64,000 bases of DNA from Rhodovulum sp. PH10 (GTDB lineage Bacteria > Pseudomonadota > Alphaproteobacteria > Rhizobiales > Xanthobacteraceae). The DNA is taken from positions 1 to 64,000 of the forward strand of contig NZ_AKZI01000045.1 in the NCBI RefSeq assembly GCF_000293785.1, written 5' to 3'. The notes under the pieces were generated by a model. It ran no database searches. It saw only the letters and a list, made by a program, of their open reading frames with translations, and was not told the DNA's origin. Each line of letters begins with the position of its first letter. The first letter of the stretch is position 1. The position numbers were made by a program, and so were the translations under genes. This document shows positions 1-64,000 of this stretch, piece by piece.

Positions 1-45
1 CCGTGCCGATGATGCCGAAGCCCTCAAAAAGACGCAACGGTAGTA

Positions 46-1509
46 CTAGTCGTGCAAGTCTTCCATTGGCAACGAAATCCGGCAGACCAGCCCTTCCGGC
101 TCGAACACGACTTCCGCCCCACCCGTGTACGAGTATTGGAGGCTCCGCGCGATGACGGTTTGTCCGAAGCCTTGGCGGAGCGGAGGTTCGACGCGAGGGC
201 CACCGCGCTCGCGCCATTCCACGACGAAGCGATCTTCGTCGTCGGGCTGCGCGACCCGCTGCACGAAAACCTTCCCGCCAGTGACGGACAGCGCGCCATA
301 CTTCGCGGCGTTGGTGGCGAGCTCGTGGATGACGAGCCCGAAGGCGATCGCCGCCCGCGGAGCCATGAGGCGCCCGAGATCGCGGGTGACGAGCCGACCC
401 GTGACGCCGCCGGTGAAGGGCGCGAGCTCGCTCTGCACGACGTCTTCGATCTTCAGGCTGGTCCAGGAGTTTTCCGCCAGGAGGTTGTGCGTCGCGGCCA
501 GCGCCTCGATGCGTCCGGTGAAGGCCTTGTGAAAGCCTTCCAGCGTGTCTTCGTGGTGCAGCGTCCGGCTCGCGATCGAGAGGACGAGGGTGAGCGTGTT
601 CTTCACCCGGTGGTCGAGCTCGCGCATCAGGAGGAGCTGCCGCTTCTCGGCCTCCTTGCGCTGCGACAGATCCACCATCGTGACGACGCAGCCGCTGATC
701 GCGTCGTTGCCGATCCGAAGCGGTGCCGCGCTCACGAGGAAGTCCTTCACCTTCGGAGCGTTCGGCGCGTAGGCCTCGACGCCCTGCACGGCGGTGCCTC
801 GCGTCGCCATGTACACGATGTCCTCGGCCTGCATGAGCCCCGTCGCATTGGGAAGCTTCAGCGGGACCGCTTCGGCGAATTCCATGCCGAGCGGATCGCC
901 ATCGAACACGGCGTGGGCGGCGGCGTTCGCATGGGTGATGACGCCGTCCTTGTCGCAGACCAGCACCGCCTCGTTCGCCGATGCGATGACGGCTCTGGCG
1001 GCGCGCTCGCTCTGCTCGGCCGCCTCGGCGCGCACGCGTTCGGTCACGTCGGTGAAGGTGATCGCCACAGCCGGCGTGGTCGAAAGCTGGAAGGTGTTGG
1101 CGGCGAGGATGTAGTGAACCGTCTCGCCGTTCCGCTCGAAGTCGACCTGCTTCGAGAGCGCGCCCTGGAACGGCGGCACCAGGAGATGGTCGACGGCCTC
1201 CGCGACCTCCACCGGCGCCACGTCCGAGATCAGGCTCCCCCGCACGGAGTTCTGCGTCAGGCCGAGCGCCGAGGTCAGGTTGGCGTTTGCATACAAAATC
1301 CTGCCGGACTGGTCGATTGCCGCCGCACCGACATTCATCACCTCCATGAAGGCGTGATAGGCGTCGGCGCCACCGCCGATGTCGAACACCTGCTGGTCGC
1401 CCTGCTGGCCGACCACCAGCGCGTCGACATCGCCCTGCCGGATCGCGCGGATCGTGTCCTCGGCTTCCGCCAGGCGCCGCCGGAGCTCGGCGATCTCGTC
1501 CAGGCTCAT
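46..1509 (-). CDS. HWE-family PAS sensor histidine kinase of the kai operon
   Basis: This 487-residue kinase has no membrane segment, so it should sense a cytoplasmic signal. A coiled N-terminus (about 1-40) is followed by two PAS-like segments (about 45-160 and 165-285). The phosphoacceptor box contains His300 in [11 protein letters not shown]. The N box [13 protein letters not shown] starts near 395, and WRE at 432-434 is the W-x-E mark of HWE kinases. There is no receiver domain, so the phosphate acceptor is encoded elsewhere. Its ATG overlaps the kaiB stop by four bases (ATGA), so it is the third gene of a kaiC-kaiB-kinase operon and is the likely output or input partner of the Kai proteins. 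The family call is firm; the link to Kai output is inferred from the operon. Confidence 0.93.
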
Positions 1510-1793
1510 TCGCCCTGAACCTTCAGTGAGACCAGCACTTTTTCGACATCGGAGAGATCCCCTATGATCTTGCGGATGGGAACCGGCAGCTCGCGCACCA
1601 GGGTGGGGATCGCAACGATGCTGTGTTCCTTGGCGAGCTTGGGGTTCTGCCTGAGATCGACGACCTCGACCTCGTACTGCCCGGCCAAGCGCTCCTCGGT
1701 GATCTTCCGGAGGTTGGCGATGGCGGCGAGAGACTTGGGCGTCTGCCCGGCCACGTAGAGGATGAGCTTCTTCGGAGATGCGGTGTCGGTCAT
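1506..1793 (-). CDS. kaiB: KaiB family protein
   Basis: This 95-residue protein has the KaiB thioredoxin-like length and the hallmark stretch [20 protein letters not shown] near residues 62-81. In cyanobacteria KaiB binds the KaiC CI ring and drives the inhibitory phase of the oscillator; in alphaproteobacteria it accompanies KaiC in a simpler timer or stress module. The ATG overlaps the kaiC stop (ATGA) and the stop overlaps the kinase start, so all three genes should be translationally coupled. No kaiA-like frame is seen nearby. Family assignment is sure; physiological role in this organism is inferred. Confidence 0.95.
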
Positions 1794-3490
1794 TTCAGTC
1801 TCGATCGGTTACCGCCGCTCCGGCTGACGTCCATCTCGTATGCGTCCGTAGCGGCCTGTCGAAGGTAATCGGTTTCGGCCTTGGAGACCCTTGCCAATTC
1901 CTTTTCGTCTGCGTCCAGTTCGGCCTGCAGCGCCTCGATCTGCGCCTGGGCCTTGCGCCGGCGCGTTTCGATCATGGCCTTGCTGCGCTCGACCTCGGCA
2001 AGCCGCGCGACCTCGGCGCGTCTGGTCTTCGCTTCCTCGAAGCGTCGCGCCGACCCGGTGAGAGCGCCCGTTTCGCCGAGATAGGGCGGCAGGAGCCGAA
2101 TGCCCGAACTGCTCATGACGAATTCGCGCACCTGGTTGGAATGCGCCGTGCCTCGCGCCTTGAGGAGGTAGAGCTCCCGGTTGAACTCCCCGTTCGCCTC
2201 CCGGTTGAGCATCAGGATCCAGCCGTCCATCAGCGAGGAGAGGCCGGCATCGGTGACGATCGCGCCTTCCTGGGAGTGCATCAGGTGGGTGAACATGCTG
2301 GAGATCCCACTGGTCTTGAGGAAGTCGACCATTCTCAGAAGCATGGACTGGACCTCTAGCCGGTCGCCACTTTCCATGAAGGCCGAGATCGGGTCGAGGA
2401 CCACCAGCTGCGGATCGAATTTCTGCACCTCGCGAAGCATGATCGCCAGGTGCATCTCGAGGCTGTAGAATGTCGGGCGCGCCGAGACGAAGCGGATGAG
2501 CCCTCTGTCGACGTAGGGTGCGAAGTCCAGCCCGATGGACGCCATGTTGCGAACGATTTGCCCCGGGGCTTCCTCGAACGAGAAATAGATCGCCCGCTCG
2601 CCTCGCACCGCAGCGGCGTGGACGAAGCTCGCGGAGAGCGAGGATTTCCCCGACCCCGCGACGCCCGAAACGAGGATCGACGATCCCCTGTGAAAGCCGC
2701 CTCCGACAATCATGTCGTCGAGATCGGCGACCCCCGACGGCACACGCTCGTCGAACACCCGATGGTCGAGCCCGAGCGAGCTGACAGGCAGCACCGAAAA
2801 GCCGTCCTGGTCGATCAGAAAGGGGTATTCGTTCGTCCCGTGCGCTGTCCCGCGATACTTCACGATGCGCATCCGCCGGGTCGAGATCTGATTGTGCACC
2901 CGGTGGTCGAGCAGGATCACGCAGTCGGAGACGTATTCCTCCAGCCCCTGCCGGGTGAGGGTGCCGTCGCCCCGCTCGGCGGTGATGACGGTCGTCATCC
3001 CCTTGTTCTTGAGCCAGTCGAACAGGCGGCGGATTTCCGCGCGCAGCACGGCCTGGTTGGTGAATGCGGAAAAGAGGCTTTCGATCGTGTCGAGGACCAC
3101 CCGCTTCGCGCCGATCGCGTCGATCGCGAGCTCGAGGCGCAGGAAAATGCCTTCGAGGTCGAAGTCGCCGATCTCGGCCACCTCCGACGGATCGATGGCG
3201 ATGTGCTCCATCGCGAGCAGGTCTCGGTCGATCAGCCCGCCCACGTCGAAGCCGAGCGACGCGACGTTTGCGGCGATGTCGGCCGGCTGTTCCTCGAACG
3301 TCACGAAGACACCCGGCTCGTCGTAGTCCCGCGCGCCGTGGACCAGGAAGGTCGTCGCGAAAAGGGTTTTTCCGCAGCCGGCCGATCCGCAGACGAGGGT
3401 GGGGCGTCCGCTGGGAACGCCGCCCAGCGTCAGATCGTCGAACCCTTCGATACCGGTGAGCGATTTCGCAATGCCTGAAGAGGAATCCAT
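1790..3490 (-). CDS. kaiC: KaiC-like double RecA-domain clock ATPase
   Basis: The 566 residues hold two RecA/KaiC domains. CI has Walker A GSAGCGKT at 35-42 and catalytic glutamates at 66-67. CII has Walker A GVAGSGKS at 276-283 and SFEEAPGQ near 304. By eye, the CII phosphosite region [10 protein letters not shown] places Ser418-Ser419 where the Synechococcus protein has Ser-Thr. After the CII core, residues about 483-545 form a charged coiled coil, making the protein longer than the 519-residue cyanobacterial one. The ATG follows GGAAACAAG. This is the first gene of the kaiC-kaiB-kinase operon. It is probably a KaiC2-type protein, judged from the coiled-coil tail rather than an alignment. 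Confidence 0.95.
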
Positions 3491-4654
3491 CTTGTTTCCA
3501 AACGAGCCGAGTGACTGCGTCCTACGGCACTGTCGGCACAGCCGCCGGCGTCGAGTGACGGTCGCAGGTCGCGGCCGATTGCGACAGTCGGCTTTTGGCT
3601 GTGCTTAAAGGATAACTACCCTCGTTGTCCATGTCGAGATTTCGCCCCCGAGCGGCCACCGACGCAGATGGACGGGCGCGGCGGGGCAGGCACTTTCCCG
3701 GCATCACATCGAGATCGCGCTCGATGGAGTCCATCGGCCGATCGTTCGGGATCTCGTCCGCGTGATCACGACGAAGGTCGGATTATGCAGTTCGGAGTAA
3801 GCAGTATCGCATAGCGCATGGTCGGCTCGATTGGACCGACAAAGGCGACCGGACCGCCTGGTCTTCGCAAGCGGGTCGGCCGGATGGCTGGCGAATACCA
3901 TCGAACACCTCGGCATCCAGCCGACGAGCGGCCTCGGTCCCGCCGCTCATCGCTCGAATACCGATGACCACTCATGCGTTCAGAGAGGTGCGTCGGCCAA
4001 GCGACGCATCCTGATGGATGCGCCGGGACGGCGATCCGCGATCCAACATATTCGGGCGATCGCCCCCCAAGATGGCTCGATCGTTCATATGCACCGTCAC
4101 AAATCACCAACCCTTTACGGGAACCCCATTCATTCGTGCTCGAAGATGGCTTTCACAAAAACCCTTTTTTCGCCGGTTCGACGGCGGATGGCTTCGAGTC
4201 GGAGCCCTTGTCGGCGTGCAGATGCGGGCGTCCGCCAGCGCCCGAAGCGCATCGGGGCTCGCAGCGACACCGCCGCCACGCGCCGGCAGCGACCTCGATG
4301 CCTCCTCGGTGGCGGTCAGCCGCGCCTCGGGCTTCGCGACGTCCTTGCCGCCCTTCCTCGGAATTTCGACGACATGCACCGCCGAGCACCGGTGCATGGA
4401 CGCCGCGACAGCCCCGTCGCTTCGGCCGCGAACGAGCGATCTCCGCACGGCGCCCGCCAGAGAAAATCATCGTCGCATTCGACCGCCCGACCAACGCGGT
4501 GTCGTTTTCTCCGCGCGCGTCTTGAACCGCGGCCGCGGTCGCGCCATCGATGAGGATCGGAGCCGCCGGGACGGCCGGGGATTGCGGAGCGACGGGCTCG
4601 GACCGGGCCCCGGGCCCGCGGAAAACGCATTCGAAGCGACAGGAGCCGATCACG
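3491..4654. other. 1.16-kb stretch without a convincing gene
   Basis: Between kaiC and the small membrane protein gene no frame on either strand has both a plausible ribosome-binding site and a recognisable product. The first ~150 bases should hold the kaiC promoter, but I could not fix a consensus. A minus-strand frame at 4104-4397 has coding-like third positions in its first two thirds. It then looks better continued in another frame to 4153, which may mark a decayed gene. Confidence 0.5.
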
Positions 4655-4846
4655 ATGCAGGGGGCGACCGTCATCGATCTTTCCGCCTACCGGGAGCACC
4701 GGCGCGCGACGGCCGCCGCGAAGACTTTCGCCGGCGCGGCACCGACCACGCCGCTGTTCGGCTGGACGATGGTCCCGATCGCTTTCATGGTGATGTGGAC
4801 GCCGGTCTTGCTGGTGCCGCGCCGCGGTGCCATCGACGATGAATAG
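4655..4846 (+). CDS. small single-pass membrane protein
   Basis: This is a 63-residue product. The ATG is preceded by AGGAG ten bases upstream, which favours this start over the longer upstream frame. The N-terminal half is polar (residues 1-30, DLSAYREHRR) and residues about 33-54 form one hydrophobic segment (FGWTMVPIAFMVMW). I do not recognise the family. Its stop lies a few bases inside the start of the following XRE-cupin regulator, so the two are probably co-transcribed and coupled. Confidence 0.6.
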   Translation: MQGATVIDLSAYREHRRATAAAKTFAGAAPTTPLFGWTMVPIAFMVMWTPVLLVPRRGAIDDE

Positions 4847-5471
4847 GCACGTGCCGTCGGACAGCTGCGACCGCGATCCGCCTGCCGACGACCACGACTC
4901 CGCGGCCGAGCTGCCGGCGATCGTCGGTCGCAATCTGCGCCGCCTGCGCACCCGTCGCGGCCATTCGCTCGAGCGCCTCGCGAAGCTCTCGGGCGTCAGC
5001 CGCGCCATGCTGGGGCAGATCGAGACCGGCAAGAGCGCCCCGACCATCAGCCTGTTGTGGAAGGTCGCCACCGCGCTCGGCGTGCCGTTCGCCAATCTTC
5101 TGGCGCACCAGAACGAGTCCGGCACGATCGTGCTGCGGCGCGACCGCGCGAAAGTCCTCGCATCGAGCGACGGACGGTTCACCTCGCGCGCGCTGTTTCC
5201 GTTCGAGAGCGAGCGGCAGGTCGAGTTCTACGAGATCCGGATCGCGCCCTATCACCGCGAGGACGCCCGCGAGCACGCCCCCGGAACTCACGAAAATCTC
5301 ATCGTGGCGAAGGGCGCCATCGAGATTTTGATCGGCACCGAGCCGCCGCACGCGCTGGCCGAGGGCGATGCCATCCTGTTCGAGGCGGACGTGCCGCACG
5401 GCTACCGGAATTTCGGCTCCACCGAGGCGGTGCTGTACCTCGTCATGACCTATGTCGAGACGGTCGGCTGA
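4839..5471 (+). CDS. XRE-family transcriptional regulator with C-terminal cupin
   Basis: This 210-residue regulator has an N-terminal helix-turn-helix at about 29-87 (LAKLSGVSRAMLGQIETGKS) and a C-terminal cupin at about 136-205, with candidate ligand histidines at 147, 151 and 187. Such proteins sense a small molecule in the cupin and repress or activate nearby genes; sulfur compounds, polyamines and amino acids are known effectors in the family. The start overlaps the end of the small membrane protein gene. A start 12 bases upstream is also possible. It converges on the Met-rich gene group, so control of that group is possible but unproven. Confidence 0.88.
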   Translation: MNRHVPSDSCDRDPPADDHDSAAELPAIVGRNLRRLRTRRGHSLERLAKLSGVSRAMLGQIETGKSAPTISLLWKVATALGVPFANLLAHQNESGTIVLRRDRAKVLASSDGRFTSRALFPFESERQVEFYEIRIAPYHREDAREHAPGTHENLIVAKGAIEILIGTEPPHALAEGDAILFEADVPHGYRNFGSTEAVLYLVMTYVETVG

Positions 5472-5514
5472 GAGACCGTTTGGTCCACCGTCCGGTGTCC
5501 AGCACCGACAGCGG

Positions 5515-5535
5515 GAGGCCGGCAGCGTCGGCCTC
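5515..5535. terminator. small hairpin between convergent genes
   Basis: GAGGCCG and CGGCCTC pair perfectly over 7 bp around a 7-nt loop, in the 90-base gap between the convergent regulator and Met-rich genes. There is no T-run, so a termination role is only suggested by position. Confidence 0.35.
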
Positions 5536-5561
5536 GCCGTCCGTTCGTTCCGACCGCGCGA

Positions 5562-5939
5562 TCACTTCGCCATCGGCATGCAGCACATCGTCATGCCGCC
5601 GCACGCCATCATCATCGGCATGCCGTTGCCCATCATGGTGCACATGGTCTGGCAGCACTGCATGAACATGTCTTTCATGGACGGGTCCATCGGCATCATC
5701 TCGCAGGTCATGCCGGTCGGCGTCATCGTGCAGGTCGTCCTGCACATCATCATCGGCATCATGCCGCCCATGCCCGTCATCGGGTTCATCATGGGATTCA
5801 TTCCCGACATCATGCCCATCGGCATCATCGAGTTCATCATCGGATTCATCATCGGCATCATGCCCATCATCGGCATGTTCATCATCGGCATCGCAGTCGG
5901 CATCGTCGGCATCGTCGGCATCGTCATGGTGGCAGTCAT
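5562..5939 (-). CDS. extremely methionine- and cysteine-rich small protein
   Basis: Of 125 residues I count 51 methionines and 9 cysteines. The N-terminal half is built from MPT, then PMMN/PMMG-type repeats with no cysteine. The C-terminal half carries all nine cysteines in C-x3-C, CC and C-x5-CC arrangements mixed with Met. There is no signal peptide or membrane segment, so it should be cytoplasmic. The start is set by GGAGCAAGACG directly before the ATG; longer upstream reading has no such site. Such composition suits soft-metal (copper(I), silver) binding or a sulfur amino acid store; neither is shown by homology. The low-complexity CAT/GAT pattern could tempt one to reject it, but the ribosome-binding site and coherent cysteine domain argue for a real gene. 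Confidence 0.75.
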   Translation of the reverse strand: MTATMTMPTMPTMPTAMPMMNMPMMGMMPMMNPMMNSMMPMGMMSGMNPMMNPMTGMGGMMPMMMCRTTCTMTPTGMTCEMMPMDPSMKDMFMQCCQTMCTMMGNGMPMMMACGGMTMCCMPMAK

Positions 5940-6281
5940 CGTCTTGCTCCGGTCGTGTGACGGACCATCTCCGTCGTTCGATCGGAGCCTAGGCCGACGG
6001 TACGATGCTGCAAGCGACAAGCCGTGACACCGAACGCTTTCCTCCACTCCACCGACGCATCCGCGAGAGAAACGGACGAGACGCTCGAGATCGCGGAGAT
6101 CCGTCCGCCATATCGGACGATCGCCTGCCCCATTCCGCCCTTCGACGACGCTCGCAGCGTCGTGCCCGGACGCGAGCCCGCGTCCGGGATACAGCGGCGG
6201 CCGGCGTGACGACCAGATTCACCGGAGGCGCGCCCTGCCCCGCGGCACGTATCGTCGCCTGCAGCGCGTCTCGTCGCCGAG
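5940..6281. other. 342-nt spacer in the Met-rich gene group
   Basis: No credible coding frame. The last ~40 bases next to the Met-rich gene (about 5937-5975) resemble the leader of the 61-aa gene at about 6465-6505. Nothing else recognised. Confidence 0.5.
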
Positions 6282-6467
6282 TCAGCCCGCCGACGTCGGC
6301 CGCGCATCGGTGCGCGCCGGCCCGGCTGCCGACGGATGGCGCGCCGCACGGACCAGATGGAACAACAGCGCCGTCGCGGCGACGTGGATCAGGTCGCGGT
6401 CGGCGGCGGCGATCGTCGCGGGCTTGCGCGCGTGGCGGGACGTGGATTCGAAGGTGGTGTCGAGCAT
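6282..6467 (-). CDS. 61-residue protein sharing its leader with the Met-rich gene
   Basis: The start is chosen because the ATG is preceded by exactly the same CCGGAGCAAGACG as the Met-rich gene. The product is basic, with one amphipathic helical stretch (DLIHVAATALLFHLVRAA, about residues 24-41) and a Pro/Ala-rich tail. No family recognised. It overlaps the out-of-frame tail of the cystathionine beta-synthase-like reading frame. It lies on the same strand as, and upstream of, the Met-rich gene. It may be real, or a remnant of a duplicated gene start. Confidence 0.45.
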   Translation of the reverse strand: MLDTTFESTSRHARKPATIAAADRDLIHVAATALLFHLVRAARHPSAAGPARTDARPTSAG

Positions 6468-7669
6468 CGTCTTGCTCCGGCGCGGGTGGATCGTCTCGGC
6501 AACGCCACGACGCGGAGCAAGTTCGGTGCCAATTTCCACGTCGTCCACCGGATGCGATCGTCGATCAGAGGCCCCCGAGCGCAAAATCGAGATCGTCGAT
6601 CAGATCGTCGGCGTCCTCGAGGCCGATCGAGAGGCGGATCAGCGAAGGGCGAATGCCGCGCGCGAGACGGTTCGACGAATCCCTGGTCGGCCATCCAGGT
6701 GTCGTTGAACATCTTCGAGAGATACTTGTTGCCGCTGTCCGGAAACAGCGTGACCACCCGCTTCGGCCGGGTCTGCTCGCGGCAGTAACGCAGCGCGGCG
6801 GCGAGCGCCGTGCCGGACGACGAGCCGGCCAGAATGCCCTCGCGTTTCAGAAGCTCGCGCGCGGCGAGGAACGCCTCCCGGTCGGTCACCGTGTAGCCAC
6901 GCTGCACGCGAGAAAGGTCCGCGTTGGGCGGCACGAAATCCTCGCCGATGCCTTCGACCAGCCAAGCGCCCGGCGTTCGTGGCGTGCGCCCCTCGACCAC
7001 GTCGATCAGGATCGAGCCGTCGGGATCGGCGAGCACGATCTCGGTCGCCGGCGACGTGCGGGCGAAGAAACGCGACAGGCCGGTGAGCGTCCCGCCCGAG
7101 CCGACGCCGCACACCACCGCGTCGAGACGGTGGTCCATCTGCTCGAAGATTTCCGGCGCCGTTCCGGTCTCGTGCGCGAGCGGATTGGCCGGGTTGGCGA
7201 ACTGGTTCACGTACACGGCGCCGGGCGTCTCGGCGGTGATGCGCTCGGCGAGATCCTGATAATACTCCGGATGCCCCTTGCCGACGTCGGAGCGGGTCAT
7301 CACCACCTCGGCGCCCAGCGCCTTCAGATGCAGCACCTTCTCGCGGCTCATCTTGTCGGGAATGACCAGGATCAGCCGATAACCTTTCAGCGCGGCGACC
7401 AGCGCGAGGCCGAGGCCGGTGTTGCCGGCGGTCGCCTCGACCAGCGTGCCGCCGGCGGTCAGCCGGCCGTCGCGCTCGAACGCTCGGATCATCGCGAGCG
7501 CCGGCCGATCCTTGATCGAGCCGCCCGGGTTCTGGCCCTCGAGCTTCGCGAACAGGCGGCACGGACCGGTGTCGAGCCGGGTCAGCTCGACGAGCGGCGT
7601 GTCGCCGATCAGCGCGAGCAGTCCCCCGCTCGCCCTGTCGGCGGGTCCGATGCGGACGGCCTCGTTCAT
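6389..7669 (-). CDS. cystathionine beta-synthase/cysteine synthase-like PLP enzyme with aberrant C-terminus
   Basis: Residues 20-333 are a complete fold-type II PLP enzyme joining a thiol to an activated serine. They include the Schiff-base lysine region NPGGSIKDRP (Lys53), the substrate loop EATAGNTG near 78-85, the phosphate loop GVGSGGT at 188-194 and AGSSSG at 281-286. The segment YLSKMFNDTWMADQGF (316-331) is typical of cystathionine beta-synthase-like proteins lacking CBS domains. After about residue 335 the frame passes into DNA whose other frame encodes the tail of a gamma-family transsulfuration enzyme, so the last ~90 residues are junk. The core may still be active. The start has GAGGTCGAG before ATG; an upstream extension to 7900 is not supported. 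Confidence 0.85.
   Translation of the reverse strand: MNEAVRIGPADRASGGLLALIGDTPLVELTRLDTGPCRLFAKLEGQNPGGSIKDRPALAMIRAFERDGRLTAGGTLVEATAGNTGLGLALVAALKGYRLILVIPDKMSREKVLHLKALGAEVVMTRSDVGKGHPEYYQDLAERITAETPGAVYVNQFANPANPLAHETGTAPEIFEQMDHRLDAVVCGVGSGGTLTGLSRFFARTSPATEIVLADPDGSILIDVVEGRTPRTPGAWLVEGIGEDFVPPNADLSRVQRGYTVTDREAFLAARELLKREGILAGSSSGTALAAALRYCREQTRPKRVVTLFPDSGNKYLSKMFNDTWMADQGFVEPSRARHSPFADPPLDRPRGRRRSDRRSRFCARGPLIDDRIRWTTWKLAPNLLRVVALPRRSTRAGARRCSTPPSNPRPATRASPRRSPPPTAT
6565..6678 (-). pseudogene. 3' remnant of a cystathionine gamma-synthase/lyase-type gene
   Basis: In the frame one base off from the preceding synthase, the minus strand reads NRLARGIRPSLIRLSIG, then LEDADDLIDDLDFALGGL and a stop. 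This is the characteristic C-terminal end of the Cys/Met-metabolism PLP family (cystathionine gamma-synthase, gamma-lyase, O-succinylhomoserine sulfhydrylase). Only about 37 codons survive and no start exists. The junction with the synthase lies near 6665-6680. A normal beta-synthase/gamma-lyase gene pair appears to have lost everything in between. Confidence 0.75.
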
Positions 7670-8029
7670 CTCGACCTCGGCTGGTTTCTCACGTGATCTG
7701 CTTTGCGCGTCCGCAAGCGGCGTGGTCGACGCGATCCCGACCGACGGGTCGTGACGTCGTGACGTCGTGATACCGTGACGTAGCGACATCGAACGTCGCA
7801 TTCGGCGATCGAGACTGCGGCCACCGCGGACCAGACCAGATACGCTCGCTCGTCCGGATCCTCCGATCCAAAAGCGTTCGATCCGAAATCGTCCGATCAT
7901 TGAAACGTCTGACCGCCGCGACGGACACGGTCAAGACGCCCTCCTGCATTCGCAACAATGCGTGATCACGCAGGCCGCGCGGTGGCACGATCTACCAAGG
8001 CTCGTGCCGAAGACGGAAAGTTTCACCTT

Positions 8030-8161
8030 TCAGAAAGGCGTCGGTGATGCGCGCTGAAAGCCGCGGTCGATCGCGTCGGCGATGATGTCGCCGCGCAGCG
8101 CGCCGCCCGCGCCGGAGACCCGCTCAATCCCGCGAAACAGATTGTCGGCCCGCCGTCGCAC
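8030..8161 (-). CDS. possible 43-residue ORF or 3' gene remnant
   Basis: The minus strand reads RADNLFRGIERVSGAG, then GALRGDIIADAIDRGFQRA and a stop, with protein-like composition and high third-position GC. The nearest start is a GTG at 8161 inside a hairpin, without a good ribosome-binding site. It may therefore be the surviving end of a lost gene rather than a functional small protein. I do not recognise the family. Confidence 0.3.
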   Translation of the reverse strand: MRRRADNLFRGIERVSGAGGALRGDIIADAIDRGFQRASPTPF

Positions 8162-8170
8162 GACGGCGGG
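8149..8170 (-). terminator. perfect 10-bp hairpin after the cyclase gene
   Basis: CCCGCCGTCG and CGACGGCGGG pair perfectly around a 2-nt loop, 17 bases past the cyclase stop codon. There is no T-run, so it is at best a GC-hairpin terminator or RNA-stabilising stem. Confidence 0.4.
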
Positions 8171-8186
8171 TCGGCCGCGCCCGCTC

Positions 8187-9059
8187 TCACGCCAGCGCCA
8201 GGAGCCGCACCGGGGCGCCGGTGGCGTCCTTCACCTTGGGCAGCCCGACCACCAGCGTCGCGCCGGAGGCCGGCGCCTGGTCGAGATTGGCGACGTTCTC
8301 GAGCCCCCAGCGGCCGGCCGGCAGCCAAATCTTGTGGGTCGGAAAGTCCTGCGACGCACCCTTGTCGAGCGACAGCGTGTCGACCGCGAGGCCGGCGACG
8401 TCGCGCTCCTTCAGGAGCCACAGGGCGGCCTCCGGGGCGATGCCGGGGAAATGCATGGTGCCGTCGATGTCGCGGCCGAGAAAGCGGCCGGTATCGCTGG
8501 TGGCGAGCTTGCCCCAGCCGGAATGCATCGCGACGCAGCAACCCGCCGGCAGCTTTCCGTGCGCGGCCTCGAAGGCGTCGAGATCGGCGCGCGAGAGGAG
8601 ATGGTCGGGATCGGCGTCGGCGGCCGCCGTCACGTCGATCACCGCGAGCGGCACCACCAGCGTCTCGACAGGAATCGCCTCCACCGCCGCCGCGTTCTCG
8701 GAGAAATGCACCGGCGCGTCGAGATGGGTGCCGGTGTGCTCCACCAGCGTCCAGGTCTTCATGTTGTAGCCGTCCTTGTCGAAGACGGCGCGATCCTCGA
8801 ACGTGATCGCCGGATCGCCGAGAAAGGTCGGGAAATCGGCCGTCAGCGTGTGGGTGAGGTCGATCACCCGCCGCCCCTCGCCGAGCATCGCCGCCGCCGG
8901 CCCCGGCGCCGGCCCGGCGAGCGCGCGACCGGCCGGCGCCACCGCGGTCGCGGCGAACGCCACCGTCCCCGCCCCGGTGCCGCGAAAGAAGCCGCGGCGC
9001 GAGACGCCCTCGCGCCGCACCGCTGCCCGCACCGCATCCATGCATCCGGCGACGCACAT
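8187..9059 (-). CDS. Tat-exported cyclase-family metal-dependent hydrolase
   Basis: This 290-residue protein starts at the ATG that follows GGGAGGACGGC; longer upstream frames lack such a site. Residues 20-25 (SRRGFF) followed by a hydrophobic stretch to about 50 form a twin-arginine signal, so the enzyme should act folded in the periplasm. The body is the cyclase/kynurenine-formamidase fold, with the metal motif HTGTHLDAPVHF at 108-119 and a second conserved region AVDTLSLD near 245. Substrate in this family is usually an amide or ester such as a formylkynurenine-like compound; the actual one is unknown. It is divergent from the lipid kinase gene that begins 200 bases away. Confidence 0.85.
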   Translation of the reverse strand: MCVAGCMDAVRAAVRREGVSRRGFFRGTGAGTVAFAATAVAPAGRALAGPAPGPAAAMLGEGRRVIDLTHTLTADFPTFLGDPAITFEDRAVFDKDGYNMKTWTLVEHTGTHLDAPVHFSENAAAVEAIPVETLVVPLAVIDVTAAADADPDHLLSRADLDAFEAAHGKLPAGCCVAMHSGWGKLATSDTGRFLGRDIDGTMHFPGIAPEAALWLLKERDVAGLAVDTLSLDKGASQDFPTHKIWLPAGRWGLENVANLDQAPASGATLVVGLPKVKDATGAPVRLLALA

Positions 9060-9256
9060 GCCGTCCTCCCGTGGCCGCTTCACTCGTGTCGATCTGCCTA
9101 TACTCGAAGTCGTCGGCGGCCACACGAAGGCGGGCATGAAAAACCGGCAGCGGTGCCCTGCGACCGCCGCTGCCGAGCAGCCGGCGAACGGGCGGAGGAA
9201 CGAACCGGCGGCGACGGCGTTTGCTTTCGGTTTTCCCGAGCACCCGTGCATTCCCG

Positions 9257-10240
9257 ATGATCGACGCGCTCACCACCGCCTCGCCGCCCCTCGCCCCGGA
9301 CGCACTGCCGAACGCACGAATCGGGGCGAAACGCCGCTGGCACCTGGTGCTGAACGCCCGCTCGGGGGCGAGCGCCGACGGCGCCCTGACCGCTTCCGAC
9401 CTCGTGACGCGGCTGCGCGCCGCCGGCCTCGATGCCGACACCGGCGACGACCCCGAGGCGACGCTCGCCCAAAAGGTCGAGGCGGCGATCGAAAGCGGGG
9501 CGGAGGTGATCGTCGCGGCGGGCGGCGACGGCACCATCACCGCGGTCGCGAGCGCCTTGGTCGGCACCGACCGCACGCTGGCGCTGCTGCCGCTCGGCAC
9601 CGCCAACCTGCTCGCCCGCGATCTCGGCGTGCCGCTCGACCTCGACGCGGCGATCGCCGCGCTCGCCACGATGGCGCCGAAAAGGATCGATGTCGGCGAG
9701 GTGAACGGCACCGTCTTCCTGCACAAGATCGTGCTCGGCTTCGTGCCCGGCCTCGCCGCCGCCCGCGAGCGTCTGCGCGGCCGCGGCTTTTGGGCGTCCT
9801 TCGCCTTCCTCCGCCATTTCGTCCGAAGAGTCCGGCGGACGAGGCGGATCAGCGCCCACCTCACCACCGGCGACGGGCGCCGCCGGGTGGTGCGGGCGGC
9901 GGCGATCGCGGTGTCGAACAACGCCTACGACGAAGGCGTCGGCCGCTTCTTCTGCCGCTCGCGGCTCGACGGCGGCAGCCTCGGCCTCTACGTGCTGCGG
10001 CGACCGGGGCTGTTCACGATGGTGAAGCTCGCCGCCGGCATGCTGGTCGGCCGCTGGCGGCGGAGCGAGGAGCTTTGGGTGGGCGCGGCGAAAAGCGTCG
10101 TGCTGCGCAGCCGGCGACGCCGGCTGATGCTGATGATCGACGGTGAGGTTTCGGGCTTCTCGACGCCGCTGAAAGTGCGGATCAGGCCGCAGGCGCTGTC
10201 GGTGCTGGCGCCTGCCGCCGGGCCGGATGCGAGCGGATAG
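9257..10240 (+). CDS. diacylglycerol kinase-family lipid kinase
   Basis: The 327-residue product has the DAGK catalytic domain, with GGDGT at 89-93 and the LPLGTANLLARDL segment at about 111-123. A beta-rich C-terminal half ends in the DGEV region (about 294-310). It should phosphorylate a lipid such as diacylglycerol at the inner face of the membrane. A start 36 bases upstream is possible because neither ATG has a clear ribosome-binding site. The next gene begins 6 bases after its stop, so the two form an operon. Lipid kinase versus other NAD-kinase-like activity cannot be decided by eye. Confidence 0.88.
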   Translation: MIDALTTASPPLAPDALPNARIGAKRRWHLVLNARSGASADGALTASDLVTRLRAAGLDADTGDDPEATLAQKVEAAIESGAEVIVAAGGDGTITAVASALVGTDRTLALLPLGTANLLARDLGVPLDLDAAIAALATMAPKRIDVGEVNGTVFLHKIVLGFVPGLAAARERLRGRGFWASFAFLRHFVRRVRRTRRISAHLTTGDGRRRVVRAAAIAVSNNAYDEGVGRFFCRSRLDGGSLGLYVLRRPGLFTMVKLAAGMLVGRWRRSEELWVGAAKSVVLRSRRRRLMLMIDGEVSGFSTPLKVRIRPQALSVLAPAAGPDASG

Positions 10241-10245
10241 CGGCC

Positions 10246-11064
10246 GTGCGGATCGTCCACCTCTCCGACCTCCATTTCGGCCGGCACGACGCGGAGATCG
10301 CCGCCGGGCTCGCCGCCGAGGTGGCCGAGCACGCCCCCGATCTCGTGGTGGTGAGCGGCGACTTCACCCAGATCGGCAGCGCCGCCGAGTTTTCCATGGC
10401 GAGCGACTTCCTCCGCACGCTGGGGGCGCCGGTGTTCGCCGTGCCGGGCAACCACGACCTGCCGGCGCGCGACCTGGTGCAGCGCTTCCTCGATCCTTAC
10501 GCGCGCTATCGCCGCTACATCGCCGAGGAGATCGAGCCGACGCTGGTGCGCGACGGCGTGGCGCTGGTCGGCATCAACACGGCGCGCCGGCTGCGGCTCG
10601 GGCTCAACTGGGCGGAAGGCTCGATCGGCCGCGAGCAGCTGCGCCGGGTCGCCGCCCGCTTCGAGGCGGCGCCCAAGCACGCCGTCCGGGTCGTGGTGGC
10701 GCACCACCCGCTGCTACAGCCGGACGTCGCGATCTCGATGAAGACGGTGAAGCGTGCCGACCTCGCGCTGAAGACGTTTGCCGCGCTCGGCGTGCGGCTG
10801 GTGCTGTCCGGCCACTTCCACCTGTCCTATGTGCGCCGCCACGCGCCGGGCGAGATCGCCACCGCAGTGCCCGCCGGGCCGCGCCGCGCCGCGTGCGGCG
10901 AGCTTCTGGTTGTGCAGGCCGCCACCACCATCTCCACCCGCACCCGGCAGGAGCCGAACGCCTTCAACGTGATCGATGTCGGCCGGAGCGTCTCGGTGCG
11001 GGTGCGGGAATGGGCCGAGGGCGACTGGCGCACCCGCGAGGCCGGAGTGATGGCCACCGCCTGA
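10246..11064 (+). CDS. calcineurin-like metallophosphoesterase
   Basis: Starting from GTG, the 272 residues carry the metallophosphoesterase signature: DLHFGRH near residue 8, SGDFT near 38, GNHD near 72, two histidines in VVAHHP near 152, and GHFH near 189. This two-metal site hydrolyses phosphodiesters or monoesters such as cyclic nucleotides or lipid phosphates. It lies 6 bases after the lipid kinase, hinting at work on phospholipids or signalling nucleotides. There is no signal peptide, so it is cytoplasmic. Substrate unknown. Confidence 0.88.
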   Translation: MRIVHLSDLHFGRHDAEIAAGLAAEVAEHAPDLVVVSGDFTQIGSAAEFSMASDFLRTLGAPVFAVPGNHDLPARDLVQRFLDPYARYRRYIAEEIEPTLVRDGVALVGINTARRLRLGLNWAEGSIGREQLRRVAARFEAAPKHAVRVVVAHHPLLQPDVAISMKTVKRADLALKTFAALGVRLVLSGHFHLSYVRRHAPGEIATAVPAGPRRAACGELLVVQAATTISTRTRQEPNAFNVIDVGRSVSVRVREWAEGDWRTREAGVMATA

Positions 11065-11122
11065 GCGCGCGGCAGGTGCGCAGCGCCGGGTTTGCACCGC
11101 CGCCGGAGCGTCCCACCCCGTC

Positions 11123-13237
11123 TCAGGCCGCCCGGACGGTGGCGAGGAAGCGGCCGACCTCGAGCTTGAGCCGATTGCTCTCGCCGGCCAGCGCCTGCGC
11201 CGAGACGAGCACCTGCGCCGAGGCCGAGCCGGTCTCGCGGGCGCCGTGATGGACCTCCTCGATGGTGCTCGCCAGCGCCGCGGTGCCGTGCGAGGCCTGC
11301 TGGATGTTGCGGGCGATCTCGCCGGTGGCGGCGCCCTGCTGGGCGACCGCCGCGGCGATCGCCGAGGAGATCTCGGCGATGCGGCCGATGGTGGTGCCGA
11401 TCGCCTCGATCGCCACCACCGAGTCCTGGGTCGCGGACTGCATGCCGGCGATCTGCGCGGCGATGTCGCCGGTCGCCTTGCCGGTCTGCGAGGCGAGCTG
11501 CTTAACCTCCTGGGCCACCACCGCAAAACCCTTGCCGGCCTCGCCGGCCCGGGCCGCCTCGATGGTCGCGTTGAGCGCCAACAAGTTGGTCTGCTCGGCG
11601 ATCGCCTTGATGAGCTGGACGACGTCGCCGATGCGGCCCGCCGCCTCCGAGAGCTGGTCGATCTTGGCGTCGGTCGACCTCGCCTGCTCGACGGCGTCGT
11701 GGGCGATCCGGGCCGATTCCTGCACCTGCCGGCCGATCTCGTCGATCGAGGCGGTCATCTCCGTGGTGGCCGAGGCAACGCTCTGGACGTTGGCGGAGGC
11801 CTGGCCGGAGGTTTCGGCCGCGCTCGCGACGTGATCCTGCGTCGCCTCCGCCGTGCGGGTCAGCGTGCCGGCGGAGGCCTCGAGCTCGGTCGAGGCGGAC
11901 GACACCGTCTCGATGATCTCGCCCACCGCCCCCTCGAAGGCGTCGGCGAGCCGCTGCATCTCGCGCCGACGCTCGGCGGCTGCCGCCATGTCGGCGGCCG
12001 CCTTGGCCTCCACCTCCTGACGGGCCTTCTCGGCCGCCTTGATCTTGAACGCCTCGACCGCACCGGCGATCTCGCCGACCTCGTCGCCGCGGCCGAGCCC
12101 GGCCAGCACCACGTCGAAATTACCGTCCGCCAGCTCGCGCATGCTGCTGGTGAGCCGGCCGAGCGGCCGCGCGATGCGTCGCCACGCCACCAGGAAGCCG
12201 GCCGCGCCGACCACGAGCGCGAGCGCGAGCCCGCCGATCGAGAGGCCGAGCGCGAGGCGTGCGTCCGCGGCGAGCGCGTCGGAATGGCGGATGATCTCGG
12301 CCAGCGCCGCCGTGCAGACCGCGACCAGCGCATCGAGCGAGGCGTTGGCGGCGTTCAAGAAGTCGAGCTCGGGGACCGGCGAGGCACGCCCCTCGGCCGC
12401 CGCCTTCTCGATCTCGGTGCGGATCGCCGCATAGGTCTCGAACCGGCTGCGCTGGGCCTCGCCGATGGCCGCGACCACGGACGGTGCGACGCCGGGACGG
12501 GCCGCCAGCGTCCGGGCGACGTTCCAGGCGACGTTGGTCTCGCCGCCGAGCGCCGCACGCTGCTCGCGCGCCTCGGCCGAGAACGCCCGCGCCGTCCTGA
12601 TCTGCTGGGTGAGGGTGCGCTCCTTGCCGGCATATGCCCGCACGGTCCAGGCCGCTTCCTTGATCTGGACCAGCTCGGCGATCACCGGGTCGAACATCCG
12701 GATCTTGTCGGTCAGCGCCGACGACACCCGCTCCAGCTCGGAGCTGAACGCGAGATGCGTCGCGAAATACTCCTTGGCGAGACCGGGCGGGCGCTCGGCG
12801 AGCGGCCGGGTGATGGCCGCATCGGCCGTCTTGCGGATGGCTTCGAGATCCGCCGCGCGGCGCCGCAGCTCGCCGACCACGTCGCCGTCGGCACATTTCA
12901 GGCTGCCGCAGGCGACGAGCAGCGCCTGCAGTGCCGGGGCCGCCTTGGCGCGCGCCGCCGAGAACTGCGCCGCGAGCTTGGGATCGGCCAGCTTGTCCGC
13001 CTGCAGCGCATTGAACATCGTTCCACGCTCGCCGAGCGTGTACTGAATGACGTCGAACAGCTCGCGATTGGCGACCGCGATGTCCTCGATCTGATCGGTG
13101 GCGCGGACCTTCTTCCACGCCTCGACCAGCGTCAGCGACGACTGAACGCCCATCACCACGGCGCACAGGCCGAACAACAGGTAGAGAGACGTGGAAATCC
13201 TGATGCCACGGCGAGGCGCGGCTGCCGACCTGCTCAT
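11123..13237 (-). CDS. methyl-accepting chemotaxis protein
   Basis: This is a 704-residue chemoreceptor. A first membrane helix lies at about 14-38, a long helical periplasmic sensor follows, and a second membrane helix lies near 325-350. Then come HAMP and a signalling domain whose hairpin tip [20 protein letters not shown] lies near residue 570. There are no C-terminal CheR/CheB tether residues. The start is placed just before the first membrane helix; a longer 75-residue N-terminal extension would be Arg-rich and unlikely. Ligand unknown. It is an orphan receptor with no other chemotaxis gene in the window. It ends 59 bases from the convergent phosphoesterase. Confidence 0.92.
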
Positions 13238-13651
13238 CGAGGAAGCTCGCAATGGGCTCCCGGCGCTCCGGCCGAGCGGATCGGCCGACGGGACCGCCGG
13301 CGAGCGGATTCGGAAAGGACGACGACTGCGACGCGGCCGTCCATGTCCGGATACATGCCCCCGCTTAACAACAGGTTTTTTCATCGTTTGCCGATGTCCG
13401 CGAAAATGCCGTGGCATCGGCCGATGTCGGCGTGAAACGGAGGCCGGCGGGGGTTCGCGCATGGCGACTACGCACGACTACGGAAAGGGGAACCACGACC
13501 GCGCCCGATGGGCGCCGGGTCTGGGGGACCGGCGTCGGTGGATCGGCGTTCCCGCGCGGCTTTCCCGGATCGCCTTTCCCGGATCGCCTTTCCTGGACGG
13601 CCTTCCTGGACGGCCTTCCTGGACCGGCGGCGATTCCGTGTATAAGGCCGC
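13238..13651. other. intergenic region upstream of the ABC-F gene
   Basis: Divergent promoters for the chemoreceptor and the ABC-F gene should lie here. An A/T-rich patch with TTAACAACAGG occurs at about 13364. The end of the region is taken up by tandem 14-nt repeats (13560-13628). No gene recognised. Confidence 0.5.
13560..13628. repeat. tandem 14-nt repeat, five copies
   Basis: Two copies of CTTTCCCGGATCGC are followed by CTTTCCTGGACGGC, a 13-nt CTTCCTGGACGGC and a diverged last unit. The array ends 23 bases before the ABC-F start codon, so it is transcribed only if the promoter lies upstream of it. Confidence 0.85.
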
Positions 13652-15535
13652 ATGCTCGTGCTCACCGACCTGACCGTCCGCATCGCCGGCCGCCTTTTGA
13701 TCGACCACGCCTCGGTCCAGATTCCGACCGGCGCGCGGGTCGGGCTCGTGGGCCGCAACGGCACCGGGAAATCGACCCTGTTCCGCACCATCACCGGGGT
13801 GCACCCGTCCGAATCCGGCACCGTCTCGACGCCGTCGCGCTCGGTGATCGGCACGCTTCCCCAAGAGGCGCCGAACGGTCCGGAGCCGCTGATCGACCTC
13901 GTGCTCGCCGCCCATGTCGAGCGCACCGCGCTGCTCGCCGAGGCCGAGACCGCGACCGACCCGCACAGGATCGCCGAGCTGCACACGCGGCTCGCCGACA
14001 TCGACGCGCATTCGGCCCCGGCGCGTGCCGCCGCCATCCTGCACGGCCTCGGCTTCTCGCACGACGACCAGCAGCGCCCCGTGTCGGAGTTTTCCGGCGG
14101 CTGGCGGATGCGCGTCGCCCTCGCCGCGGTGCTGTTTCGCGAGCCGGAGATCCTGCTGCTCGACGAGCCGACCAACTATCTCGACCTCGAAGGCACGCTG
14201 TGGCTGCAGGATCACGTCGCGCGCTATCCGCACACCGTGGTGGTGATCAGCCACGATCGTGATCTGCTCGACCAGGCGGTCGACCAGATTCTCCATCTCG
14301 AGAACGGCAAGCTCACGCTCTATCGCGGCAACTACGCGACCTTCGAGCGCACTCGCCGCGAGCGGCTGCTGCTCGACCAGAAGCTCGCCAAGAAGCAGGA
14401 GGCGCAGCGCGCCCGGCTCGAGGCGTTCGTCGAGCGGTTCCGCGCCAAGGCGACGAAAGCGCGCCAGGCACAGTCGCGGCTGAAGATGCTGGCGAAGCTC
14501 GCGCCGCCGGCGGCCCGCGTCACCGACGAGGTGCGCGAGATCGTGATTCCGACGCCGCAGAAGATGCTGTCGCCGCCGATTCTGGCGCTCGACGACGTGT
14601 CGGTCGGCTACGAGGCGGACAAGCCGGTGCTGCGCCGGGTGACGCTGCGGATCGACACCGACGACCGCATCGCGCTTCTGGGCTCCAACGGCAACGGCAA
14701 GTCGACGCTGGTGAAACTGATCGCCGGCAAGATCGGCACCATGGGCGGCCGCGTCACCCGTGCCGACAAGCTGTCGATCGGCTATTTCGCCCAGCACCAG
14801 CTCGACGAGCTGATCCCCGAGCAGAGCGTCTATCAGCACGTCCGCCGGCTGATGCCGGACGCCCCGGAAGCGGCGGTGCGGGCCAAGGCCGGCGCGATCG
14901 GCTTCTCGGCGGCGGCGGCCGACACGGCGGTGGAAAAGCTGTCGGGCGGCGAGAAGGCGCGTCTGCTGCTCGGCCTCGCGACCTTCACCGCGCCGCATCT
15001 GGTGCTGCTCGACGAGCCGACCAACCATCTCGACATCGACAGCCGCGCCGCGCTGATCGAGGCGATCAACGAGTTTCCGGGCGCCGTCGTGCTGGTGTCG
15101 CACGACCGCCATCTGCTCGACGCCTGCGCCGACCGTTTGTGGCTCGTCGCGAACGGCGGGGTTTCGGCGTTCGACGGCGACATCGACGACTACCGCCGGC
15201 TGGTGCTCGCCGGCGAGCCGGCGAAGGAGGAGGACGGCGGCGGCAACGGCAAGGGCCTTTCGCGCACCGACCAGCGCCGGGCGGCCGCCGAGCGCCGCGC
15301 CGAGCTCGCCCCGCTCAAGCGAAAGATCGGCAAGGCCGAGCAGGAAATCGCCAAGCTCCACAAGCGGATCGCGACGCTCGACGAAGCGCTCGCCGACCCC
15401 GCGCTCTACACCCGAGACCCGGCCAAGGCGGCGAGCCTCGCAAAAGACCGGGCGGCGGCGGCCGAGGCGCTCGCCCGCCACGAGGACGAGTGGCTGACGC
15501 TGTCGGCCGAGTACGAGGAGGCGATGGCCGGCTGA
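13652..15535 (+). CDS. ABC-F family ATPase
   Basis: The 627 residues contain two ABC ATPase modules in one chain and no membrane segment. Walker A motifs are GRNGTGKST at 34-42 and GSNGNGKST at about 345-353. Signatures are FSGGW near 151 and LSGGEKARLLLG near 430. A charged linker at about 240-290 and a coiled-coil tail at about 540-620 complete the layout. Such proteins act on the ribosome rather than in transport (Uup/EttA/YheS-like group); I cannot assign the subgroup firmly. Confidence 0.92.
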   Translation: MLVLTDLTVRIAGRLLIDHASVQIPTGARVGLVGRNGTGKSTLFRTITGVHPSESGTVSTPSRSVIGTLPQEAPNGPEPLIDLVLAAHVERTALLAEAETATDPHRIAELHTRLADIDAHSAPARAAAILHGLGFSHDDQQRPVSEFSGGWRMRVALAAVLFREPEILLLDEPTNYLDLEGTLWLQDHVARYPHTVVVISHDRDLLDQAVDQILHLENGKLTLYRGNYATFERTRRERLLLDQKLAKKQEAQRARLEAFVERFRAKATKARQAQSRLKMLAKLAPPAARVTDEVREIVIPTPQKMLSPPILALDDVSVGYEADKPVLRRVTLRIDTDDRIALLGSNGNGKSTLVKLIAGKIGTMGGRVTRADKLSIGYFAQHQLDELIPEQSVYQHVRRLMPDAPEAAVRAKAGAIGFSAAAADTAVEKLSGGEKARLLLGLATFTAPHLVLLDEPTNHLDIDSRAALIEAINEFPGAVVLVSHDRHLLDACADRLWLVANGGVSAFDGDIDDYRRLVLAGEPAKEEDGGGNGKGLSRTDQRRAAAERRAELAPLKRKIGKAEQEIAKLHKRIATLDEALADPALYTRDPAKAASLAKDRAAAAEALARHEDEWLTLSAEYEEAMAG

Positions 15536-15642
15536 CCCGGACGAACCGAACCGGTCCGCCGGTCCGCGCCGATCGGGAAATCCGGGCCGAAGCCGGCCGC
15601 GGCTCGACAGCGGCGGTCACCGATCGCTGCTATACTGCCGCC

Positions 15643-16485
15643 ATGTCGGACCGTCCCCTTCCCGTCGCCTCCCCTGCCCCCGTGCCGATGCCGGCGGCCA
15701 AGTCGCGCGTCACCGCGCGCACGCTGCTGCTCGGCGACCGCATCGACACCACCGGGCTCGAGCGCAGCGACCTGCTCTCGACCACCCCGCTCGCCTTCCG
15801 CTCCGGCGCCACCGGCTTCGCGGTGCTGTTCCGCTACGGCGTCTCGGTGCTGGTCGGCCTGTCGCCGATCGAGGAGGACGAGGTGGTGCGGGCGCTCGGG
15901 CCGCGCCTGCACGGGCGGTACGACACCACCGAGGACGAATCGACCGTCATCGAGATCACCCCCGACCAGGACGACCAGGTGGTGCCGGGCGGGCCGGTGT
16001 CGGTGCGCACGCTGTCGCCCTCGCGGATTTTGGTGATCGCCGACGTGCTCGCCAAGAACGCCGCCCTGTCGCGCGACGAGCGCGAGGTCTCCAAGGTGAT
16101 CGAGGTGATGGAGCCGTTCGCGGCCGCCCTCGCCCGCACCGGCAAGTCGCCCTCCAACCGGCGAAAGATGCTCGCCACCATCGGCCAGGCGCTGCAGGTG
16201 CAGCACCGGCTCGCCGGCCGCGTCGAGATCGAGGACAAGCCCGACATTTTGTGGGACCAGCCGGAGTTCGAGCGGCTGTGGCTGCGGCTCGCCGACGAGT
16301 ACGAGCTGAAGGAGCGCGCCACCTCGCTCGCGCGCAAGCTGCAGGTGATCGACGAGACCGCCCACGCCATCACCGAGATCATCGACACCGAGCGCAGCGT
16401 GCGGCTGGAAATGACCATCGTGTTGTTGATCGTCGTCGAGGTTCTCGTCACCTTCTACGAGTTGTACGTTCGAGGCGGCCACTGA
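15643..16485 (+). CDS. RMD1/DUF155 family protein
   Basis: This 280-residue protein ends in a single membrane helix (MTIVLLIVVEVLVTFYELYV, about 257-276). Just before it is the conserved ITEIIDTERSVRLE segment typical of the RMD1/SIF2 family known from mitochondrial inner-membrane proteins and bacterial relatives. The molecular function of bacterial members is not established. The start lies after the ABC-F gene with 107 bases between; a longer frame into that gene is spurious. Next gene begins 33 bases downstream and is likely co-transcribed. Confidence 0.8.
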   Translation: MSDRPLPVASPAPVPMPAAKSRVTARTLLLGDRIDTTGLERSDLLSTTPLAFRSGATGFAVLFRYGVSVLVGLSPIEEDEVVRALGPRLHGRYDTTEDESTVIEITPDQDDQVVPGGPVSVRTLSPSRILVIADVLAKNAALSRDEREVSKVIEVMEPFAAALARTGKSPSNRRKMLATIGQALQVQHRLAGRVEIEDKPDILWDQPEFERLWLRLADEYELKERATSLARKLQVIDETAHAITEIIDTERSVRLEMTIVLLIVVEVLVTFYELYVRGGH

Positions 16486-16518
16486 CCGGGCCACCGCGAC
16501 GAAAAGGGAATTGTTGCA

Positions 16519-16953
16519 ATGCCGTTCGAGAGCGACATCGTCGCCGGGGAGGAGCGCTCCCTGACGCTGGTGTCCGGGGAGACCACCAGCTGGACCGACC
16601 GGACCATCGTCGACGTGACCTGGACCTGCTTCTTCCTCGGCGACGACGCCGGAACCTACAAGGCCTCGCCGGTGAAGGTCGCGGTCTATCCGCCGAGCCA
16701 CCGGGTCACCGGGGTCGACATCCAGCTGGTCGAGCGCCACGGCCGGTCCGGAACGGTCGCCCGCAGCGAGACCTTTCGGCTGCAGCCGAACGGCTCGAGC
16801 TTCGACTGCGAGTTCGAATGGACCTCGACGGCCGCCGTCCCCGAGCAGGAGCTGTCGGTGCGGCTCCTGACCGACGAGCCAGGCGAGAGCGAGATGCTGC
16901 TGAAGGACCCGATCTCCCGCCGCCGCAATTTTCTGGTCGCCTTCGGGCGGTGA
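16519..16953 (+). CDS. hypothetical beta-rich protein
   Basis: A 144-residue protein of alternating polar/hydrophobic composition (for example SLTLVSGETTSWTDRTIVDV), suggesting a beta-sandwich. It has no signal peptide, no membrane helix and no family I recognise. It follows the RMD1-family gene by 33 bases. The end of the gene, TTCGGGCGGTGATG, is immediately repeated with one change, a small direct duplication. Confidence 0.65.
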   Translation: MPFESDIVAGEERSLTLVSGETTSWTDRTIVDVTWTCFFLGDDAGTYKASPVKVAVYPPSHRVTGVDIQLVERHGRSGTVARSETFRLQPNGSSFDCEFEWTSTAAVPEQELSVRLLTDEPGESEMLLKDPISRRRNFLVAFGR

Positions 16954-17074
16954 TGTTTCGGGCGGTGATGCTTCGGCCGGCGACCGGCCGCCTCCCGGCT
17001 CGCACGACGGGTGACGGCGGTCGAGACCGCTCGTCCGAAATTCGTCGTCCGAGAATCGTCATCGTGTTCTCGTA

Positions 17075-17121
17075 CCTCCTGGGCGGGCAACCGTCCGTAC
17101 CGGCACACCGACCCCAGGAGG
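17075..17121 (+). promoter_or_regulatory. inverted repeat sequestering the pvlArgDC ribosome-binding site
   Basis: CCTCCTGGG (17075-17083) and CCCAGGAGG (17113-17121) are perfectly complementary over 9 bp with a 29-nt loop. The right arm contains the AGGAGG ribosome-binding site four bases from the ATG at 17126. The stem would hide that site and block translation until opened. Confidence 0.6.
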
Positions 17122-17125
17122 CGCC

Positions 17126-17695
17126 ATGTTTCCCGTTCCGACGCAGGTCTTTCTCACCCGCGGGGTGGGCGTGCACAAGCAGCCGCTCACCGCCTTCGAG
17201 TACGCGCTGCGCGACGCCGACATCGAGCAGCAGAACCTCGTCACCGTCTCCTCGATCCTGCCGCCGCGCTGCCGGCTGATCACCCGCGAGCAGGGCGTGC
17301 CGACGCTCGCGCCCGGCGAGATCACCTTCTGCGTGATGGCGCGGACCGAGACCAACGAGCCGGGCCGCCGGATCGCCGCCTCGATCGGCCTCGCCCGGCC
17401 GAAGGACCCTTCCGTCTACGGCTACATCTCCGAGCACCACGGGTTCGGCATGACCGAGACCGAGGCCGGCGACTATGCCGAAGACCTCGCCGCCAGCATG
17501 CTGGCCTCGACGCTCGGCATCGAGTTCGACCCCGACGCGGCCTGGAACGAGCGCAAGAAGCTCTACGAGACCACCGACCTGATCGTCGACACGCTGTCCT
17601 TCACCGCGGCCGCCACCGGCGCCGACGACGGCCGCTGGACCTGCGCGGTCGCCGCCGCGGTGTTCCGCTTCTCTCCCGTCGAGGCCGGCGAATGA
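17126..17695 (+). CDS. pyruvoyl-dependent arginine decarboxylase
   Basis: The 189-residue proenzyme has the PvlArgDC layout. The self-cleavage site LVTVSSILPP places the processing bond between Ser42 and Ser43, giving a beta chain and a pyruvoyl-capped alpha chain. Conserved regions ITFCVMA and GYISEHHGFGMTE follow. It converts arginine to agmatine without PLP. The next gene, an agmatinase, overlaps the stop by four bases (ATGA), so the pair makes putrescine from arginine. This enzyme class is best known from archaea and Chlamydia. An inverted repeat over the ribosome-binding site suggests translational control. Confidence 0.9.
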   Translation: MFPVPTQVFLTRGVGVHKQPLTAFEYALRDADIEQQNLVTVSSILPPRCRLITREQGVPTLAPGEITFCVMARTETNEPGRRIAASIGLARPKDPSVYGYISEHHGFGMTETEAGDYAEDLAASMLASTLGIEFDPDAAWNERKKLYETTDLIVDTLSFTAAATGADDGRWTCAVAAAVFRFSPVEAGE

Positions 17696-18594
17696 GCGGC
17701 CCCGCGACCTTCGCGGTGCCGCCGACCTTTTTGGGCATCACCCGGCACGACCGGGAGGCGGCCTATTGCGTCGCCGGCATCCCGCTCGACATCGGCACCA
17801 CCAACCGGGCGGGCGCCCGCGACGGCGCCGCGGCGATCCGACGGGCGAGCCGCATGCTGGTCGACGGCGCGCACCCGGTCCACTGGGTGGAGCCGGCGCT
17901 GATGCCGGTCGCCGACATCGGCGATTTCTCCATCGCGCTCGGCGACATCGCGAAGAGCCTTGCGCTGATCGAGGAGCAGGCGGCGGCGGTCCCGCATCTC
18001 GTCGCGCTCGGCGGCGAGCACGGCATCACCTTGCCGCTCCTGCGGGCGCTGGCGAAGCGCCACGGGCCGCTCGCGCTCGTCCATTTCGATGCGCATGTCG
18101 ACACCTGGCCGGACAATTTCGGCCAAGCCTACGCGCACGGCTCGGTGTTCTTCCACGCCATCGAGGAGAAGCTGATCCAGCCGCTGAAGACCATCCAGAT
18201 CGGCATCCGTTCGCCGCTCGGCCGCGACGTCCACGACTGGACGGTCGGTAAGGGCGTCACCATCGTCACCGCCGAGGAGGTGCACGAGACGGTGCCCGCG
18301 GCGATCGCCCGCCACGTCCGCGACGTGGTCGGCGACGGGCCGGTCTATCTCTCGCTCGACATCGACGTGCTCGACCCGGCTTTCGCCCCCGGCACCGGCA
18401 CGCCGGAGGTGGGCGGGCTGGCGAGCTGGCAGGTGCAGGGCATTCTCCGCCGGCTCGGCGGGGTCGGCTTCGTCGGCATGGACGTGGTGGAGGTCTCGCC
18501 CGCCTATGATCACGCCGAGATCACCGCGCTCGCCGCCGCCACGTTCGCCTGGGAATATCTCGCGCTGCTCGGCCGTGGCGCAGTGACCGCCTGA
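17692..18594 (+). CDS. speB: agmatinase (ureohydrolase family)
   Basis: The 300 residues have the ureohydrolase manganese ligands in GGEHGI near 107, HFDAHVDT near 130 and SLDIDVLDPAFAPG near 223, plus the final conserved GMDVVEVSPAYD near 263. It hydrolyses agmatine to putrescine and urea. Fusion of its start to the stop of pyruvoyl arginine decarboxylase supports agmatinase over arginase or guanidinobutyrase. Cytoplasmic. Confidence 0.9.
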   Translation: MSGPATFAVPPTFLGITRHDREAAYCVAGIPLDIGTTNRAGARDGAAAIRRASRMLVDGAHPVHWVEPALMPVADIGDFSIALGDIAKSLALIEEQAAAVPHLVALGGEHGITLPLLRALAKRHGPLALVHFDAHVDTWPDNFGQAYAHGSVFFHAIEEKLIQPLKTIQIGIRSPLGRDVHDWTVGKGVTIVTAEEVHETVPAAIARHVRDVVGDGPVYLSLDIDVLDPAFAPGTGTPEVGGLASWQVQGILRRLGGVGFVGMDVVEVSPAYDHAEITALAAATFAWEYLALLGRGAVTA

Positions 18595-18645
18595 AGTCCC
18601 GCCACGCGACGTGCCCCTTGCGTCCGCCGCTCGGCGGGCGCATGA

Positions 18646-19905
<1,260 letters not shown>

Positions 19906-19910
19906 AGCCG

Positions 19911-21608
19911 CTACTTCTTCGGCTTCGCGCCCGCCTCGCCGGTCTTCTCCGCGCCGTTCAGCGCGGCGCGGAAGAAGGCCTCGGCATCGCGCCGGAATTT
20001 TTCGCGGGAGCCGTCCTCGGAATAGAACATGTGGCCGCCGCGATAGACCTCGAGGGTCGCCCGCGAAGCCTCGCCATAGACCGGAAGCTGCTGCAGGATC
20101 AGCTTGTTGGCGAAATAGGGCGTGACCAGGTCGGCGGCCCCGTGGGCGACCATCAGCCGGGTCTTGGGGTCGCTCGCGAGAAAATCGCGCACCTCGTCGA
20201 CCACCTCCGGCGCGCTGCGCCCGCCGCCCCAGTTCCACTGGCTGCTCACCGCGTCGTTCAGGAGCGCGTAGGGCCGGTCGATCGTCCAGCCGAGCGTGTC
20301 GCGATAGAGCTGCGTCATCGCCGCGGTGATCGGCGCCTTGGTGGCGTCGAGCACCGGATCGAGATAGCGCGACCGCGCCGCCGCGGGGGTCGGGTCGTAG
20401 GCGGTGACCGCCGCGTCGTAGGCGCTGCCGATCAGGCCACGCTCGCGAAACAGCTCGCGCTGAAAGGTGCGGTTGTCGACCCGCCCGGCGAGCCGGCGCA
20501 CCAGCGCCGGATCGAGCCCGGTCAAGGCCGCGACCTTGTCGGACATCCGCGCCACGGCTTCCGCGTCGCGCTCGCCGCGCAACAGGTCGGCGAGATAGTC
20601 GCCGGTCGCATAATGCTCGGCCTCGGCGAGCGCCTTCTCGTCGAACGCGTGCCGCGCCTCGAGCGCCGCCGCCGCCATCGAGGGCAGATGCATCACCCAT
20701 CCCATCGGCGCATGGTCGCGCTTGGCGAGCGTGGTGAAATCGAGCACCGGCGAGATCAGCACCATGCCGCGCACGCCGATCCCCTCCTCGCGGGCGAGCG
20801 CGCGGGCGATCATCGGCACGCGAAAGCCGCCATAGCTCTCGCCGACCAGGAATTTGGGCGAGCGCTCGCGGCCGTTCTTCACGATCCATTTGCGCACCGC
20901 GACGGCGAGCGCATCGGCGTCGCCCTCGATCGACCAGAACCGCTCGCGCACCTTGTCGCCGCCGACGATCCGGCTGTAGCCGGTGCCGGGCGGATCGACG
21001 AAGACGAGGTCGGTGAAATCGAGCCAGCTTTCGCCGTTCGGCACCAGCACCGGGGGCGTGGAGGCGGTGGCGCCGGCGAGCGGCAGCCGCCAGGGACCGA
21101 CCGCGCCGATGTTCAGATAGGCCGAGGCCGCCCCCGGCCCGCCATTGAAGAGAAAGGTCACCGGGCGGCTCGCCGGGTCGCCCATCGTGTAGGCGACGAA
21201 GCCGACCTCCGCGCGCAGGTCGCCGCTCTCGGCATCGAGGAGCGGGATCGAGCCGGCGGTCGCCCGAAACTTCACCGCCCGGCCGCCGATGGTGACCGTT
21301 TGGTCGGTCGTGACGTCGGCCGGCAGTTTTTTCGGGTCCGCCGCGGCGTCGTCCTTCTTCTTTGCCGCGTCGTCGTCCGCTGCCTTGGTCGCATCGGCCT
21401 TGGTCGTATCGGCTTTGGGCGCATCCCCTTTGGGCGCGGCGGCCGAAACCTCGGCGGCGGTCGAAGGACCGGCGTGCCGCCCGCCGGCGTGCTGGGCAAG
21501 ACCGGCGGCGGGGAGAAGCACCAGCGCGAGCAGCGCCGCGCCGGCCGTCAGCGCCGGGCGGCACATCGACGGCGACGTCCTGGAGGACGTGTAGGCATCA
21601 GGAGGCAT
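19911..21608 (-). CDS. serine carboxypeptidase (peptidase S10 family), secreted
   Basis: This ~565-residue enzyme has a hydrophobic export segment (ALTAGAALLALVLLPAAGLA) and an Ala/Asp/Lys-rich spacer at about 55-90. It has the S10 alpha/beta-hydrolase triad: the serine in VGESYGG near 255, the aspartate in HGAADLVTPYFA and the histidine in GGHMFYS near the C-terminus. It should trim C-terminal residues of peptides in the periplasm. A start at 21566, directly before the signal peptide, is equally possible. It is convergent with trpS (5 bases apart). Confidence 0.85.
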   Translation of the reverse strand: MPPDAYTSSRTSPSMCRPALTAGAALLALVLLPAAGLAQHAGGRHAGPSTAAEVSAAAPKGDAPKADTTKADATKAADDDAAKKKDDAAADPKKLPADVTTDQTVTIGGRAVKFRATAGSIPLLDAESGDLRAEVGFVAYTMGDPASRPVTFLFNGGPGAASAYLNIGAVGPWRLPLAGATASTPPVLVPNGESWLDFTDLVFVDPPGTGYSRIVGGDKVRERFWSIEGDADALAVAVRKWIVKNGRERSPKFLVGESYGGFRVPMIARALAREEGIGVRGMVLISPVLDFTTLAKRDHAPMGWVMHLPSMAAAALEARHAFDEKALAEAEHYATGDYLADLLRGERDAEAVARMSDKVAALTGLDPALVRRLAGRVDNRTFQRELFRERGLIGSAYDAAVTAYDPTPAAARSRYLDPVLDATKAPITAAMTQLYRDTLGWTIDRPYALLNDAVSSQWNWGGGRSAPEVVDEVRDFLASDPKTRLMVAHGAADLVTPYFANKLILQQLPVYGEASRATLEVYRGGHMFYSEDGSREKFRRDAEAFFRAALNGAEKTGEAGAKPKK

Positions 21609-21740
21609 CGGAACCTGTCCGGTCTGTTGCGGCGCGGGAAAAAAAGGCGGCCGCCGGGGATGGTCGCGGCGGACAGCGCTGCGCCGGGGTGGCTCACGGG
21701 CAGCGACGTCGCGTGCAAAACGTCGCGGGGCGCGCAAAAT

Positions 21741-22280
21741 TCACGAGCGGCGGTGCGATCCGCGGCGTGCCGGCTTGTCGGAGGTGCCGGCATCGGGCAG
21801 CCGCTCGATCGAGGTGAGCCGGCCGCTGGTGAAGCGGTAGATGCCGGCCTGCTCGTGGTTGGTGTAGGTCATCACCACGGTCCGGTCGCCACCCGGATTG
21901 CGTCCGATCTCGGTCGAGCCCGCCGGTCCGAGGATTTGGACGACCTGGCATTCCGTCATGTCGAGGCCGACGCCGCGCGTCAGCATCAGGCCGTCCGCCG
22001 ACGGCTCGGGAGCCGGCGCCGGCTCGCCGCCGCCGGAGCAGGCGCCCTGCGGATCGACCAGATCGGCCGGCGTCACCGGCTTGCGGGTGTTGACCTGGCT
22101 CTTGGCGAACTCGTCGTTGCGCGGCGGCACGATCGAGCGCCAGGACGGCACCAGGTTCACCTGGGCGGGATCGACCATCATCGAGCCGCCGCAGCCGCCG
22201 AGGCCGAGCGCCACCAGGGCGACCGCCACCGATGCCGTCGTGGTGATTCTGGTGCGGTGAAGAATGCGATCGAGCCGCAT
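21741..22280 (-). CDS. lipoprotein, hypothetical
   Basis: The start ATG follows GGAAGGACCCCTC. The 179-residue product begins with a hydrophobic segment ending in LGLGGC, a lipobox, so the mature protein is lipid-anchored with Cys near residue 29. The mature part contains a Pro/Glu/Ala-rich linker and then GLDMTECQVVQILGP and GGDRTVVMTYTN, which resemble the SmpA/OmlA-like fold of small outer-membrane assembly lipoproteins. That relation is by eye only. It is followed 130 bases later by the S10 peptidase start on the same strand. Confidence 0.75.
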   Translation of the reverse strand: MRLDRILHRTRITTTASVAVALVALGLGGCGGSMMVDPAQVNLVPSWRSIVPPRNDEFAKSQVNTRKPVTPADLVDPQGACSGGGEPAPAPEPSADGLMLTRGVGLDMTECQVVQILGPAGSTEIGRNPGGDRTVVMTYTNHEQAGIYRFTSGRLTSIERLPDAGTSDKPARRGSHRRS

Positions 22281-22605
22281 GAGGGGTCCTTCCCCGGAAA
22301 TACCCGTGCGGCCGGCCCGCCGGCCGCCGCCTGTTCGTCGCGTCGTCCGCTCCCGGCGCCGCCCGGTGGCCGCGCCGGCCGAGGGTCGCCCCTGCCGGCT
22401 GTCGAGCCGCCCGGTCGTCGCAACCCGTCGCCCCCGCGGCGATCCGCCGGACGGCGGAGAATGCCGCACCGCAGGCGCGGTACCACGCCGTGGGCGACGC
22501 CCCATCCCCGGCGAGGCCGGCGCCTGATCACCACCTTTTTACGTCACCAAGATGGCGGCGTCGACCGGGCCCGGCGGCGCTGCCCACAGGCTGCGCCGGC
22601 CGCTC
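22281..22605. other. 325-nt gap, nothing recognised
   Basis: Lies between the lipoprotein start and the holC stop. It is Arg/Pro-codon-like GC-rich DNA in every frame, with no ribosome-binding site, hairpin or repeat that I can support. Confidence 0.4.
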
Positions 22606-23061
22606 TCAGCCGCGTTTCTGCCAGCGCCCCCTTTCGTCGCACTGCCAGTATGTTACCGCAAATCCCTCGGCCTTTTTCTCACGCCACAGGACGCGCGCGT
22701 CGGCGACCGCCTCCTCGTCCTCGCCGTCGAACATCACGACGATCCGCGCATAGCTCGCGGCGTCCGGCGGCGCCGGCGCCCGGTCGATCAGGAAGCGCAC
22801 CGAGGCGCCGTTGGGGTTCCCCTCGTCGACCGTCAGCACGATCGGATGCTTGTCGGCGAGCCCGTCGCGGGCGGTGCCGTGCGGCAGGAAGCCGTCCTCG
22901 CGAAAAGTCCACAGATGCGCGTCGAGCGCCTCGACCCGCTCCTCGGAGGCGGTCTGCACCACCACCCGCCAGCCGCGCTCGAGCGACTTTTCCAGAAGCG
23001 TCGGCAGCACCCGCTCGAGCGGCTGCCGCTGCAGATGGTAAAAGAGAAGCTCCGTCATCAC
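22606..23061 (-). CDS. holC: DNA polymerase III chi subunit
   Basis: The 151 residues match HolC: N-terminal TELLFYHLQRQPLERVLP, central LWTFREDGFLPHG and C-terminal FAVTYWQCDERGRWQKRG. Chi links the clamp loader to single-stranded-DNA-binding protein in the replisome. In relatives holC is commonly adjacent to the leucyl aminopeptidase gene; here a toxin-antitoxin pair lies between them on the other strand. The double ATG start leaves a one-residue ambiguity. Confidence 0.93.
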   Translation of the reverse strand: MMTELLFYHLQRQPLERVLPTLLEKSLERGWRVVVQTASEERVEALDAHLWTFREDGFLPHGTARDGLADKHPIVLTVDEGNPNGASVRFLIDRAPAPPDAASYARIVVMFDGEDEEAVADARVLWREKKAEGFAVTYWQCDERGRWQKRG

Positions 23062-23176
23062 TCACATCCACGGACCCGAGGTCCGGCCGCCGGAGCCGGA
23101 CGATAGCCGGACGTCGCAGCGCGCGCGAGAGGGACCTGTGGTTGTGGCAGGACACGTCGACGGTTATGTTTCGGGG

Positions 23177-23497
23177 ATGGAGAAAAAGCGCGAGGCAGCC
23201 GCGATGTCGTCCCATGGCGAGCCGACGAGCCGCGACCGCCAGTCGCTCGAGGGCTTCGTGCGGTTGGAGCTACAGGTCCGGCCGGACGACGCACCGCTGC
23301 TGCGCGACCTCGCCCGTGCGCTCGCCGATCCCGCCCGCGCGACCGACACACGCCACTTTCTGCATCGGCAACTCGGCACCGCGACGACGGGCGACACGCT
23401 GAAGGCGCTGCTCGCCGCCGCCCCGGCCGATCTAGACCTCGACCGGGACCGCGGTCTCGACCGTGGTCTCGATCTCGGCCGCGACGTCGTGCTGTGA
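23177..23497 (+). CDS. putative antitoxin of a VapBC-like pair
   Basis: A 106-residue protein ends in GTGA overlap with a PIN-domain toxin, the usual antitoxin position. The core FVRLELQVRPDDAPLLRDLA (about 28-47) looks like a short strand-helix element, but no AbrB, RHH or Phd DNA-binding domain is evident. The last 20 residues are a Leu-Asp-Arg repeat (DRDRGLDRGLDLGRD) encoded by a short tandem repeat. The start could be 27 bases later; neither has a strong ribosome-binding site. Confidence 0.6.
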   Translation: MEKKREAAAMSSHGEPTSRDRQSLEGFVRLELQVRPDDAPLLRDLARALADPARATDTRHFLHRQLGTATTGDTLKALLAAAPADLDLDRDRGLDRGLDLGRDVVL

Positions 23498-23928
23498 GCT
23501 ACCTGATCGACACCAACATCGTCTCGGAGATCCGCAAGGGCGAGCGCTGCGATCCACGCGTCGCCGCGTGGTGGGCAGGCATCGACGGCACCGACCTCCA
23601 TCTCAGTGTTTTGGTGCTGGGCGAGATCCGCAAGGGAATCGAGCGGGCGCGCCGAACCGATCCGATCCGGGCGGAGGTGTTCGAGCGGTGGCTCGCCGCG
23701 GTCGAGGAGCACTTTGCCGGCCGCATTCTGCCGATCGACCGACGAGTCGCCGACGAATGGGGACGGATGATCGCCATCCGCCCCGTCCCGACCGTCGACG
23801 CCCTTTTGGCGGCGAGCGCAAAAGTGCACGGGATGACGCTCGTCACCCGCAACCTCCGCGACGTCGCAGACCTCGGGGCGAGCGTGCTCGACCCGTTCGA
23901 TCTCCCGACGCCGCCGGAGAGCGGTTGA
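23494..23928 (+). CDS. VapC-type PIN-domain ribonuclease toxin
   Basis: The 144 residues have the PIN-domain acidic set: Asp6 in YLIDTN, Glu44 in LGEIRKGIE, Asp102 in PTVDALLAA, and the TRNLRDV end (Asp123). Such toxins cut specific RNAs, often tRNA or rRNA, until bound by the antitoxin. The GTG start overlaps the antitoxin stop, so the two are coupled. It is inserted between holC and pepA, genes usually adjacent in relatives, consistent with acquisition. Confidence 0.88.
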   Translation: MSYLIDTNIVSEIRKGERCDPRVAAWWAGIDGTDLHLSVLVLGEIRKGIERARRTDPIRAEVFERWLAAVEEHFAGRILPIDRRVADEWGRMIAIRPVPTVDALLAASAKVHGMTLVTRNLRDVADLGASVLDPFDLPTPPESG

Positions 23929-23931
23929 CGC

Positions 23932-25428
23932 TCACCCTTCGTAACAATCGGCCACCAACCGGTCGAGCAGCCGCACGCCCCAGCCAGAGCTCCAGCTCTT
24001 GTTGAGGTCGGTCTGCGGCGAGCCGAGCGCGGTGCCGGCGATGTCGAGGTGAGCCCACACGGCATCGCCCACGTGGCGCTTGAGGAACTGCGCCGCGGTG
24101 ATCGCGCCGCCGTGCCGGCCGCCGGAGTTCTTCATGTCGGCGAACTTCGAGTCGATCAGCTTGTCGTAGGCCGGGCCGAGCGGCATCCGCCACACTTTTT
24201 CCGCGGTCGCCTCGCCGGCCTTCACGAGATTGGCGGCCAGCGTGTCGTCGTTGGTGAACAGGCCGGCATGCTCCTGGCCGAGCGCCACCATGATGGCACC
24301 GGTCAGCGTCGCGAGGTCGATCACCGCCTTCGGCTTGAACTTGGTGATGGTATGGTGGAGCACGTCGCCGAGCACCAGCCGCCCCTCGGCGTCGGTGTTG
24401 ACGATCTCGACCGTCTGCCCGGACATGGTGGTGACGATGTCGCCCGGCCGCTGGGCGTTGCCGTCCGGCATGTTCTCGACGAGCCCGATCACGCCGACGG
24501 CGTTGACCTTGGCCTTGCGGGCGGCGAGCGCATGCAGCAGCCCGGTGACGCAGGCGGCGCCCGCCATGTCGCCCTTCATGTCCTCCATGCCCTGCGACGG
24601 CTTGATCGAGATGCCGCCCGAATCGAAGCACACCCCCTTGCCGACGAAGGCGATCGGCGCCTCGCTCTTCTTGCCGCCGTTCCAGCGCATGACGACCACC
24701 CGGCTCTCGTGGGCGGACCCCTGCCCGACCGCCAGCAGCGCGGTCATCCCGAGCCGCTTCAGCGCCCGCTCGTCGAGCACCTCGACATTCACCCCGAGAT
24801 CCCGCAGCGCCGCCGCCCGCTTGGCGAAGGCCTCGGGAAACAGCACGTTCGGCGGCTCGTTGACGAGATCGCGGGCGAGCACCACGCCGTCCGCCACCGC
24901 CTCGCGGGCAACCGCCGCGCGGCGCGCCGCCGCCGGGTCGTCCACCGCCACCGTGAGGGCGAGCGCCTTCGGGGCCTCCTCGCCCTCCTTGCGCTTGGTC
25001 TTGTAGCGGTCGAAGGCATAGGCGCGCAGCCGCGCCCCGAGCACGAGGTCGGCTGCCGCCTCCGGCGTCATCGGGCCGGCCGGCAGCTCGGCGAGCATGG
25101 TCACCTCGCCGCCCGCCGCGGCGAGCTTGCCGAGCGCGACGCCGCCGAGCCGCACCGAATCGTTCGGCGACGTCTCCTTCGGCGTGCCGGTTCCCACCAC
25201 CCGCAGCCGGTCGACCTCGAGATCGGCCGGGGCCACCAGGTCGAGCACGCTGCCGAGCTTGCCCTTGAAGCGCTCCGCCGCGGCGGCGCGGGTCACCTGG
25301 GCGGCGGCCTTGCCGAGAATCTTGCGCGTCCGGGTCCCGAATCGCAGCCCGTCGTCGCAGAACACGACCAGAACGCCCTTCCTCGGCGGCGCGACCGTCG
25401 CGAACTTCGCCCGGAAACTCTCAGCCAT
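23932..25428 (-). CDS. pepA: leucyl aminopeptidase
   Basis: The 498-residue enzyme belongs to the M17 family. The signature [12 protein letters not shown] lies near residue 341, and metal-binding regions [17 protein letters not shown] and [10 protein letters not shown] lie around 255-290. It removes N-terminal residues from peptides using two metal ions in the cytoplasm. The ATG follows GAGGACATTCGAGT; upstream extensions lack support. It converges on the toxin gene, which stops 3 bases away. In relatives it sits next to lptF, which is missing here. Confidence 0.95.
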
Positions 25429-25883
25429 ACTCGAATGTCCTCTCGTGTTGCGCGCGAACCTTTGCGCAAAGGTGGCGCCGATCGTGCGCGATTCTGTGGC
25501 CCCGTGGTCACGCCGGCCGTAATTCCCGTGCGGGCGTAGTGACCGAAGGCCCAATCCTTGGCATAGCATCGGAGGGTGCGCCGGTCATACTCCGTTAACC
25601 AGACCGACGCGCCGCGAGGCGGGAGTACCGCGGATGGCCTTTTTGTGGACAGATCGGCCCGCCAAGTTGTCGTATCTTGGGGACGATGCCCCCGGAGTCG
25701 CCGGCATGGCGACCGGACGGGGGCGGGACGGACGGCTCGGGGGAGCCGGGGGACCAGGGGGAATGGCGGACTCGACCGGCGACGCCGGTTCCATCATGGT
25801 GTTCGGAGATCGGACCGGCGGGGCCATCGCCTCCGCGCCGGCCGGTGTGGCGTGGCCCAGGCCGCGGACCTGAGAGTGCAGGG
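25429..25883. other. 455-nt gap where lptF would be expected
   Basis: The region between pepA and lptG holds no recognisable LptF sequence. It is gene-poor, with Gly/Pro-codon-like GGGGGA runs at 25720-25765. TTGTCGTATCTTGGGGACG at 25667-25685 could be part of a promoter with ribosome-binding site, but the ATG after it opens a low-complexity frame that simply runs into lptG. Confidence 0.5.
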
Positions 25884-26978
25884 ATGATCGGGGGACGACT
25901 CGCACGCTATTTCGGTCGGCGCTTTCTGAGCGCCTCCTTGACCGTGTTCGTCGGCGTGTTCGGGCTCGTCGTCCTGGTCGACTATATCGAGCTGATGCGC
26001 CGCTCGGCCGGCGAGGCGAACGCCACCGCCCTGCTCGCCGCCGGCATCTCGCTCACCCGCGTGCCGCAGATCATGGAGCGCATCCTGCCGTTCGCCGTGC
26101 TGGTGGGCGCGATGATGTGCTACCTCAATCTGTCCCGCCGCCTCGAGCTGGTGGTCGCCCGCTCCGCCGGCATGTCGGCTTGGCAGTTCGTGACGCCGGC
26201 GGTGGTGGTCGCGCTCGGCATCGGCGCCTTCGCCACCATGGTCTACAACCCGGTCGCCGCGGCGCTGCAGGAGCAGTCCAAGCGGCTCGAGGATCAGGCC
26301 TTCAACAACGCCCAGCAATCGAGCCTGCAGGCCACCGGCACCGGCTTCTGGGTGCGCCAGAAGAGCGTCGACGGCCAGTCGATCGTCAATGCCGCGACCA
26401 GCGCCGACCAGGGCGTGCGGCTCGGCGGCGTCACCGTCTTCATGTACGATCACACCGGCCGCTTCGTGGAGCGGGTGGAGGCCAAGGCCGCCGTGCTCGA
26501 GGAAGGCCACTGGCGCCTGATCGAGGCCCGCCGCTACCCGGTCGACGCACCCCCGCAGGTGCTGCCGACCTACCAGATCCAGACCAACCTGACGCTCGCC
26601 CAGGTGCGCGAAACCTTTGCGACGCCGGAGACCGTGTCGTTCTGGGATCTGCCGTTCTTCATCGAGATGGCCGAGCATGCGGGGCTCGCCGCCGCCGGTT
26701 ACCGGCTGCAGTATCAGAAGCTGATCTCGCGGCCGGCCCTGCTCGCCGCCATGGTGCTGGTCGCCGCCGCCTTCTCGCTGCGCTTCTTCCGCTTCGGCGG
26801 GGTGCAGAAGATGGTGCTCGCCGGCGTGCTCGCCGGATTTTCGCTCTACGTGCTCTCGAAGGTCACGGAAGATCTCAGCAAGGCCGAGCTTCTGAACCCG
26901 GTGGTCGCCGCCTGGCTGCCGGTGACGATCGGCGTGCTCACCGGTCTCGTGCCGCTGCTCTACCAGGAGGACGGCTGA
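25884..26978 (+). CDS. lptG: LPS export ABC transporter permease LptG
   Basis: The 364 residues have the YjgP/YjgQ layout. Two or three N-terminal membrane helices (SASLTVFVGVFGLVVLVDYI, ILPFAVLVGAMMCYLNLS) are followed by a periplasmic beta-jellyroll at about 140-270 and three C-terminal helices. With LptB and LptF it extracts LPS from the inner membrane. Its stop overlaps the lptD start (TGATG), so it is coupled to lptD. The DLPFFIEMAEHAG segment and position before lptD favour LptG over LptF. The usual lptF neighbour is absent. Confidence 0.9.
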   Translation: MIGGRLARYFGRRFLSASLTVFVGVFGLVVLVDYIELMRRSAGEANATALLAAGISLTRVPQIMERILPFAVLVGAMMCYLNLSRRLELVVARSAGMSAWQFVTPAVVVALGIGAFATMVYNPVAAALQEQSKRLEDQAFNNAQQSSLQATGTGFWVRQKSVDGQSIVNAATSADQGVRLGGVTVFMYDHTGRFVERVEAKAAVLEEGHWRLIEARRYPVDAPPQVLPTYQIQTNLTLAQVRETFATPETVSFWDLPFFIEMAEHAGLAAAGYRLQYQKLISRPALLAAMVLVAAAFSLRFFRFGGVQKMVLAGVLAGFSLYVLSKVTEDLSKAELLNPVVAAWLPVTIGVLTGLVPLLYQEDG

Positions 26979-29431
26979 TGCCGGTGCGTCGGATCACGTC
27001 CTCGCGTGGCGGGGTGCTGAAACGTCTGTCGACGGCGCTCGCCGTGACCACCATGCTGGGCGGCGCACTGGCGCTCGGCCTCGGCGTGCGCCCGGCGGAC
27101 GCCCAGACGCTCGACTTCCGCTCGCAGATCCGCCCGACCCCGCCCGCCCGGACGGCGCCGACCGGCGATCCGCAGATGCTCGTCCAGGCCTCCGAGATCC
27201 AGTACGACTACAACAACGAGCGGGTGATCGCCTCCGGCAGCGTGCAGATCTACTACAAGGGCTCGACGATCGAGGCCGACAAGGTCGTCTACGACCAGAA
27301 GACCAAGCACCTGCAGGCCGAGGGCAATGTCCGCCTGACCGAGCCGGACGGCCGCATCACCTACGGCGATCTGATCGACCTGACGGACGATTACCGTGAC
27401 GGCTTCATCGATTCCCTGAGGATCGAGACGCCCGACCAAACGCGCTTCGCAGCGGCCCGCGGCAAGCGCACCGGCGGCAACTACACGGTGTTCGAGAGCG
27501 GCGTCTACACCGCCTGCGAGGCCTGCAAGGAGCACCCCGAGAAGCCGCCGCTGTGGCAGGTGAAGGCCGCCCGCATCATCCACGACCAGACCGAGAAGAT
27601 GGTCTATTTCGAGGATGCGCGGATCGAGTTCTTCGGCGTGCCGCTCGCCTACATGCCCTATTTCGCCGCGCCCGATCCGTCGGTGAAGCGCAAGAGCGGC
27701 TTCCTGATGCCGCTCGCCACCACCAGCTCGGTCTACGGCTACGGCATCGAGACGCCCTACTACTTCGCCCTCGCCCCGAACTACGACCTCACCGTCGCGC
27801 CGCGGGTGATGACCAAGCAGGGCCTGTTGATGCAGGGCGAGTGGCGCCACCGCCTGGAGGACGGCTACTACACCATCCGCGCGTCCGGCATCCCGCAGGC
27901 CGACAAGGACTATTTCATCGACGACCGGGGCACCCCGAACGCCGGCTATCGCGACTTCCGCGGCAGCGTCGAGGCGACCGGACGGTTCAACCTGTCGCCG
28001 AAATGGACCTGGGGCTTCGACGGCGTGCTCGTCTCCGACGAGAAGTACTTCAGCGACTACAAGGTCCGCTCGCTGCAGAGCACCACCGGCAACGAGTATT
28101 TCAGCAACCTCACCGAGGGCGTCTCGCAGCTGTTCCTCTCCGGGCGCGGCGACCGCAGCTTCTTCGACATCCGGGCGATCCACTTCTACGGCTACTCGAC
28201 CTCCGACGTGCAGGCCACCCTGCCGGTGGTCCATCCGGTGATGGACTACAGCGCGGTGGTCGACCAGCCGGTGTTCGGCGGCGAGCTGAGCTACAAGGCG
28301 AACCTCACCAGCCTGTCGCGCGAGACCGCAGAATTCGACGCGATCAACAGCATCGGCTGCGCCTCGCTGACCGCCGACACCGCCAAGAACTGCATTCTGC
28401 GCGGCGTGCCCGGCACCTATTCGCGCTTCTCGGCGCAGGTCGACTGGCGCTCCCGCTACGTCGATTCGTTCGGCCAGGTGTTCATCCCGTTCGCTTCGGT
28501 GCGAGCGGACGCCAAGCGGATCAATATCGACGACGACACCGGCGTCCAGAACTTCATCCAGACGGGCGAGTCGAACGACGTCCAGGTGATGCCGACGATC
28601 GGCCTGGAATACCGCTTTCCGCTGATCTCGGTGCATTCCTGGGGCACCCAGACGCTGGAGCCGATCGCCCAGGTGATCGCCCGGCCGAACGAGACCCATA
28701 TCGGCGCGATGCCGAACGAGGACGCGCAGAGCCTGGTGTTCGACGATTCGAACCTGTTCCGGGTCGACAAGTTCTCCGGCTGGGACCGCGTGGAAGGCGG
28801 CGGACGCGCAAACGTCGGCGTGCAGTACACCGCCCAGGTGAACGGGGCCGGCTCGGTCAACATGCTGTTCGGCCAGTCCTATCACCTGTTCGGCACGAAC
28901 TCCTTCGCGGTCGGCGACCTGACCAATACCGGCCTCGACAGCGGCCTCGACAAGGACACGTCGGACTATGTCGCCCGCTTCGCCTACGCGCCGAACCGCA
29001 TCTACAGCCTGATCACCCGCTACCGCTTCGACGAGGACGACTTCACGCTGCAGCGCCTCGAGGTGGAGGGCCGCGCGGCGTTCGACCGCTGGAACGTGTC
29101 GGTGCTGTACGGCGACTACGCGGCGCAGCCGGAGCTCGGCTTCCTCGATCGCCGCCAGGGCATTCTCGGCTCGGGCTCGGTCAAGGTCGCGCAGAACTGG
29201 GTGTTCAACGGCGCCGCCCGCTACGACATCATCAACGACAAGATCAGCCAGACCCGCGTCGGGCTGGGCTATATCGACGACTGCTTCCTGATCGGGCTGA
29301 ACTACATCACCGACTACGACTACACCGGCAGCGACACGACCAACCACACGGTGATGCTGCAGGTGGGGCTGCGGACGCTGGGCAGCACGTCGGGCGGGGG
29401 CAGCGGCCTCTCGGCCGACGGGAGTCAATAA
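26978..29431 (+). CDS. lptD: LPS assembly outer-membrane protein LptD
   Basis: The 817-residue protein has a signal peptide (cleavage likely after PADAQ near 43), an N-terminal LptA-like jellyroll (VQASEIQYDYNNERVIASGS near 68-87) and a large C-terminal beta-barrel. Cysteine pairs in CEACKEH near 180 and others in the barrel could form the disulfides typical of LptD. It inserts LPS into the outer leaflet with LptE. AGGAGG precedes the overlapping start. It is followed by surA, its folding chaperone, fitting a joint outer-membrane biogenesis operon. Confidence 0.95.
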   Translation: MPVRRITSSRGGVLKRLSTALAVTTMLGGALALGLGVRPADAQTLDFRSQIRPTPPARTAPTGDPQMLVQASEIQYDYNNERVIASGSVQIYYKGSTIEADKVVYDQKTKHLQAEGNVRLTEPDGRITYGDLIDLTDDYRDGFIDSLRIETPDQTRFAAARGKRTGGNYTVFESGVYTACEACKEHPEKPPLWQVKAARIIHDQTEKMVYFEDARIEFFGVPLAYMPYFAAPDPSVKRKSGFLMPLATTSSVYGYGIETPYYFALAPNYDLTVAPRVMTKQGLLMQGEWRHRLEDGYYTIRASGIPQADKDYFIDDRGTPNAGYRDFRGSVEATGRFNLSPKWTWGFDGVLVSDEKYFSDYKVRSLQSTTGNEYFSNLTEGVSQLFLSGRGDRSFFDIRAIHFYGYSTSDVQATLPVVHPVMDYSAVVDQPVFGGELSYKANLTSLSRETAEFDAINSIGCASLTADTAKNCILRGVPGTYSRFSAQVDWRSRYVDSFGQVFIPFASVRADAKRINIDDDTGVQNFIQTGESNDVQVMPTIGLEYRFPLISVHSWGTQTLEPIAQVIARPNETHIGAMPNEDAQSLVFDDSNLFRVDKFSGWDRVEGGGRANVGVQYTAQVNGAGSVNMLFGQSYHLFGTNSFAVGDLTNTGLDSGLDKDTSDYVARFAYAPNRIYSLITRYRFDEDDFTLQRLEVEGRAAFDRWNVSVLYGDYAAQPELGFLDRRQGILGSGSVKVAQNWVFNGAARYDIINDKISQTRVGLGYIDDCFLIGLNYITDYDYTGSDTTNHTVMLQVGLRTLGSTSGGGSGLSADGSQ

Positions 29432-29544
29432 TTCGCCCCTTTCGGCGGCTAGGGCTGCCGACCCGTGGGCGGATCGCACTGCCCGGCCGCGCCCGGACGG
29501 CGAACGGGACGGTGACGAGGGGATTCTCGACAAACGAAGGTGTC

Positions 29545-30531
29545 ATGGTTCTTCGCGCACGAACGACGACGAGCGCACGGGCGACGATCGGTGCACGGCT
29601 GGCGACCACGCTGGGTGCGGCGGCAATCGCTCTCGGATGTCTGATCGCCGGGCCGTCGGTGCGGCCGGCGGCGGCGCAGAACGTGGTGGTGATGGTGAAC
29701 GGCACGCCGATCACCAGCTACGACATCGAGCAGCGCGCCCGCCTGCAGCAGCTCGTCTCGCACAAGTCGGCCGACCGCAACACGATCCTCGAGGAGCTGA
29801 TCGACGAGCACCTGAAGATCCAGGCGGGCAGCCGCTACAAGGTCGGGATCGACGACGGCGACGTGAACTCGTCCTATCGCGACATGGCGAGCCGCATGAA
29901 CCTGTCGCCCGACCAGCTCACCGCGACGCTCGGCCGCGGCGGGGTGTCCGACCGCACGCTCAAGTCGAAGATCCGCGCCGACCTCGTCTGGCAGCAGATC
30001 GTGCGGGGAAAATTCCAATCGTCGTTCCAGTTCCGCGACAAGGACATCATCGCCGCCGCCGAATCGAAGCGGAAGGACGACCAGCCGATCGCCGCCAAGA
30101 TCTCCGGCTACGAATACGTGCTGCGGCCGATCCTGTTCGTCGTCCCGCAAGGGGCGAGCGCGTCGGTGGTCGAGGCCAAGCGCCGCCAGGCCGAGGCGCT
30201 GCGCGCCCGCTTCGAGGACTGCGAGCGCGGCCTGCCGCTCGCCCGCCAGCTCCGCAACGTCGCGGTGCGCAGCCAGATTCTCAAGAACTCCACCGAGCTG
30301 CCCGACCCGCTTCGCGACATGCTCGACCGCACCGGGGTCGGCAAGCTCACCGGCCCGGAGACCACCCCGAACGGCATCCAGATGTTCGCGGTGTGCGCCC
30401 GCCACGAGGTCAAGCTCGACGACCCGGCGCTGAAGAAGGTGCGCCAGGAGATGTTCGTCGAGACCTTCGAGGAGCGCTCGAAGCAGTTCCTCAAGGAGCT
30501 TCGCAGCCAGGCGATGATCGAGCGGAAATGA
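29545..30531 (+). CDS. surA: periplasmic chaperone/peptidyl-prolyl isomerase SurA
   Basis: The 328-residue protein has a signal peptide ending near AAAQN (about 45) and a SurA N-terminal domain ([20 protein letters not shown]). A divergent parvulin-like region ([11 protein letters not shown] to FAVCARHEV) and a C-terminal helix that completes the chaperone core follow. There is one isomerase domain rather than two, as usual in alphaproteobacteria. It escorts outer-membrane proteins such as LptD, encoded just upstream. The stop overlaps the pdxA start (ATGA). Confidence 0.9.
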
Positions 30532-31574
30532 CCGACCGCCCCGCCCCGCTCGCGCTCACGCTGGGCGAGCCGGCGGGCATCGGACCGGACGTCGCGCTCG
30601 CCGCGTGGCTGAACCGCGGGGCCGCGACCCCGCCCTTCCTGCTGCTCGGCGACCCGATCTTTCTCCAGCGTCGCGCGAAAACGCTCGGGCTCGACGTGCC
30701 GATCGCGGTGGTAGCGCCGAGCGAGGCGTCGTCCGCCTTCTCCCGCTTCCTGCCGGTGGTCGATCTCGGCCTGCCGGTGACAACCGCCCCCGGCCGGCCC
30801 GACGCGTCGAGCGCGCCGGCGGCGATCGCGGCGATCGACCGGGCGGTAGCGCTGACGATGGCGGGCGAGGCTGCGGCCGTCGTCACCTGCCCGATCGCCA
30901 AGCACGTGCTCACCGCCGCCGGCTTTCCCGATCCCGGCCACACCGAGTATCTCGCGAGGCTCGCGGCGCGCCGCACCGGAAAACCGGCGACGCCGGTGAT
31001 GATGCTGTGGTCGCCCGAGCTCGCGGTGGTGCCGGTGACGATCCACATCGCGATCGCCGCGGTGCCGGCCGCTCTCACCACGGACCTGATCGTCGAGACG
31101 GGGCGGCTTCTCGACCGCGATCTGCGCCGACGATTCGGCCTCGCAAAGCCGCGCATCGCGGTGGCCGGGCTCGATCCGCATGCCGGCGAGAGCGGCACCA
31201 TCGGCACCGCCGACCGCGACGTGGTGACGCCGGCGGTCACCGCGCTGGTGACGGAGGGCATCGTCGCCCGCGGGCCGCTGCCGGCCGACACCCTGTTTCA
31301 CGACGCAGCGCGCAAGACCTACGACGCGGCGCTGTGCATGTATCACGACCAGGCGCTGATCCCGATCAAGATGATCGCCTTCGACCATGCGGTGAACGTC
31401 ACGCTCGGGCTGCCGTTCGTGCGCACCTCGCCCGACCACGGCACCGCCTTCGAGCTCGCCGGCACCGGGCGGGCCGACCCGTCGAGCCTGATCGCCGCGC
31501 TCGGCCTCGCCGGCCGGCTCGCCGCGGCCGACGCCGCCGCCAAGGGCGCCGGATCCGCCGGGACGGCCGGATGA
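30528..31574 (+). CDS. pdxA: 4-hydroxythreonine-4-phosphate dehydrogenase
   Basis: The 348 residues show the PdxA motifs GEPAGIGPD (13-21), metal-ligand histidines in GHTEYLARL near 140, [11 protein letters not shown] near 221 and [11 protein letters not shown] near 274. It oxidises 4-phosphohydroxy-threonine in pyridoxal phosphate synthesis, with Zn or Mg. It overlaps both surA and rsmA by ATGA junctions, so the surA-pdxA-rsmA order is translationally coupled, as in many proteobacteria. Confidence 0.95.
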
Positions 31575-32461
31575 GCGCGCTCGACGAGCTGCCGCCCTTG
31601 CGCGACGTGATCCGCCGGCACGAGCTGTCGGCGCGAAAGTCGCTCGGCCAGAATTTCCTGCTCGACCTCAATCTCACCGGAAAGATCGCCCGCGCGGCCG
31701 GGCCGCTCGACGGCGTCACGGTGGTGGAGGTCGGTCCGGGTCCGGGCGGGCTGACGCGGGCGCTGCTCGCGGAAGGCGCGCGGGTGATCGCGGTCGAGCG
31801 CGACGCACGGGCGCTCGATGCGCTGGCGGAGATTTCCGAACGGGTGCCGGGAAGACTCGAGGTGGTGGCGGGCGACGCGCTGGCGCTCGACCTGTCCGCG
31901 CTGGCCGCCCGGGCGGGTGGCGGCGGGCCGGTGCGAGTGGTCGCCAACCTGCCCTACAACATCGCGACGCCGCTCCTGATCGGCTGGCTGTCGGCGGAGC
32001 CGTGGCCGCCCTGGTACGACGCGCTGGTGCTGATGTTCCAGCGCGAGGTCGCCGAGCGGATCGTCGCGACGCCCGGCAACAAGGTCTATGGCCGCCTCGC
32101 GGTGCTGTCGCAGTGGCGCAGCGAGCCGAAGATCCTGTTCGACATCGCGCCGTCGGCCTTCGTGCCGCCGCCCAAGGTCACCTCCTCGGTGGTCCGGCTG
32201 GTGCCTCGTGCAAAACCCCTGCCCTGCCCGCAGCCGGCGCTCGAGCGGGTGACGGCGGCCGCCTTCGGCCAGCGGCGAAAGATGCTGCGGCAGAGCCTCA
32301 AGATGCTGGTGGCCGATCCGACGCCGCTGTTCGAGGCGACCGGCATCGCGCCGACCGCGCGGGCGGAGGAGATTTCGGTCGCCGGCTTCGTCGCGCTCGC
32401 CAATGCGTTGGCCGATGCCGTGCGTGGAAAGCCGGTTCCGGCCGCGCTCCCGCAGCCCTGA
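31571..32461 (+). CDS. rsmA: 16S rRNA dimethyladenosine methyltransferase
   Basis: The 296 residues have KsgA/RsmA motifs: SLGQNFL near 26, the S-adenosylmethionine loop VGPGPGGLT near 54 and the catalytic NLPYN near 118. [14 protein letters not shown] near 198 is the conserved C-terminal element. It dimethylates two adenosines of helix 45 in 16S rRNA during 30S maturation. It is last in the lptG-lptD-surA-pdxA-rsmA run. Confidence 0.96.
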
Positions 32462-32571
32462 TTTCTCCCCGATCGGGCCTTCGAATTTCCCCGTCTCCTC
32501 CCTGAAAAACCACCGGACCCGGATTTAAACGGGTGTTTGAAAGAAAGAGGTCGGCGATCGGGGGAGACGCC

Positions 32572-32928
32572 ATGACCCGTTCCGGGATCGACACGTTCGC
32601 GGCCGTCCGCACGAGCACGGAGGGCGGCCGGCGAAGACCCACCAGCGGCGCCGTCGCGCGGGCGAAAATCCTGCCGCAGCCACGCGGGCTCGCCGGGCCG
32701 GTGCCGGCGCTGCCGACAGGGGCGGCGACGGAAGCGGCGGCCGAAGCCGCGGCGCGCACCGTCGCCGGCTGCACCTGCCTCGGCCGGCGGCTCGCCGCCC
32801 AACTGAGAGCGCTGGTCGACAAGCTGACCGATCCGTACCGGCCGGAGCTGCACTATATGCGCGGGCCCGGCCCGAAATGGCGGGCCAAGCACGGCATTCC
32901 GGAGCCCGGATCCGTGCCGCTCGATTGA
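32572..32928 (+). CDS. hypothetical protein
   Basis: A 118-residue product whose ATG follows GGGGAGACGCC. The N-terminal two-thirds are Ala/Arg/Thr-rich. The C-terminal part (LVDKLTDPYRPELHYMRGPG and KWRAKHGIPEPG) looks ordered and conserved-like, and two cysteines occur in GCTCLG near 67. No signal or membrane segment. Family not recognised. Confidence 0.55.
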   Translation: MTRSGIDTFAAVRTSTEGGRRRPTSGAVARAKILPQPRGLAGPVPALPTGAATEAAAEAAARTVAGCTCLGRRLAAQLRALVDKLTDPYRPELHYMRGPGPKWRAKHGIPEPGSVPLD

Positions 32929-32936
32929 TCCGCGTC

Positions 32937-32984
32937 AATGGCCCGTCGCGTGCCACGTGCAGCATGGCGGGCGGGCCATTTTTC
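32937..32984 (+). terminator. rho-independent terminator
   Basis: AATGGCCCG (32937-32945) and CGGGCCATT (32972-32980) pair perfectly over 9 bp with a 26-nt loop and run into TTT, 8 bases past the stop of the hypothetical gene. Confidence 0.65.
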
Positions 32985-33000
32985 GTGAGCGGATCAATCC

Positions 33001-33366
33001 ATGTCTTTTCCGAAAGCGCTTCGCGGACCGGCGGTCGCCATTCTTGTCCTCGCCGGCAGCGGCGGACCGGGATTCTCCGCCGACAGCGGCTGGTGGCTGG
33101 TGCTCGGCTCGATCGCCACGCCCGACCACCGCTTCACCGACGACACGCTCGCCGCGGCGCGCGGAATCGAGCGTGACGCACGCCGCTGCGGCGTCACCGC
33201 CTTCTGGGATTTTTCCAGCAAGTTTTCCGGTTTTGCCCGCGGCTACACGGTCGTCGTGGCGGAGCAGCCGTTCGGCTCCCGGTCGCGCGCCGAGCGCGCC
33301 CTCGCGAGGGCGCGGGCGTGCGTTCCGGACGCCTATCTGAAGCGGGGTCGCTACGCCGGCGAGTGA
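33001..33366 (+). CDS. secreted hypothetical protein with SPOR-like region
   Basis: The 121-residue product has a signal peptide (AVAILVLAGSGGPGFSA, cleavage near 27). Its mature part GWWLVLGSIATPDHRFTDD, two cysteines (about 63 and 107) and the ending PDAYLKRGRYAGE resemble SPOR-like small periplasmic domains. That match is by eye. A single short gene after the upstream terminator. Confidence 0.65.
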   Translation: MSFPKALRGPAVAILVLAGSGGPGFSADSGWWLVLGSIATPDHRFTDDTLAAARGIERDARRCGVTAFWDFSSKFSGFARGYTVVVAEQPFGSRSRAERALARARACVPDAYLKRGRYAGE

Positions 33367-33407
33367 CCGCGGCCGGCCGCGCGGGTGTCGCTAAGGCGCG
33401 AGCGCCG

Positions 33408-34082
33408 TCACGGTGCGAGCGCCTTCAGCTCGTCGAGCAGCGAGCCGACGAAACCGTCCATGTCGGTGCCGTGCACCCGCTTGAGCCGCTCGGCGGTGAG
33501 GATCGAGCGCAGGCGGAGAAAGCTCTTGTCGAGGTCGCGGTTCACCAGCACGTAGTCGTATTCCGACCAGTGGGCGATTTCTTCCGCCGCGTTGCGCAGC
33601 CGCTTGACGATGATCTCTTCGGAATCTTCGGCGCGCCGCTCGAGCCGGGCCTTCAGCTCGGCCGCCGACGGCGGCAGCACGAACACGCTGACCACGTCCT
33701 TGCGCATCGTCTCGAACAGCTGGCGGGTGCCCTGCCAGTCGATGTCGAACAAGACGTCGCGACCCTCCGAGAGCGCCGTCTCGACCGCCTCGCGCGGCGT
33801 GCCGTAGCAGTTGCCGTGCACTTCCGCCCATTCGAGCAGCTGGCCGGAATCGCGCATGATCTCGAACTGGCGCATCGAGATGAAATGGTAATGCACCCCC
33901 TCGATCTCGCTCGCCCGGCGCGCCCGCGTCGTCACCGACACCGACAAAGTGATGCGCTCCTCGGTCTCGATCAGGTTGCGGGTCAGCGTCGTCTTGCCGG
34001 CGCCAGAGGGCGACGACACCACCAGCATGATGCCGCGGCGTCCGATCGCCCGGTCGTCCGCAGGCTCGATCCGCCCCGCCAT
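33408..34082 (-). CDS. gmk: guanylate kinase
   Basis: The 224-residue enzyme phosphorylates GMP to GDP. The P-loop SSPSGAGKTTL lies near residue 23, GMP-binding regions SVSVTTRARR and GVHYHF follow near 47-67, and the lid element is around 140-160. The ATG follows GAAGGGG, 5 bases after the yicC stop. The 18-residue extension before MLVVSSPSG is modest and usual. It ends the fabD-to-gmk gene run. Confidence 0.95.
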   Translation of the reverse strand: MAGRIEPADDRAIGRRGIMLVVSSPSGAGKTTLTRNLIETEERITLSVSVTTRARRASEIEGVHYHFISMRQFEIMRDSGQLLEWAEVHGNCYGTPREAVETALSEGRDVLFDIDWQGTRQLFETMRKDVVSVFVLPPSAAELKARLERRAEDSEEIIVKRLRNAAEEIAHWSEYDYVLVNRDLDKSFLRLRSILTAERLKRVHGTDMDGFVGSLLDELKALAP

Positions 34083-34087
34083 CCCCT

Positions 34088-34975
34088 TCACTCCAAGTTC
34101 TGCACCTGCTCGCGGAACTGCTCCACCACGCTCTTCAGCTCGAGGCCGACGCCGGTCAGCTCCAGATCGTTCGACTTGGCGCACAGCGTGTTGGCCTCGC
34201 GGTTGAGCTCCTGCGAGAGAAAATCGAGCCGGCGGCCGACCGGGCCGCCCTTGGCGATCAGCGATTTCGCCTGCGCGACATGGGCGACGAGGCGGTCCAG
34301 CTCCTCGCGCACGTCGGCCTTGGCGGCCATCAGGATCGCCTCCTGGTGAAGGCGGTCGGGGTCGAACCGCTCGGCGGTCTCGAGCAGCGCCGCCACCTGG
34401 TCGGCGAGCTTTTGGCGGATCGCCGCGGGCTTGCGGCCCGGCGCCGCCTCGGCGCGCGCGACCAGCGCCGCGATCTCGTCGAGCCGCTGCCCGAGCAGTT
34501 TTCCGAGCGCCTCGCCCTCGTGGCGGCGCATCGCCTGCAGTCCGGCCAGCGCGGCGGCGAAGCTGTCGACCAACGCCGCCTCGGCGGCGCTCCGCTCCTC
34601 CTCGCTCTCGTCGGCCTCGACGACCTCGACCACGCCCTTGAGGCCGAGAATGCCGTCGAGCCGCGGCGGCTCGGCCGACACCCGGCCGGCGAGGTTTTCG
34701 AGCGTCGCCAGCACCGCCGACAGTACCGCCTCGTTGACCCGCACCACCGGCTGGGTGCCCGAGCGGTCGACCGTGAGATTGCAGTAGACGGTGCCGCGGG
34801 CGAGCCCTTCGGCCGCCTTCGCCCGCACCGGCGCCTCGACCGCGTCCCAGCCGGGCGGCAGCCGCAGGCGGACGTCCAACCCCTTGGCGTTGACCGACTT
34901 GATCTCCCACGCGAACGCGTACGGCCCGCTGGTGCCGTGGCTGCGGGCGAAACCGGTCATGCTGCAAAGGGCCAT
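34088..34975 (-). CDS. YicC-family endoribonuclease
   Basis: The 295-residue protein begins with the hallmark SMTGFARSHG and ends with LTGVGLELKSVVEQFREQVQNLE. In between it has SVNAKGLDVRLRLP near 28 and the DFLSQELNREANTLCAKSND block near 254, all typical of YicC. Family members cleave RNA, affecting small-RNA stability. It lies directly upstream of gmk, a conserved pairing. Confidence 0.92.
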   Translation of the reverse strand: MALCSMTGFARSHGTSGPYAFAWEIKSVNAKGLDVRLRLPPGWDAVEAPVRAKAAEGLARGTVYCNLTVDRSGTQPVVRVNEAVLSAVLATLENLAGRVSAEPPRLDGILGLKGVVEVVEADESEEERSAAEAALVDSFAAALAGLQAMRRHEGEALGKLLGQRLDEIAALVARAEAAPGRKPAAIRQKLADQVAALLETAERFDPDRLHQEAILMAAKADVREELDRLVAHVAQAKSLIAKGGPVGRRLDFLSQELNREANTLCAKSNDLELTGVGLELKSVVEQFREQVQNLE

Positions 34976-35165
34976 CGTGCGCTCGCTGGCTCGGGTCTGG
35001 CGACCCGCCGAAGGACGGACGGCCCGATGCCGCCCACCCCCGCCACATAGAAGACGCACCGAGTCCCGGCAAGTCACCGGAACGCCGGCCGGCGGTGCAC
35101 CGGTCGCGGATCGGCCGGCAGGGTTTTTCGCCGGACGGTGAGCCCGGCGGTGCCGCGGGACGGGA

Positions 35166-36407
<1,242 letters not shown>

Positions 36408-36778
36408 GGCGTCGTCCGCTCCGGACCGGCCGCCGCACGGGAATGCGGCGATCGGGGTTCGCGTTGGTCGTCGCAGCGTCGGCGGTCGCGGGCCGTGCGC
36501 CCGGCACCCGACCCCGCCAGAACGGCGGGAGCGGCGGCACGCCGAGTCGGTCCCGGCGGCTCGACCACTTCCCCCGACAATATGGCCATTTTATCGGCTC
36601 CGCGAGCGCCCGCCCGACGCCCCGGACCCGGCCGGTGGCCGGGTGCCCGAAGCGGGATGCGGCGTTGCGCGCAGCCGCGCCGGCAGGACGCCGTGCGACG
36701 ACACGCGGCCGGGCGGCCCGTCCGGTGCGGACGGGCGCCGGAAAAAAGCCCCGCGGCCGAGGCGCCGCGGCCGTTCGA
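36408..36778. other. fabF-mltG intergenic gap
   Basis: A 371-nt gap. The fabF end holds a terminator-like hairpin (36742-36770). The rest, including AATATGGCCATTTTATC at about 36580-36597, may carry an mltG promoter, but no gene is seen. Confidence 0.45.
36742..36770 (-). terminator. terminator after fabF
   Basis: Reading the minus strand, CCGCGGC and GCCGCGG pair over 7 bp around a 6-nt loop and are followed by GGC then TTTTTT, about 9 bases past the fabF stop. Confidence 0.65.
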
Positions 36779-38044
36779 TCACTGAACGGTGCGGCGGAAG
36801 ACCAGCGAGGCGTTGGTGCCGCCGAACCCGAACGAGTTCGACAGCGCAATGTCGATGTCACGCTTCTTCGCCTGGTGCGGCACCAGGTCGATCGGCGTGT
36901 CGACGGAAGGATTGTCGAGATTGATGGTGGGCGGCGCGATGCCGTCCCGCATGGCGAGGATCGAGAAGATCGCCTCCACCGCCCCGGCGGCGCCGAGCAG
37001 ATGCCCGGTCGAGGACTTCGTCGACGACATCGACACGTGCGCCGCGTCGTTGCCGATCACCCGCTGCACCGCCGAAAGCTCGATCTCGTCGCCGAGCGGC
37101 GTCGAGGTGCCGTGCGCGTTGACGTAGTCGATGTCGGCCGCGGAGATGCCGGCGCGCTTGATCGCCATCGTCATGCAGCGATAGGCGCCGTCGCCGTCCT
37201 CGGTCGGAGCGGTGATGTGATAGGCGTCGCCGGTCAGGCCGTAGCCGATCAGCTCGGCGTAGATCTTGGCTCCTCGCGCGCGAGCGTGCTCGAGCTCCTC
37301 CAGCACGACGACGCCGGCGCCCTCGCCCATCACGAAGCCGTCGCGATCGCGGTCGTAGGGGCGCGAGGCCTTGGTCGGCTCGTCGTTGAAGCCGGTGGAG
37401 AGCGCGCGGCAGGCCGAGAAACCGGCGAGCGCGATGCGGCAGATCGGCGATTCGGCGCCACCCGCCACCATCACGTCGGCGTCGCCCAGCATCACGAGCC
37501 GGGCGGCGTCGCCGATCGCGTGCGCGCCGGTCGAGCAGGCCGTCACCACCGCGTGGTTCGGACCCTTCAGGCCGTGGGCGATCGAGACGTAGCCGGAGGC
37601 GAGATTGATCAGCCGGCCGGGAATGAAGAACGGCGACACCCGGCGGGCGCCGCGCTCCTTCAGGACGATCGCCGTCTCGGCGATGCCCTCGAGGCCGCCG
37701 ATGCCGGAGCCGATCATCACGCCGGTGCGGATCTGCTCGTCGTAGGTGGCGGGCTTCCAGCCCGAATCGGCGAGCGCCTGTCCGGCCGCCGACATCGCAT
37801 AGACGATGAAGTCGTCGACCTTGCGCTGCTCCTTCGGCTCCATCCACTGATCGGCATTGAAGGTGCCGTCGGAGCCGTCGCCGCGCGGCACCATGCAGGC
37901 GATCTTCGCCGGCAGGTCGGACACGTCGAACTTCTCGACCTTGCGGGCCCCGCTCTCGCCCGCAAGAAGCCGTTGCCAGGACGTGTCGACGCCGCATCCC
38001 AGCGGCGTCACCATGCCCAATCCCGTGACGACTACACGCCTCAT
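36779..38044 (-). CDS. fabF: 3-oxoacyl-[acyl-carrier-protein] synthase II
   Basis: The 421-residue condensing enzyme elongates acyl-ACP chains with malonyl-ACP. The active-site cysteine lies in TACSTGAHAIGDAA (about 167), and the two histidines in NAHGTSTPLGD (about 310) and SSTGHLLGAAGA (about 346). The ATG is used rather than a TTG six bases upstream. It follows acpP in the standard fabD-fabG-acpP-fabF order, with 250 bases between. Confidence 0.96.
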   Translation of the reverse strand: MRRVVVTGLGMVTPLGCGVDTSWQRLLAGESGARKVEKFDVSDLPAKIACMVPRGDGSDGTFNADQWMEPKEQRKVDDFIVYAMSAAGQALADSGWKPATYDEQIRTGVMIGSGIGGLEGIAETAIVLKERGARRVSPFFIPGRLINLASGYVSIAHGLKGPNHAVVTACSTGAHAIGDAARLVMLGDADVMVAGGAESPICRIALAGFSACRALSTGFNDEPTKASRPYDRDRDGFVMGEGAGVVVLEELEHARARGAKIYAELIGYGLTGDAYHITAPTEDGDGAYRCMTMAIKRAGISAADIDYVNAHGTSTPLGDEIELSAVQRVIGNDAAHVSMSSTKSSTGHLLGAAGAVEAIFSILAMRDGIAPPTINLDNPSVDTPIDLVPHQAKKRDIDIALSNSFGFGGTNASLVFRRTVQ

Positions 38045-38295
38045 GACCAATGTCCCGCACCGGCCGATGCGCCGCGATCCGTCACACCCGAACCCGAGCG
38101 ATCGAACGGCCAGTCGCCGTCACCGGCTGCGGTGCCGAACAGGTTACGGCACCGTTGGACAGTGCGGCCCGCCCGATCGGCACCGGGACGAAACCCGATG
38201 CGATGCGACCGGCGGGACCAACGATACGCGGCGTGAGCCTCAGGCGGGACGGGCCGCAGGACCGGATGGCCCTGCGGCCGGCAGCGTCGGAAAAT

Positions 38296-38535
38296 TCAGC
38301 TCTTGGCGTTCTTCTCGAGAAACTTCACCGCGTCGCCGACCGTCAGGATGGTCTCCGCCGCGTCGTCCGGAATCTCGCAGCCGAACTCCTCCTCGAACGC
38401 CATCACGAGCTCGACAGTGTCGAGGCTGTCGGCGCCGAGATCGTCGATGAAGCTCGCGGTCTCGGTCACCTTGTCCGGCTCGACCCCAAGATGCTCCACG
38501 ACAATCTTTTTGACCCGTTCGCCAATGTCACTCAT
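38296..38535 (-). CDS. acpP: acyl carrier protein
   Basis: The 79-residue acidic carrier has the phosphopantetheine serine (Ser37) in [19 protein letters not shown]. It ferries acyl chains through FabD, FabG and FabF, all encoded around it. Spaced 240 bases from fabG and 250 from fabF, it probably has its own promoter, as is usual for this abundant protein. Confidence 0.97.
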
Positions 38536-38775
38536 TGCCAACCTCGTGCTTTCGGCATCATGCCCCTGCGTTCGCTGAATCACGAACATCGTCGGGGCGA
38601 CCTCGTCTTGATGGACGCCGTGAACGCTCATCCGGTCAAGGGGTTCGTGCCGTCGCCCCAGCCCCGTTGCATTTGTTTCGTCCAGCCCGACCGATCGGTT
38701 ACCATACTTCCTCAGGCTTGACCAGAAGGCCCGGCACGACCTTCCACGACCCTTGGAACGTTCGAAAAAACCCAA

Positions 38776-39516
38776 TCAGATCATGACCATGCCGCCATTG
38801 ACGTGAATCGTCTGGCCGGTCGTGTAGGCGGCCTCGTCGGAGGCCAGATAAACCACTGCGGCGGCGATCTCCTCGCCCGAGCCGAGCCGCCCGGCCGGCA
38901 CTCGCGCCAGCACCGTCTCGCGCTGCTTGTCGTTGAGCACGTCGGTCATCGCGGTGGCGATGAAGCCGGGCGCCACGCAGTTCACCGTGATGCCGCGGGT
39001 CGCGACCTCCTGGGCGAGCGCCTTGGTCATGCCGGCGAGCCCGGCCTTGGCAGCGGCGTAATTGCCCTGCCCGGGATTGCCGGTGGCGCCGACCACCGAG
39101 GTGATCGAGACGATTCGGCCCTGTCGCCGCTTCATCATTCCGCGCAGCGCCGCGCGCATCAGCACGAAGGCGGCGGTGAGATCTACCGCCAGCACGTCGT
39201 CCCACTCGGCATCCTTCATGCGCATGAAGAGATTGTCGCGGGTGAGCCCGGCATTGTTGATCAGGATGTCGAGCGAGCCCATCGCGGCTTCCGCCTTGGG
39301 AACCAGCGCCTCGACCTCGGCTCGCACCGACAGGTCGCACGGCACCTGATGGACCCGCTCGCCGAGCTCGGCGGCGAGCGCCTCGAGCTTGTCCGTCTTG
39401 GTGCCCGACAGCGCGACCGTCGCACCGCGTGCGTGAAGGGCGCGGGCGATCGCCCCGCCGATGCCGCCGGTCGCACCGGTGACGAGGGCGTTTTTTCCCG
39501 TCAGATCGAACATCAT
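38776..39516 (-). CDS. fabG: 3-oxoacyl-[acyl-carrier-protein] reductase
   Basis: The 246-residue short-chain dehydrogenase has the nucleotide-binding TGATGGIGGA near 13-22 and NNAG near 87. Its catalytic Ser-Tyr-Lys set is in ITSVVGATGNPGQGNYAAAK (Tyr and Lys near 152 and 156). It reduces 3-oxoacyl-ACP with NADPH. Its start overlaps the end of fabD, so translation is coupled. Confidence 0.96.
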   Translation of the reverse strand: MMFDLTGKNALVTGATGGIGGAIARALHARGATVALSGTKTDKLEALAAELGERVHQVPCDLSVRAEVEALVPKAEAAMGSLDILINNAGLTRDNLFMRMKDAEWDDVLAVDLTAAFVLMRAALRGMMKRRQGRIVSITSVVGATGNPGQGNYAAAKAGLAGMTKALAQEVATRGITVNCVAPGFIATAMTDVLNDKQRETVLARVPAGRLGSGEEIAAAVVYLASDEAAYTTGQTIHVNGGMVMI

Positions 39517-40478
39517 GCCGCCCCTTGCTGCAGTGCCGTGCGAGCGGCGACGAAGGCCGCGACGTCGGCCGGCGTGCCGACCGCGCTGCCGGTCGCGCCC
39601 GCAGCGATCCGCTTGACGAGGCCCGACAAAACCTTGCCGGCGCCGATCTCGTAGAAGGTGTCGACGCCGTCGGCCGCCATGAAGGCGATCGACTCGCGCC
39701 AGCGCACCGTGCCGGTGACCTGAGCGACCAGCGATTCGACGATCTCGGCCGGCGTCGTGATCGGCGCGGCGCGCACATTGGCGACCAGCGGCACCACCGG
39801 CGCCTTCACCGCGACGGCGGCGAGCGCCTCGGCCATCGCAGCGGCGGCCGGCTCCATCAGGGTGCAGTGGAAGGGGGCGGACACCGGCAGGAGCATCGCC
39901 CGCTTGGCGCCGCGGCCCTTGGCGATCTCCACCGCCCGCTCGACCGCCGCCTTGTCGCCGGACACCACCACTTGGCCGCCGCCATTGTCGTTCGCCGCCT
40001 GGCAGACGGCGCCCTCGGCGGCTTGGGTGGCGACCTCGGCGGCCGCGTCGAACTCGAGCCCGATCAGCGCCGCCATCGCTCCGACCCCGACCGGCACCGC
40101 CTTCTGCATCGCCTGCCCGCGGATGCGCAAGAGCCGCGCGGTGTCGGCGACCGACAGCGCGCCGGCGGCGGCGAGCGCGGAATATTCGCCGAGCGAATGG
40201 CCGGCGACGAAGCGCGCGTCACGGGCGAGGTCGACCCCCGCCTCGGTCTCCAGCACCCGCAGGGCGGCGAGCGAGACCGCCATCAAGGCCGGCTGCGCGT
40301 TCTCGGTCAAAGTGAGCGTTTCGCCCGGACCCTCGAACATCAATGAAGAAAGCGATTGCCCGAGCGCGTCGTCGACCTCCTCGAACACCGCCCGCGCGAC
40401 CGAAAAATCACCGGCCAGGGCCTTGCCCATGCCCACGGCCTGGCTGCCCTGGCCCGGAAACACGAATGCGACCGTCAT
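39513..40478 (-). CDS. fabD: malonyl-CoA:ACP transacylase
   Basis: The 321-residue enzyme has PGQGSQ near 9, the nucleophile serine in GHSLGEYSAL (about 94), the histidine in SAPFHCTLMEPA near 200 and the final EIGAGKVLSGLVKR. It loads malonate onto ACP. It is first of the fabD-fabG-acpP-fabF series and is divergent from the two-gene unit at 40692. Confidence 0.96.
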   Translation of the reverse strand: MTVAFVFPGQGSQAVGMGKALAGDFSVARAVFEEVDDALGQSLSSLMFEGPGETLTLTENAQPALMAVSLAALRVLETEAGVDLARDARFVAGHSLGEYSALAAAGALSVADTARLLRIRGQAMQKAVPVGVGAMAALIGLEFDAAAEVATQAAEGAVCQAANDNGGGQVVVSGDKAAVERAVEIAKGRGAKRAMLLPVSAPFHCTLMEPAAAAMAEALAAVAVKAPVVPLVANVRAAPITTPAEIVESLVAQVTGTVRWRESIAFMAADGVDTFYEIGAGKVLSGLVKRIAAGATGSAVGTPADVAAFVAARTALQQGAA

Positions 40479-40691
40479 GACGTACCGTCCCCTTTGACAT
40501 CGCCGCGACACACACCGGGCACGCCGTGTCAGTCAAGTGGGACGGACCCTTATGCGGCGATACTGCCGGTGATGGCGCACACGGACGGCATACACACGCG
40601 TCGATTGCGCCATTGACGGGCATCGCCGAAACACCCATTTTGCGGGGTGTTCCGACCAGGGCATTTCCCCTCGTCGGCGCGGGAGACTGCC

Positions 40692-40889
40692 GTGGCTGCA
40701 AACGACGTCCACGATCGAATTCTCGAAGACATTTTTGCCGCAGCGAATCGTGGCGAGGCGGAGCCGCGTCCCTTCGCCAGCGAGACGTTCCGGACCGCCC
40801 TGCGGGCCGCCGATCACGAATTTCAGAAGGCCGTCGAGCACTCGAGAGCACACGGTGCCCCCGCCAGACGAGACGACAGCGCGAGCTGA
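40692..40889 (+). CDS. 65-residue hypothetical protein upstream of a frameshifted membrane gene
   Basis: The GTG start follows GGGAGACTGCC. The product is acidic and helical in its first half (DVHDRILEDIFAAANRGEAE) with no membrane helix. Its end overlaps the next frame by 35 bases, so the two are likely one unit. Family not recognised. Confidence 0.5.
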   Translation: MAANDVHDRILEDIFAAANRGEAEPRPFASETFRTALRAADHEFQKAVEHSRAHGAPARRDDSAS

Positions 40890-41411
40890 AGACCCCGACG
40901 ACTATTACAATCGGACTTTCGAGAAGCTGTCGGAAACCCCGAGTGGCCCGCTGACCGGAGCGATCGCCTACGCCTTGTACAAGAACGCCAAGCGGGAATG
41001 GATGCGGGCGTTTCGCGCGACCCACGGCCGCCGCCCGACCGACGACGAGTATCGGTCGCACTCGGCGTCTCAGACCGACGCCATCTCGCTGCCTACGTCG
41101 CCCAGGCGGACCAGATTCTCGGCACTTACGCGCAGACGGTGATCCGCGAGGAGCGGCCGAAAATCCTTCAGGAGGTGCTGGAGGGCAGTTTCTCCCGATC
41201 GTTCTGGCCGTCCTTCTGGGCCTCCGTCGCCTTCACCGCGGTCCTCCTCACGGTCGCACTGATCGCCGCCCTGCTCGGCTTCGGCCTGCCGATCCAGATC
41301 GCCGTTCCCGCCCACCCGTCCCGAGTGGTTTCATCCGCGTCTCCCCCGCTTGCGTTTCCCGGCAAAATCCGGGATAAGCCGCGCTTCGGCTCGGCTTCGG
41401 CCGGGGGCTGA
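40855..41411 (+). pseudogene. frameshifted gene for a small protein with a C-terminal membrane helix
   Basis: The first frame (GTG at 40855) encodes DYYNRTFEKLSETPSGPLTG and AIAYALYKNAKREWMRAF, ending at GRRPTDDEYRSHSASQTD. The frame one base back then continues HLAAYVAQADQILGTYAQTV and ends in a membrane helix (FWASVAFTAVLLTVALIAAL). Adding one C near 41079 (GAC-CGC-CAT) would join them into one protein of about 185 residues. The layout (soluble YY...GLIAY-type head, helical middle, one C-terminal helix) is a pattern I have a sense of from uncharacterised bacterial proteins but cannot name. Real mutation and sequencing error are both possible. Confidence 0.6.
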
Positions 41412-41576
41412 ACGGACGGTCGTGCCCGCAGGCGTCCACGTGGCGGCGGCGGTGACGGCAGGATCCTTCGCGGATCCGGTGTCCGGTGTTCCCGCCTTCT
41501 GAAGCTTTCGCGCCTTTCCCGAAGGGCACGAGGGGCTTTGCGCCGGAGCGGCCGTCACGAACGAGGAAAGGCACTC

Positions 41577-42038
41577 ATGCCGTTGTACGAGCACGTGTAC
41601 CTCGCGCGCCAGGATCTCTCGGCGCAACAGGTCGAAGAGCTGACGACCCAATACAAGGGCGTCATCGAGCAGATGGGCGGCTCCGTCACCAAGGTGGAGT
41701 CGTGGGGCGTCAAGACGCTCACCTATCGCATCAACAAGAACCGCAAGGCGCACTTCACGCTCCTCAACATCGACGCCCCGGCGGCGGCGGTGACCGAGGT
41801 CGAGCGCCAGCAGCGCATCAACGAGGACGTGCTGCGCTCGCTCACCATCAAGGTGCACGAGCTGGAGGAAGGCCCCTCGGCGATGATGCGCAAGTCGGAC
41901 CGCGACGACCGCGATCGCGACCGCCGCCCGGGCGATCGTGGTGACCGCGGCGATCGCGGCGACCGTCGTCCGCGCGACCGTGATTCGCGTCCGCCGCGCG
42001 AGGACCGCAACGTCGAAGCCACCGCCAGCGAGGAGTGA
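41577..42038 (+). CDS. rpsF: 30S ribosomal protein S6
   Basis: The 153-residue protein has the S6 core ([40 protein letters not shown]; residues 1-100). An acidic/basic tail of [10 protein letters not shown]-type repeats follows, common in alphaproteobacterial S6. ACGAGGAAAGG precedes the ATG. It binds S18, encoded 5 bases downstream, on the 30S platform. It leads the rpsF-rpsR-DUF2232-rplI operon, divergent from the fab genes. Confidence 0.97.
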
Positions 42039-42043
42039 GCACC

Positions 42044-42289
42044 ATGGCCATGTCTCCCGCCGGCGCCCGCCGGCCGTTCTTCCGTCGCCGCAAGACCTGC
42101 CCGTTCTCCGGCGCCAACGCCCCGAAGATCGACTACAAGGACGTACGCCTGCTGCAGCGCTACATCTCCGAGCGCGGCAAGATCGTCCCGAGCCGCATCA
42201 CCGCGGTGTCGGCGCTCAAGCAGCGCGAGCTCGCCCGGGCGATCAAGCGCGCGCGCTTCCTCGGGCTGCTGCCCTACGTGATCCGCTGA
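42044..42289 (+). CDS. rpsR: 30S ribosomal protein S18
   Basis: The 81-residue basic protein has the S18 signature [29 protein letters not shown] and [20 protein letters not shown]. It pairs with S6 on the small subunit. GAGGAGTGAGCACC within the rpsF end provides its ribosome-binding site. Confidence 0.98.
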
Positions 42290-42409
42290 TCGCGGCACAC
42301 TGAACGACGAGCGACCGGCCGCCGTGGCGGCCGGCATCACCGGGTTGGGGCGGACGGGCGAACTCGCCGGCGATCCGCCTCTAACCGCTCGACGAGCGGG
42401 ACAGCGAGC

Positions 42410-43432
42410 ATGGTGCAGTTCTTCACGGTCGGCCTCGGGGCCGGAGCGGTCGCGGCCGTCACCTTCTCGGTGCTGGCGTCGGGCTCCTCGATCGCGCTTC
42501 TGCTGTTCTATCTGGCGCCGCTGCCGGTGATGATCGCGGCGCTCGGCTGGAGCCACTGGACCGGCCTTCTGGCCGCGCTGTCCGGCACGCTCGCCGTCTC
42601 GTTCGGCTTCAATCTTCCCGTCGTCCTCGTCTTCCTGGTCGGCATCGCGCTGCCGGCGTGGTGGCTCGGCTATCTGGCGCTGCTCGCGCGGCCGGCCGCG
42701 GCGGGCGCCGCGACGATCGCCGCCGGCCCGGCGCTCGACTGGTATCCGCCCGGCCGGCTGGTGCTGTGGGCCGCCCTGCTCGGCGCGCTTCTGGTGGCGC
42801 TCGCGGTGCCGGCGTTCGGCATCGATCCGGACGGCGTGCGGGCGACGCTGAAGACCGGCTTCGAGCGGATGATCCGCCAAAACACCGGCACTCCGGCCGA
42901 CGCGCCGCTGGTGCTGCCGGGCGTCACCGATCCCGAGCGGGTGCTCGATGCGCTCGCCGCCGCGCTGCCGCCGGCGCTCGCCTCGCTGGTCACCGTCACC
43001 CTCTTGTTCAATCTGTGGCTCGCCGGCCGCGCGGTGAGCGTGTCCGGCCGGCTGCCGCGGCCGTGGCCGGTGCTGTCCGCGCTGAGGCTGCCGATGGCGA
43101 GCCCGGTGCTGCTGGCGCTTTCGGTCGCCGGCTCGTTCCTGCCGGGCTTCGCCGGGCTCGCCGCCGGCCTGCTCGCCGCCACGCTGTCGATCGCCTTCGC
43201 GGCGCTCGGCCTCGCCGTGCTGCACGCGCTCGCCGCCCCGATGAAGGGCCGCGTGCTGGTGCTGTCGGTGCTCTATGCCGGCATTCTGCTGCTCGGCTGG
43301 CCGATCCTGGCGGTGACGCTGGTCGGCCTCGCCGATTCGCTGATCGATCTGCGCGGGCGTGTCGCCCGCGACCGCCGCGGCGGGCCTCCGCCCGGCGCCC
43401 CACCCCGTCATCCCGCCAACGACCCCGAATAA
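42410..43432 (+). CDS. DUF2232 multi-pass membrane protein
   Basis: The 340 residues are dominated by about eight hydrophobic segments (for example [20 protein letters not shown] and [20 protein letters not shown]), with a more polar loop around 145-180. DUF2232 genes occupy this exact place between rpsR and rplI in many alphaproteobacteria, which supports the call. A relation to YybS-like membrane proteins is known for the family; its task is not. Confidence 0.85.
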
Positions 43433-43458
43433 CGATCCCGAACGAGGAGACCACCGCA

Positions 43459-44061
43459 ATGCAAGTGATTCTGTTGGAGCGTGTCGGCAAGCACGGCCAG
43501 ATGGGCGACGTCATCCGCGTGCGCGACGGCTTCGCCCGCAACTTCCTGCTGCCGCAGGGCAAGGCGCTGCGCGCCACCAAGGAGAACCTCGAGAAGTTCG
43601 AGGGCATGAAGGTGCAGCTCGAGGCGCGCAACCTGGAGCGCAAGGCCGAGGCCGAGAAGGTCGGCACCCGGCTCGACGGCCAGACCTTCACCGTGCTGCG
43701 CCAGGCGGCCGACAGCGGCCAGCTCTACGGCTCGGTGACCACCCGCGACATCGCCCACATGCTGGTCGACGCCGGCTTCACGGTCGATCGCAGCCAGGTC
43801 GCGATCAACGCCCCGATCAAGGTGGTCGGCGCCCACAAGGTGCCGCTCGCGCTGCACCCCGACCTCGAGATCGTCATCACCCTCAACGTCGCGCGCAACG
43901 CCGACGAGGCCGAGCGCATCGCCCGCGGCGAGGACGTGACGGCGCGCCGCGACTTCGACGAGGAGGAGGCGGAAGCCGAGGTCGAGGCGATGTTCGCGAC
44001 CTCCGAGGAGGACGTCGAGGACGAGGCCCCGGCCGCCGAGGAGCCCGCCGAGGAGGCCTGA
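43459..44061 (+). CDS. rplI: 50S ribosomal protein L9
   Basis: The 200-residue protein has the L9 N-terminal RNA-binding domain ([29 protein letters not shown]), the connecting helix at about 40-75 and a C-terminal domain to about 150. An acidic Glu/Ala tail of ~45 residues follows, common in the class. AACGAGGAGA precedes the start. A strong terminator follows. Confidence 0.97.
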
Positions 44062-44112
44062 TCCTCCCGGCAGCCGGCAGGCCGAAGTGCGGCGCCGGAC
44101 GAGACACACGAA

Positions 44113-44146
44113 AAGGGCCGCGGCGTTTTCCGCGGCCCTTTTTTTT
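44113..44146 (+). terminator. strong rho-independent terminator of the rpsF-rplI operon
   Basis: AAGGGCCGCGG and CCGCGGCCCTT pair over 11 bp with a 6-nt loop and are followed by eight T residues. Confidence 0.93.
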
Positions 44147-44209
44147 CCTCGTCTCGTCCTCTCGCGCCGGATCGGCGTGTCGCCCTCGGCCCTGCGTCCC
44201 GAGCGGCGA

Positions 44210-44740
44210 TCAGCCCGGCGTGCCGCCGCCCTCGTCCGGTCCGCCCTCGTCCGGTGCGGCGTCCGACGGCGTGGACCCGGCCTTCCCGGCGTCCGCATAG
44301 ACTTTTGCCGGGTCGAACACCCGCTCGGCGCGCTTGAAGCTCAGCACCAGCGTGTGGCCCGCCGGCTCGCCGAGCGAGACCGCGCGGTAGAAGCACGAGG
44401 CGCGGCCGGTGTGGCAGACGCCGGGCGCGGTCTGCTCGACCTCGAGCAAGATCGCGTCCTGGTCGCAGTCGACCTTCATCTGGACGATGCGCAGCACGTG
44501 GCCGGAACTCTCGCCCTTCTTCCACAGCGATTTGCGCGAGCGGCTGTAGAACCAAGCCTCGCGGGTCTCGATCGAGCGGGCGAGCGCCTCGGGATTCATC
44601 CAGGCGAACATCAGCACGCCGCCCGACCAGGCGTCGGCGACGATCGCCGGGATGAGCCCGGCTTCGTCGAATTTCGGGCAGAAAACACGACCTTCCTCGA
44701 TCTGCTCGGCCGAGCCCCGGGGTGCGAAAACGGTGTCCAT
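44210..44740 (-). CDS. hisI: phosphoribosyl-AMP cyclohydrolase
   Basis: The 176-residue enzyme opens the adenine ring in histidine synthesis. It shows FAWMNPEALARSIET, SRSRKSLWKKGESSGH, the metal site DCDQDAIL near 91 and CHTGRASCFYR near 109. A Gly/Asp/Pro-rich tail follows residue 155. It is monofunctional, without the HisE domain. It lies downstream of folE on the same strand, as in many relatives. Confidence 0.95.
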   Translation of the reverse strand: MDTVFAPRGSAEQIEEGRVFCPKFDEAGLIPAIVADAWSGGVLMFAWMNPEALARSIETREAWFYSRSRKSLWKKGESSGHVLRIVQMKVDCDQDAILLEVEQTAPGVCHTGRASCFYRAVSLGEPAGHTLVLSFKRAERVFDPAKVYADAGKAGSTPSDAAPDEGGPDEGGGTPG

Positions 44741-44862
44741 CGACAAAAAAGTCCGGCGAGCGTCTTGCCGGATCGGCGCGGCGGGCGCCGATCGCGCCGG
44801 CTGCCCCCTCGCCAAGGGGCGGCCGCGGCGGTGGAAAGAGGCGGATGCGCGCAGCGGAGAGG

Positions 44863-45552
44863 TCAGCGGTCGCCGCTGCGAACCAGATTGAGGAAGCGCG
44901 CCTGCTCGCGCGGATCGTCGCGGAAGACGCCGGTGAACTGGGTGGTGATGGTGCGGCTGCCGGCCTTGGCGACGCCGCGCAAGGCCATGCAGCTGTGCTC
45001 GGCCTCCATCATCAGGGCGACGCCGCGCGGCTTCAGCACCCGGTCGATGGTCGTGACGATCTGCGAGGAGAGCCGCTCCTGGGTCTGCAATCTTTTCGCG
45101 AAGATGTCGATCAGCCGGCCGATCTTCGACAGGCCGACCACCCGCTCGACCGGCAGGTAGCCGACATGCGCGCGACCGACGAAGGGCATGATGTGATGCT
45201 CGCAATGCGAGCTGAACGGGATGTCGCGTACCAGCACGATGTCGTCGTAGGTGTCGATCTCCGAAAAAGTGCGCTCGAGCTGCTCCTCGGGCCGCTGGTC
45301 GTAGCCGGAAAAAAGCTCGTCATAGGCGGCGACCATGCGGCGCGGCGTGTCGAGCAGCCCTTCGCGGGAGGGATCGTCGCCGAGATAGGCGATCAGCAGG
45401 CGCACCGCCTCTTCGGCCTCGCGGCGCGACGGGCGCTTCGGCTTCGCCGCGCCGTCGGCTGCGAGCGGCCGCAGCGCGGACGCTGCGGAGGGAGCGGTGG
45501 CGGCGCCCCCGTCGGACTGGACGAGGGTGGGGGTCTTGGTCGGCTTGTCCAT
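44863..45552 (-). CDS. folE: GTP cyclohydrolase I
   Basis: The 229-residue enzyme makes dihydroneopterin triphosphate from GTP for folate. The zinc site [10 protein letters not shown] lies near residue 127, [20 protein letters not shown] near 153 and [20 protein letters not shown] near 193. The first ~40 residues are a variable Ala-rich lead. The ATG at 45552 is preferred; further upstream codons read as Arg-rich noise. Confidence 0.95.
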
Positions 45553-45824
45553 CGCGAGCGATGCTCCGTTCGGCCGGATTATCCCAAACAAACGTCCGGC
45601 ACGAGATCCACGGACCGCACGTCGCGCGTTCCGACGGCTCTCGTCCGAGGGAACGAATGGACGGCGACTTCTTTCCCGGCCCCTTCGATGTGGGATCGAA
45701 TGCGCCGTGTGCAAGCGACCCTCGCCCGACCCGGCCGACATCCTATATGACGGGATATAGTCCCGCTCGGGGGGCGAGGCAATCGCGCCGCCCCCGCGCC
45801 CACCGAGGCAGATCGCATCGAGCC

Positions 45825-46298
45825 ATGCTGAACGACGTGTACAATCGCCGGATCCTCGAGCTCGCGGGCAACATCCCGCGGCTCGGCCGGCTGCCCGATC
45901 CCGACGCCACCGCCACCGCCCATTCGCGGCTGTGCGGCTCGACCGTCACCGTCGACCTCAAGATGGAGGGCGACGTGGTGACCGACTTCGCCCATGTCGT
46001 GAAGGCGTGCGCGCTCGGCCAGGCGTCATCGGCGATCATGGCGAGCCACGTGGTGGGCGCCCATGCCGACGAGCTGCGCGCTCTGCGCGAGACCGTGCGC
46101 CGGATGCTGAAGGAGAACGGCCCGCCGCCGGACGGCCGCTGGGCCGACGTCGCGGTGCTGGAGCCGGTGCGCGATTTCAAGGCACGCCACGCCTCCACGC
46201 TGCTCACCTTCGATGCGGTGGTGCAGGCGATCGACGAGATTCTTGCCAATCGCGGCGAGCCGCCCGCCTCTCCGGCGCCGACGGCCGCCTCGGCCTGA
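45825..46298 (+). CDS. IscU/NifU-like iron-sulfur scaffold protein
   Basis: The 157-residue protein has the IscU-like core with Cys in SRLCGSTV (37) and [13 protein letters not shown] (64). At the place of the third cluster cysteine the sequence reads [13 protein letters not shown], so only two of three usual ligands are present. Members of this subfamily sit next to folE/hisI and yidD in alphaproteobacteria. Cluster binding therefore may differ from canonical IscU. A Pro/Ala tail ends it. Confidence 0.82.
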
Positions 46299-46325
46299 GC
46301 GAGCGATCCGCCCGGCGAAAAGAGA

Positions 46326-46345
46326 ACGGCCCGCCGAGGCGGGCC
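46326..46345. terminator. hairpin between convergent genes
   Basis: ACGGCCCGC and GCGGGCCGT pair around a 3-4-nt loop between the convergent IscU-like and ClpP-like genes. No T-run on either strand. Confidence 0.5.
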
Positions 46346-46380
46346 GTCCGTGCCGTGAGCGAGACGGGATCGCCGGAGGG

Positions 46381-47652
46381 TCAGCGCCCCGGCTCGAGCA
46401 GCGCGTGGGCGTCGCGGGTGACCGGCGCGCGGCTGCCGCAGCTCGCCTGGAGCTGGCCGAAATAGCGGGCGATCCCCGCATTGCCGATGCGGATCTGGGT
46501 GGCCGGCGAGCCGACGCCGCTCGCCTGCACCGAGATCGAGTGGCTCGCATTGTCGGCGAACGCCTGCACCAGCCCGGCCGGCACGGTGGCGACCGCAAAC
46601 GTCTCCAGCGCCCCGCCGTCCTCGCCGATCCGCGACGAGACCAGCCGGAACGGCACGTCCGCCTGCTCGATCCACAGCCGCACCGTCTCGATCGCCGCGT
46701 CGCCGCCGGTGCGCGACGTGCTGCGCCGCTCGGAATAGCTGAGGGCATAGGTGCCGGCGGTGTCGCCGCATTCGAGCGTGAGGTCGAAGCTGCCGAGCCG
46801 CTCGCCCTCGACGGTGAGCGGATGGCGGCGCACCAGCAGCGTGCCGGCGCGGCCGTCGATCAGCGTCCAGCCGCGCTCGCCGCCCCGCCCCACCCGGCCG
46901 GGGCCGAGCGCCACCGGCGTCGCCGCCGCCGCGGTGCGGTCGGAGGCGACCGTCTGGGCGGAGGCGTCGAGATGCGCGCGCTGCATCTCGGCGCGGGTGA
47001 GCTGGCGCATCGGCTCCCACGGCGGGATGCGCAGCGCGATCTCGATCAGCTCGGCGCCGCCGCCCATGTCGGCCGTGTAGCGGACGATCGAGCCGATGTC
47101 GCGCTGGACCAGCACGAGATCCTCGGCCGAGTAGCTCGCCGCCACCGCGTCGTCGCGGCGGTCGCCGAGCCAGATCTGGTGCACCAGCACGCGCGAGCGC
47201 GGCGGCACCGCGCGATGCACGCCGCCGAGCAGCACGAAGGCGCACATCGACTCGCAGCTCGCCGGCGCGATGCCGGCCGGCGCCCCGGCGGCGCCGCGAT
47301 CGGCGCGGCCGACCGTGGTGTCGAGCCCGAGCCGGCGGATGGCGCGGCCGAAGGCGAGCGCGCCGAGCACCGAGCCGCCGTCGGAATCGAGCACAACCGT
47401 CGCATTCGCGACACGATTGTCGGTGGCGAACGTCTCGAACCTCTGCGGCGTGTCGGCGGTGATCATGCCGGAGGCGAACAGAAGCGGCCGGCACGCGCCG
47501 GAGGTCGACCCGGCGTCACAACCGGACGCGGCGGCCTGCATGGAAAATTGCATCGGCAGCGCACGGGGGTTGGCCGGCAACTCCGGGGTCGCCGCCACCA
47601 CTGGAAAAGCGCAGACGGCGAGCACGAGGCCGCCGAGCCAGGACCGAGTCAT
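46381..47652 (-). CDS. periplasmic ClpP-like protein (COG3904 type)
   Basis: The 423-residue protein has a signal peptide (GGLVLAVCAFPVVAATPELP, cleavage near 21). Residues about 55-200 follow the ClpP/crotonase-like pattern: VVLDSDGGSVLGALAFG near 86-102, CESMCAFVLLGG with a candidate nucleophile serine near 133, and RVLVHQIW near 155. The C-terminal half (about 230-415) is beta-rich and unassigned. Six cysteines suggest disulfides. Proteolytic activity is unproven for this group. Confidence 0.8.
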   Translation of the reverse strand: MTRSWLGGLVLAVCAFPVVAATPELPANPRALPMQFSMQAAASGCDAGSTSGACRPLLFASGMITADTPQRFETFATDNRVANATVVLDSDGGSVLGALAFGRAIRRLGLDTTVGRADRGAAGAPAGIAPASCESMCAFVLLGGVHRAVPPRSRVLVHQIWLGDRRDDAVAASYSAEDLVLVQRDIGSIVRYTADMGGGAELIEIALRIPPWEPMRQLTRAEMQRAHLDASAQTVASDRTAAAATPVALGPGRVGRGGERGWTLIDGRAGTLLVRRHPLTVEGERLGSFDLTLECGDTAGTYALSYSERRSTSRTGGDAAIETVRLWIEQADVPFRLVSSRIGEDGGALETFAVATVPAGLVQAFADNASHSISVQASGVGSPATQIRIGNAGIARYFGQLQASCGSRAPVTRDAHALLEPGR

Positions 47653-47910
47653 CGAAGTTCCCCGTGCTGCCAGTTCGCAACGCGCCTTCTACTTACGATT
47701 AACCTTTTATTTACCTTTTATTGTTGGGCTTTTCGCCAGCTCGATCAGGCCATGAGACGGCGGCATGACACAACTGTGATGATTACGTACGCAGTTGTAA
47801 GTCGCAAGCGGCACTTTTGCGGCGAAATTAGGCAACCTTGCCGCGCACCGCCCTGCACGCCGTCGGCGAGCCTTTTCCTCCCTTTCGCGAGGAATTATGT
47901 AGCAAGGACG
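47653..47910. promoter_or_regulatory. AT-rich divergent promoter region
   Basis: The 258-nt gap between divergent genes is unusually A/T-rich for this sequence (TTAACCTTTTATTTACC at 47700-47716; ATGATTACGTACGCAG at 47777-47792). Both promoters should lie here; exact boxes not assigned. Confidence 0.45.
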
Positions 47911-48345
47911 ATGCCAGTCACCCGACATATCGCTGCTGCGAGTCGCCTACCGCGCTTTTTCGGCGTGGGTGTGATCCGGCTGTATCGCCTCGTGCTGTCG
48001 CCGTGGGTCGGCACGCAGTGCCGGCATCTGCCGACCTGCTCGGCCTATGGCGAGGAGGCGATCACGCGGTTCGGGCTGTGGGCGGGCGGCTGGATGACGC
48101 TGGCGCGGTTCTGCCGCTGCCATCCGCTCGGCACTCGTGGGCTCGACTTCGTGCCGGTCGTGGTGCCGGCGGAGGCGCGCTGGTTCCTGCCGTGGCGCTA
48201 CGGGCGCTGGCGCGGCACCGACCCGACGCCGCCCGAAAGGCCGGCTTCTCGCGGCGATCAGTGCGACGGCGAGAGCGCCGCGACGGCGCCGTCGGAGGCG
48301 GCCGACGCTTCCTCGCGCCGGGCGGCGTCCAGCCGGCCGAGCTGA
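47911..48345 (+). CDS. yidD: membrane protein insertion efficiency factor YidD
   Basis: The 144 residues contain the YidD core VIRLYRLVLSPWVGTQCRHL and PTCSAYGEEAITRFG, then CRCHPLG (about 69-75), with the usual cysteine pattern. It is a small amphipathic inner-membrane-associated protein helping YidC-mediated insertion. The tail after about 105 is a Ser/Ala-rich extension that overlaps the opposite gene by 88 bases. AGCAAGGACG precedes the ATG. Confidence 0.93.
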   Translation: MPVTRHIAAASRLPRFFGVGVIRLYRLVLSPWVGTQCRHLPTCSAYGEEAITRFGLWAGGWMTLARFCRCHPLGTRGLDFVPVVVPAEARWFLPWRYGRWRGTDPTPPERPASRGDQCDGESAATAPSEAADASSRRAASSRPS

Positions 48346-49949
48346 GACACCGCGACCGGCGAGCCGAGGGCGGCGGCGCGGCGATACCAGGCCCGCGCCT
48401 GCGCGGGATCCGGGGTCGCGGCGAGATCGAGGCGCGGCAGCAGGTCGGGATCGAAGGTGGCGCCGATCAGCAGCGCCGCTCGGGCGTCGCCGCCGCGGCT
48501 CGCGCGCTGCAGCAGCAGCCGCCCGGCATCGAGATCGCCGTCGAGCAGAAAATCCTGGCCACGGGCGAGCAGAAGCTCGGCCTCGTCGCGGTCGATCCCG
48601 GCAGCGAACGGCGCCGCGGCGGCCTCCTGGGCCGGGGTCCCCTGCCCGGTCGTATCGGCGATGCCGACGGACTCGTCCGTCGACGAGGCGGCAGACGAGT
48701 CTGCGGACTTTTCGGCGGACGCGTCCGCCGAGACGATCGCCGGGCTGCCCCAGCGCACCGCCGTGGTCGCCCGGTCGAGCACCAAGCCGGCGGCATCGCG
48801 CAGCGACACGTGCAGCGTCATCGGGCCGATGAAGCCCGGCGGCGGCACGATCTCCGCACTCGCGAGCGCGCTCCGCGAGAGCTGCCAGCGGCCGCTCTCG
48901 CCTTCGGTGCCACCGGTGAAGACCGCGCCGGTCGAGACCGCGCCGGTGAAGACCGCGCCGGTGACGATCGCACCGGGCGCGACACCCTCGACCACCACCC
49001 CGTCGGCCTGCCCCTTCGGCACGGCGAGGCCGACGCCGAGCGGCACCCGCTCGCCGGGCGCGACGCGCCGGCTCTCGAGCACCACCAGCCGCGGCTGGGC
49101 CGTGACGAGCGCCCGCCGGGCGCCGGGCGCACCGAAAAAGGCCATCGCCGCCGCCACCGTCGCGACCGCAACGACCAGCGTCGCCCCGCGCGCAAACCGG
49201 CGCAGCGCCGGACGCGCCGGAGCGGTTTGCGGCGCCGGCTCGGGCACGGTCTCGACGGCGAGGCGGAGCGCCGGGACGGACGACGACGTGGACAAACTCA
49301 CCGGAAGCGCCGGTCCCGCGGCGACCTTGCCGGCGATGTCGGGCTCTCGGGCCGACATCTGGACACGCGACATCGGAGCGGACTGCGCCCGGGGCACGGG
49401 CAGCGGTGTGGTCGGCACCAGTGTCGCGGGCACGAGTGTCGCCGGCACCAGTGTCGTCGGCACCAGTGTCGTCGGCTCGGCGACCGGCAGCAGCGAGGCC
49501 GGAAGCAGCGAGGCCGGAAGCAGGGAAGCCGGAAGAACCGGGGCCGGACGAGCGCTCGGAGGACGCGTCCTCGGCGATGTCGCCGACGCCGGTGCCGGAC
49601 GGGGCGGCGCCACGAGGGCGAGCCCGGAATCGCCGGGCCTCGGCGCGCCGAAGGCGAGCGCCGCCAGCGTCGGCGCGACGCGCGACAGCGCGCGGGCGGC
49701 CTCGGCGTCGACCTCCCCGTCGAACGGGCGTCGATCGAACAGGGGGCGAGCGAGCGGACGGATTTCGTCCGGCGTGGCCGGCGAAAGGATTTCGGAAACG
49801 GCGAGGAGCTCGGGGATCGACGAGGCGTCGCACACCGAGGCGTCGCACACCGAGGCGTCGCGCGCCGTGGAGAAGGCCGCAGCGGCCGCCGGCGCTTCGA
49901 CGCCGTCACTGACACATCGCCAGCGATCCCGCTGCAGGCCTTCAGCCAT
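48258..49949 (-). CDS. repeat-rich single-pass membrane protein with Sel1-like C-terminus
   Basis: The 563-residue protein has a disordered N-terminal region with three repeat sets: VCDAS copies near 33, LLPAS copies near 145 and VPATL/VPTTL copies near 165-190. One membrane helix follows (ATLVVAVATVAAAMAFFGAP, near 272), then a beta-like middle with TGAVFTG repeats near 330-345. A C-terminal Sel1/TPR-like region at about 470-545 (DGDLDAGRLLLQRA; ARAWYRRAAALGSPVAVSQL) ends it. Function unknown; peptidoglycan- or envelope-linked partner binding is typical of Sel1 proteins. ATG chosen after GGGAAGCG. Confidence 0.7.
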   Translation of the reverse strand: MAEGLQRDRWRCVSDGVEAPAAAAAFSTARDASVCDASVCDASSIPELLAVSEILSPATPDEIRPLARPLFDRRPFDGEVDAEAARALSRVAPTLAALAFGAPRPGDSGLALVAPPRPAPASATSPRTRPPSARPAPVLPASLLPASLLPASLLPVAEPTTLVPTTLVPATLVPATLVPTTPLPVPRAQSAPMSRVQMSAREPDIAGKVAAGPALPVSLSTSSSVPALRLAVETVPEPAPQTAPARPALRRFARGATLVVAVATVAAAMAFFGAPGARRALVTAQPRLVVLESRRVAPGERVPLGVGLAVPKGQADGVVVEGVAPGAIVTGAVFTGAVSTGAVFTGGTEGESGRWQLSRSALASAEIVPPPGFIGPMTLHVSLRDAAGLVLDRATTAVRWGSPAIVSADASAEKSADSSAASSTDESVGIADTTGQGTPAQEAAAAPFAAGIDRDEAELLLARGQDFLLDGDLDAGRLLLQRASRGGDARAALLIGATFDPDLLPRLDLAATPDPAQARAWYRRAAALGSPVAVSQLGRLDAARREEASAASDGAVAALSPSH

Positions 49950-50378
49950 GACGCGCTTCCCGCGCCGCGAGCGACTCAGAACGAACGACCTCGCGGCGAA
50001 CGTTGCACGCACGTCGTATGATCACCGGCTTCGCGCGAACTCACGACGCCGACGCTACGCCTGACTTTCACGGCGTCGTCGCGACGATGGTCCGGTCGGG
50101 GTGCCGAATCCGTGCGCTGATCCCCATCCCTACACGGGAAGTTGACGAGTCAATTTGTCGTCATTGTGGTCGATCTCGAGACTTCGTTAAGAATTTTATG
50201 AATTGTCGACCGGCTTCTTCTTCGATTCGTCGCCGCGCTCACCGCCTCCGGCGACCGCCGCGTTCACGGGCTGCGCCACCGCCTTGCGTCGACGCGCTCC
50301 CCTGCTGTATCCACGGCCGTCCGAAAAAATCCGCTTACCTGCGTTCGTAGGCAGCGAGTGAGCAACAGGAGCTGAAGA
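49950..50378. promoter_or_regulatory. thrS upstream region
   Basis: The 429-nt divergent gap has A/T-rich stretches and GTTGACGAGTCAATTTGTCG at 50140-50160, whose TTGACG could be a -35 box. AGGAGCTGAAG precedes the thrS ATG. A long leader is possible, but no recognised RNA element is seen. Confidence 0.4.
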
Positions 50379-52361
50379 ATGGTCGCCCTGACCTTTCCCG
50401 ACGGCGCGCGTCGGGAGTTCGAAAACGGCATCACCGGTCTCGACATCGCCAAGGGCATCTCGCCCTCGCTCGCCAAGCGCACCGTCGCGATGGCGCTCGA
50501 CGGCGTGCTCGCCGACCTCGCCGACCCGATCACCACCGACGCAAAAATCGAGTTCGTCTCGCGCGACGACCCGCGCGCGCTCGAGCTGATCCGCCACGAC
50601 GCCGCCCACGTGATGGCGGAAGCCGTGCAGAGCCTGTGGCCCGGCACGCAAGTGACGATCGGCCCGGTGATCCAGAACGGCTTCTATTACGACTTCTTCC
50701 GCAACGAGCCGTTCACGCCCGACGACTTCGCCGCGATCGAGAAGAAGATGAAGGAGATCGTCGCGCGCGACAAACCCTTCACCAAGGAGATCTGGACCCG
50801 CGACGAGGCCAAGAAGGTCTTTCACGAGAAGGGCGAGGGCTTCAAGGTCGAGCTGGTCGACGCGATCCCCGAGGATCAGACCATCCGCATCTACAAGCAG
50901 GGCGACTGGTTCGACCTGTGCCGCGGCCCGCACATGACCTCGACCGGCAAGATCGGCACCGCCTTCAAGCTGATGAAGGTCGCGGGCGCTTATTGGCGCG
51001 GCGACAGCAACAATCCGATGCTGACCCGCATCTACGGCACCGCCTGGGCCAAGCAGGAGGACCTCGACGCCTATCTGCACCAGATCGAGGAGGCCGAGAA
51101 GCGCGACCACCGCAAGCTCGGGCGCGAGCTCGACCTCTTCCACTTCCAGGAGGAAGGTCCCGGCGTCGTGTTCTGGCACGCCAAGGGCTGGTCGATGTTC
51201 CAGTCGGTGATCGCCTATATGCGTCGTCGGCTCGCCGCCGACTACGACGAGGTCAACGCCCCGCAGATGCTCGACAAGGTCCTGTGGGAGACCTCCGGTC
51301 ACTGGGAGTGGTACCGCGAAAACATGTTCGCGGCGCAGTCGGCCGGCGACGAGGCGGAGGACAAGCGCTGGTTCGCTATCAAGCCGATGAACTGCCCCGG
51401 CCACGTGATGATCTTCAAGCACGGGCTGAAGAGCTATCGTGACCTGCCGATCCGGCTCGCCGAGTTCGGCGTGGTGCACCGCTACGAGCCGTCCGGCGCG
51501 ATGCACGGGCTGATGCGCGTGCGCGGCTTCACCCAGGACGACGCACACATCTTCTGCAACGAGGATCAGCTCGCCGAGGAGTGCCTGAAGATCAACGACC
51601 TGATCCTCTCCACCTATGCCGACTTCGGCTTTTCCGGCGATCTCACCGTGAAGCTGTCGACGAGGCCGGAGAAGCGGGTCGGGTCGGACGCCTCGTGGGA
51701 TCACGCGGAAGCGGTGATGTCGCGCGTGCTCGAGCAGATCGCCGAGCAGTCGGGCGGCAAGATCAAGACCGCCGTCAATCCCGGCGAAGGCGCGTTCTAC
51801 GGGCCGAAATTCGAGTACGTCCTGCGCGACGCGATCGGCCGCGACTGGCAGTGCGGCACCACCCAGGTGGACTTCAACCTGCCGGAGCGGTTCGGCGCGT
51901 TCTATATCGACGCCGACGGCGCCAAGAAGACGCCGGTGATGGTGCATCGCGCGATCTGCGGCTCGATGGAGCGCTTCCTCGGCATTCTGATCGAGCACCA
52001 TGCGGGGCACTTTCCGCTGTGGCTCGCGCCGGTGCAGGCGGTGGTGGCGACCATCACCTCGGACGGCGACGATTATGCCAAGGAGGTCGCCGCAAAGGCG
52101 CGGCGCGCGGGGCTGCGGGTCGAGCTCGATCTCAGGAACGAGAAGATCAACTACAAGGTCCGCGAGCACTCGCTGGCAAAGGTGCCGGTGCTGCTGGTGG
52201 TCGGCAAGAAGGAGGCGGCGGAGCGCACCGTCTCGATCCGCCGGCTCGGCAGCGACCGCCAGCAGGTGACGCCGCTCGACGCCGCACTCGCCGCGATGGT
52301 CGAGGAGGCGGTGCCGCCGGACCTGAAGCGCGCCGCCGCCGAGGACGCCGCGGCGGCGTGA
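50379..52361 (+). CDS. thrS: threonyl-tRNA synthetase
   Basis: The 660-residue class II synthetase has the full bacterial layout: TGS domain (1-60), editing domain with [10 protein letters not shown] near 70 and RGPHM near 180, catalytic core with [14 protein letters not shown] near 340 and motif 2 around [20 protein letters not shown], and anticodon-binding domain (about 545-650). It charges tRNA-Thr and clears mischarged serine. Residue spacing is normal. Confidence 0.97.
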
Positions 52362-52477
52362 GACGAACGGCGACAGAGCTCGACCTCGTCCGGAGGAGCA
52401 CTCCGCAGGAGTGCGTCTCGAAGGACGAGGTCGTCGTCTCCCGCCGTCGGCACGAATCTCGTCGATTGCTTCGACGG

Positions 52478-52508
52478 AAAAACCCTCGCGCTACGGCGCG
52501 AGGGTTTT
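52478..52508. terminator. bidirectional terminator between thrS and cytochrome c
   Basis: ACCCTCGCGC (52482-52491) and GCGCGAGGGT (52496-52505) pair perfectly over 10 bp around TACG, flanked by AAAA and TTTT, so it can stop both convergent transcripts. The stem overlaps the last codons of the cytochrome gene. Confidence 0.85.
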
Positions 52509-52880
52509 GACGTAAGCCGCGAGGTCGGCGGCCTCGGCGCGGGTCAGATTCATGCTCGGCATCTTCGGATGCGGATCGAGCAGAAACAGCGCGAGATCGC
52601 CGGCGTCGAACCCTTTTCGCGAAGCGATCGAGGCGAAGGGAGCGGCCTCGGAGGTCGGCTGCACCTGATCGGCCGCCACCACGTGGCAGGGCGCGCACCA
52701 GCGCCGCGCCAGCAGGGCGCCGTGCTCCGCATCCGCCTCGGCGGCGGCTGCGAGAGAAGTACCACCGGCGAGCATCGCGACGAGCGGCAGCACCCGGCAG
52801 AACACCGGCACGGCGCGGCCGGGGCGCCGGAACGGCAGGGGCCGAGCCCCCGCACGCACACTCGAAAACGACTCGGTCAT
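52491..52880 (-). CDS. small exported c-type cytochrome
   Basis: The 129-residue protein has a signal segment (VFCRVLPLVAMLAGGTSLAAA, cleavage near 48). The haem site CAPCH lies at 62-66 and the likely axial methionine in HPKMPSMNLT near 105-110. It should be a soluble class I monohaem electron carrier in the periplasm. It converges on thrS and shares its terminator; no redox partner gene is nearby. Confidence 0.88.
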   Translation of the reverse strand: MTESFSSVRAGARPLPFRRPGRAVPVFCRVLPLVAMLAGGTSLAAAAEADAEHGALLARRWCAPCHVVAADQVQPTSEAAPFASIASRKGFDAGDLALFLLDPHPKMPSMNLTRAEAADLAAYVKTLAP

Positions 52881-53049
52881 GCGCGATCCCCATCCGCAAC
52901 GCCCGTCAGGATCGCGCGAAACGCCACGCGTGTCGCGTGAAATTCGCGGTCGTATCGCGGAAAAACCGGCCGAGGCGACGACGCGCGCGCCGGCGCACGC
53001 ATGCCGGAAAGAGAACGGCTGAAAGAGAATGCCTGGAGCGGAGGGATCG

Positions 53050-53106
53050 GGGACGAGTCCCCCGGGACGAGTCCTTTGGGACGAGTCCCCCGGGGACGAG
53101 TCCCCC
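53050..53106. repeat. four tandem 14-nt palindromic units
   Basis: GGGACGAGTCCCCC occurs three times and GGGACGAGTCCTTT once. Each unit contains the inverted repeat GGGAC/GTCCC. The array ends at the stop codon of the proline-rich secreted protein, so the mRNA end would carry a row of small hairpins. Confidence 0.85.
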
Positions 53107-54405
53107 TCAGCGGGCGACCACCTCGACCTCGCCGTCGACGCCGGTGACGACGTTGAAGTTGCGCTCGAAGGTGCGGCCGTCGTTGCGGGCGATCGCGCGG
53201 TAGTCGCCCTCGGCCAGCACGACGCGCGGGAAGGCGCCGACCGACTCCTTGATCACGTCGCCGCCCGGCGTCAGCACCGTCCAGCTGGTGTTGGCGAGCG
53301 CCTCGCCGCCGTCGTCGGTGACGAGCTTCAGGGTGATCACGGCGGCGCGGTGGGTCACCGTCACGTCGGTGAGCTTGCCGACATGCACCTGGATGTCGGA
53401 GCGCACCACGGCGTTCGAGTCGCCGTAGTTGGAGACGATGTGGTAGGTGCCCTCGGGCAGCACGACGACGTCGCCGGTGAGGACGTCCTCGGCGACCTTC
53501 TGCTTCTCGCCCGGATCGAACTGGCTGCCGCGGAAGACGTCGAAGCTGATCTGGCCCTTGGGAATGCGGGCGTCGCCGACGCGGCCCTCGAGCCGCAGGC
53601 CGCCGGCCGGGATGTCGAACGTCTCGTGCAGCGGCACGTCGCCGAGATGCACCGTCCTGGCGGCGCTGGCGAGGCCGAAGCTCGCATGCACCACGTAGTC
53701 GCCGGGCGGCAGCTGCAGCACCGGGCTCGCGGTGCGCTCCTCGCGCAGCGGGCGGAAGCTGCCGGTGACGTCCGGCCGGACCGGGTAGACCCGCCAGACG
53801 ATGCCGCCGGTGATCGACGGGCTCTCGGCGCCGTAGCGGGCCGACAGCGACAGCGCGGTCTCGCGCGGCGCGGCCGGGCCGATGGTGGTGGTGGAGCCGG
53901 GCTGCTCGATCGCCGGCATGCCGCTCTGGTCGGGCGTCGGCGCATAGGGCACCGGGGTCGAGGGCGGCAGCAGGCTCTGCAGCACCGGGGCCGGCGGGGT
54001 CGGCGGCAGGTCGCCGGGCGGGACGAAGCGGGCGGCACCGGGCGGCGGCGCATGCGGCGAGGGCGGTGGCGGCGGGGACGGCGACAGAAGCCCGCCGAAC
54101 GGCAGCGAGTTCACGAAGCGCTGCATCGCCCCGACGATCGCCTGCTCGGGCCGGTTCTGGGCGAAGCTCTGGTCGGGTGCCAGCACCAGGAGAAGCGCGA
54201 GCACCGCCGCGGCGAGCCGGACCACTGCGGGAAGAGCCGCGCGGAACCGAGCGAGCGAAGGAGGCGCGGACGAAGGAGGCGCGGACGAAGGAGGCGCGGC
54301 CGAAAGACCGCGGGACGTCGCGCAGGGGCGAGCCGTCGCCGCATGCCGCGCCGACCAACCCGACCTCGTTCCCTCTCGGATCGAGCCACCCCCTGCCCTG
54401 ATCAT
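53107..54405 (-). CDS. proline-rich exported protein with beta-sandwich repeats
   Basis: The ~432-residue protein has an N-terminal APPSS repeat (encoded by three 15-nt copies) and a hydrophobic segment (RLAAAVLALLLVLAPDQSFA, near 63-82) acting as signal or anchor. A Pro-rich spacer at about 105-165 leads to three or four beta-rich modules of about 75 residues with LPPGDYVVHASFG, LPEGTYHIVSNYG and LAEGDYRAIARNDG. These lines resemble carboxypeptidase-regulatory/PEGA-type envelope domains. Function unknown. The start is uncertain; 54435 is also possible. Confidence 0.7.
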   Translation of the reverse strand: MIRAGGGSIREGTRSGWSARHAATARPCATSRGLSAAPPSSAPPSSAPPSLARFRAALPAVVRLAAAVLALLLVLAPDQSFAQNRPEQAIVGAMQRFVNSLPFGGLLSPSPPPPPSPHAPPPGAARFVPPGDLPPTPPAPVLQSLLPPSTPVPYAPTPDQSGMPAIEQPGSTTTIGPAAPRETALSLSARYGAESPSITGGIVWRVYPVRPDVTGSFRPLREERTASPVLQLPPGDYVVHASFGLASAARTVHLGDVPLHETFDIPAGGLRLEGRVGDARIPKGQISFDVFRGSQFDPGEKQKVAEDVLTGDVVVLPEGTYHIVSNYGDSNAVVRSDIQVHVGKLTDVTVTHRAAVITLKLVTDDGGEALANTSWTVLTPGGDVIKESVGAFPRVVLAEGDYRAIARNDGRTFERNFNVVTGVDGEVEVVAR

Positions 54406-54534
54406 GCCGGACACATACGCGTGGCTTTGGGGCATTTTCAAGCCGAGGTAACTCTTTATCCGGTGCTTCCCGTATGCTAGCGCCCTGCCCGTCACGGATT
54501 TTCCGCGCTCGCGCGCGTCGTTCCGGAGGTTTTC

Positions 54535-55104
54535 ATGACCGATACGCTCGCCCTGTTGAAAACGCGCCGCTCGGTGAAGCCCGAGCAGCTGAGCGGCCCG
54601 GCGCCCGGCGCCGACGACATCGCCACCATGCTGGCGATCGCCGCGCGGGTGCCCGACCACGGCAAGCTCGCGCCCTGGCGCTTCATCCTGTTCGAGGGCG
54701 ACCATCGCGAGGAGGCCGGGGCGGCGATCGCCTCCGCCTATGCGGCCAAGAACCCCGAGGCGACCGGCGACGACCTGGTGCGCGAGACCGGCCGGCTCGC
54801 CCGCGCGCCGCTGGTGATCGCGGTGGTGAGCCGGGTGACGAAGCACCCGAAGATCCCGGAATGGGAGCAGGTGCTGTCGGCCGGGGCCGCCGCGATGAAC
54901 CTGCTGATCGCCGCCAATGCGCTCGGCTACAAGGCCTCGTGGATCACCGAGTGGTACGCCTACGACAAGCAGGTGATGCGGGCGTTCGGGCTCGACGAGG
55001 ACGAGAAGTTCGCGGGTTTCGTGCATATCGGCCGGCACGACGGCACGGTGGAGGACCGCACCCGCCCGGTGCTGGACGACCTCGTCACCCGCTTCGAGGC
55101 GTGA
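54535..55104 (+). CDS. nitroreductase-family flavoprotein
   Basis: The 189-residue protein has the RutE/NfsB-like fold. LLKTRRSVKPEQL near 4-16 and ARVPDHGKLAPWRFILFEGD near 41-60 are the FMN-binding regions. SAGAAAMNLLIAANALGYKA near 117 and the ending RHDGTVEDRTRPVLDDLV are also typical. It transfers electrons from NAD(P)H via FMN; substrate unknown. GGAGGTTTTC precedes the ATG. A hairpin terminator follows. Confidence 0.9.
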   Translation: MTDTLALLKTRRSVKPEQLSGPAPGADDIATMLAIAARVPDHGKLAPWRFILFEGDHREEAGAAIASAYAAKNPEATGDDLVRETGRLARAPLVIAVVSRVTKHPKIPEWEQVLSAGAAAMNLLIAANALGYKASWITEWYAYDKQVMRAFGLDEDEKFAGFVHIGRHDGTVEDRTRPVLDDLVTRFEA

Positions 55105-55570
55105 CGGGCGCGCCCGTCTTCCGCCCGCCCACGACAGGAGATTTGCTGCGGGAGCGTCACGGCACCGCAGCAAATTTTCTCCCGACACGCTCGACAGAAG
55201 AAGAGTGTATTCGCCGAGACGTTTTGTCCGAGAATTCTGTTTTCGCCACGGCCGTGCGTATCCGCCCCCGATTTTGGGAGGCCGGATCTCGCATCGAAAG
55301 ACGTCGGGACGTTTTCGGAAAGACTTCGGGACGACGGCGGCCGGGTTTCGCGATATCCGAAACGTTCCGAAACGATCGCGGACGCCGGCCATACCGCCGT
55401 ACGAGATAGTTCGCTCCACGACGTCTTCAATCCCGCAGCCGAGCACTCTTTGTTGATTGGCGAAAGGGGGTGCTGCACCGCACATGTCGGAACGGCGGAC
55501 ACCCCTTCCCCCCGTCGGCAGCCTCCACCCCCACGGTCCGCCTGTGCTGCCGATCGACAGGAGCTTTCTC
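55105..55570. other. 466-nt gene-free stretch
   Basis: After the terminator at 55137-55182 the DNA up to the small secreted protein is less GC-rich. It has repeated CGGAAAGACTTCGGGACG-like words at about 55300-55335 and no supported gene. The promoter of the next gene should be in the last 150 bases. Confidence 0.45.
55137..55182 (+). terminator. hairpin terminator of the nitroreductase gene
   Basis: TTTGCTGCGG pairs with CCGCAGCAAA (10 bp), extended by GGAGA/TCTCC across a small bulge, with TTTT after the inner stem, 32 bases past the stop. Confidence 0.7.
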
Positions 55571-55861
55571 ATGTCGACCTTCACCAAGACCGCTCTCGCG
55601 GCGACCCTCGCGCTCGCCACCGTCGCCGGCACCGCCGTCACCAGCGCCTCCGCTGCGCCGCGTCACCAAGCGCGCAACCAGCCGGTCGCGACCGTGCTCG
55701 ACCCGCTGGCCTACGGCGCCTATGCCGCGGCGACCGCGCCGCTCGCCTTCACGCCGCTCGCGGTGCAGAACCCGTACAATGCGTGGGCCTATACCGGCCA
55801 TTTCGGCCGCGCCGACGCCGCACGCTTCGACCCGGCCAAGGGCGACGTCTCCGACTACTGA
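55571..55861 (+). CDS. small secreted hypothetical protein
   Basis: A 96-residue product with a clear signal peptide (MSTFTKTALAATLALATVAG, cleavage near ASAAP at 29). A short mature part is rich in Ala, Tyr and Pro (YGAYAAATAPLAF, NPYNAWAYTGHFGRADAARF). AGGAG precedes the ATG. No family recognised. It stands alone, followed by a tandem repeat array and a strong terminator. Confidence 0.7.
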   Translation: MSTFTKTALAATLALATVAGTAVTSASAAPRHQARNQPVATVLDPLAYGAYAAATAPLAFTPLAVQNPYNAWAYTGHFGRADAARFDPAKGDVSDY

Positions 55862-55878
55862 TCGGAGCGACCGCTGGC

Positions 55879-55988
55879 CGATGTGATCACCAACGATGTG
55901 ATCACCAACGATGTGATCATCGAAAGATGTGACCGTCGGAAGATGTGACCGTCGGACGGTGTGATCGTCGGACGACACGATCGCCGGA
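55879..55988. repeat. seven tandem 15-16-nt repeats
   Basis: Units read CGATGTGATCACCAA (twice), CGATGTGATCATCGAA, AGATGTGACCGTCGGA (twice), CGGTGTGATCGTCGGA and CGACACGATCGCCGGA. The core TGTGATCA is partly palindromic. The array begins 17 bases after the secreted protein stop. Confidence 0.85.
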
Positions 55989-56043
55989 GCAGACCGCCGT
56001 CCTCGATGCGCTCGCACGAGAGCACCGAAAAACGCAGCGTCTC

Positions 56044-56082
56044 ACGGGGGCCGGCCCACTTGGCCGGCCCCCGAGTTTTTTG
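56044..56082 (+). terminator. strong rho-independent terminator
   Basis: CGGGGGCCGGCC and GGCCGGCCCCCG pair perfectly over 12 bp around a 5-nt loop, followed three bases on by TTTTTT. It lies after the repeat array downstream of the secreted protein gene. Confidence 0.9.
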
Positions 56083-56150
56083 CTTCCTTCGGATCCGGCC
56101 GAAAGCGATCCGTTTCGCCTCCGGCTCCGGCGGCTCGGATCACGCCGACG

Positions 56151-56384
56151 TCACTTCGCCCGCAGATCGGCAAGGAAGACGTCGAGCGAGCGCACCCAGT
56201 CGGCATTCTTGGCGAGCAGCTCGGAGGTCCGCGCCATCCGGGCAAAATGCTCCTGCTCCCGAGCCGAGCCGGTCGTTCGAGCCTGATCGAAAAAGCTCGT
56301 CGCATTGCGCCTGTGCCGCTCGGGATCGAGCAGCATGGCACGCGGTGATCGCCGCATGGCACCAGTCCCCCCGCCTCGCCGCAT
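56151..56384 (-). CDS. small hypothetical helical protein
   Basis: The 77-residue product is charged and helical (LDPERHRRNATSFFDQA; REQEHFARMARTSELLAKNA), with no membrane or signal segment. An alternative start at 56357 follows a better GGGGGGACT. It lies downstream of flgL on the same strand. Family not recognised. Confidence 0.55.
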   Translation of the reverse strand: MRRGGGTGAMRRSPRAMLLDPERHRRNATSFFDQARTTGSAREQEHFARMARTSELLAKNADWVRSLDVFLADLRAK

Positions 56385-56558
56385 CTCGTCGTGAGGGATG
56401 TTATCGGTTGTCACAACCCGTCGCCACCCCTGGCCGAATCCTTTTCCACACATCGTGGCGGATTTCCGGCTCGAAACACCCCCGACTCGAACGGCCCGCA
56501 CGCAGCCACCTCCGCCGGCCACCGAAACCCCTGCCCCAACCCTCGCGGCCGTAACCAA

Positions 56559-57479
56559 TCACCGCAGATAGTCGAGCAGGCTCAGCTTCTGGATGGTGGC
56601 GAGCGCCGAGTAGGACGCCTCGAGCTGCGCCTGCCGCACCGACAGCTCGGCGGTGACGGCGGCGAGATCGACGTCGGTGAGGTCGGAGGCGAGCCCCGAC
56701 GCCTGGTCCTGGAACTCGGTCTGGGTGTCGACCGCCCGCTCCATGGTCGCCGCATCGAACGACAGCTTGGTCTGGATCGCGGTGATGCCGTCGAGCGCCG
56801 ACAGCGCGAGGTCGAGCGCCTCGGTCAGCGTGTCGGGATCGACCGAGGAGCCGGACAGCCCGGCGACCAGCGAGAACGCCCGCAGCGCCTGCTCGAACGG
56901 CGCGGCATCGGCCGTCACGCCGTACTGCACGGTCTGCTCGGAGCCGACCTTCACCGCCGCGATCTGGTCGTCACCGCGATAATAGGCCGTGCTCGCGGTG
57001 GACGGCGTGGTCGGCGTCGGCCAGTCGGCGGCATCGAGATCGACCGGGGCGGTGTCGGTCGCGGCGCCCGCGAACAGATAACGTCCCTCGTAATTGGTGT
57101 TCAGCAGCGCCGCCAGCTCGGCGAGCCCTTGCGACGCCGAGGAGGCCAGCGTCGACACCGACGCCTCGTCGGTCGCGGTGCTCGCCGCGGTCAAATCGGC
57201 GCGCAGGCTGGTCAACAGGTCGGTCATCTGCGAGGCGGCGGAATACATCACCTCGATGCGGCCGAGCGCGCCGGTGGCGGCGGCGGAATAGCTCTGCGAC
57301 TGCCGGATCGAGGTCTGCAGGTCGAGCACCCGGCGGCTGGTGCCGCCGAGCCCGCCGAAATCCTCCGAGATCTTTCCGGATGCCTGCTGAAGCTGCAGCG
57401 ATGCGGTCTCGGCTTGCGCCTGGAGCGCCGCCGAGATCATCCGATCGTTGAGCGCGAAGGTCGCGACGCGGCCGATCAT
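56559..57479 (-). CDS. flgL: flagellar hook-filament junction protein FlgL
   Basis: The 306 residues have flagellin-like ends: a helical N-terminus (MIGRVATFALNDRMISAALQ) and a C-terminal helix ending LATIQKLSLLDYLR. An Ala/Thr/Asp-rich variable middle lies between. It follows flgK on the same strand by 12 bases, the standard flgK-flgL order, which distinguishes it from flagellin. It is exported through the flagellar channel to join hook and filament. Confidence 0.9.
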   Translation of the reverse strand: MIGRVATFALNDRMISAALQAQAETASLQLQQASGKISEDFGGLGGTSRRVLDLQTSIRQSQSYSAAATGALGRIEVMYSAASQMTDLLTSLRADLTAASTATDEASVSTLASSASQGLAELAALLNTNYEGRYLFAGAATDTAPVDLDAADWPTPTTPSTASTAYYRGDDQIAAVKVGSEQTVQYGVTADAAPFEQALRAFSLVAGLSGSSVDPDTLTEALDLALSALDGITAIQTKLSFDAATMERAVDTQTEFQDQASGLASDLTDVDLAAVTAELSVRQAQLEASYSALATIQKLSLLDYLR

Positions 57480-57491
57480 GATCGCCCTCCC

Positions 57492-59246
57492 TCACTGCAC
57501 CATGTCGAGCAGCGCCTCGAACATCTCGTTGAGAACCGAGACGATCTGTGCGGCGGCCTGGTAGGCGGACTGCAGCTCGTCGATCAGCGCGGTTTCCTCG
57601 TCGACATTGACGCCCGACTGCGACGACACCGCGTCGCTCGCCGAGGCATGCACCGAGGTGGCGACCCCGAGCTCGCTCTCCGCCGAGGCGGCGGTGGAGG
57701 CGACCGCCGCGACCAGCTGCGAGGCGTAGCTCGCGAAGGTGGTGGTGGTGCTGCCGAGATTGCCGGCGGCGGCGAAGTCGTGGGTGGTCTCGAACACGTC
57801 GACCAGCGCATCGGCGACCGCCATCGAGCCGGTCGGCAGCACGGTATCGCCGACCGTGAGCGGGTCGGATTCGTCGAGCGTGGAGACGGCGAGCCGCGAT
57901 TCGTTCGCCAGGATGTCGGAGCGCACCGAAAAATCCGAGGCGCCGGTGGCGGTGACGAGATCGTTCAGCCCGAGCCAGTCCGACAGGCCCTGCCCGCCGT
58001 CGCCGACCGAACTGGTCAGCGTGCCGACCGCGACGCCGGTGTCGGCATCGTCGGCGGTCACCACCAGATGCCCGTCCGCATCGAGCGAGGCCGACAAGCC
58101 GTCGACCGCATCGATCGCGTCGACCAGATCGCCGACCGTGGTGATGGTCGACAGGTCGATGTCGGCGGAGGCGACCAGCTTGCCGTCGGCATCCACCACC
58201 GCGAACCGCGCCGTGCCGGTGGCGGAGAACCCGTCGCCGGCGTCGAGCACGGTCGTGCCGCCGAGGCTCGACGGCGCCGGCACCGCGGTGCCCTGGTTGT
58301 GAGCGGCGTTCAGCGCATCGGCGAGCGACACCGCCAGCCCATCGAGATCGGCCTGGGCATCGGGCAAGGTCTCGTCGCGCAGCGTGATCAGCGCACCGAT
58401 CGAGCCGCCCGAGATCTGCGCGGTGATGTCCACGCCGTCCACCACGATACCGGCGAAGCCGCCCGGATAGCGCGTGTCGGCGGTCACCGCGGTGGCGCTC
58501 GAATAGGACAGCGCGTGCACGGTGCCGTCGAGCAGGGTTCGGCCGCTCGCGGTGTAGATCTTCAGCGCGCCGCTCTGGTCGGTGAAGGAGGTGACGTCCA
58601 TCGCCGAGGCGACAGTCTCGAGCGCGGTGGTGCGGGCATCCTCGAGGTCGCCGGTCGGCACCCCGGCCGCCTTTGCAGCGACGATGCGGTCGTTGAGATC
58701 GTCGATGGTGGCGAGCGCCTCGTTGATCTCGTCGACGGTCGTCTCGATCTCCTGATCGGCGTCCGAGCGTAGCGACTGGATGCCGTCGGAGGTGCTGCGG
58801 AGCTGCGAGGCCACCGCATCGAGGTCGTCGACCACCTGCGCCTGCAGCGTCGCGCTCTCCGGCGTGCCGGAGAGCTGGGTCAGCGCATCGGTGAGATCGG
58901 CGATGGTGTTGGCGAGCGAGGTGCCGGTCGTCTCGTCGTCGGTGCTCGACACCGTGCCGTAGAGCGCCTGCAGGCGATCGGTGTAGCTCGCCGTCGTCTC
59001 GGCGGCGCCGAGCCGGGTGTCGGCCGCGACCAGCGAGGCGAGCAGATACTTGTCGACCGTCGAGGCGATGCTGGTCACCGCAACGCCGGTGCCGACGCCG
59101 GCGGTCGACTGCGCGGTCTGGGTCGCCACCTTCCGGGTGTAGCCCTCGCTGTCGGCGTTCGCCACATTGGCGGCGGCGACGCTCATGCGCGTCTGGGCGG
59201 TGATCAGCGCACTCGTCGCGATGCTGCGGGCGACCATGAGCGACAC
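57492..59246 (-). CDS. flgK: flagellar hook-associated protein FlgK
   Basis: The 584-residue protein has the FlgK N-terminal rod/hook helix ITAQTRMSVAAANVANADSE followed by GYTRKV, and the C-terminal helix DEETALIDELQSAYQAAAQI to the end. The middle is a large beta-rich Asp/Ala-rich region. A GTG start at 59246 is chosen because GGGAGGT lies 5 bases before it, while the ATG three codons later would be too far. It forms the first hook-filament adaptor ring. Confidence 0.93.
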   Translation of the reverse strand: MSLMVARSIATSALITAQTRMSVAAANVANADSEGYTRKVATQTAQSTAGVGTGVAVTSIASTVDKYLLASLVAADTRLGAAETTASYTDRLQALYGTVSSTDDETTGTSLANTIADLTDALTQLSGTPESATLQAQVVDDLDAVASQLRSTSDGIQSLRSDADQEIETTVDEINEALATIDDLNDRIVAAKAAGVPTGDLEDARTTALETVASAMDVTSFTDQSGALKIYTASGRTLLDGTVHALSYSSATAVTADTRYPGGFAGIVVDGVDITAQISGGSIGALITLRDETLPDAQADLDGLAVSLADALNAAHNQGTAVPAPSSLGGTTVLDAGDGFSATGTARFAVVDADGKLVASADIDLSTITTVGDLVDAIDAVDGLSASLDADGHLVVTADDADTGVAVGTLTSSVGDGGQGLSDWLGLNDLVTATGASDFSVRSDILANESRLAVSTLDESDPLTVGDTVLPTGSMAVADALVDVFETTHDFAAAGNLGSTTTTFASYASQLVAAVASTAASAESELGVATSVHASASDAVSSQSGVNVDEETALIDELQSAYQAAAQIVSVLNEMFEALLDMVQ

Positions 59247-59271
59247 GAAAGACCTCCCGTGCTTACGGCCG

Positions 59272-59754
59272 TCAGGCCCGGATGCCCTTGCAGAACGCGC
59301 CGGCCTCGATCGGCCGGCCCATGCGGCCGGTGTCGCCATAGGTGGCGCGCGTCGCCACCTCGTCGCGGATCGCCCGCATGATGGCGTCGACCCGGCGCCG
59401 GCTGGCGGCGATCGCCTGCTTCAGCCGCGCGATGTTCTCGTCCATCGCCACCCGCAGCACGCCGACCCGCTCGACCAGCCGCTCGCGCAGCGCGGCATCG
59501 GCCACCGCCGCACACACCCGGTGGCGCTCCACGTGGGCGACCCACACCTCGAGGCCGGTCGCCAGCGCGTTCTTGCGCTCGGCCGAGCCCGACAGCGAAG
59601 CCGGCAGGCCGCGCGCCAGATTGCGGTTCTCGTCCTCGATCAGCGCGATCAGCTCGTCGACCACGCCGATCACCCGGGCCACCACCGCATCCGGCGTGCT
59701 CGCCTCCGTGCGCCCCTCGCACGCTGCCGTCGACATGACACTCTCCTCGTTCAT
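59272..59754 (-). CDS. FlgN-like flagellar export chaperone
   Basis: The 160-residue protein is almost entirely helical. VIGVVDELIALIEDENRNLA near 28-47 and a long second helix from about 65 onward match FlgN, the chaperone for FlgK and FlgL, encoded directly downstream. The ATG overlaps the stop of the preceding gene (TGATG) and has AGGAGG five bases before it. Assignment rests on layout and neighbours more than motif. Confidence 0.7.
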   Translation of the reverse strand: MNEESVMSTAACEGRTEASTPDAVVARVIGVVDELIALIEDENRNLARGLPASLSGSAERKNALATGLEVWVAHVERHRVCAAVADAALRERLVERVGVLRVAMDENIARLKQAIAASRRRVDAIMRAIRDEVATRATYGDTGRMGRPIEAGAFCKGIRA

Positions 59755-60053
59755 CACGACCTCCTCCCCCGCACACTCCGCGCACCGGGCCCGCCGGCGG
59801 CGCGATAGGCGGCGAACGCCCGCGCGCCGCGCGCCGCGGCCTCCAGCTCGCGGGCGATCCGGTCGCGCTCGCTGCGCATTCTCCGCAGCACGCCGGCGAG
59901 CTCCGCGACCGCGCCCTGCAGCAATCGCCGAGCCTCGGCCGGATCCGCCGGGCGCGTCTCGCGAAGCGCCGCGGCGAGCCGTCCGAGGCGGCGCGCCCGA
60001 TGCAGCAGCGGATCGTCGACCGGGGGCGGCGGGCGGCGGCGCATCGTCGTCAC
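59754..60053 (-). CDS. unknown 99-residue coiled-coil protein in the hook operon
   Basis: A GTG start overlaps the flgE stop (GTGA) and the stop overlaps the flgN-like start (TGATG), so the frame is embedded in a translationally coupled run and very likely real. The product is Arg-rich and helical (RLLQGAVAELAGVLRRMRSE; RDRIARELEAAARGARAFA). It could be another export chaperone or a FliJ-like escort. Family not recognised. Confidence 0.65.
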   Translation of the reverse strand: MTTMRRRPPPPVDDPLLHRARRLGRLAAALRETRPADPAEARRLLQGAVAELAGVLRRMRSERDRIARELEAAARGARAFAAYRAAGGPGARSVRGRRS

Positions 60054-61306
60054 CGCACCGCGCTCATCAGCGTGTCGTACATGTCGCTCACCGTGGAGAC
60101 GACCTGTGCGGCGGCCGAATAGGCCTGCTGCGCGGTGATCATCGTGCTGAACTCCTCGGTGGTGTCGGCGGTGCTCGATTCGAGCTGGCTGCCGTAGATG
60201 TCGCCGGCCCCGCCGACGCCCGACTCGTGCAGCGTCGCGCCGCCCGAGGCGAGACTCTCCTCGTAGATGCCGCCGGACAGCGTGGTGAGCCCGTTGGGAT
60301 CCGCGAACGTCGCGACCGCGACCTTGTAGATCACCAGGGTCTCGCCGTTCGAGTAGGTCGCGGTGACGTCGCCGCCATTGGCGATCGAGACGCCGGTGAG
60401 GCTCCCGTAGGCGAGGCCGTCCTGATCGATCGATTTCAGATCGACCGCCGGCGTGGCGAGGCCGGAGGCGCGCTGGGTCAGCCCGTCCGCGCCGCCGATC
60501 GTGCCGACATCGATGGTGATGGCGCTGTCGCTCGCGCCGGTCGTCCAGTCGATCGCCAGCGTGTTGCCGGTGACGCTCGCGAGATTGCCGTCGCCGTCGA
60601 AGGTGATGGTGGTGGTGCCGCTCGAGGTGCCGGTCACCACCGAGGGATCGGAGGCGAGCGTCGCATCGGAATAGGTCGCGCTCCATGCGTTCTCCGCGGT
60701 CTTGGTCCAGGTGACGGTGACGTTGCTCGCGGTGCCGAGCGAATCGTACACCTCCAGCGTGCTGGTGAAGGTGTCGCCGACCGCGGCGTCCGCCGGCAGG
60801 TTCGCCTCCACCGTCTCGGTGGTGGTCGCCTTGGCGATGCTCTGCACCGTGCCGGTGTCGATCCGCTCGAGCGAGGCACTGTTCTCGCCGCTCGTCACGT
60901 TGCCTTCGGCGTCGGTCCGCCAGCCGAGCAGATAATATCCGTTGGAGACCAGATAGCCGTCGTCGTCGACGGTGAAGTCGCCGGCGCGGGTGTAGTAGCT
61001 CGCGCTCCCCGTCTTGCCGTCCGACACGCAGAAGAAGCCGTTTCCCTCGATCGCGATCGCAGTGTCGTTGCTGCTCGACGTGCGAAGCCCCTGCTCCGAG
61101 ATGTTGTAGCGCGTCGACACCGACACGCCGCCCGCGGAGTAGCTGCTGGTGGCGGTCGAGCTCGACAGCATGCTCTCGAAGCTGGCCGACACCGACTTGT
61201 AGCCGGTGGTCGAGGCATTGGCGATGTTGTCGGAGATCATCGAGATCGCCTGGCTCTGCGCATTGAGCGCGGACACGGCGGACGAAAGTGCACCGGACAG
61301 ACTCAT
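60050..61306 (-). CDS. flgE: flagellar hook protein FlgE
   Basis: The 418-residue protein has the rod/hook N-terminal motif (LSGALSSAVSALNAQSQAIS; DNIANASTTGYK near 28). The hook core includes a beta-rich domain around 150-300. The C-terminal helix is EFSTMITAQQAYSAAAQVVS. It polymerises into the hook under the FlgD cap encoded 25 bases upstream. Confidence 0.95.
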   Translation of the reverse strand: MSLSGALSSAVSALNAQSQAISMISDNIANASTTGYKSVSASFESMLSSSTATSSYSAGGVSVSTRYNISEQGLRTSSSNDTAIAIEGNGFFCVSDGKTGSASYYTRAGDFTVDDDGYLVSNGYYLLGWRTDAEGNVTSGENSASLERIDTGTVQSIAKATTTETVEANLPADAAVGDTFTSTLEVYDSLGTASNVTVTWTKTAENAWSATYSDATLASDPSVVTGTSSGTTTITFDGDGNLASVTGNTLAIDWTTGASDSAITIDVGTIGGADGLTQRASGLATPAVDLKSIDQDGLAYGSLTGVSIANGGDVTATYSNGETLVIYKVAVATFADPNGLTTLSGGIYEESLASGGATLHESGVGGAGDIYGSQLESSTADTTEEFSTMITAQQAYSAAAQVVSTVSDMYDTLMSAVR

Positions 61307-61330
61307 GACACGCTCTCGATACGCTGAGGC

Positions 61331-61651
61331 TCAGGATGCGGAGGTGGTGGCGCCGACCTGGGCGTAGATGTCGGCGACCGTGCTGGTCAGCTCGCCGATG
61401 CTGTCACTGATGCCGTCGAGCGTGGTCGACATGTCGGAGAGCTGATTGAAGGTCGCGTACGACATCAGCTGACCGAGGAACTCGGTGGCGTCGACCGGAT
61501 CGGTCGGGTTCTGGTTCTGGAGCTGGGTGGTGATCAGCGTCAGAAAGTCGTCGGTGTCGAGCGAGCTCGAGGTCGACGTCGTGCTGGTGGTGCTGGTGGT
61601 GCTGGTGGTGGCCGTCGTCGTGGCCGTGGAGGCGACCGAAGAGACGCTCAT
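61331..61651 (-). CDS. flgD: short flagellar hook capping protein FlgD
   Basis: The 106 residues begin with a Thr/Ser repeat (TTSTTSTTSTTST, about 14-26). They then carry the FlgD N-terminal signature DFLTLITTQLQNQNPTDPVD and TEFLGQLMSYATFNQLSDMS. The tudor-like/FnIII C-terminal domains of enterobacterial FlgD are missing, leaving only the capping helix part; short forms are known in alphaproteobacteria. It precedes flgE, its scaffold client. Confidence 0.9.
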   Translation of the reverse strand: MSVSSVASTATTTATTSTTSTTSTTSTSSSLDTDDFLTLITTQLQNQNPTDPVDATEFLGQLMSYATFNQLSDMSTTLDGISDSIGELTSTVADIYAQVGATTSAS

Positions 61652-61895
61652 GACAAAACCTCGACCGTCGTCGTGCCGCTGGGCGGCCGACTTTTGGGTG
61701 GGCGTCGCGATGTCCGATTGAACCGCGTTCGCTTGTTAGAACGGCCGAGGCGGCGTTTTCCGGCTGGAAATTCTCATGCGGCTCCCAGAAGCGCTGGCGG
61801 CCCTGGGCGGTGGCCCCTCGCGGACGCGCGAAAAGCCCGCCGGGCAGAACCGCGGCGGGCCGGGACGAGAACCGAAATCGAATTGGAAGGCGCGA

Positions 61896-62363
61896 TCAGT
61901 GCGGCGGCGGGCGCAGCGCGACCTCGGCCAAGACCTTGCGATCGGCGCGCGAGAGACCGGCGACCACCTCGGCGATCCGGTGGATGATCACCCGGTCGTT
62001 GACGATGCGTGCGCTCACGAAGGCATCGAGCTTGCCGACGAATGCGGCGGCATCGAAATTCTCCGCCTCGAGCAGGCCGCGCAGCTCGTCGTGCAGCCGA
62101 CGCGGATCGGCCGGGCCCGAGCGAATCCGCTCGTCGATCTCGCGTGTCAGATCGCGGATCTTCGTCATCGCGTCGGGCGACAGGCGCCCGTCCAGATCAC
62201 GCACGATCCGCTGCAGGCCGGGCGGCCCCGGCGGCCGGTCGAACGCCGGCCGCAGCACGGTGCCGACGAACGAGCCGGCGAGGAACAGATTGATGCCGAG
62301 CGAGACCAGCAGCACCGTCGTCAGGAGCGTGCGTGTGCGCATCGGCGCGCCATCGTCTTTCAT
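61896..62363 (-). CDS. periplasmic heavy-metal-sensor-like membrane protein
   Basis: The 155-residue protein has one N-terminal membrane helix (TLLTTVLLVSLGINLFLAGS, about 13-32). A helical periplasmic part (SPDAMTKIRDLTREIDERIR; DELRGLLEAENFDAAAFVGK) resembles the Spy/CnrX/ZraP-like metal-resistance family (Metal_resist). It follows an anti-sigma-like gene by 12 bases. In related clusters such a pair accompanies an ECF sigma factor gene, absent here. Confidence 0.78.
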   Translation of the reverse strand: MKDDGAPMRTRTLLTTVLLVSLGINLFLAGSFVGTVLRPAFDRPPGPPGLQRIVRDLDGRLSPDAMTKIRDLTREIDERIRSGPADPRRLHDELRGLLEAENFDAAAFVGKLDAFVSARIVNDRVIIHRIAEVVAGLSRADRKVLAEVALRPPPH

Positions 62364-62375
62364 CGTGACTGCGGC

Positions 62376-62897
62376 CTATCGAAGTTCGCCGAGCATCGAC
62401 CCCGGCAGGGTGTCCGGGGAGGCAGCGGGCGGCGCGCCGACGAGGAAGCTGGTCGCGAGCCCGAGCAGGAAGCAGAGCGACAGCACGACGGCCGGCCGCA
62501 ACGGGCGGCCGAGCCAGGCGACGCCGGGGGGGCGCCGACGCCGCGGCGCCGGCACGGCACGCGGATCGATCGGGCGGCGCCCGGCTGGAGCGGCGACGGG
62601 AGCGGAGGCAGCGGGAGCACCGGCGGCGGGTGCGGCTGCAGGTGTGTCGGCTGCAGGTGTATCGGCGGCGGGTGGGTCCAGCGCAGCGGCGAGAATACGC
62701 GCGGAGAGGTCGGCGGGCGCCCGTGCCGCATCGCGTGGCGCCAGCGCCCGGCGCAGCGCCACGGCCTCCGCCAGCAGCGCCCGCGCCTCGGCCGAGCGCG
62801 CCAGCAGATCACGCGCCGCGGCACGCTGCGGTTCTGGCCATGCCGAGACGTTCTCGCCCCAGCGGTCGACCAAATCCTCGAAGTCGTCGTTCGTCAT
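62376..62897 (-). CDS. anti-sigma-like single-pass membrane protein
   Basis: The 173-residue protein has a helical N-terminal cytoplasmic domain (FEDLVDRWGENVSAWPEPQR; ARALLAEAVALRRALAPRDA) and an Ala/Pro repeat linker at 75-105. One membrane helix (PAVVLSLCFLLGLATSFLVG, about 135-154) and a short outer tail follow. This layout matches small anti-sigma or companion proteins encoded between ECF sigma factor and metal-sensor genes. No sigma factor gene precedes it here. Family name not certain. Confidence 0.65.
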   Translation of the reverse strand: MTNDDFEDLVDRWGENVSAWPEPQRAAARDLLARSAEARALLAEAVALRRALAPRDAARAPADLSARILAAALDPPAADTPAADTPAAAPAAGAPAASAPVAAPAGRRPIDPRAVPAPRRRRPPGVAWLGRPLRPAVVLSLCFLLGLATSFLVGAPPAASPDTLPGSMLGELR

Positions 62898-63012
62898 TCG
62901 GCCTCTTCCATCCTGGAACAGCCTCGGTCGGAGCATCCTTGTTCCCACGTGCTCCTTAAGATTCTCGTAAAATGCGGTGGATCGGTACCCACCGGCCCAC
63001 ACTCTCGCACCA

Positions 63013-63097
63013 CGTCGCTCGGCGCGCCTCGTCGCTCGGCGCGCCTCGTCGATCGGCGCACCTCGTCGACCGGCGCGCCTCGTCGACCGGCGCGCCC
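63013..63097. repeat. five tandem 17-nt repeats
   Basis: CGTCGCTCGGCGCGCCT occurs twice. CGTCGATCGGCGCACCT, CGTCGACCGGCGCGCCT and a final copy ending CCC follow without spacing. The array lies between the fliS stop and the anti-sigma-like gene, in the only gap of this stretch. Confidence 0.88.
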
Positions 63098-63115
63098 CGA
63101 ACGACGCACCACCGG

Positions 63116-63583
63116 TCAGCGAGCGACCGAAGCCCGCGGCGCCGCCTCGATCGGTCGCGCCGCACGGCCGCCGCGCGCGCCGAGATCCTGTTCCCGCGTC
63201 GGCAGGCCGGCGATGGTCGCCCACGCGTCGCGCAGCTCGGCGAGGCCGGCGGCAATTCGGCGGTAGCGCTCCGGCGCATCCGGCTTGTGGAACGATTGCA
63301 GCACCACCAGGACATTGGTCGTGTACATGGCGTACAGACGCTCGGCAAGCGCCCCGCCCTTCTGAAAGTCGATGATGTGGCCGAGCCCGCGCAGGATCGC
63401 GGCGGCCTTCAGCACGTCCTGCAGCGCCGCGTCGGTCCGCCGTTCCTCGATCGCCCGGCCGGCGCGCTCGAGCAACACCAGCACGCGATCGTACAACAGC
63501 ACCACCGCGCGCGAGGGTGGCACGGTGGCCGCGGCGCGCGAATAGGCGAGCGCCGCCGCATGGGCATTCCGTCGGTCCGTCAT
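63116..63583 (-). CDS. fliS: flagellar export chaperone FliS
   Basis: The 155-residue protein is helical. It matches FliS in SRAVVLLYDRVLVLLERAGR near 23-42, ALQDVLKAAAILRGL near 52 and RLYAMYTTNVLVVLQ near 82. It binds flagellin C-termini before export. Its ATG overlaps the fliD stop (TGATG), the classical fliD-fliS pairing. Confidence 0.9.
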   Translation of the reverse strand: MTDRRNAHAAALAYSRAAATVPPSRAVVLLYDRVLVLLERAGRAIEERRTDAALQDVLKAAAILRGLGHIIDFQKGGALAERLYAMYTTNVLVVLQSFHKPDAPERYRRIAAGLAELRDAWATIAGLPTREQDLGARGGRAARPIEAAPRASVAR

Positions 63584-64000
63584 CAGTCGTCCTCGGCGTC
63601 CAGAAGAGCCTGCAGATAGCTCAGGGTCGATTCCGCCTCGGCGATCTTCGCCTGGTACGAGGCGTAGCGCGTGGTGAGCGTTTCGCGATATGCCGCCGCG
63701 CGGTCGGTGATGGTGTCGCTGCGCTCCTGCAGAGCTTCGTTCTGATCCTCGAGCCCGTCGATCAGCTGCTGCAGCGTGCCGTCGCTGGTGTCGGCGGCGG
63801 CGTCGGACACATTGTAGAGACGCTCGGCGACGCCCTGCCCGACGCTCACGTCGATCGACGCCGACTGGTCGCCGACGAACACGAAGGTGTAGCCTTCGTA
63901 GGCGGTGCCGGCGGCGCCGATGATGCGGGTGCCGCTGATGGTGAACAGCGACGTGTCGCCGCCGACCGCGGCGGAGGCGATGCTGCCGTCGTCGCCGACG
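63583..64000 (-). CDS. fliD: flagellar filament cap protein FliD, C-terminal part
   Basis: The frame is open to the window end, so only the last 138 residues are seen. They include SLFTISGTRIIGAAGTAYEG and the FliD C-terminal helical region DGTLQQLIDGLEDQNEALQE, then RYASYQAKIAEAESTLSYLQ. The N-terminus lies outside the window. FliD caps the growing filament. The stop overlaps fliS. Confidence 0.9.
   Translation of the reverse strand, partial: VGDDGSIASAAVGGDTSLFTISGTRIIGAAGTAYEGYTFVFVGDQSASIDVSVGQGVAERLYNVSDAAADTSDGTLQQLIDGLEDQNEALQERSDTITDRAAAYRETLTTRYASYQAKIAEAESTLSYLQALLDAEDD

Follow-up and report, generated by a model that had tools for sequence, protein, structure and literature searches.

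What use might a bacterium have for a protein in which 51 of 125 residues are methionine and another 9 are cysteine? The question is raised by a short gene in the 64-kb stretch of DNA that was analyzed here, hereafter called the window (Table 1). A sequence-only reading had previously reported the frame and its residue counts with the strand unstated. The coordinates, the length, and both counts prove to be exact; translation of the minus strand from 5939 down to 5562 yields the 125 residues and then a stop codon. The plus strand of the same interval reads as a His/Arg-rich frame, and the coding strand is minus. The composition is extreme, as had been claimed, and lies well outside what chance would give: the window has 520 stop-to-stop frames of 60 codons or longer, and the methionine peak per 100-residue stretch is 43% in this frame, 15% in the next, and 9% in the one after that. 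The bipartite build had also been described accurately, with no cysteine in the first 62 residues and all nine in the remainder. The ATG start is backed both by the GGAG that precedes it and by the N termini of homologues, which read MTATMTMPTM in R. serenus and are MNPAMQMMPMM-like in many others. No export signal is evident by eye, and the protein is probably cytoplasmic. Upstream, a 61-codon open reading frame (ORF) at window positions 6282 to 6467 on the minus strand has the CCGGAGCAAGACGATG start context in common with the Met-rich gene and has no Pfam or NCBIfam match above cut-off.

Table 1. Features of the Met-rich locus, in window coordinates, with the evidence for each
Feature	Position	Strand	Evidence or remark
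Small ORF, 63 aa, with VIDLxxYR... motif; its last 8 nt overlap the start of the regulator	4655..4846	+	Conserved third module member
XRE-cupin transcriptional regulator, tail to tail with the Met-rich gene	4839..5471	+	Pfam HTH_3 and Cupin_2
GAGGCCG/CGGCCTC hairpin between the convergent genes	5515..5535	.	Possibly a bidirectional terminator
Met/Cys-rich protein gene	5562..5939	-	Translation, homologues, purifying selection
Codons 63-125, conserved Cys/Met core	5565..5753	-	Alignments
Codons 1-62, Cys-free Met tract (PTM, PMM, NPMM units)	5754..5939	-	Alignment; length varies among homologues
GGAG ribosome-binding site, 7 nt 5' of ATG	5947..5950	-	Sequence; aligned homologues have GGAG or a similar motif
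GGAGGAAA box, 106 nt upstream of ATG	6038..6045	-	Conserved cis-element
Cystathionine beta-synthase-like region (catalytic part), upstream neighbor	6671..7618	-	tblastn, NCBIfam

Codon comparisons uphold the earlier argument that this is a real gene. Homologues occur across genera, and the dN/dS of the Met frame is 0.06 to 0.17 in 13 of 14 pairs, which overlap and hence are not independent; the window gene compared with that of R. serenus gives 0.30. Substitutions at codon positions 1, 2, and 3 of the Met frame number 85, 83, and 220, respectively. Conservation of the frame in relatives, to which the sequence-only reading had tied its case, was examined and found. Homologues and dN/dS rule out a chance or compositional artifact. 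The opposite strand warrants attention too. A codon-usage gene caller picked the antisense side in 21 of the 34 loci studied in detail (labeled with L numbers below) and the Met-rich strand in 6. Also, some Rhizobium plasmid records carry a hypothetical protein annotated antisense to the Met-rich gene (L059, 8651 to 9010; L061, 8683 to 9069; L062, 8571 to 8921), and the annotation in another plasmid record, L058, is on the Met-rich strand. Such antisense annotation in public records suggests that the family may be under-annotated. As a candidate for the true gene, the antisense ORF is ruled out by the third-position changes and by pN/pS, which is 0.08 to 0.40 for the Met frame and 0.23 to 0.92 for the best antisense frame, the Met frame being lower in every pair.

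The Met-rich family is patchy in its distribution. Among 100 related genomes, 10 had a match at an E of ≤0.01, of which six were clear, the window's own genome among them; the weak matches L007 to L010 (E of 4e-4 to 2e-3, three of the four with internal stops) were left out of all counts. A collection of named genomes contributed 14 loci in eight genera (Rhodoplanes, Afipia, Nitrobacter, Rhodopseudomonas, Bradyrhizobium, Rhizobium, Mesorhizobium, and the myxobacterium Minicystis rosea). A profile of the core found matches in 11 genomes out of 397 from the order and in 6 out of 249 from the phylum, the window's own genome counted in. Four of those six phylum genomes belong to one family, which we take to be pseudomonad-like, and encode a protein of about 170 residues that contains two cores; this two-core version has matches in 34 of 248 genomes of that family. 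The tandem cores (L036 to L043, L053 to L056, and L084 to L094) hold 14 to 15 cysteines in the four examples counted. A plasmid search with the Met-rich protein as the query gave no match, perhaps owing to low-complexity filtering, and the regulator as the query did match; in all six plasmid loci examined, which came from the best 40 of 469 plasmid records matching the regulator, a Met-rich gene adjoins it.

Across all 34 loci, which contain near-duplicates such as those on Rhizobium plasmids, methionine makes up 34 to 47% of the protein and methionine plus cysteine makes up 41 to 53%. From one homologue to the next, the N-terminal tract differs in length and order and holds its Met-rich composition. 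The core is conserved in another manner: certain Met, Gly, and Pro residues are invariant, cysteine is near-invariant at core positions 8, 17, 34, and 51, and CC and CGG motifs are present. One Mesorhizobium plasmid copy (L057, 8637 to 8780, with a script-chosen start) is apparently cut to 47 core residues with little Met tract. Searches of Pfam, NCBIfam, PHROGs, and PDB sequences gave no credible match for the Met-rich protein. The best family result, at chance level, was GATase_3 in 8 of 17 core members (best E = 0.04); an NCBIfam scan of 16 members at an E of ≤0.1 returned nothing for the window protein and one unrelated match (E = 0.09) in one member. An AlphaFold2 model of the core predicts, with low confidence (mean pLDDT, 59.4), a beta-beta-alpha-beta-beta arrangement of one helix and four strands, and a PDB fold search with this model gave no match at an E of ≤0.001.

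The company that the gene keeps is more regular than its distribution. The neighboring regulator is a member of the XRE-cupin family, with an N-terminal XRE helix-turn-helix (HTH_3, 56 bits; cut-off, 23) and a C-terminal cupin (Cupin_2, 38.6 bits; cut-off, 27.2), and 90 bp separate its stop codon from that of the Met-rich gene. A relative of this regulator adjoins the Met-rich gene in 32 of 34 loci and is convergent with it in 31 of 34; in Minicystis, it lies upstream of the Met-rich gene on the same strand. The loci lacking the regulator are L017 and L056. In L056, the regulator side runs off the contig, and in the 20-kb stretch at L017/L142 (within about 10 kb of the Met-rich gene), no regulator was detected at an E of ≤1e-3. 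Pairing in 32 of 34 loci is consistent with control of the neighboring gene by the regulator. The third partner, a small ORF of 49 to 76 residues, stands 5' of the regulator in 30 of the 32 regulator-bearing loci, with a VIDLxxYRxxR-like start and often a WVPVW-type segment at the end. At L016, one of the two misses, a similar frame outside the search pattern is visible by eye. The small ORF has no Pfam match. Terminator scoring returned no terminator-like site for the hairpin stretch between the convergent genes. Together, the small ORF, the XRE-cupin regulator, and the Met-rich gene form a three-gene module for which we found no earlier description. A literature search likewise showed no work on the Met-rich family among the titles listed; its coverage of subscription journals was thin, making this weak evidence of absence. 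KaiB-like and KaiC-like frames, recognized by eye, occupy window positions 1506 to 3490 on the minus strand, about 1.2 kb from the module.

Relatives of the regulator may provide a clue to its ligand. At an E of ≤1e-40, the regulator has matches in 20 of 397 genomes, comprising all 11 with the Met-rich gene and 9 from one other family. The latter regulators are 45 to 57% identical; their genomes are absent from the set of Met-rich matches, and the 3.5-kb stretches around them showed neither a Met-rich gene nor a small ORF. Instead, a CysT-like ABC permease lies 3' of the regulator on the same strand in 8 of these 9 genomes, and all three permeases tested match CysT of the sulfate transporter (TIGR02139) well over cut-off. 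At L081, no permease follows the regulator in the stretch examined. The nearest solved relative of the regulator is 1Y9Q (E = 1.4e-25), aligned over residues 30 to 206 and thus both domains, and the available part of one study reports 1Y9Q with d-methionine in its cupin pocket (PMC7901475). The same portion of that work describes the XRE-cupin regulators studied as inhibiting neighboring genes and their known signals as pathway metabolites (PMC7901475). 1Y9Q shares an HxxGxxE motif and a downstream HxY with those Met-rich-side regulators that were displayed. The four displayed from the CysT side have an altered HxxGxxE, and therefore their ligand may differ.

Upstream of the Met-rich gene is a conserved element that resembles an activator site and may function as one. 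In 22 of 34 loci, an exact GGAGGAAA box stands 94 to 124 bp 5' of the start picked by script, and five more have a variant at that place, admitted after inspection. It is missing in 7 of the 34 (four two-core loci, Minicystis, L012, and L057). In 20 promoters aligned and judged by eye, the box is about 24 bp 5' of a TTG-type -35 element. The longer pattern TTGGAGGAAA(A/G) turns up 15 times in the 34 loci, always at the place of the box, and is absent from 796,038 bp used as a control. In the window's own genome, TGGAGGAAAGC has a single occurrence, at this box, which is weak evidence because the reversed control pattern occurs only twice. Two other explanations for the box were rejected. A riboswitch or leader RNA finds no support in Rfam: no match passed the gathering score in nine loci, and a single sub-threshold match fell elsewhere in the stretch from 4300 to 8200. 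For an upstream small reading frame, no consistent start codon after the box is apparent by eye. The nine CysT-side loci have no GGAGGAAA with a preceding T or C. A by-eye search for a palindromic operator shared by the Met-rich gene and the regulator established none.

Which metabolism does the module serve? The sequence-only reading had noted a cystathionine beta-synthase (CBS)-like gene beside the Met-rich gene and had looked to sulfur metabolism accordingly. The gene is present, upstream and on the same strand; TIGR01137 is its best NCBIfam match, with 362 bits against a cut-off of 510, and it is 70% identical to its L051 counterpart over 316 alignment columns. At window positions 6566 to 6700 on the minus strand, another frame that follows the CBS-like region ends in SLIRLSIGLEDADDLIDDLDFALGGL, which by eye resembles the C terminus of the cystathionine gamma-lyase (CGL)-type protein of L051. 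This locus may be a CBS-CGL pair with a lost middle, or it may reflect an assembly fault; tblastn gave no significant CGL match. In L046 (6378 to 8881), CBS and CGL homologues come directly before the small ORF and regulator and share their strand, possibly in one operon.

Other Met-rich loci have sulfur-related neighbors of many kinds. An NCBIfam run on hand-picked neighbors gave matches over cut-off to MetI and a MetQ-family protein in R. serenus (L011), metC in Rhizobium (L019), MsrB in Mesorhizobium (L022), a NifH-type protein and O-acetylhomoserine sulfhydrylase in L051, MetQ-family and NtaA/DmoA-family proteins in L044, TauA and SsuD in L048, Xsc in L049, and SsuA in L015. Below cut-off were CBS-, cystathionine gamma-synthase/lyase-, NifB-, and NifD-like proteins in L051; a MetN-like protein in L011; cysK-, SsuD-, and SfnB-like matches in L019; SsuA-, YedE/TsuA-, and sulfurtransferase-like proteins in L044; sulfurtransferase-like proteins in L012 and L053; a MetQ-like protein in L016; a homocysteine methyltransferase-like protein in L050; and a weak SsuA-like match in L055. 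Four picked neighbors had no NCBIfam match at the thresholds used (L012, 2281 to 3273; L053, 2167 to 3066; L014, 4424 to 5431; L051, 5570 to 6970). On Rhizobium plasmids, the annotations near the Met-rich gene include tauA, gamma-glutamylcyclotransferase, msuE, and an LLM monooxygenase. The Nif-like genes of L051 resemble the methylthio-alkane reductase MarHDK and may be Mar genes; the available part of the source describes MarHDK as homologous to nitrogenase and as taking part in the anaerobic salvage of methionine (PMC10418091).

Hand-picking is biased, and therefore a controlled tblastn comparison was run. The queries were 22 sulfur proteins from the loci (CysT being from a regulator-only genome), and the own locus of each query was excluded. 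At least one match to a sulfur gene was present within about 10 kb at 13 of the 24 Met-rich loci and at 2 of the 40 control regions (P = 1.3e-5 by the Fisher test), which supports the proposed sulfur context. The control regions were drawn from 14 of the 24 genomes; restricting the loci to those 14 genomes gave 6 of 14 versus 2 of 40 (P = 0.0024). When L049, L050, and L051, all from one genus, were collapsed and a weak L136 match (32%) was dropped, the count was 10 of 22 (P = 0.00025). By this test, 11 of the 24 loci have no sulfur gene. Also, an SsuA-family gene is within 10 kb in 5 of 17 genomes, compared with about 0.5 expected from length arithmetic.

The analysis shows a conserved family, its near-constant pairing with a regulator and a small ORF, a composition kept despite N-terminal drift, and an enrichment of sulfur genes around it. 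We propose that the Met-rich protein is a store of methionine and cysteine, a reading to which we assign a probability of roughly 0.45. A polymer of methionine and cysteine, regulator kin that precede sulfate-type permeases, and neighborhoods of sulfur salvage make a reserve switched by sulfur status the best explanation for the module. Surplus sulfur amino acid would be packed into a disposable Met tract and a Cys/Met core, presumably accumulating in the cytoplasm, and proteolysis would recover methionine and cysteine when sulfur is scarce. The adjacent XRE-cupin regulator would set synthesis by sensing sulfur status, perhaps methionine itself, and would release or activate the Met-rich gene when sulfur amino acid is plentiful. 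Position-by-position conservation of the core exceeds the need of a bulk store and so weighs against this model, but the core could serve packing, thiol storage, or handover to a protease. A second difficulty concerns timing. Many neighbors of the Met-rich gene are of a kind that we take to be induced in sulfur starvation, when a protein with 51 methionines would be costly, and so the store model needs the gene to be off under those conditions or else needs methionine-yielding salvage to act as the nutrient. Also counting against it are the 11 loci without a sulfur gene in the tblastn comparison, the altered HxxGxxE of the CysT-side regulators, the want of an established shared operator, the loci lacking the box, the Met-rich gene at L017/L142 with no regulator nearby, and the patchy distribution. 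Storage was one of two functions that the sequence-only reading had put forward, and it gains circumstantial support from the sulfur-acquisition neighbors, the regulator kin before CysT-like permeases, and 1Y9Q, which is reported to bind methionine.

The other function then proposed, a soft-metal sink, gains no support from its genomic context. As a buffer for Cu(I), Ag(I), or a similar ion, the core would bind metal and the Met tract would add weak sites, with the sulfur context reflecting protection of sulfur enzymes or thiol pools. No copper-ATPase (TIGR01511) match was found within 20 kb of the Met-rich gene in 17 genomes as far as their contigs reach; all 17 carry TIGR01511 genes elsewhere, and several contigs, the window's own included, end within 20 kb. 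Moreover, no copper sensor or exporter was noticed by eye in the gene lists, and the Met-rich protein has no credible family match. Nevertheless, Met-rich motifs are known Cu(I) ligands, the near-invariant cysteines and the CC and CGG motifs of the core fit a metal site, and two plasmid loci have a copper-type gene several kilobases away (a tyrosinase in L057 and an SCO protein in L060). We regard metal buffering as unlikely.

It is still less probable that the protein is a gauge of sulfur supply, with its translation limited by methionine and cysteine and its binding to the regulator or the small ORF product reporting sufficiency. The near-constant pairing with these two partners and a conserved core that could bind one of them would suit such a role, but the Met-rich gene and the regulator gene converge in 31 of 34 loci, which places them on separate transcripts, and so many methionine residues would be superfluous for a gauge. 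Least probable is a sacrificial oxidant sink, in which methionine would be oxidized to its sulfoxide and then restored by Msr enzymes, the role put forward for MrpX and BcrX in the available part of PMC8315932 but here in the cytoplasm: it draws on the very high methionine content and an MsrB gene about 1.3 kb upstream in L022, yet the MsrB query had no match in the other loci of the 24-locus test, the window protein has a single MKD, the only NCBIfam match among 16 members (E of ≤0.1) is at chance level, no export signal is evident by eye, and neither msrPQ nor an ECF sigma factor was noticed by eye in the gene lists. The remaining probability goes to roles not yet thought of.

Bacterial stores of carbon, nitrogen, phosphorus, and iron are textbook knowledge; no bacterial polypeptide that holds methionine and cysteine in reserve is known to us, nor did one appear among the papers listed in a literature search. 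If storage is the true role, then some bacteria keep their sulfur amino acids in a dedicated protein. In more general terms, alphaproteobacteria, a further proteobacterial family, and a myxobacterium would possess a dedicated, regulated methionine/cysteine store, made of a compositionally selected polymer with a conserved handling domain, encoded in a three-gene module with a methionine- or sulfur-sensing switch, and often situated inside sulfur-salvage clusters; we advance this wider proposition tentatively, at somewhat less than an even chance. If the protein is a metal binder or an oxidant absorber instead, then an unexpected link exists between that task and sulfur nutrition. Whatever its role, this is a Met-rich family without a credible database match, and its own regulator gene makes the question directly testable in Rhodopseudomonas, Rhizobium, or Pseudomonas, which are amenable to genetics. 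What is new here rests on the family, the module, and the sulfur linkage, and is less new if the role is metal or oxidant buffering.

Comparison with known systems places the family near several precedents. Copper storage proteins (Csp) and metallothioneins are likewise small and rich in sulfur ligands. In contrast to both, methionine outweighs cysteine in the protein described here, which has no family match and none of the copper-ATPase proximity sought above; the Csp fold is a Cys-lined four-helix bundle, whereas the core is predicted, at the low confidence already given (pLDDT, 59.4), to be mixed alpha/beta. Plant Met-rich seed storage proteins, although less Met-rich than this protein, are a protein-bound methionine reserve and so offer an analogy for the role proposed here. 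Among microbial proteins, the archaeal iron-sulfur store IssA is described, in the available part of the source, as storing sulfur (PMC5524996); it stores inorganic thioferrate, not amino-acid sulfur.

The MXKDX peptides MrpX and BcrX, which scavenge HOCl, are also small, Met-rich, and bacterial, with a dedicated regulator nearby. MrpX is called periplasmic and BcrX is placed with msrPQ homologues and an ECF sigma factor in the part of the source available (PMC8315932). Unlike these peptides, the Met-rich protein has a Cys core, an XRE-cupin regulator, and sulfur-uptake neighbors, and the window protein shows one MKD in place of a repeated MxKDx motif and no NCBIfam match to the MXKDX family model. 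The regulator itself has the two domains of the XRE-cupin family (1Y9Q, PauR, and PsdR) and its habit of local gene pairing. Published Pseudomonas aeruginosa members mostly control enzyme and transporter genes, according to the available part of PMC7901475, whereas the constant partner of the regulator described here is the Met-rich protein.
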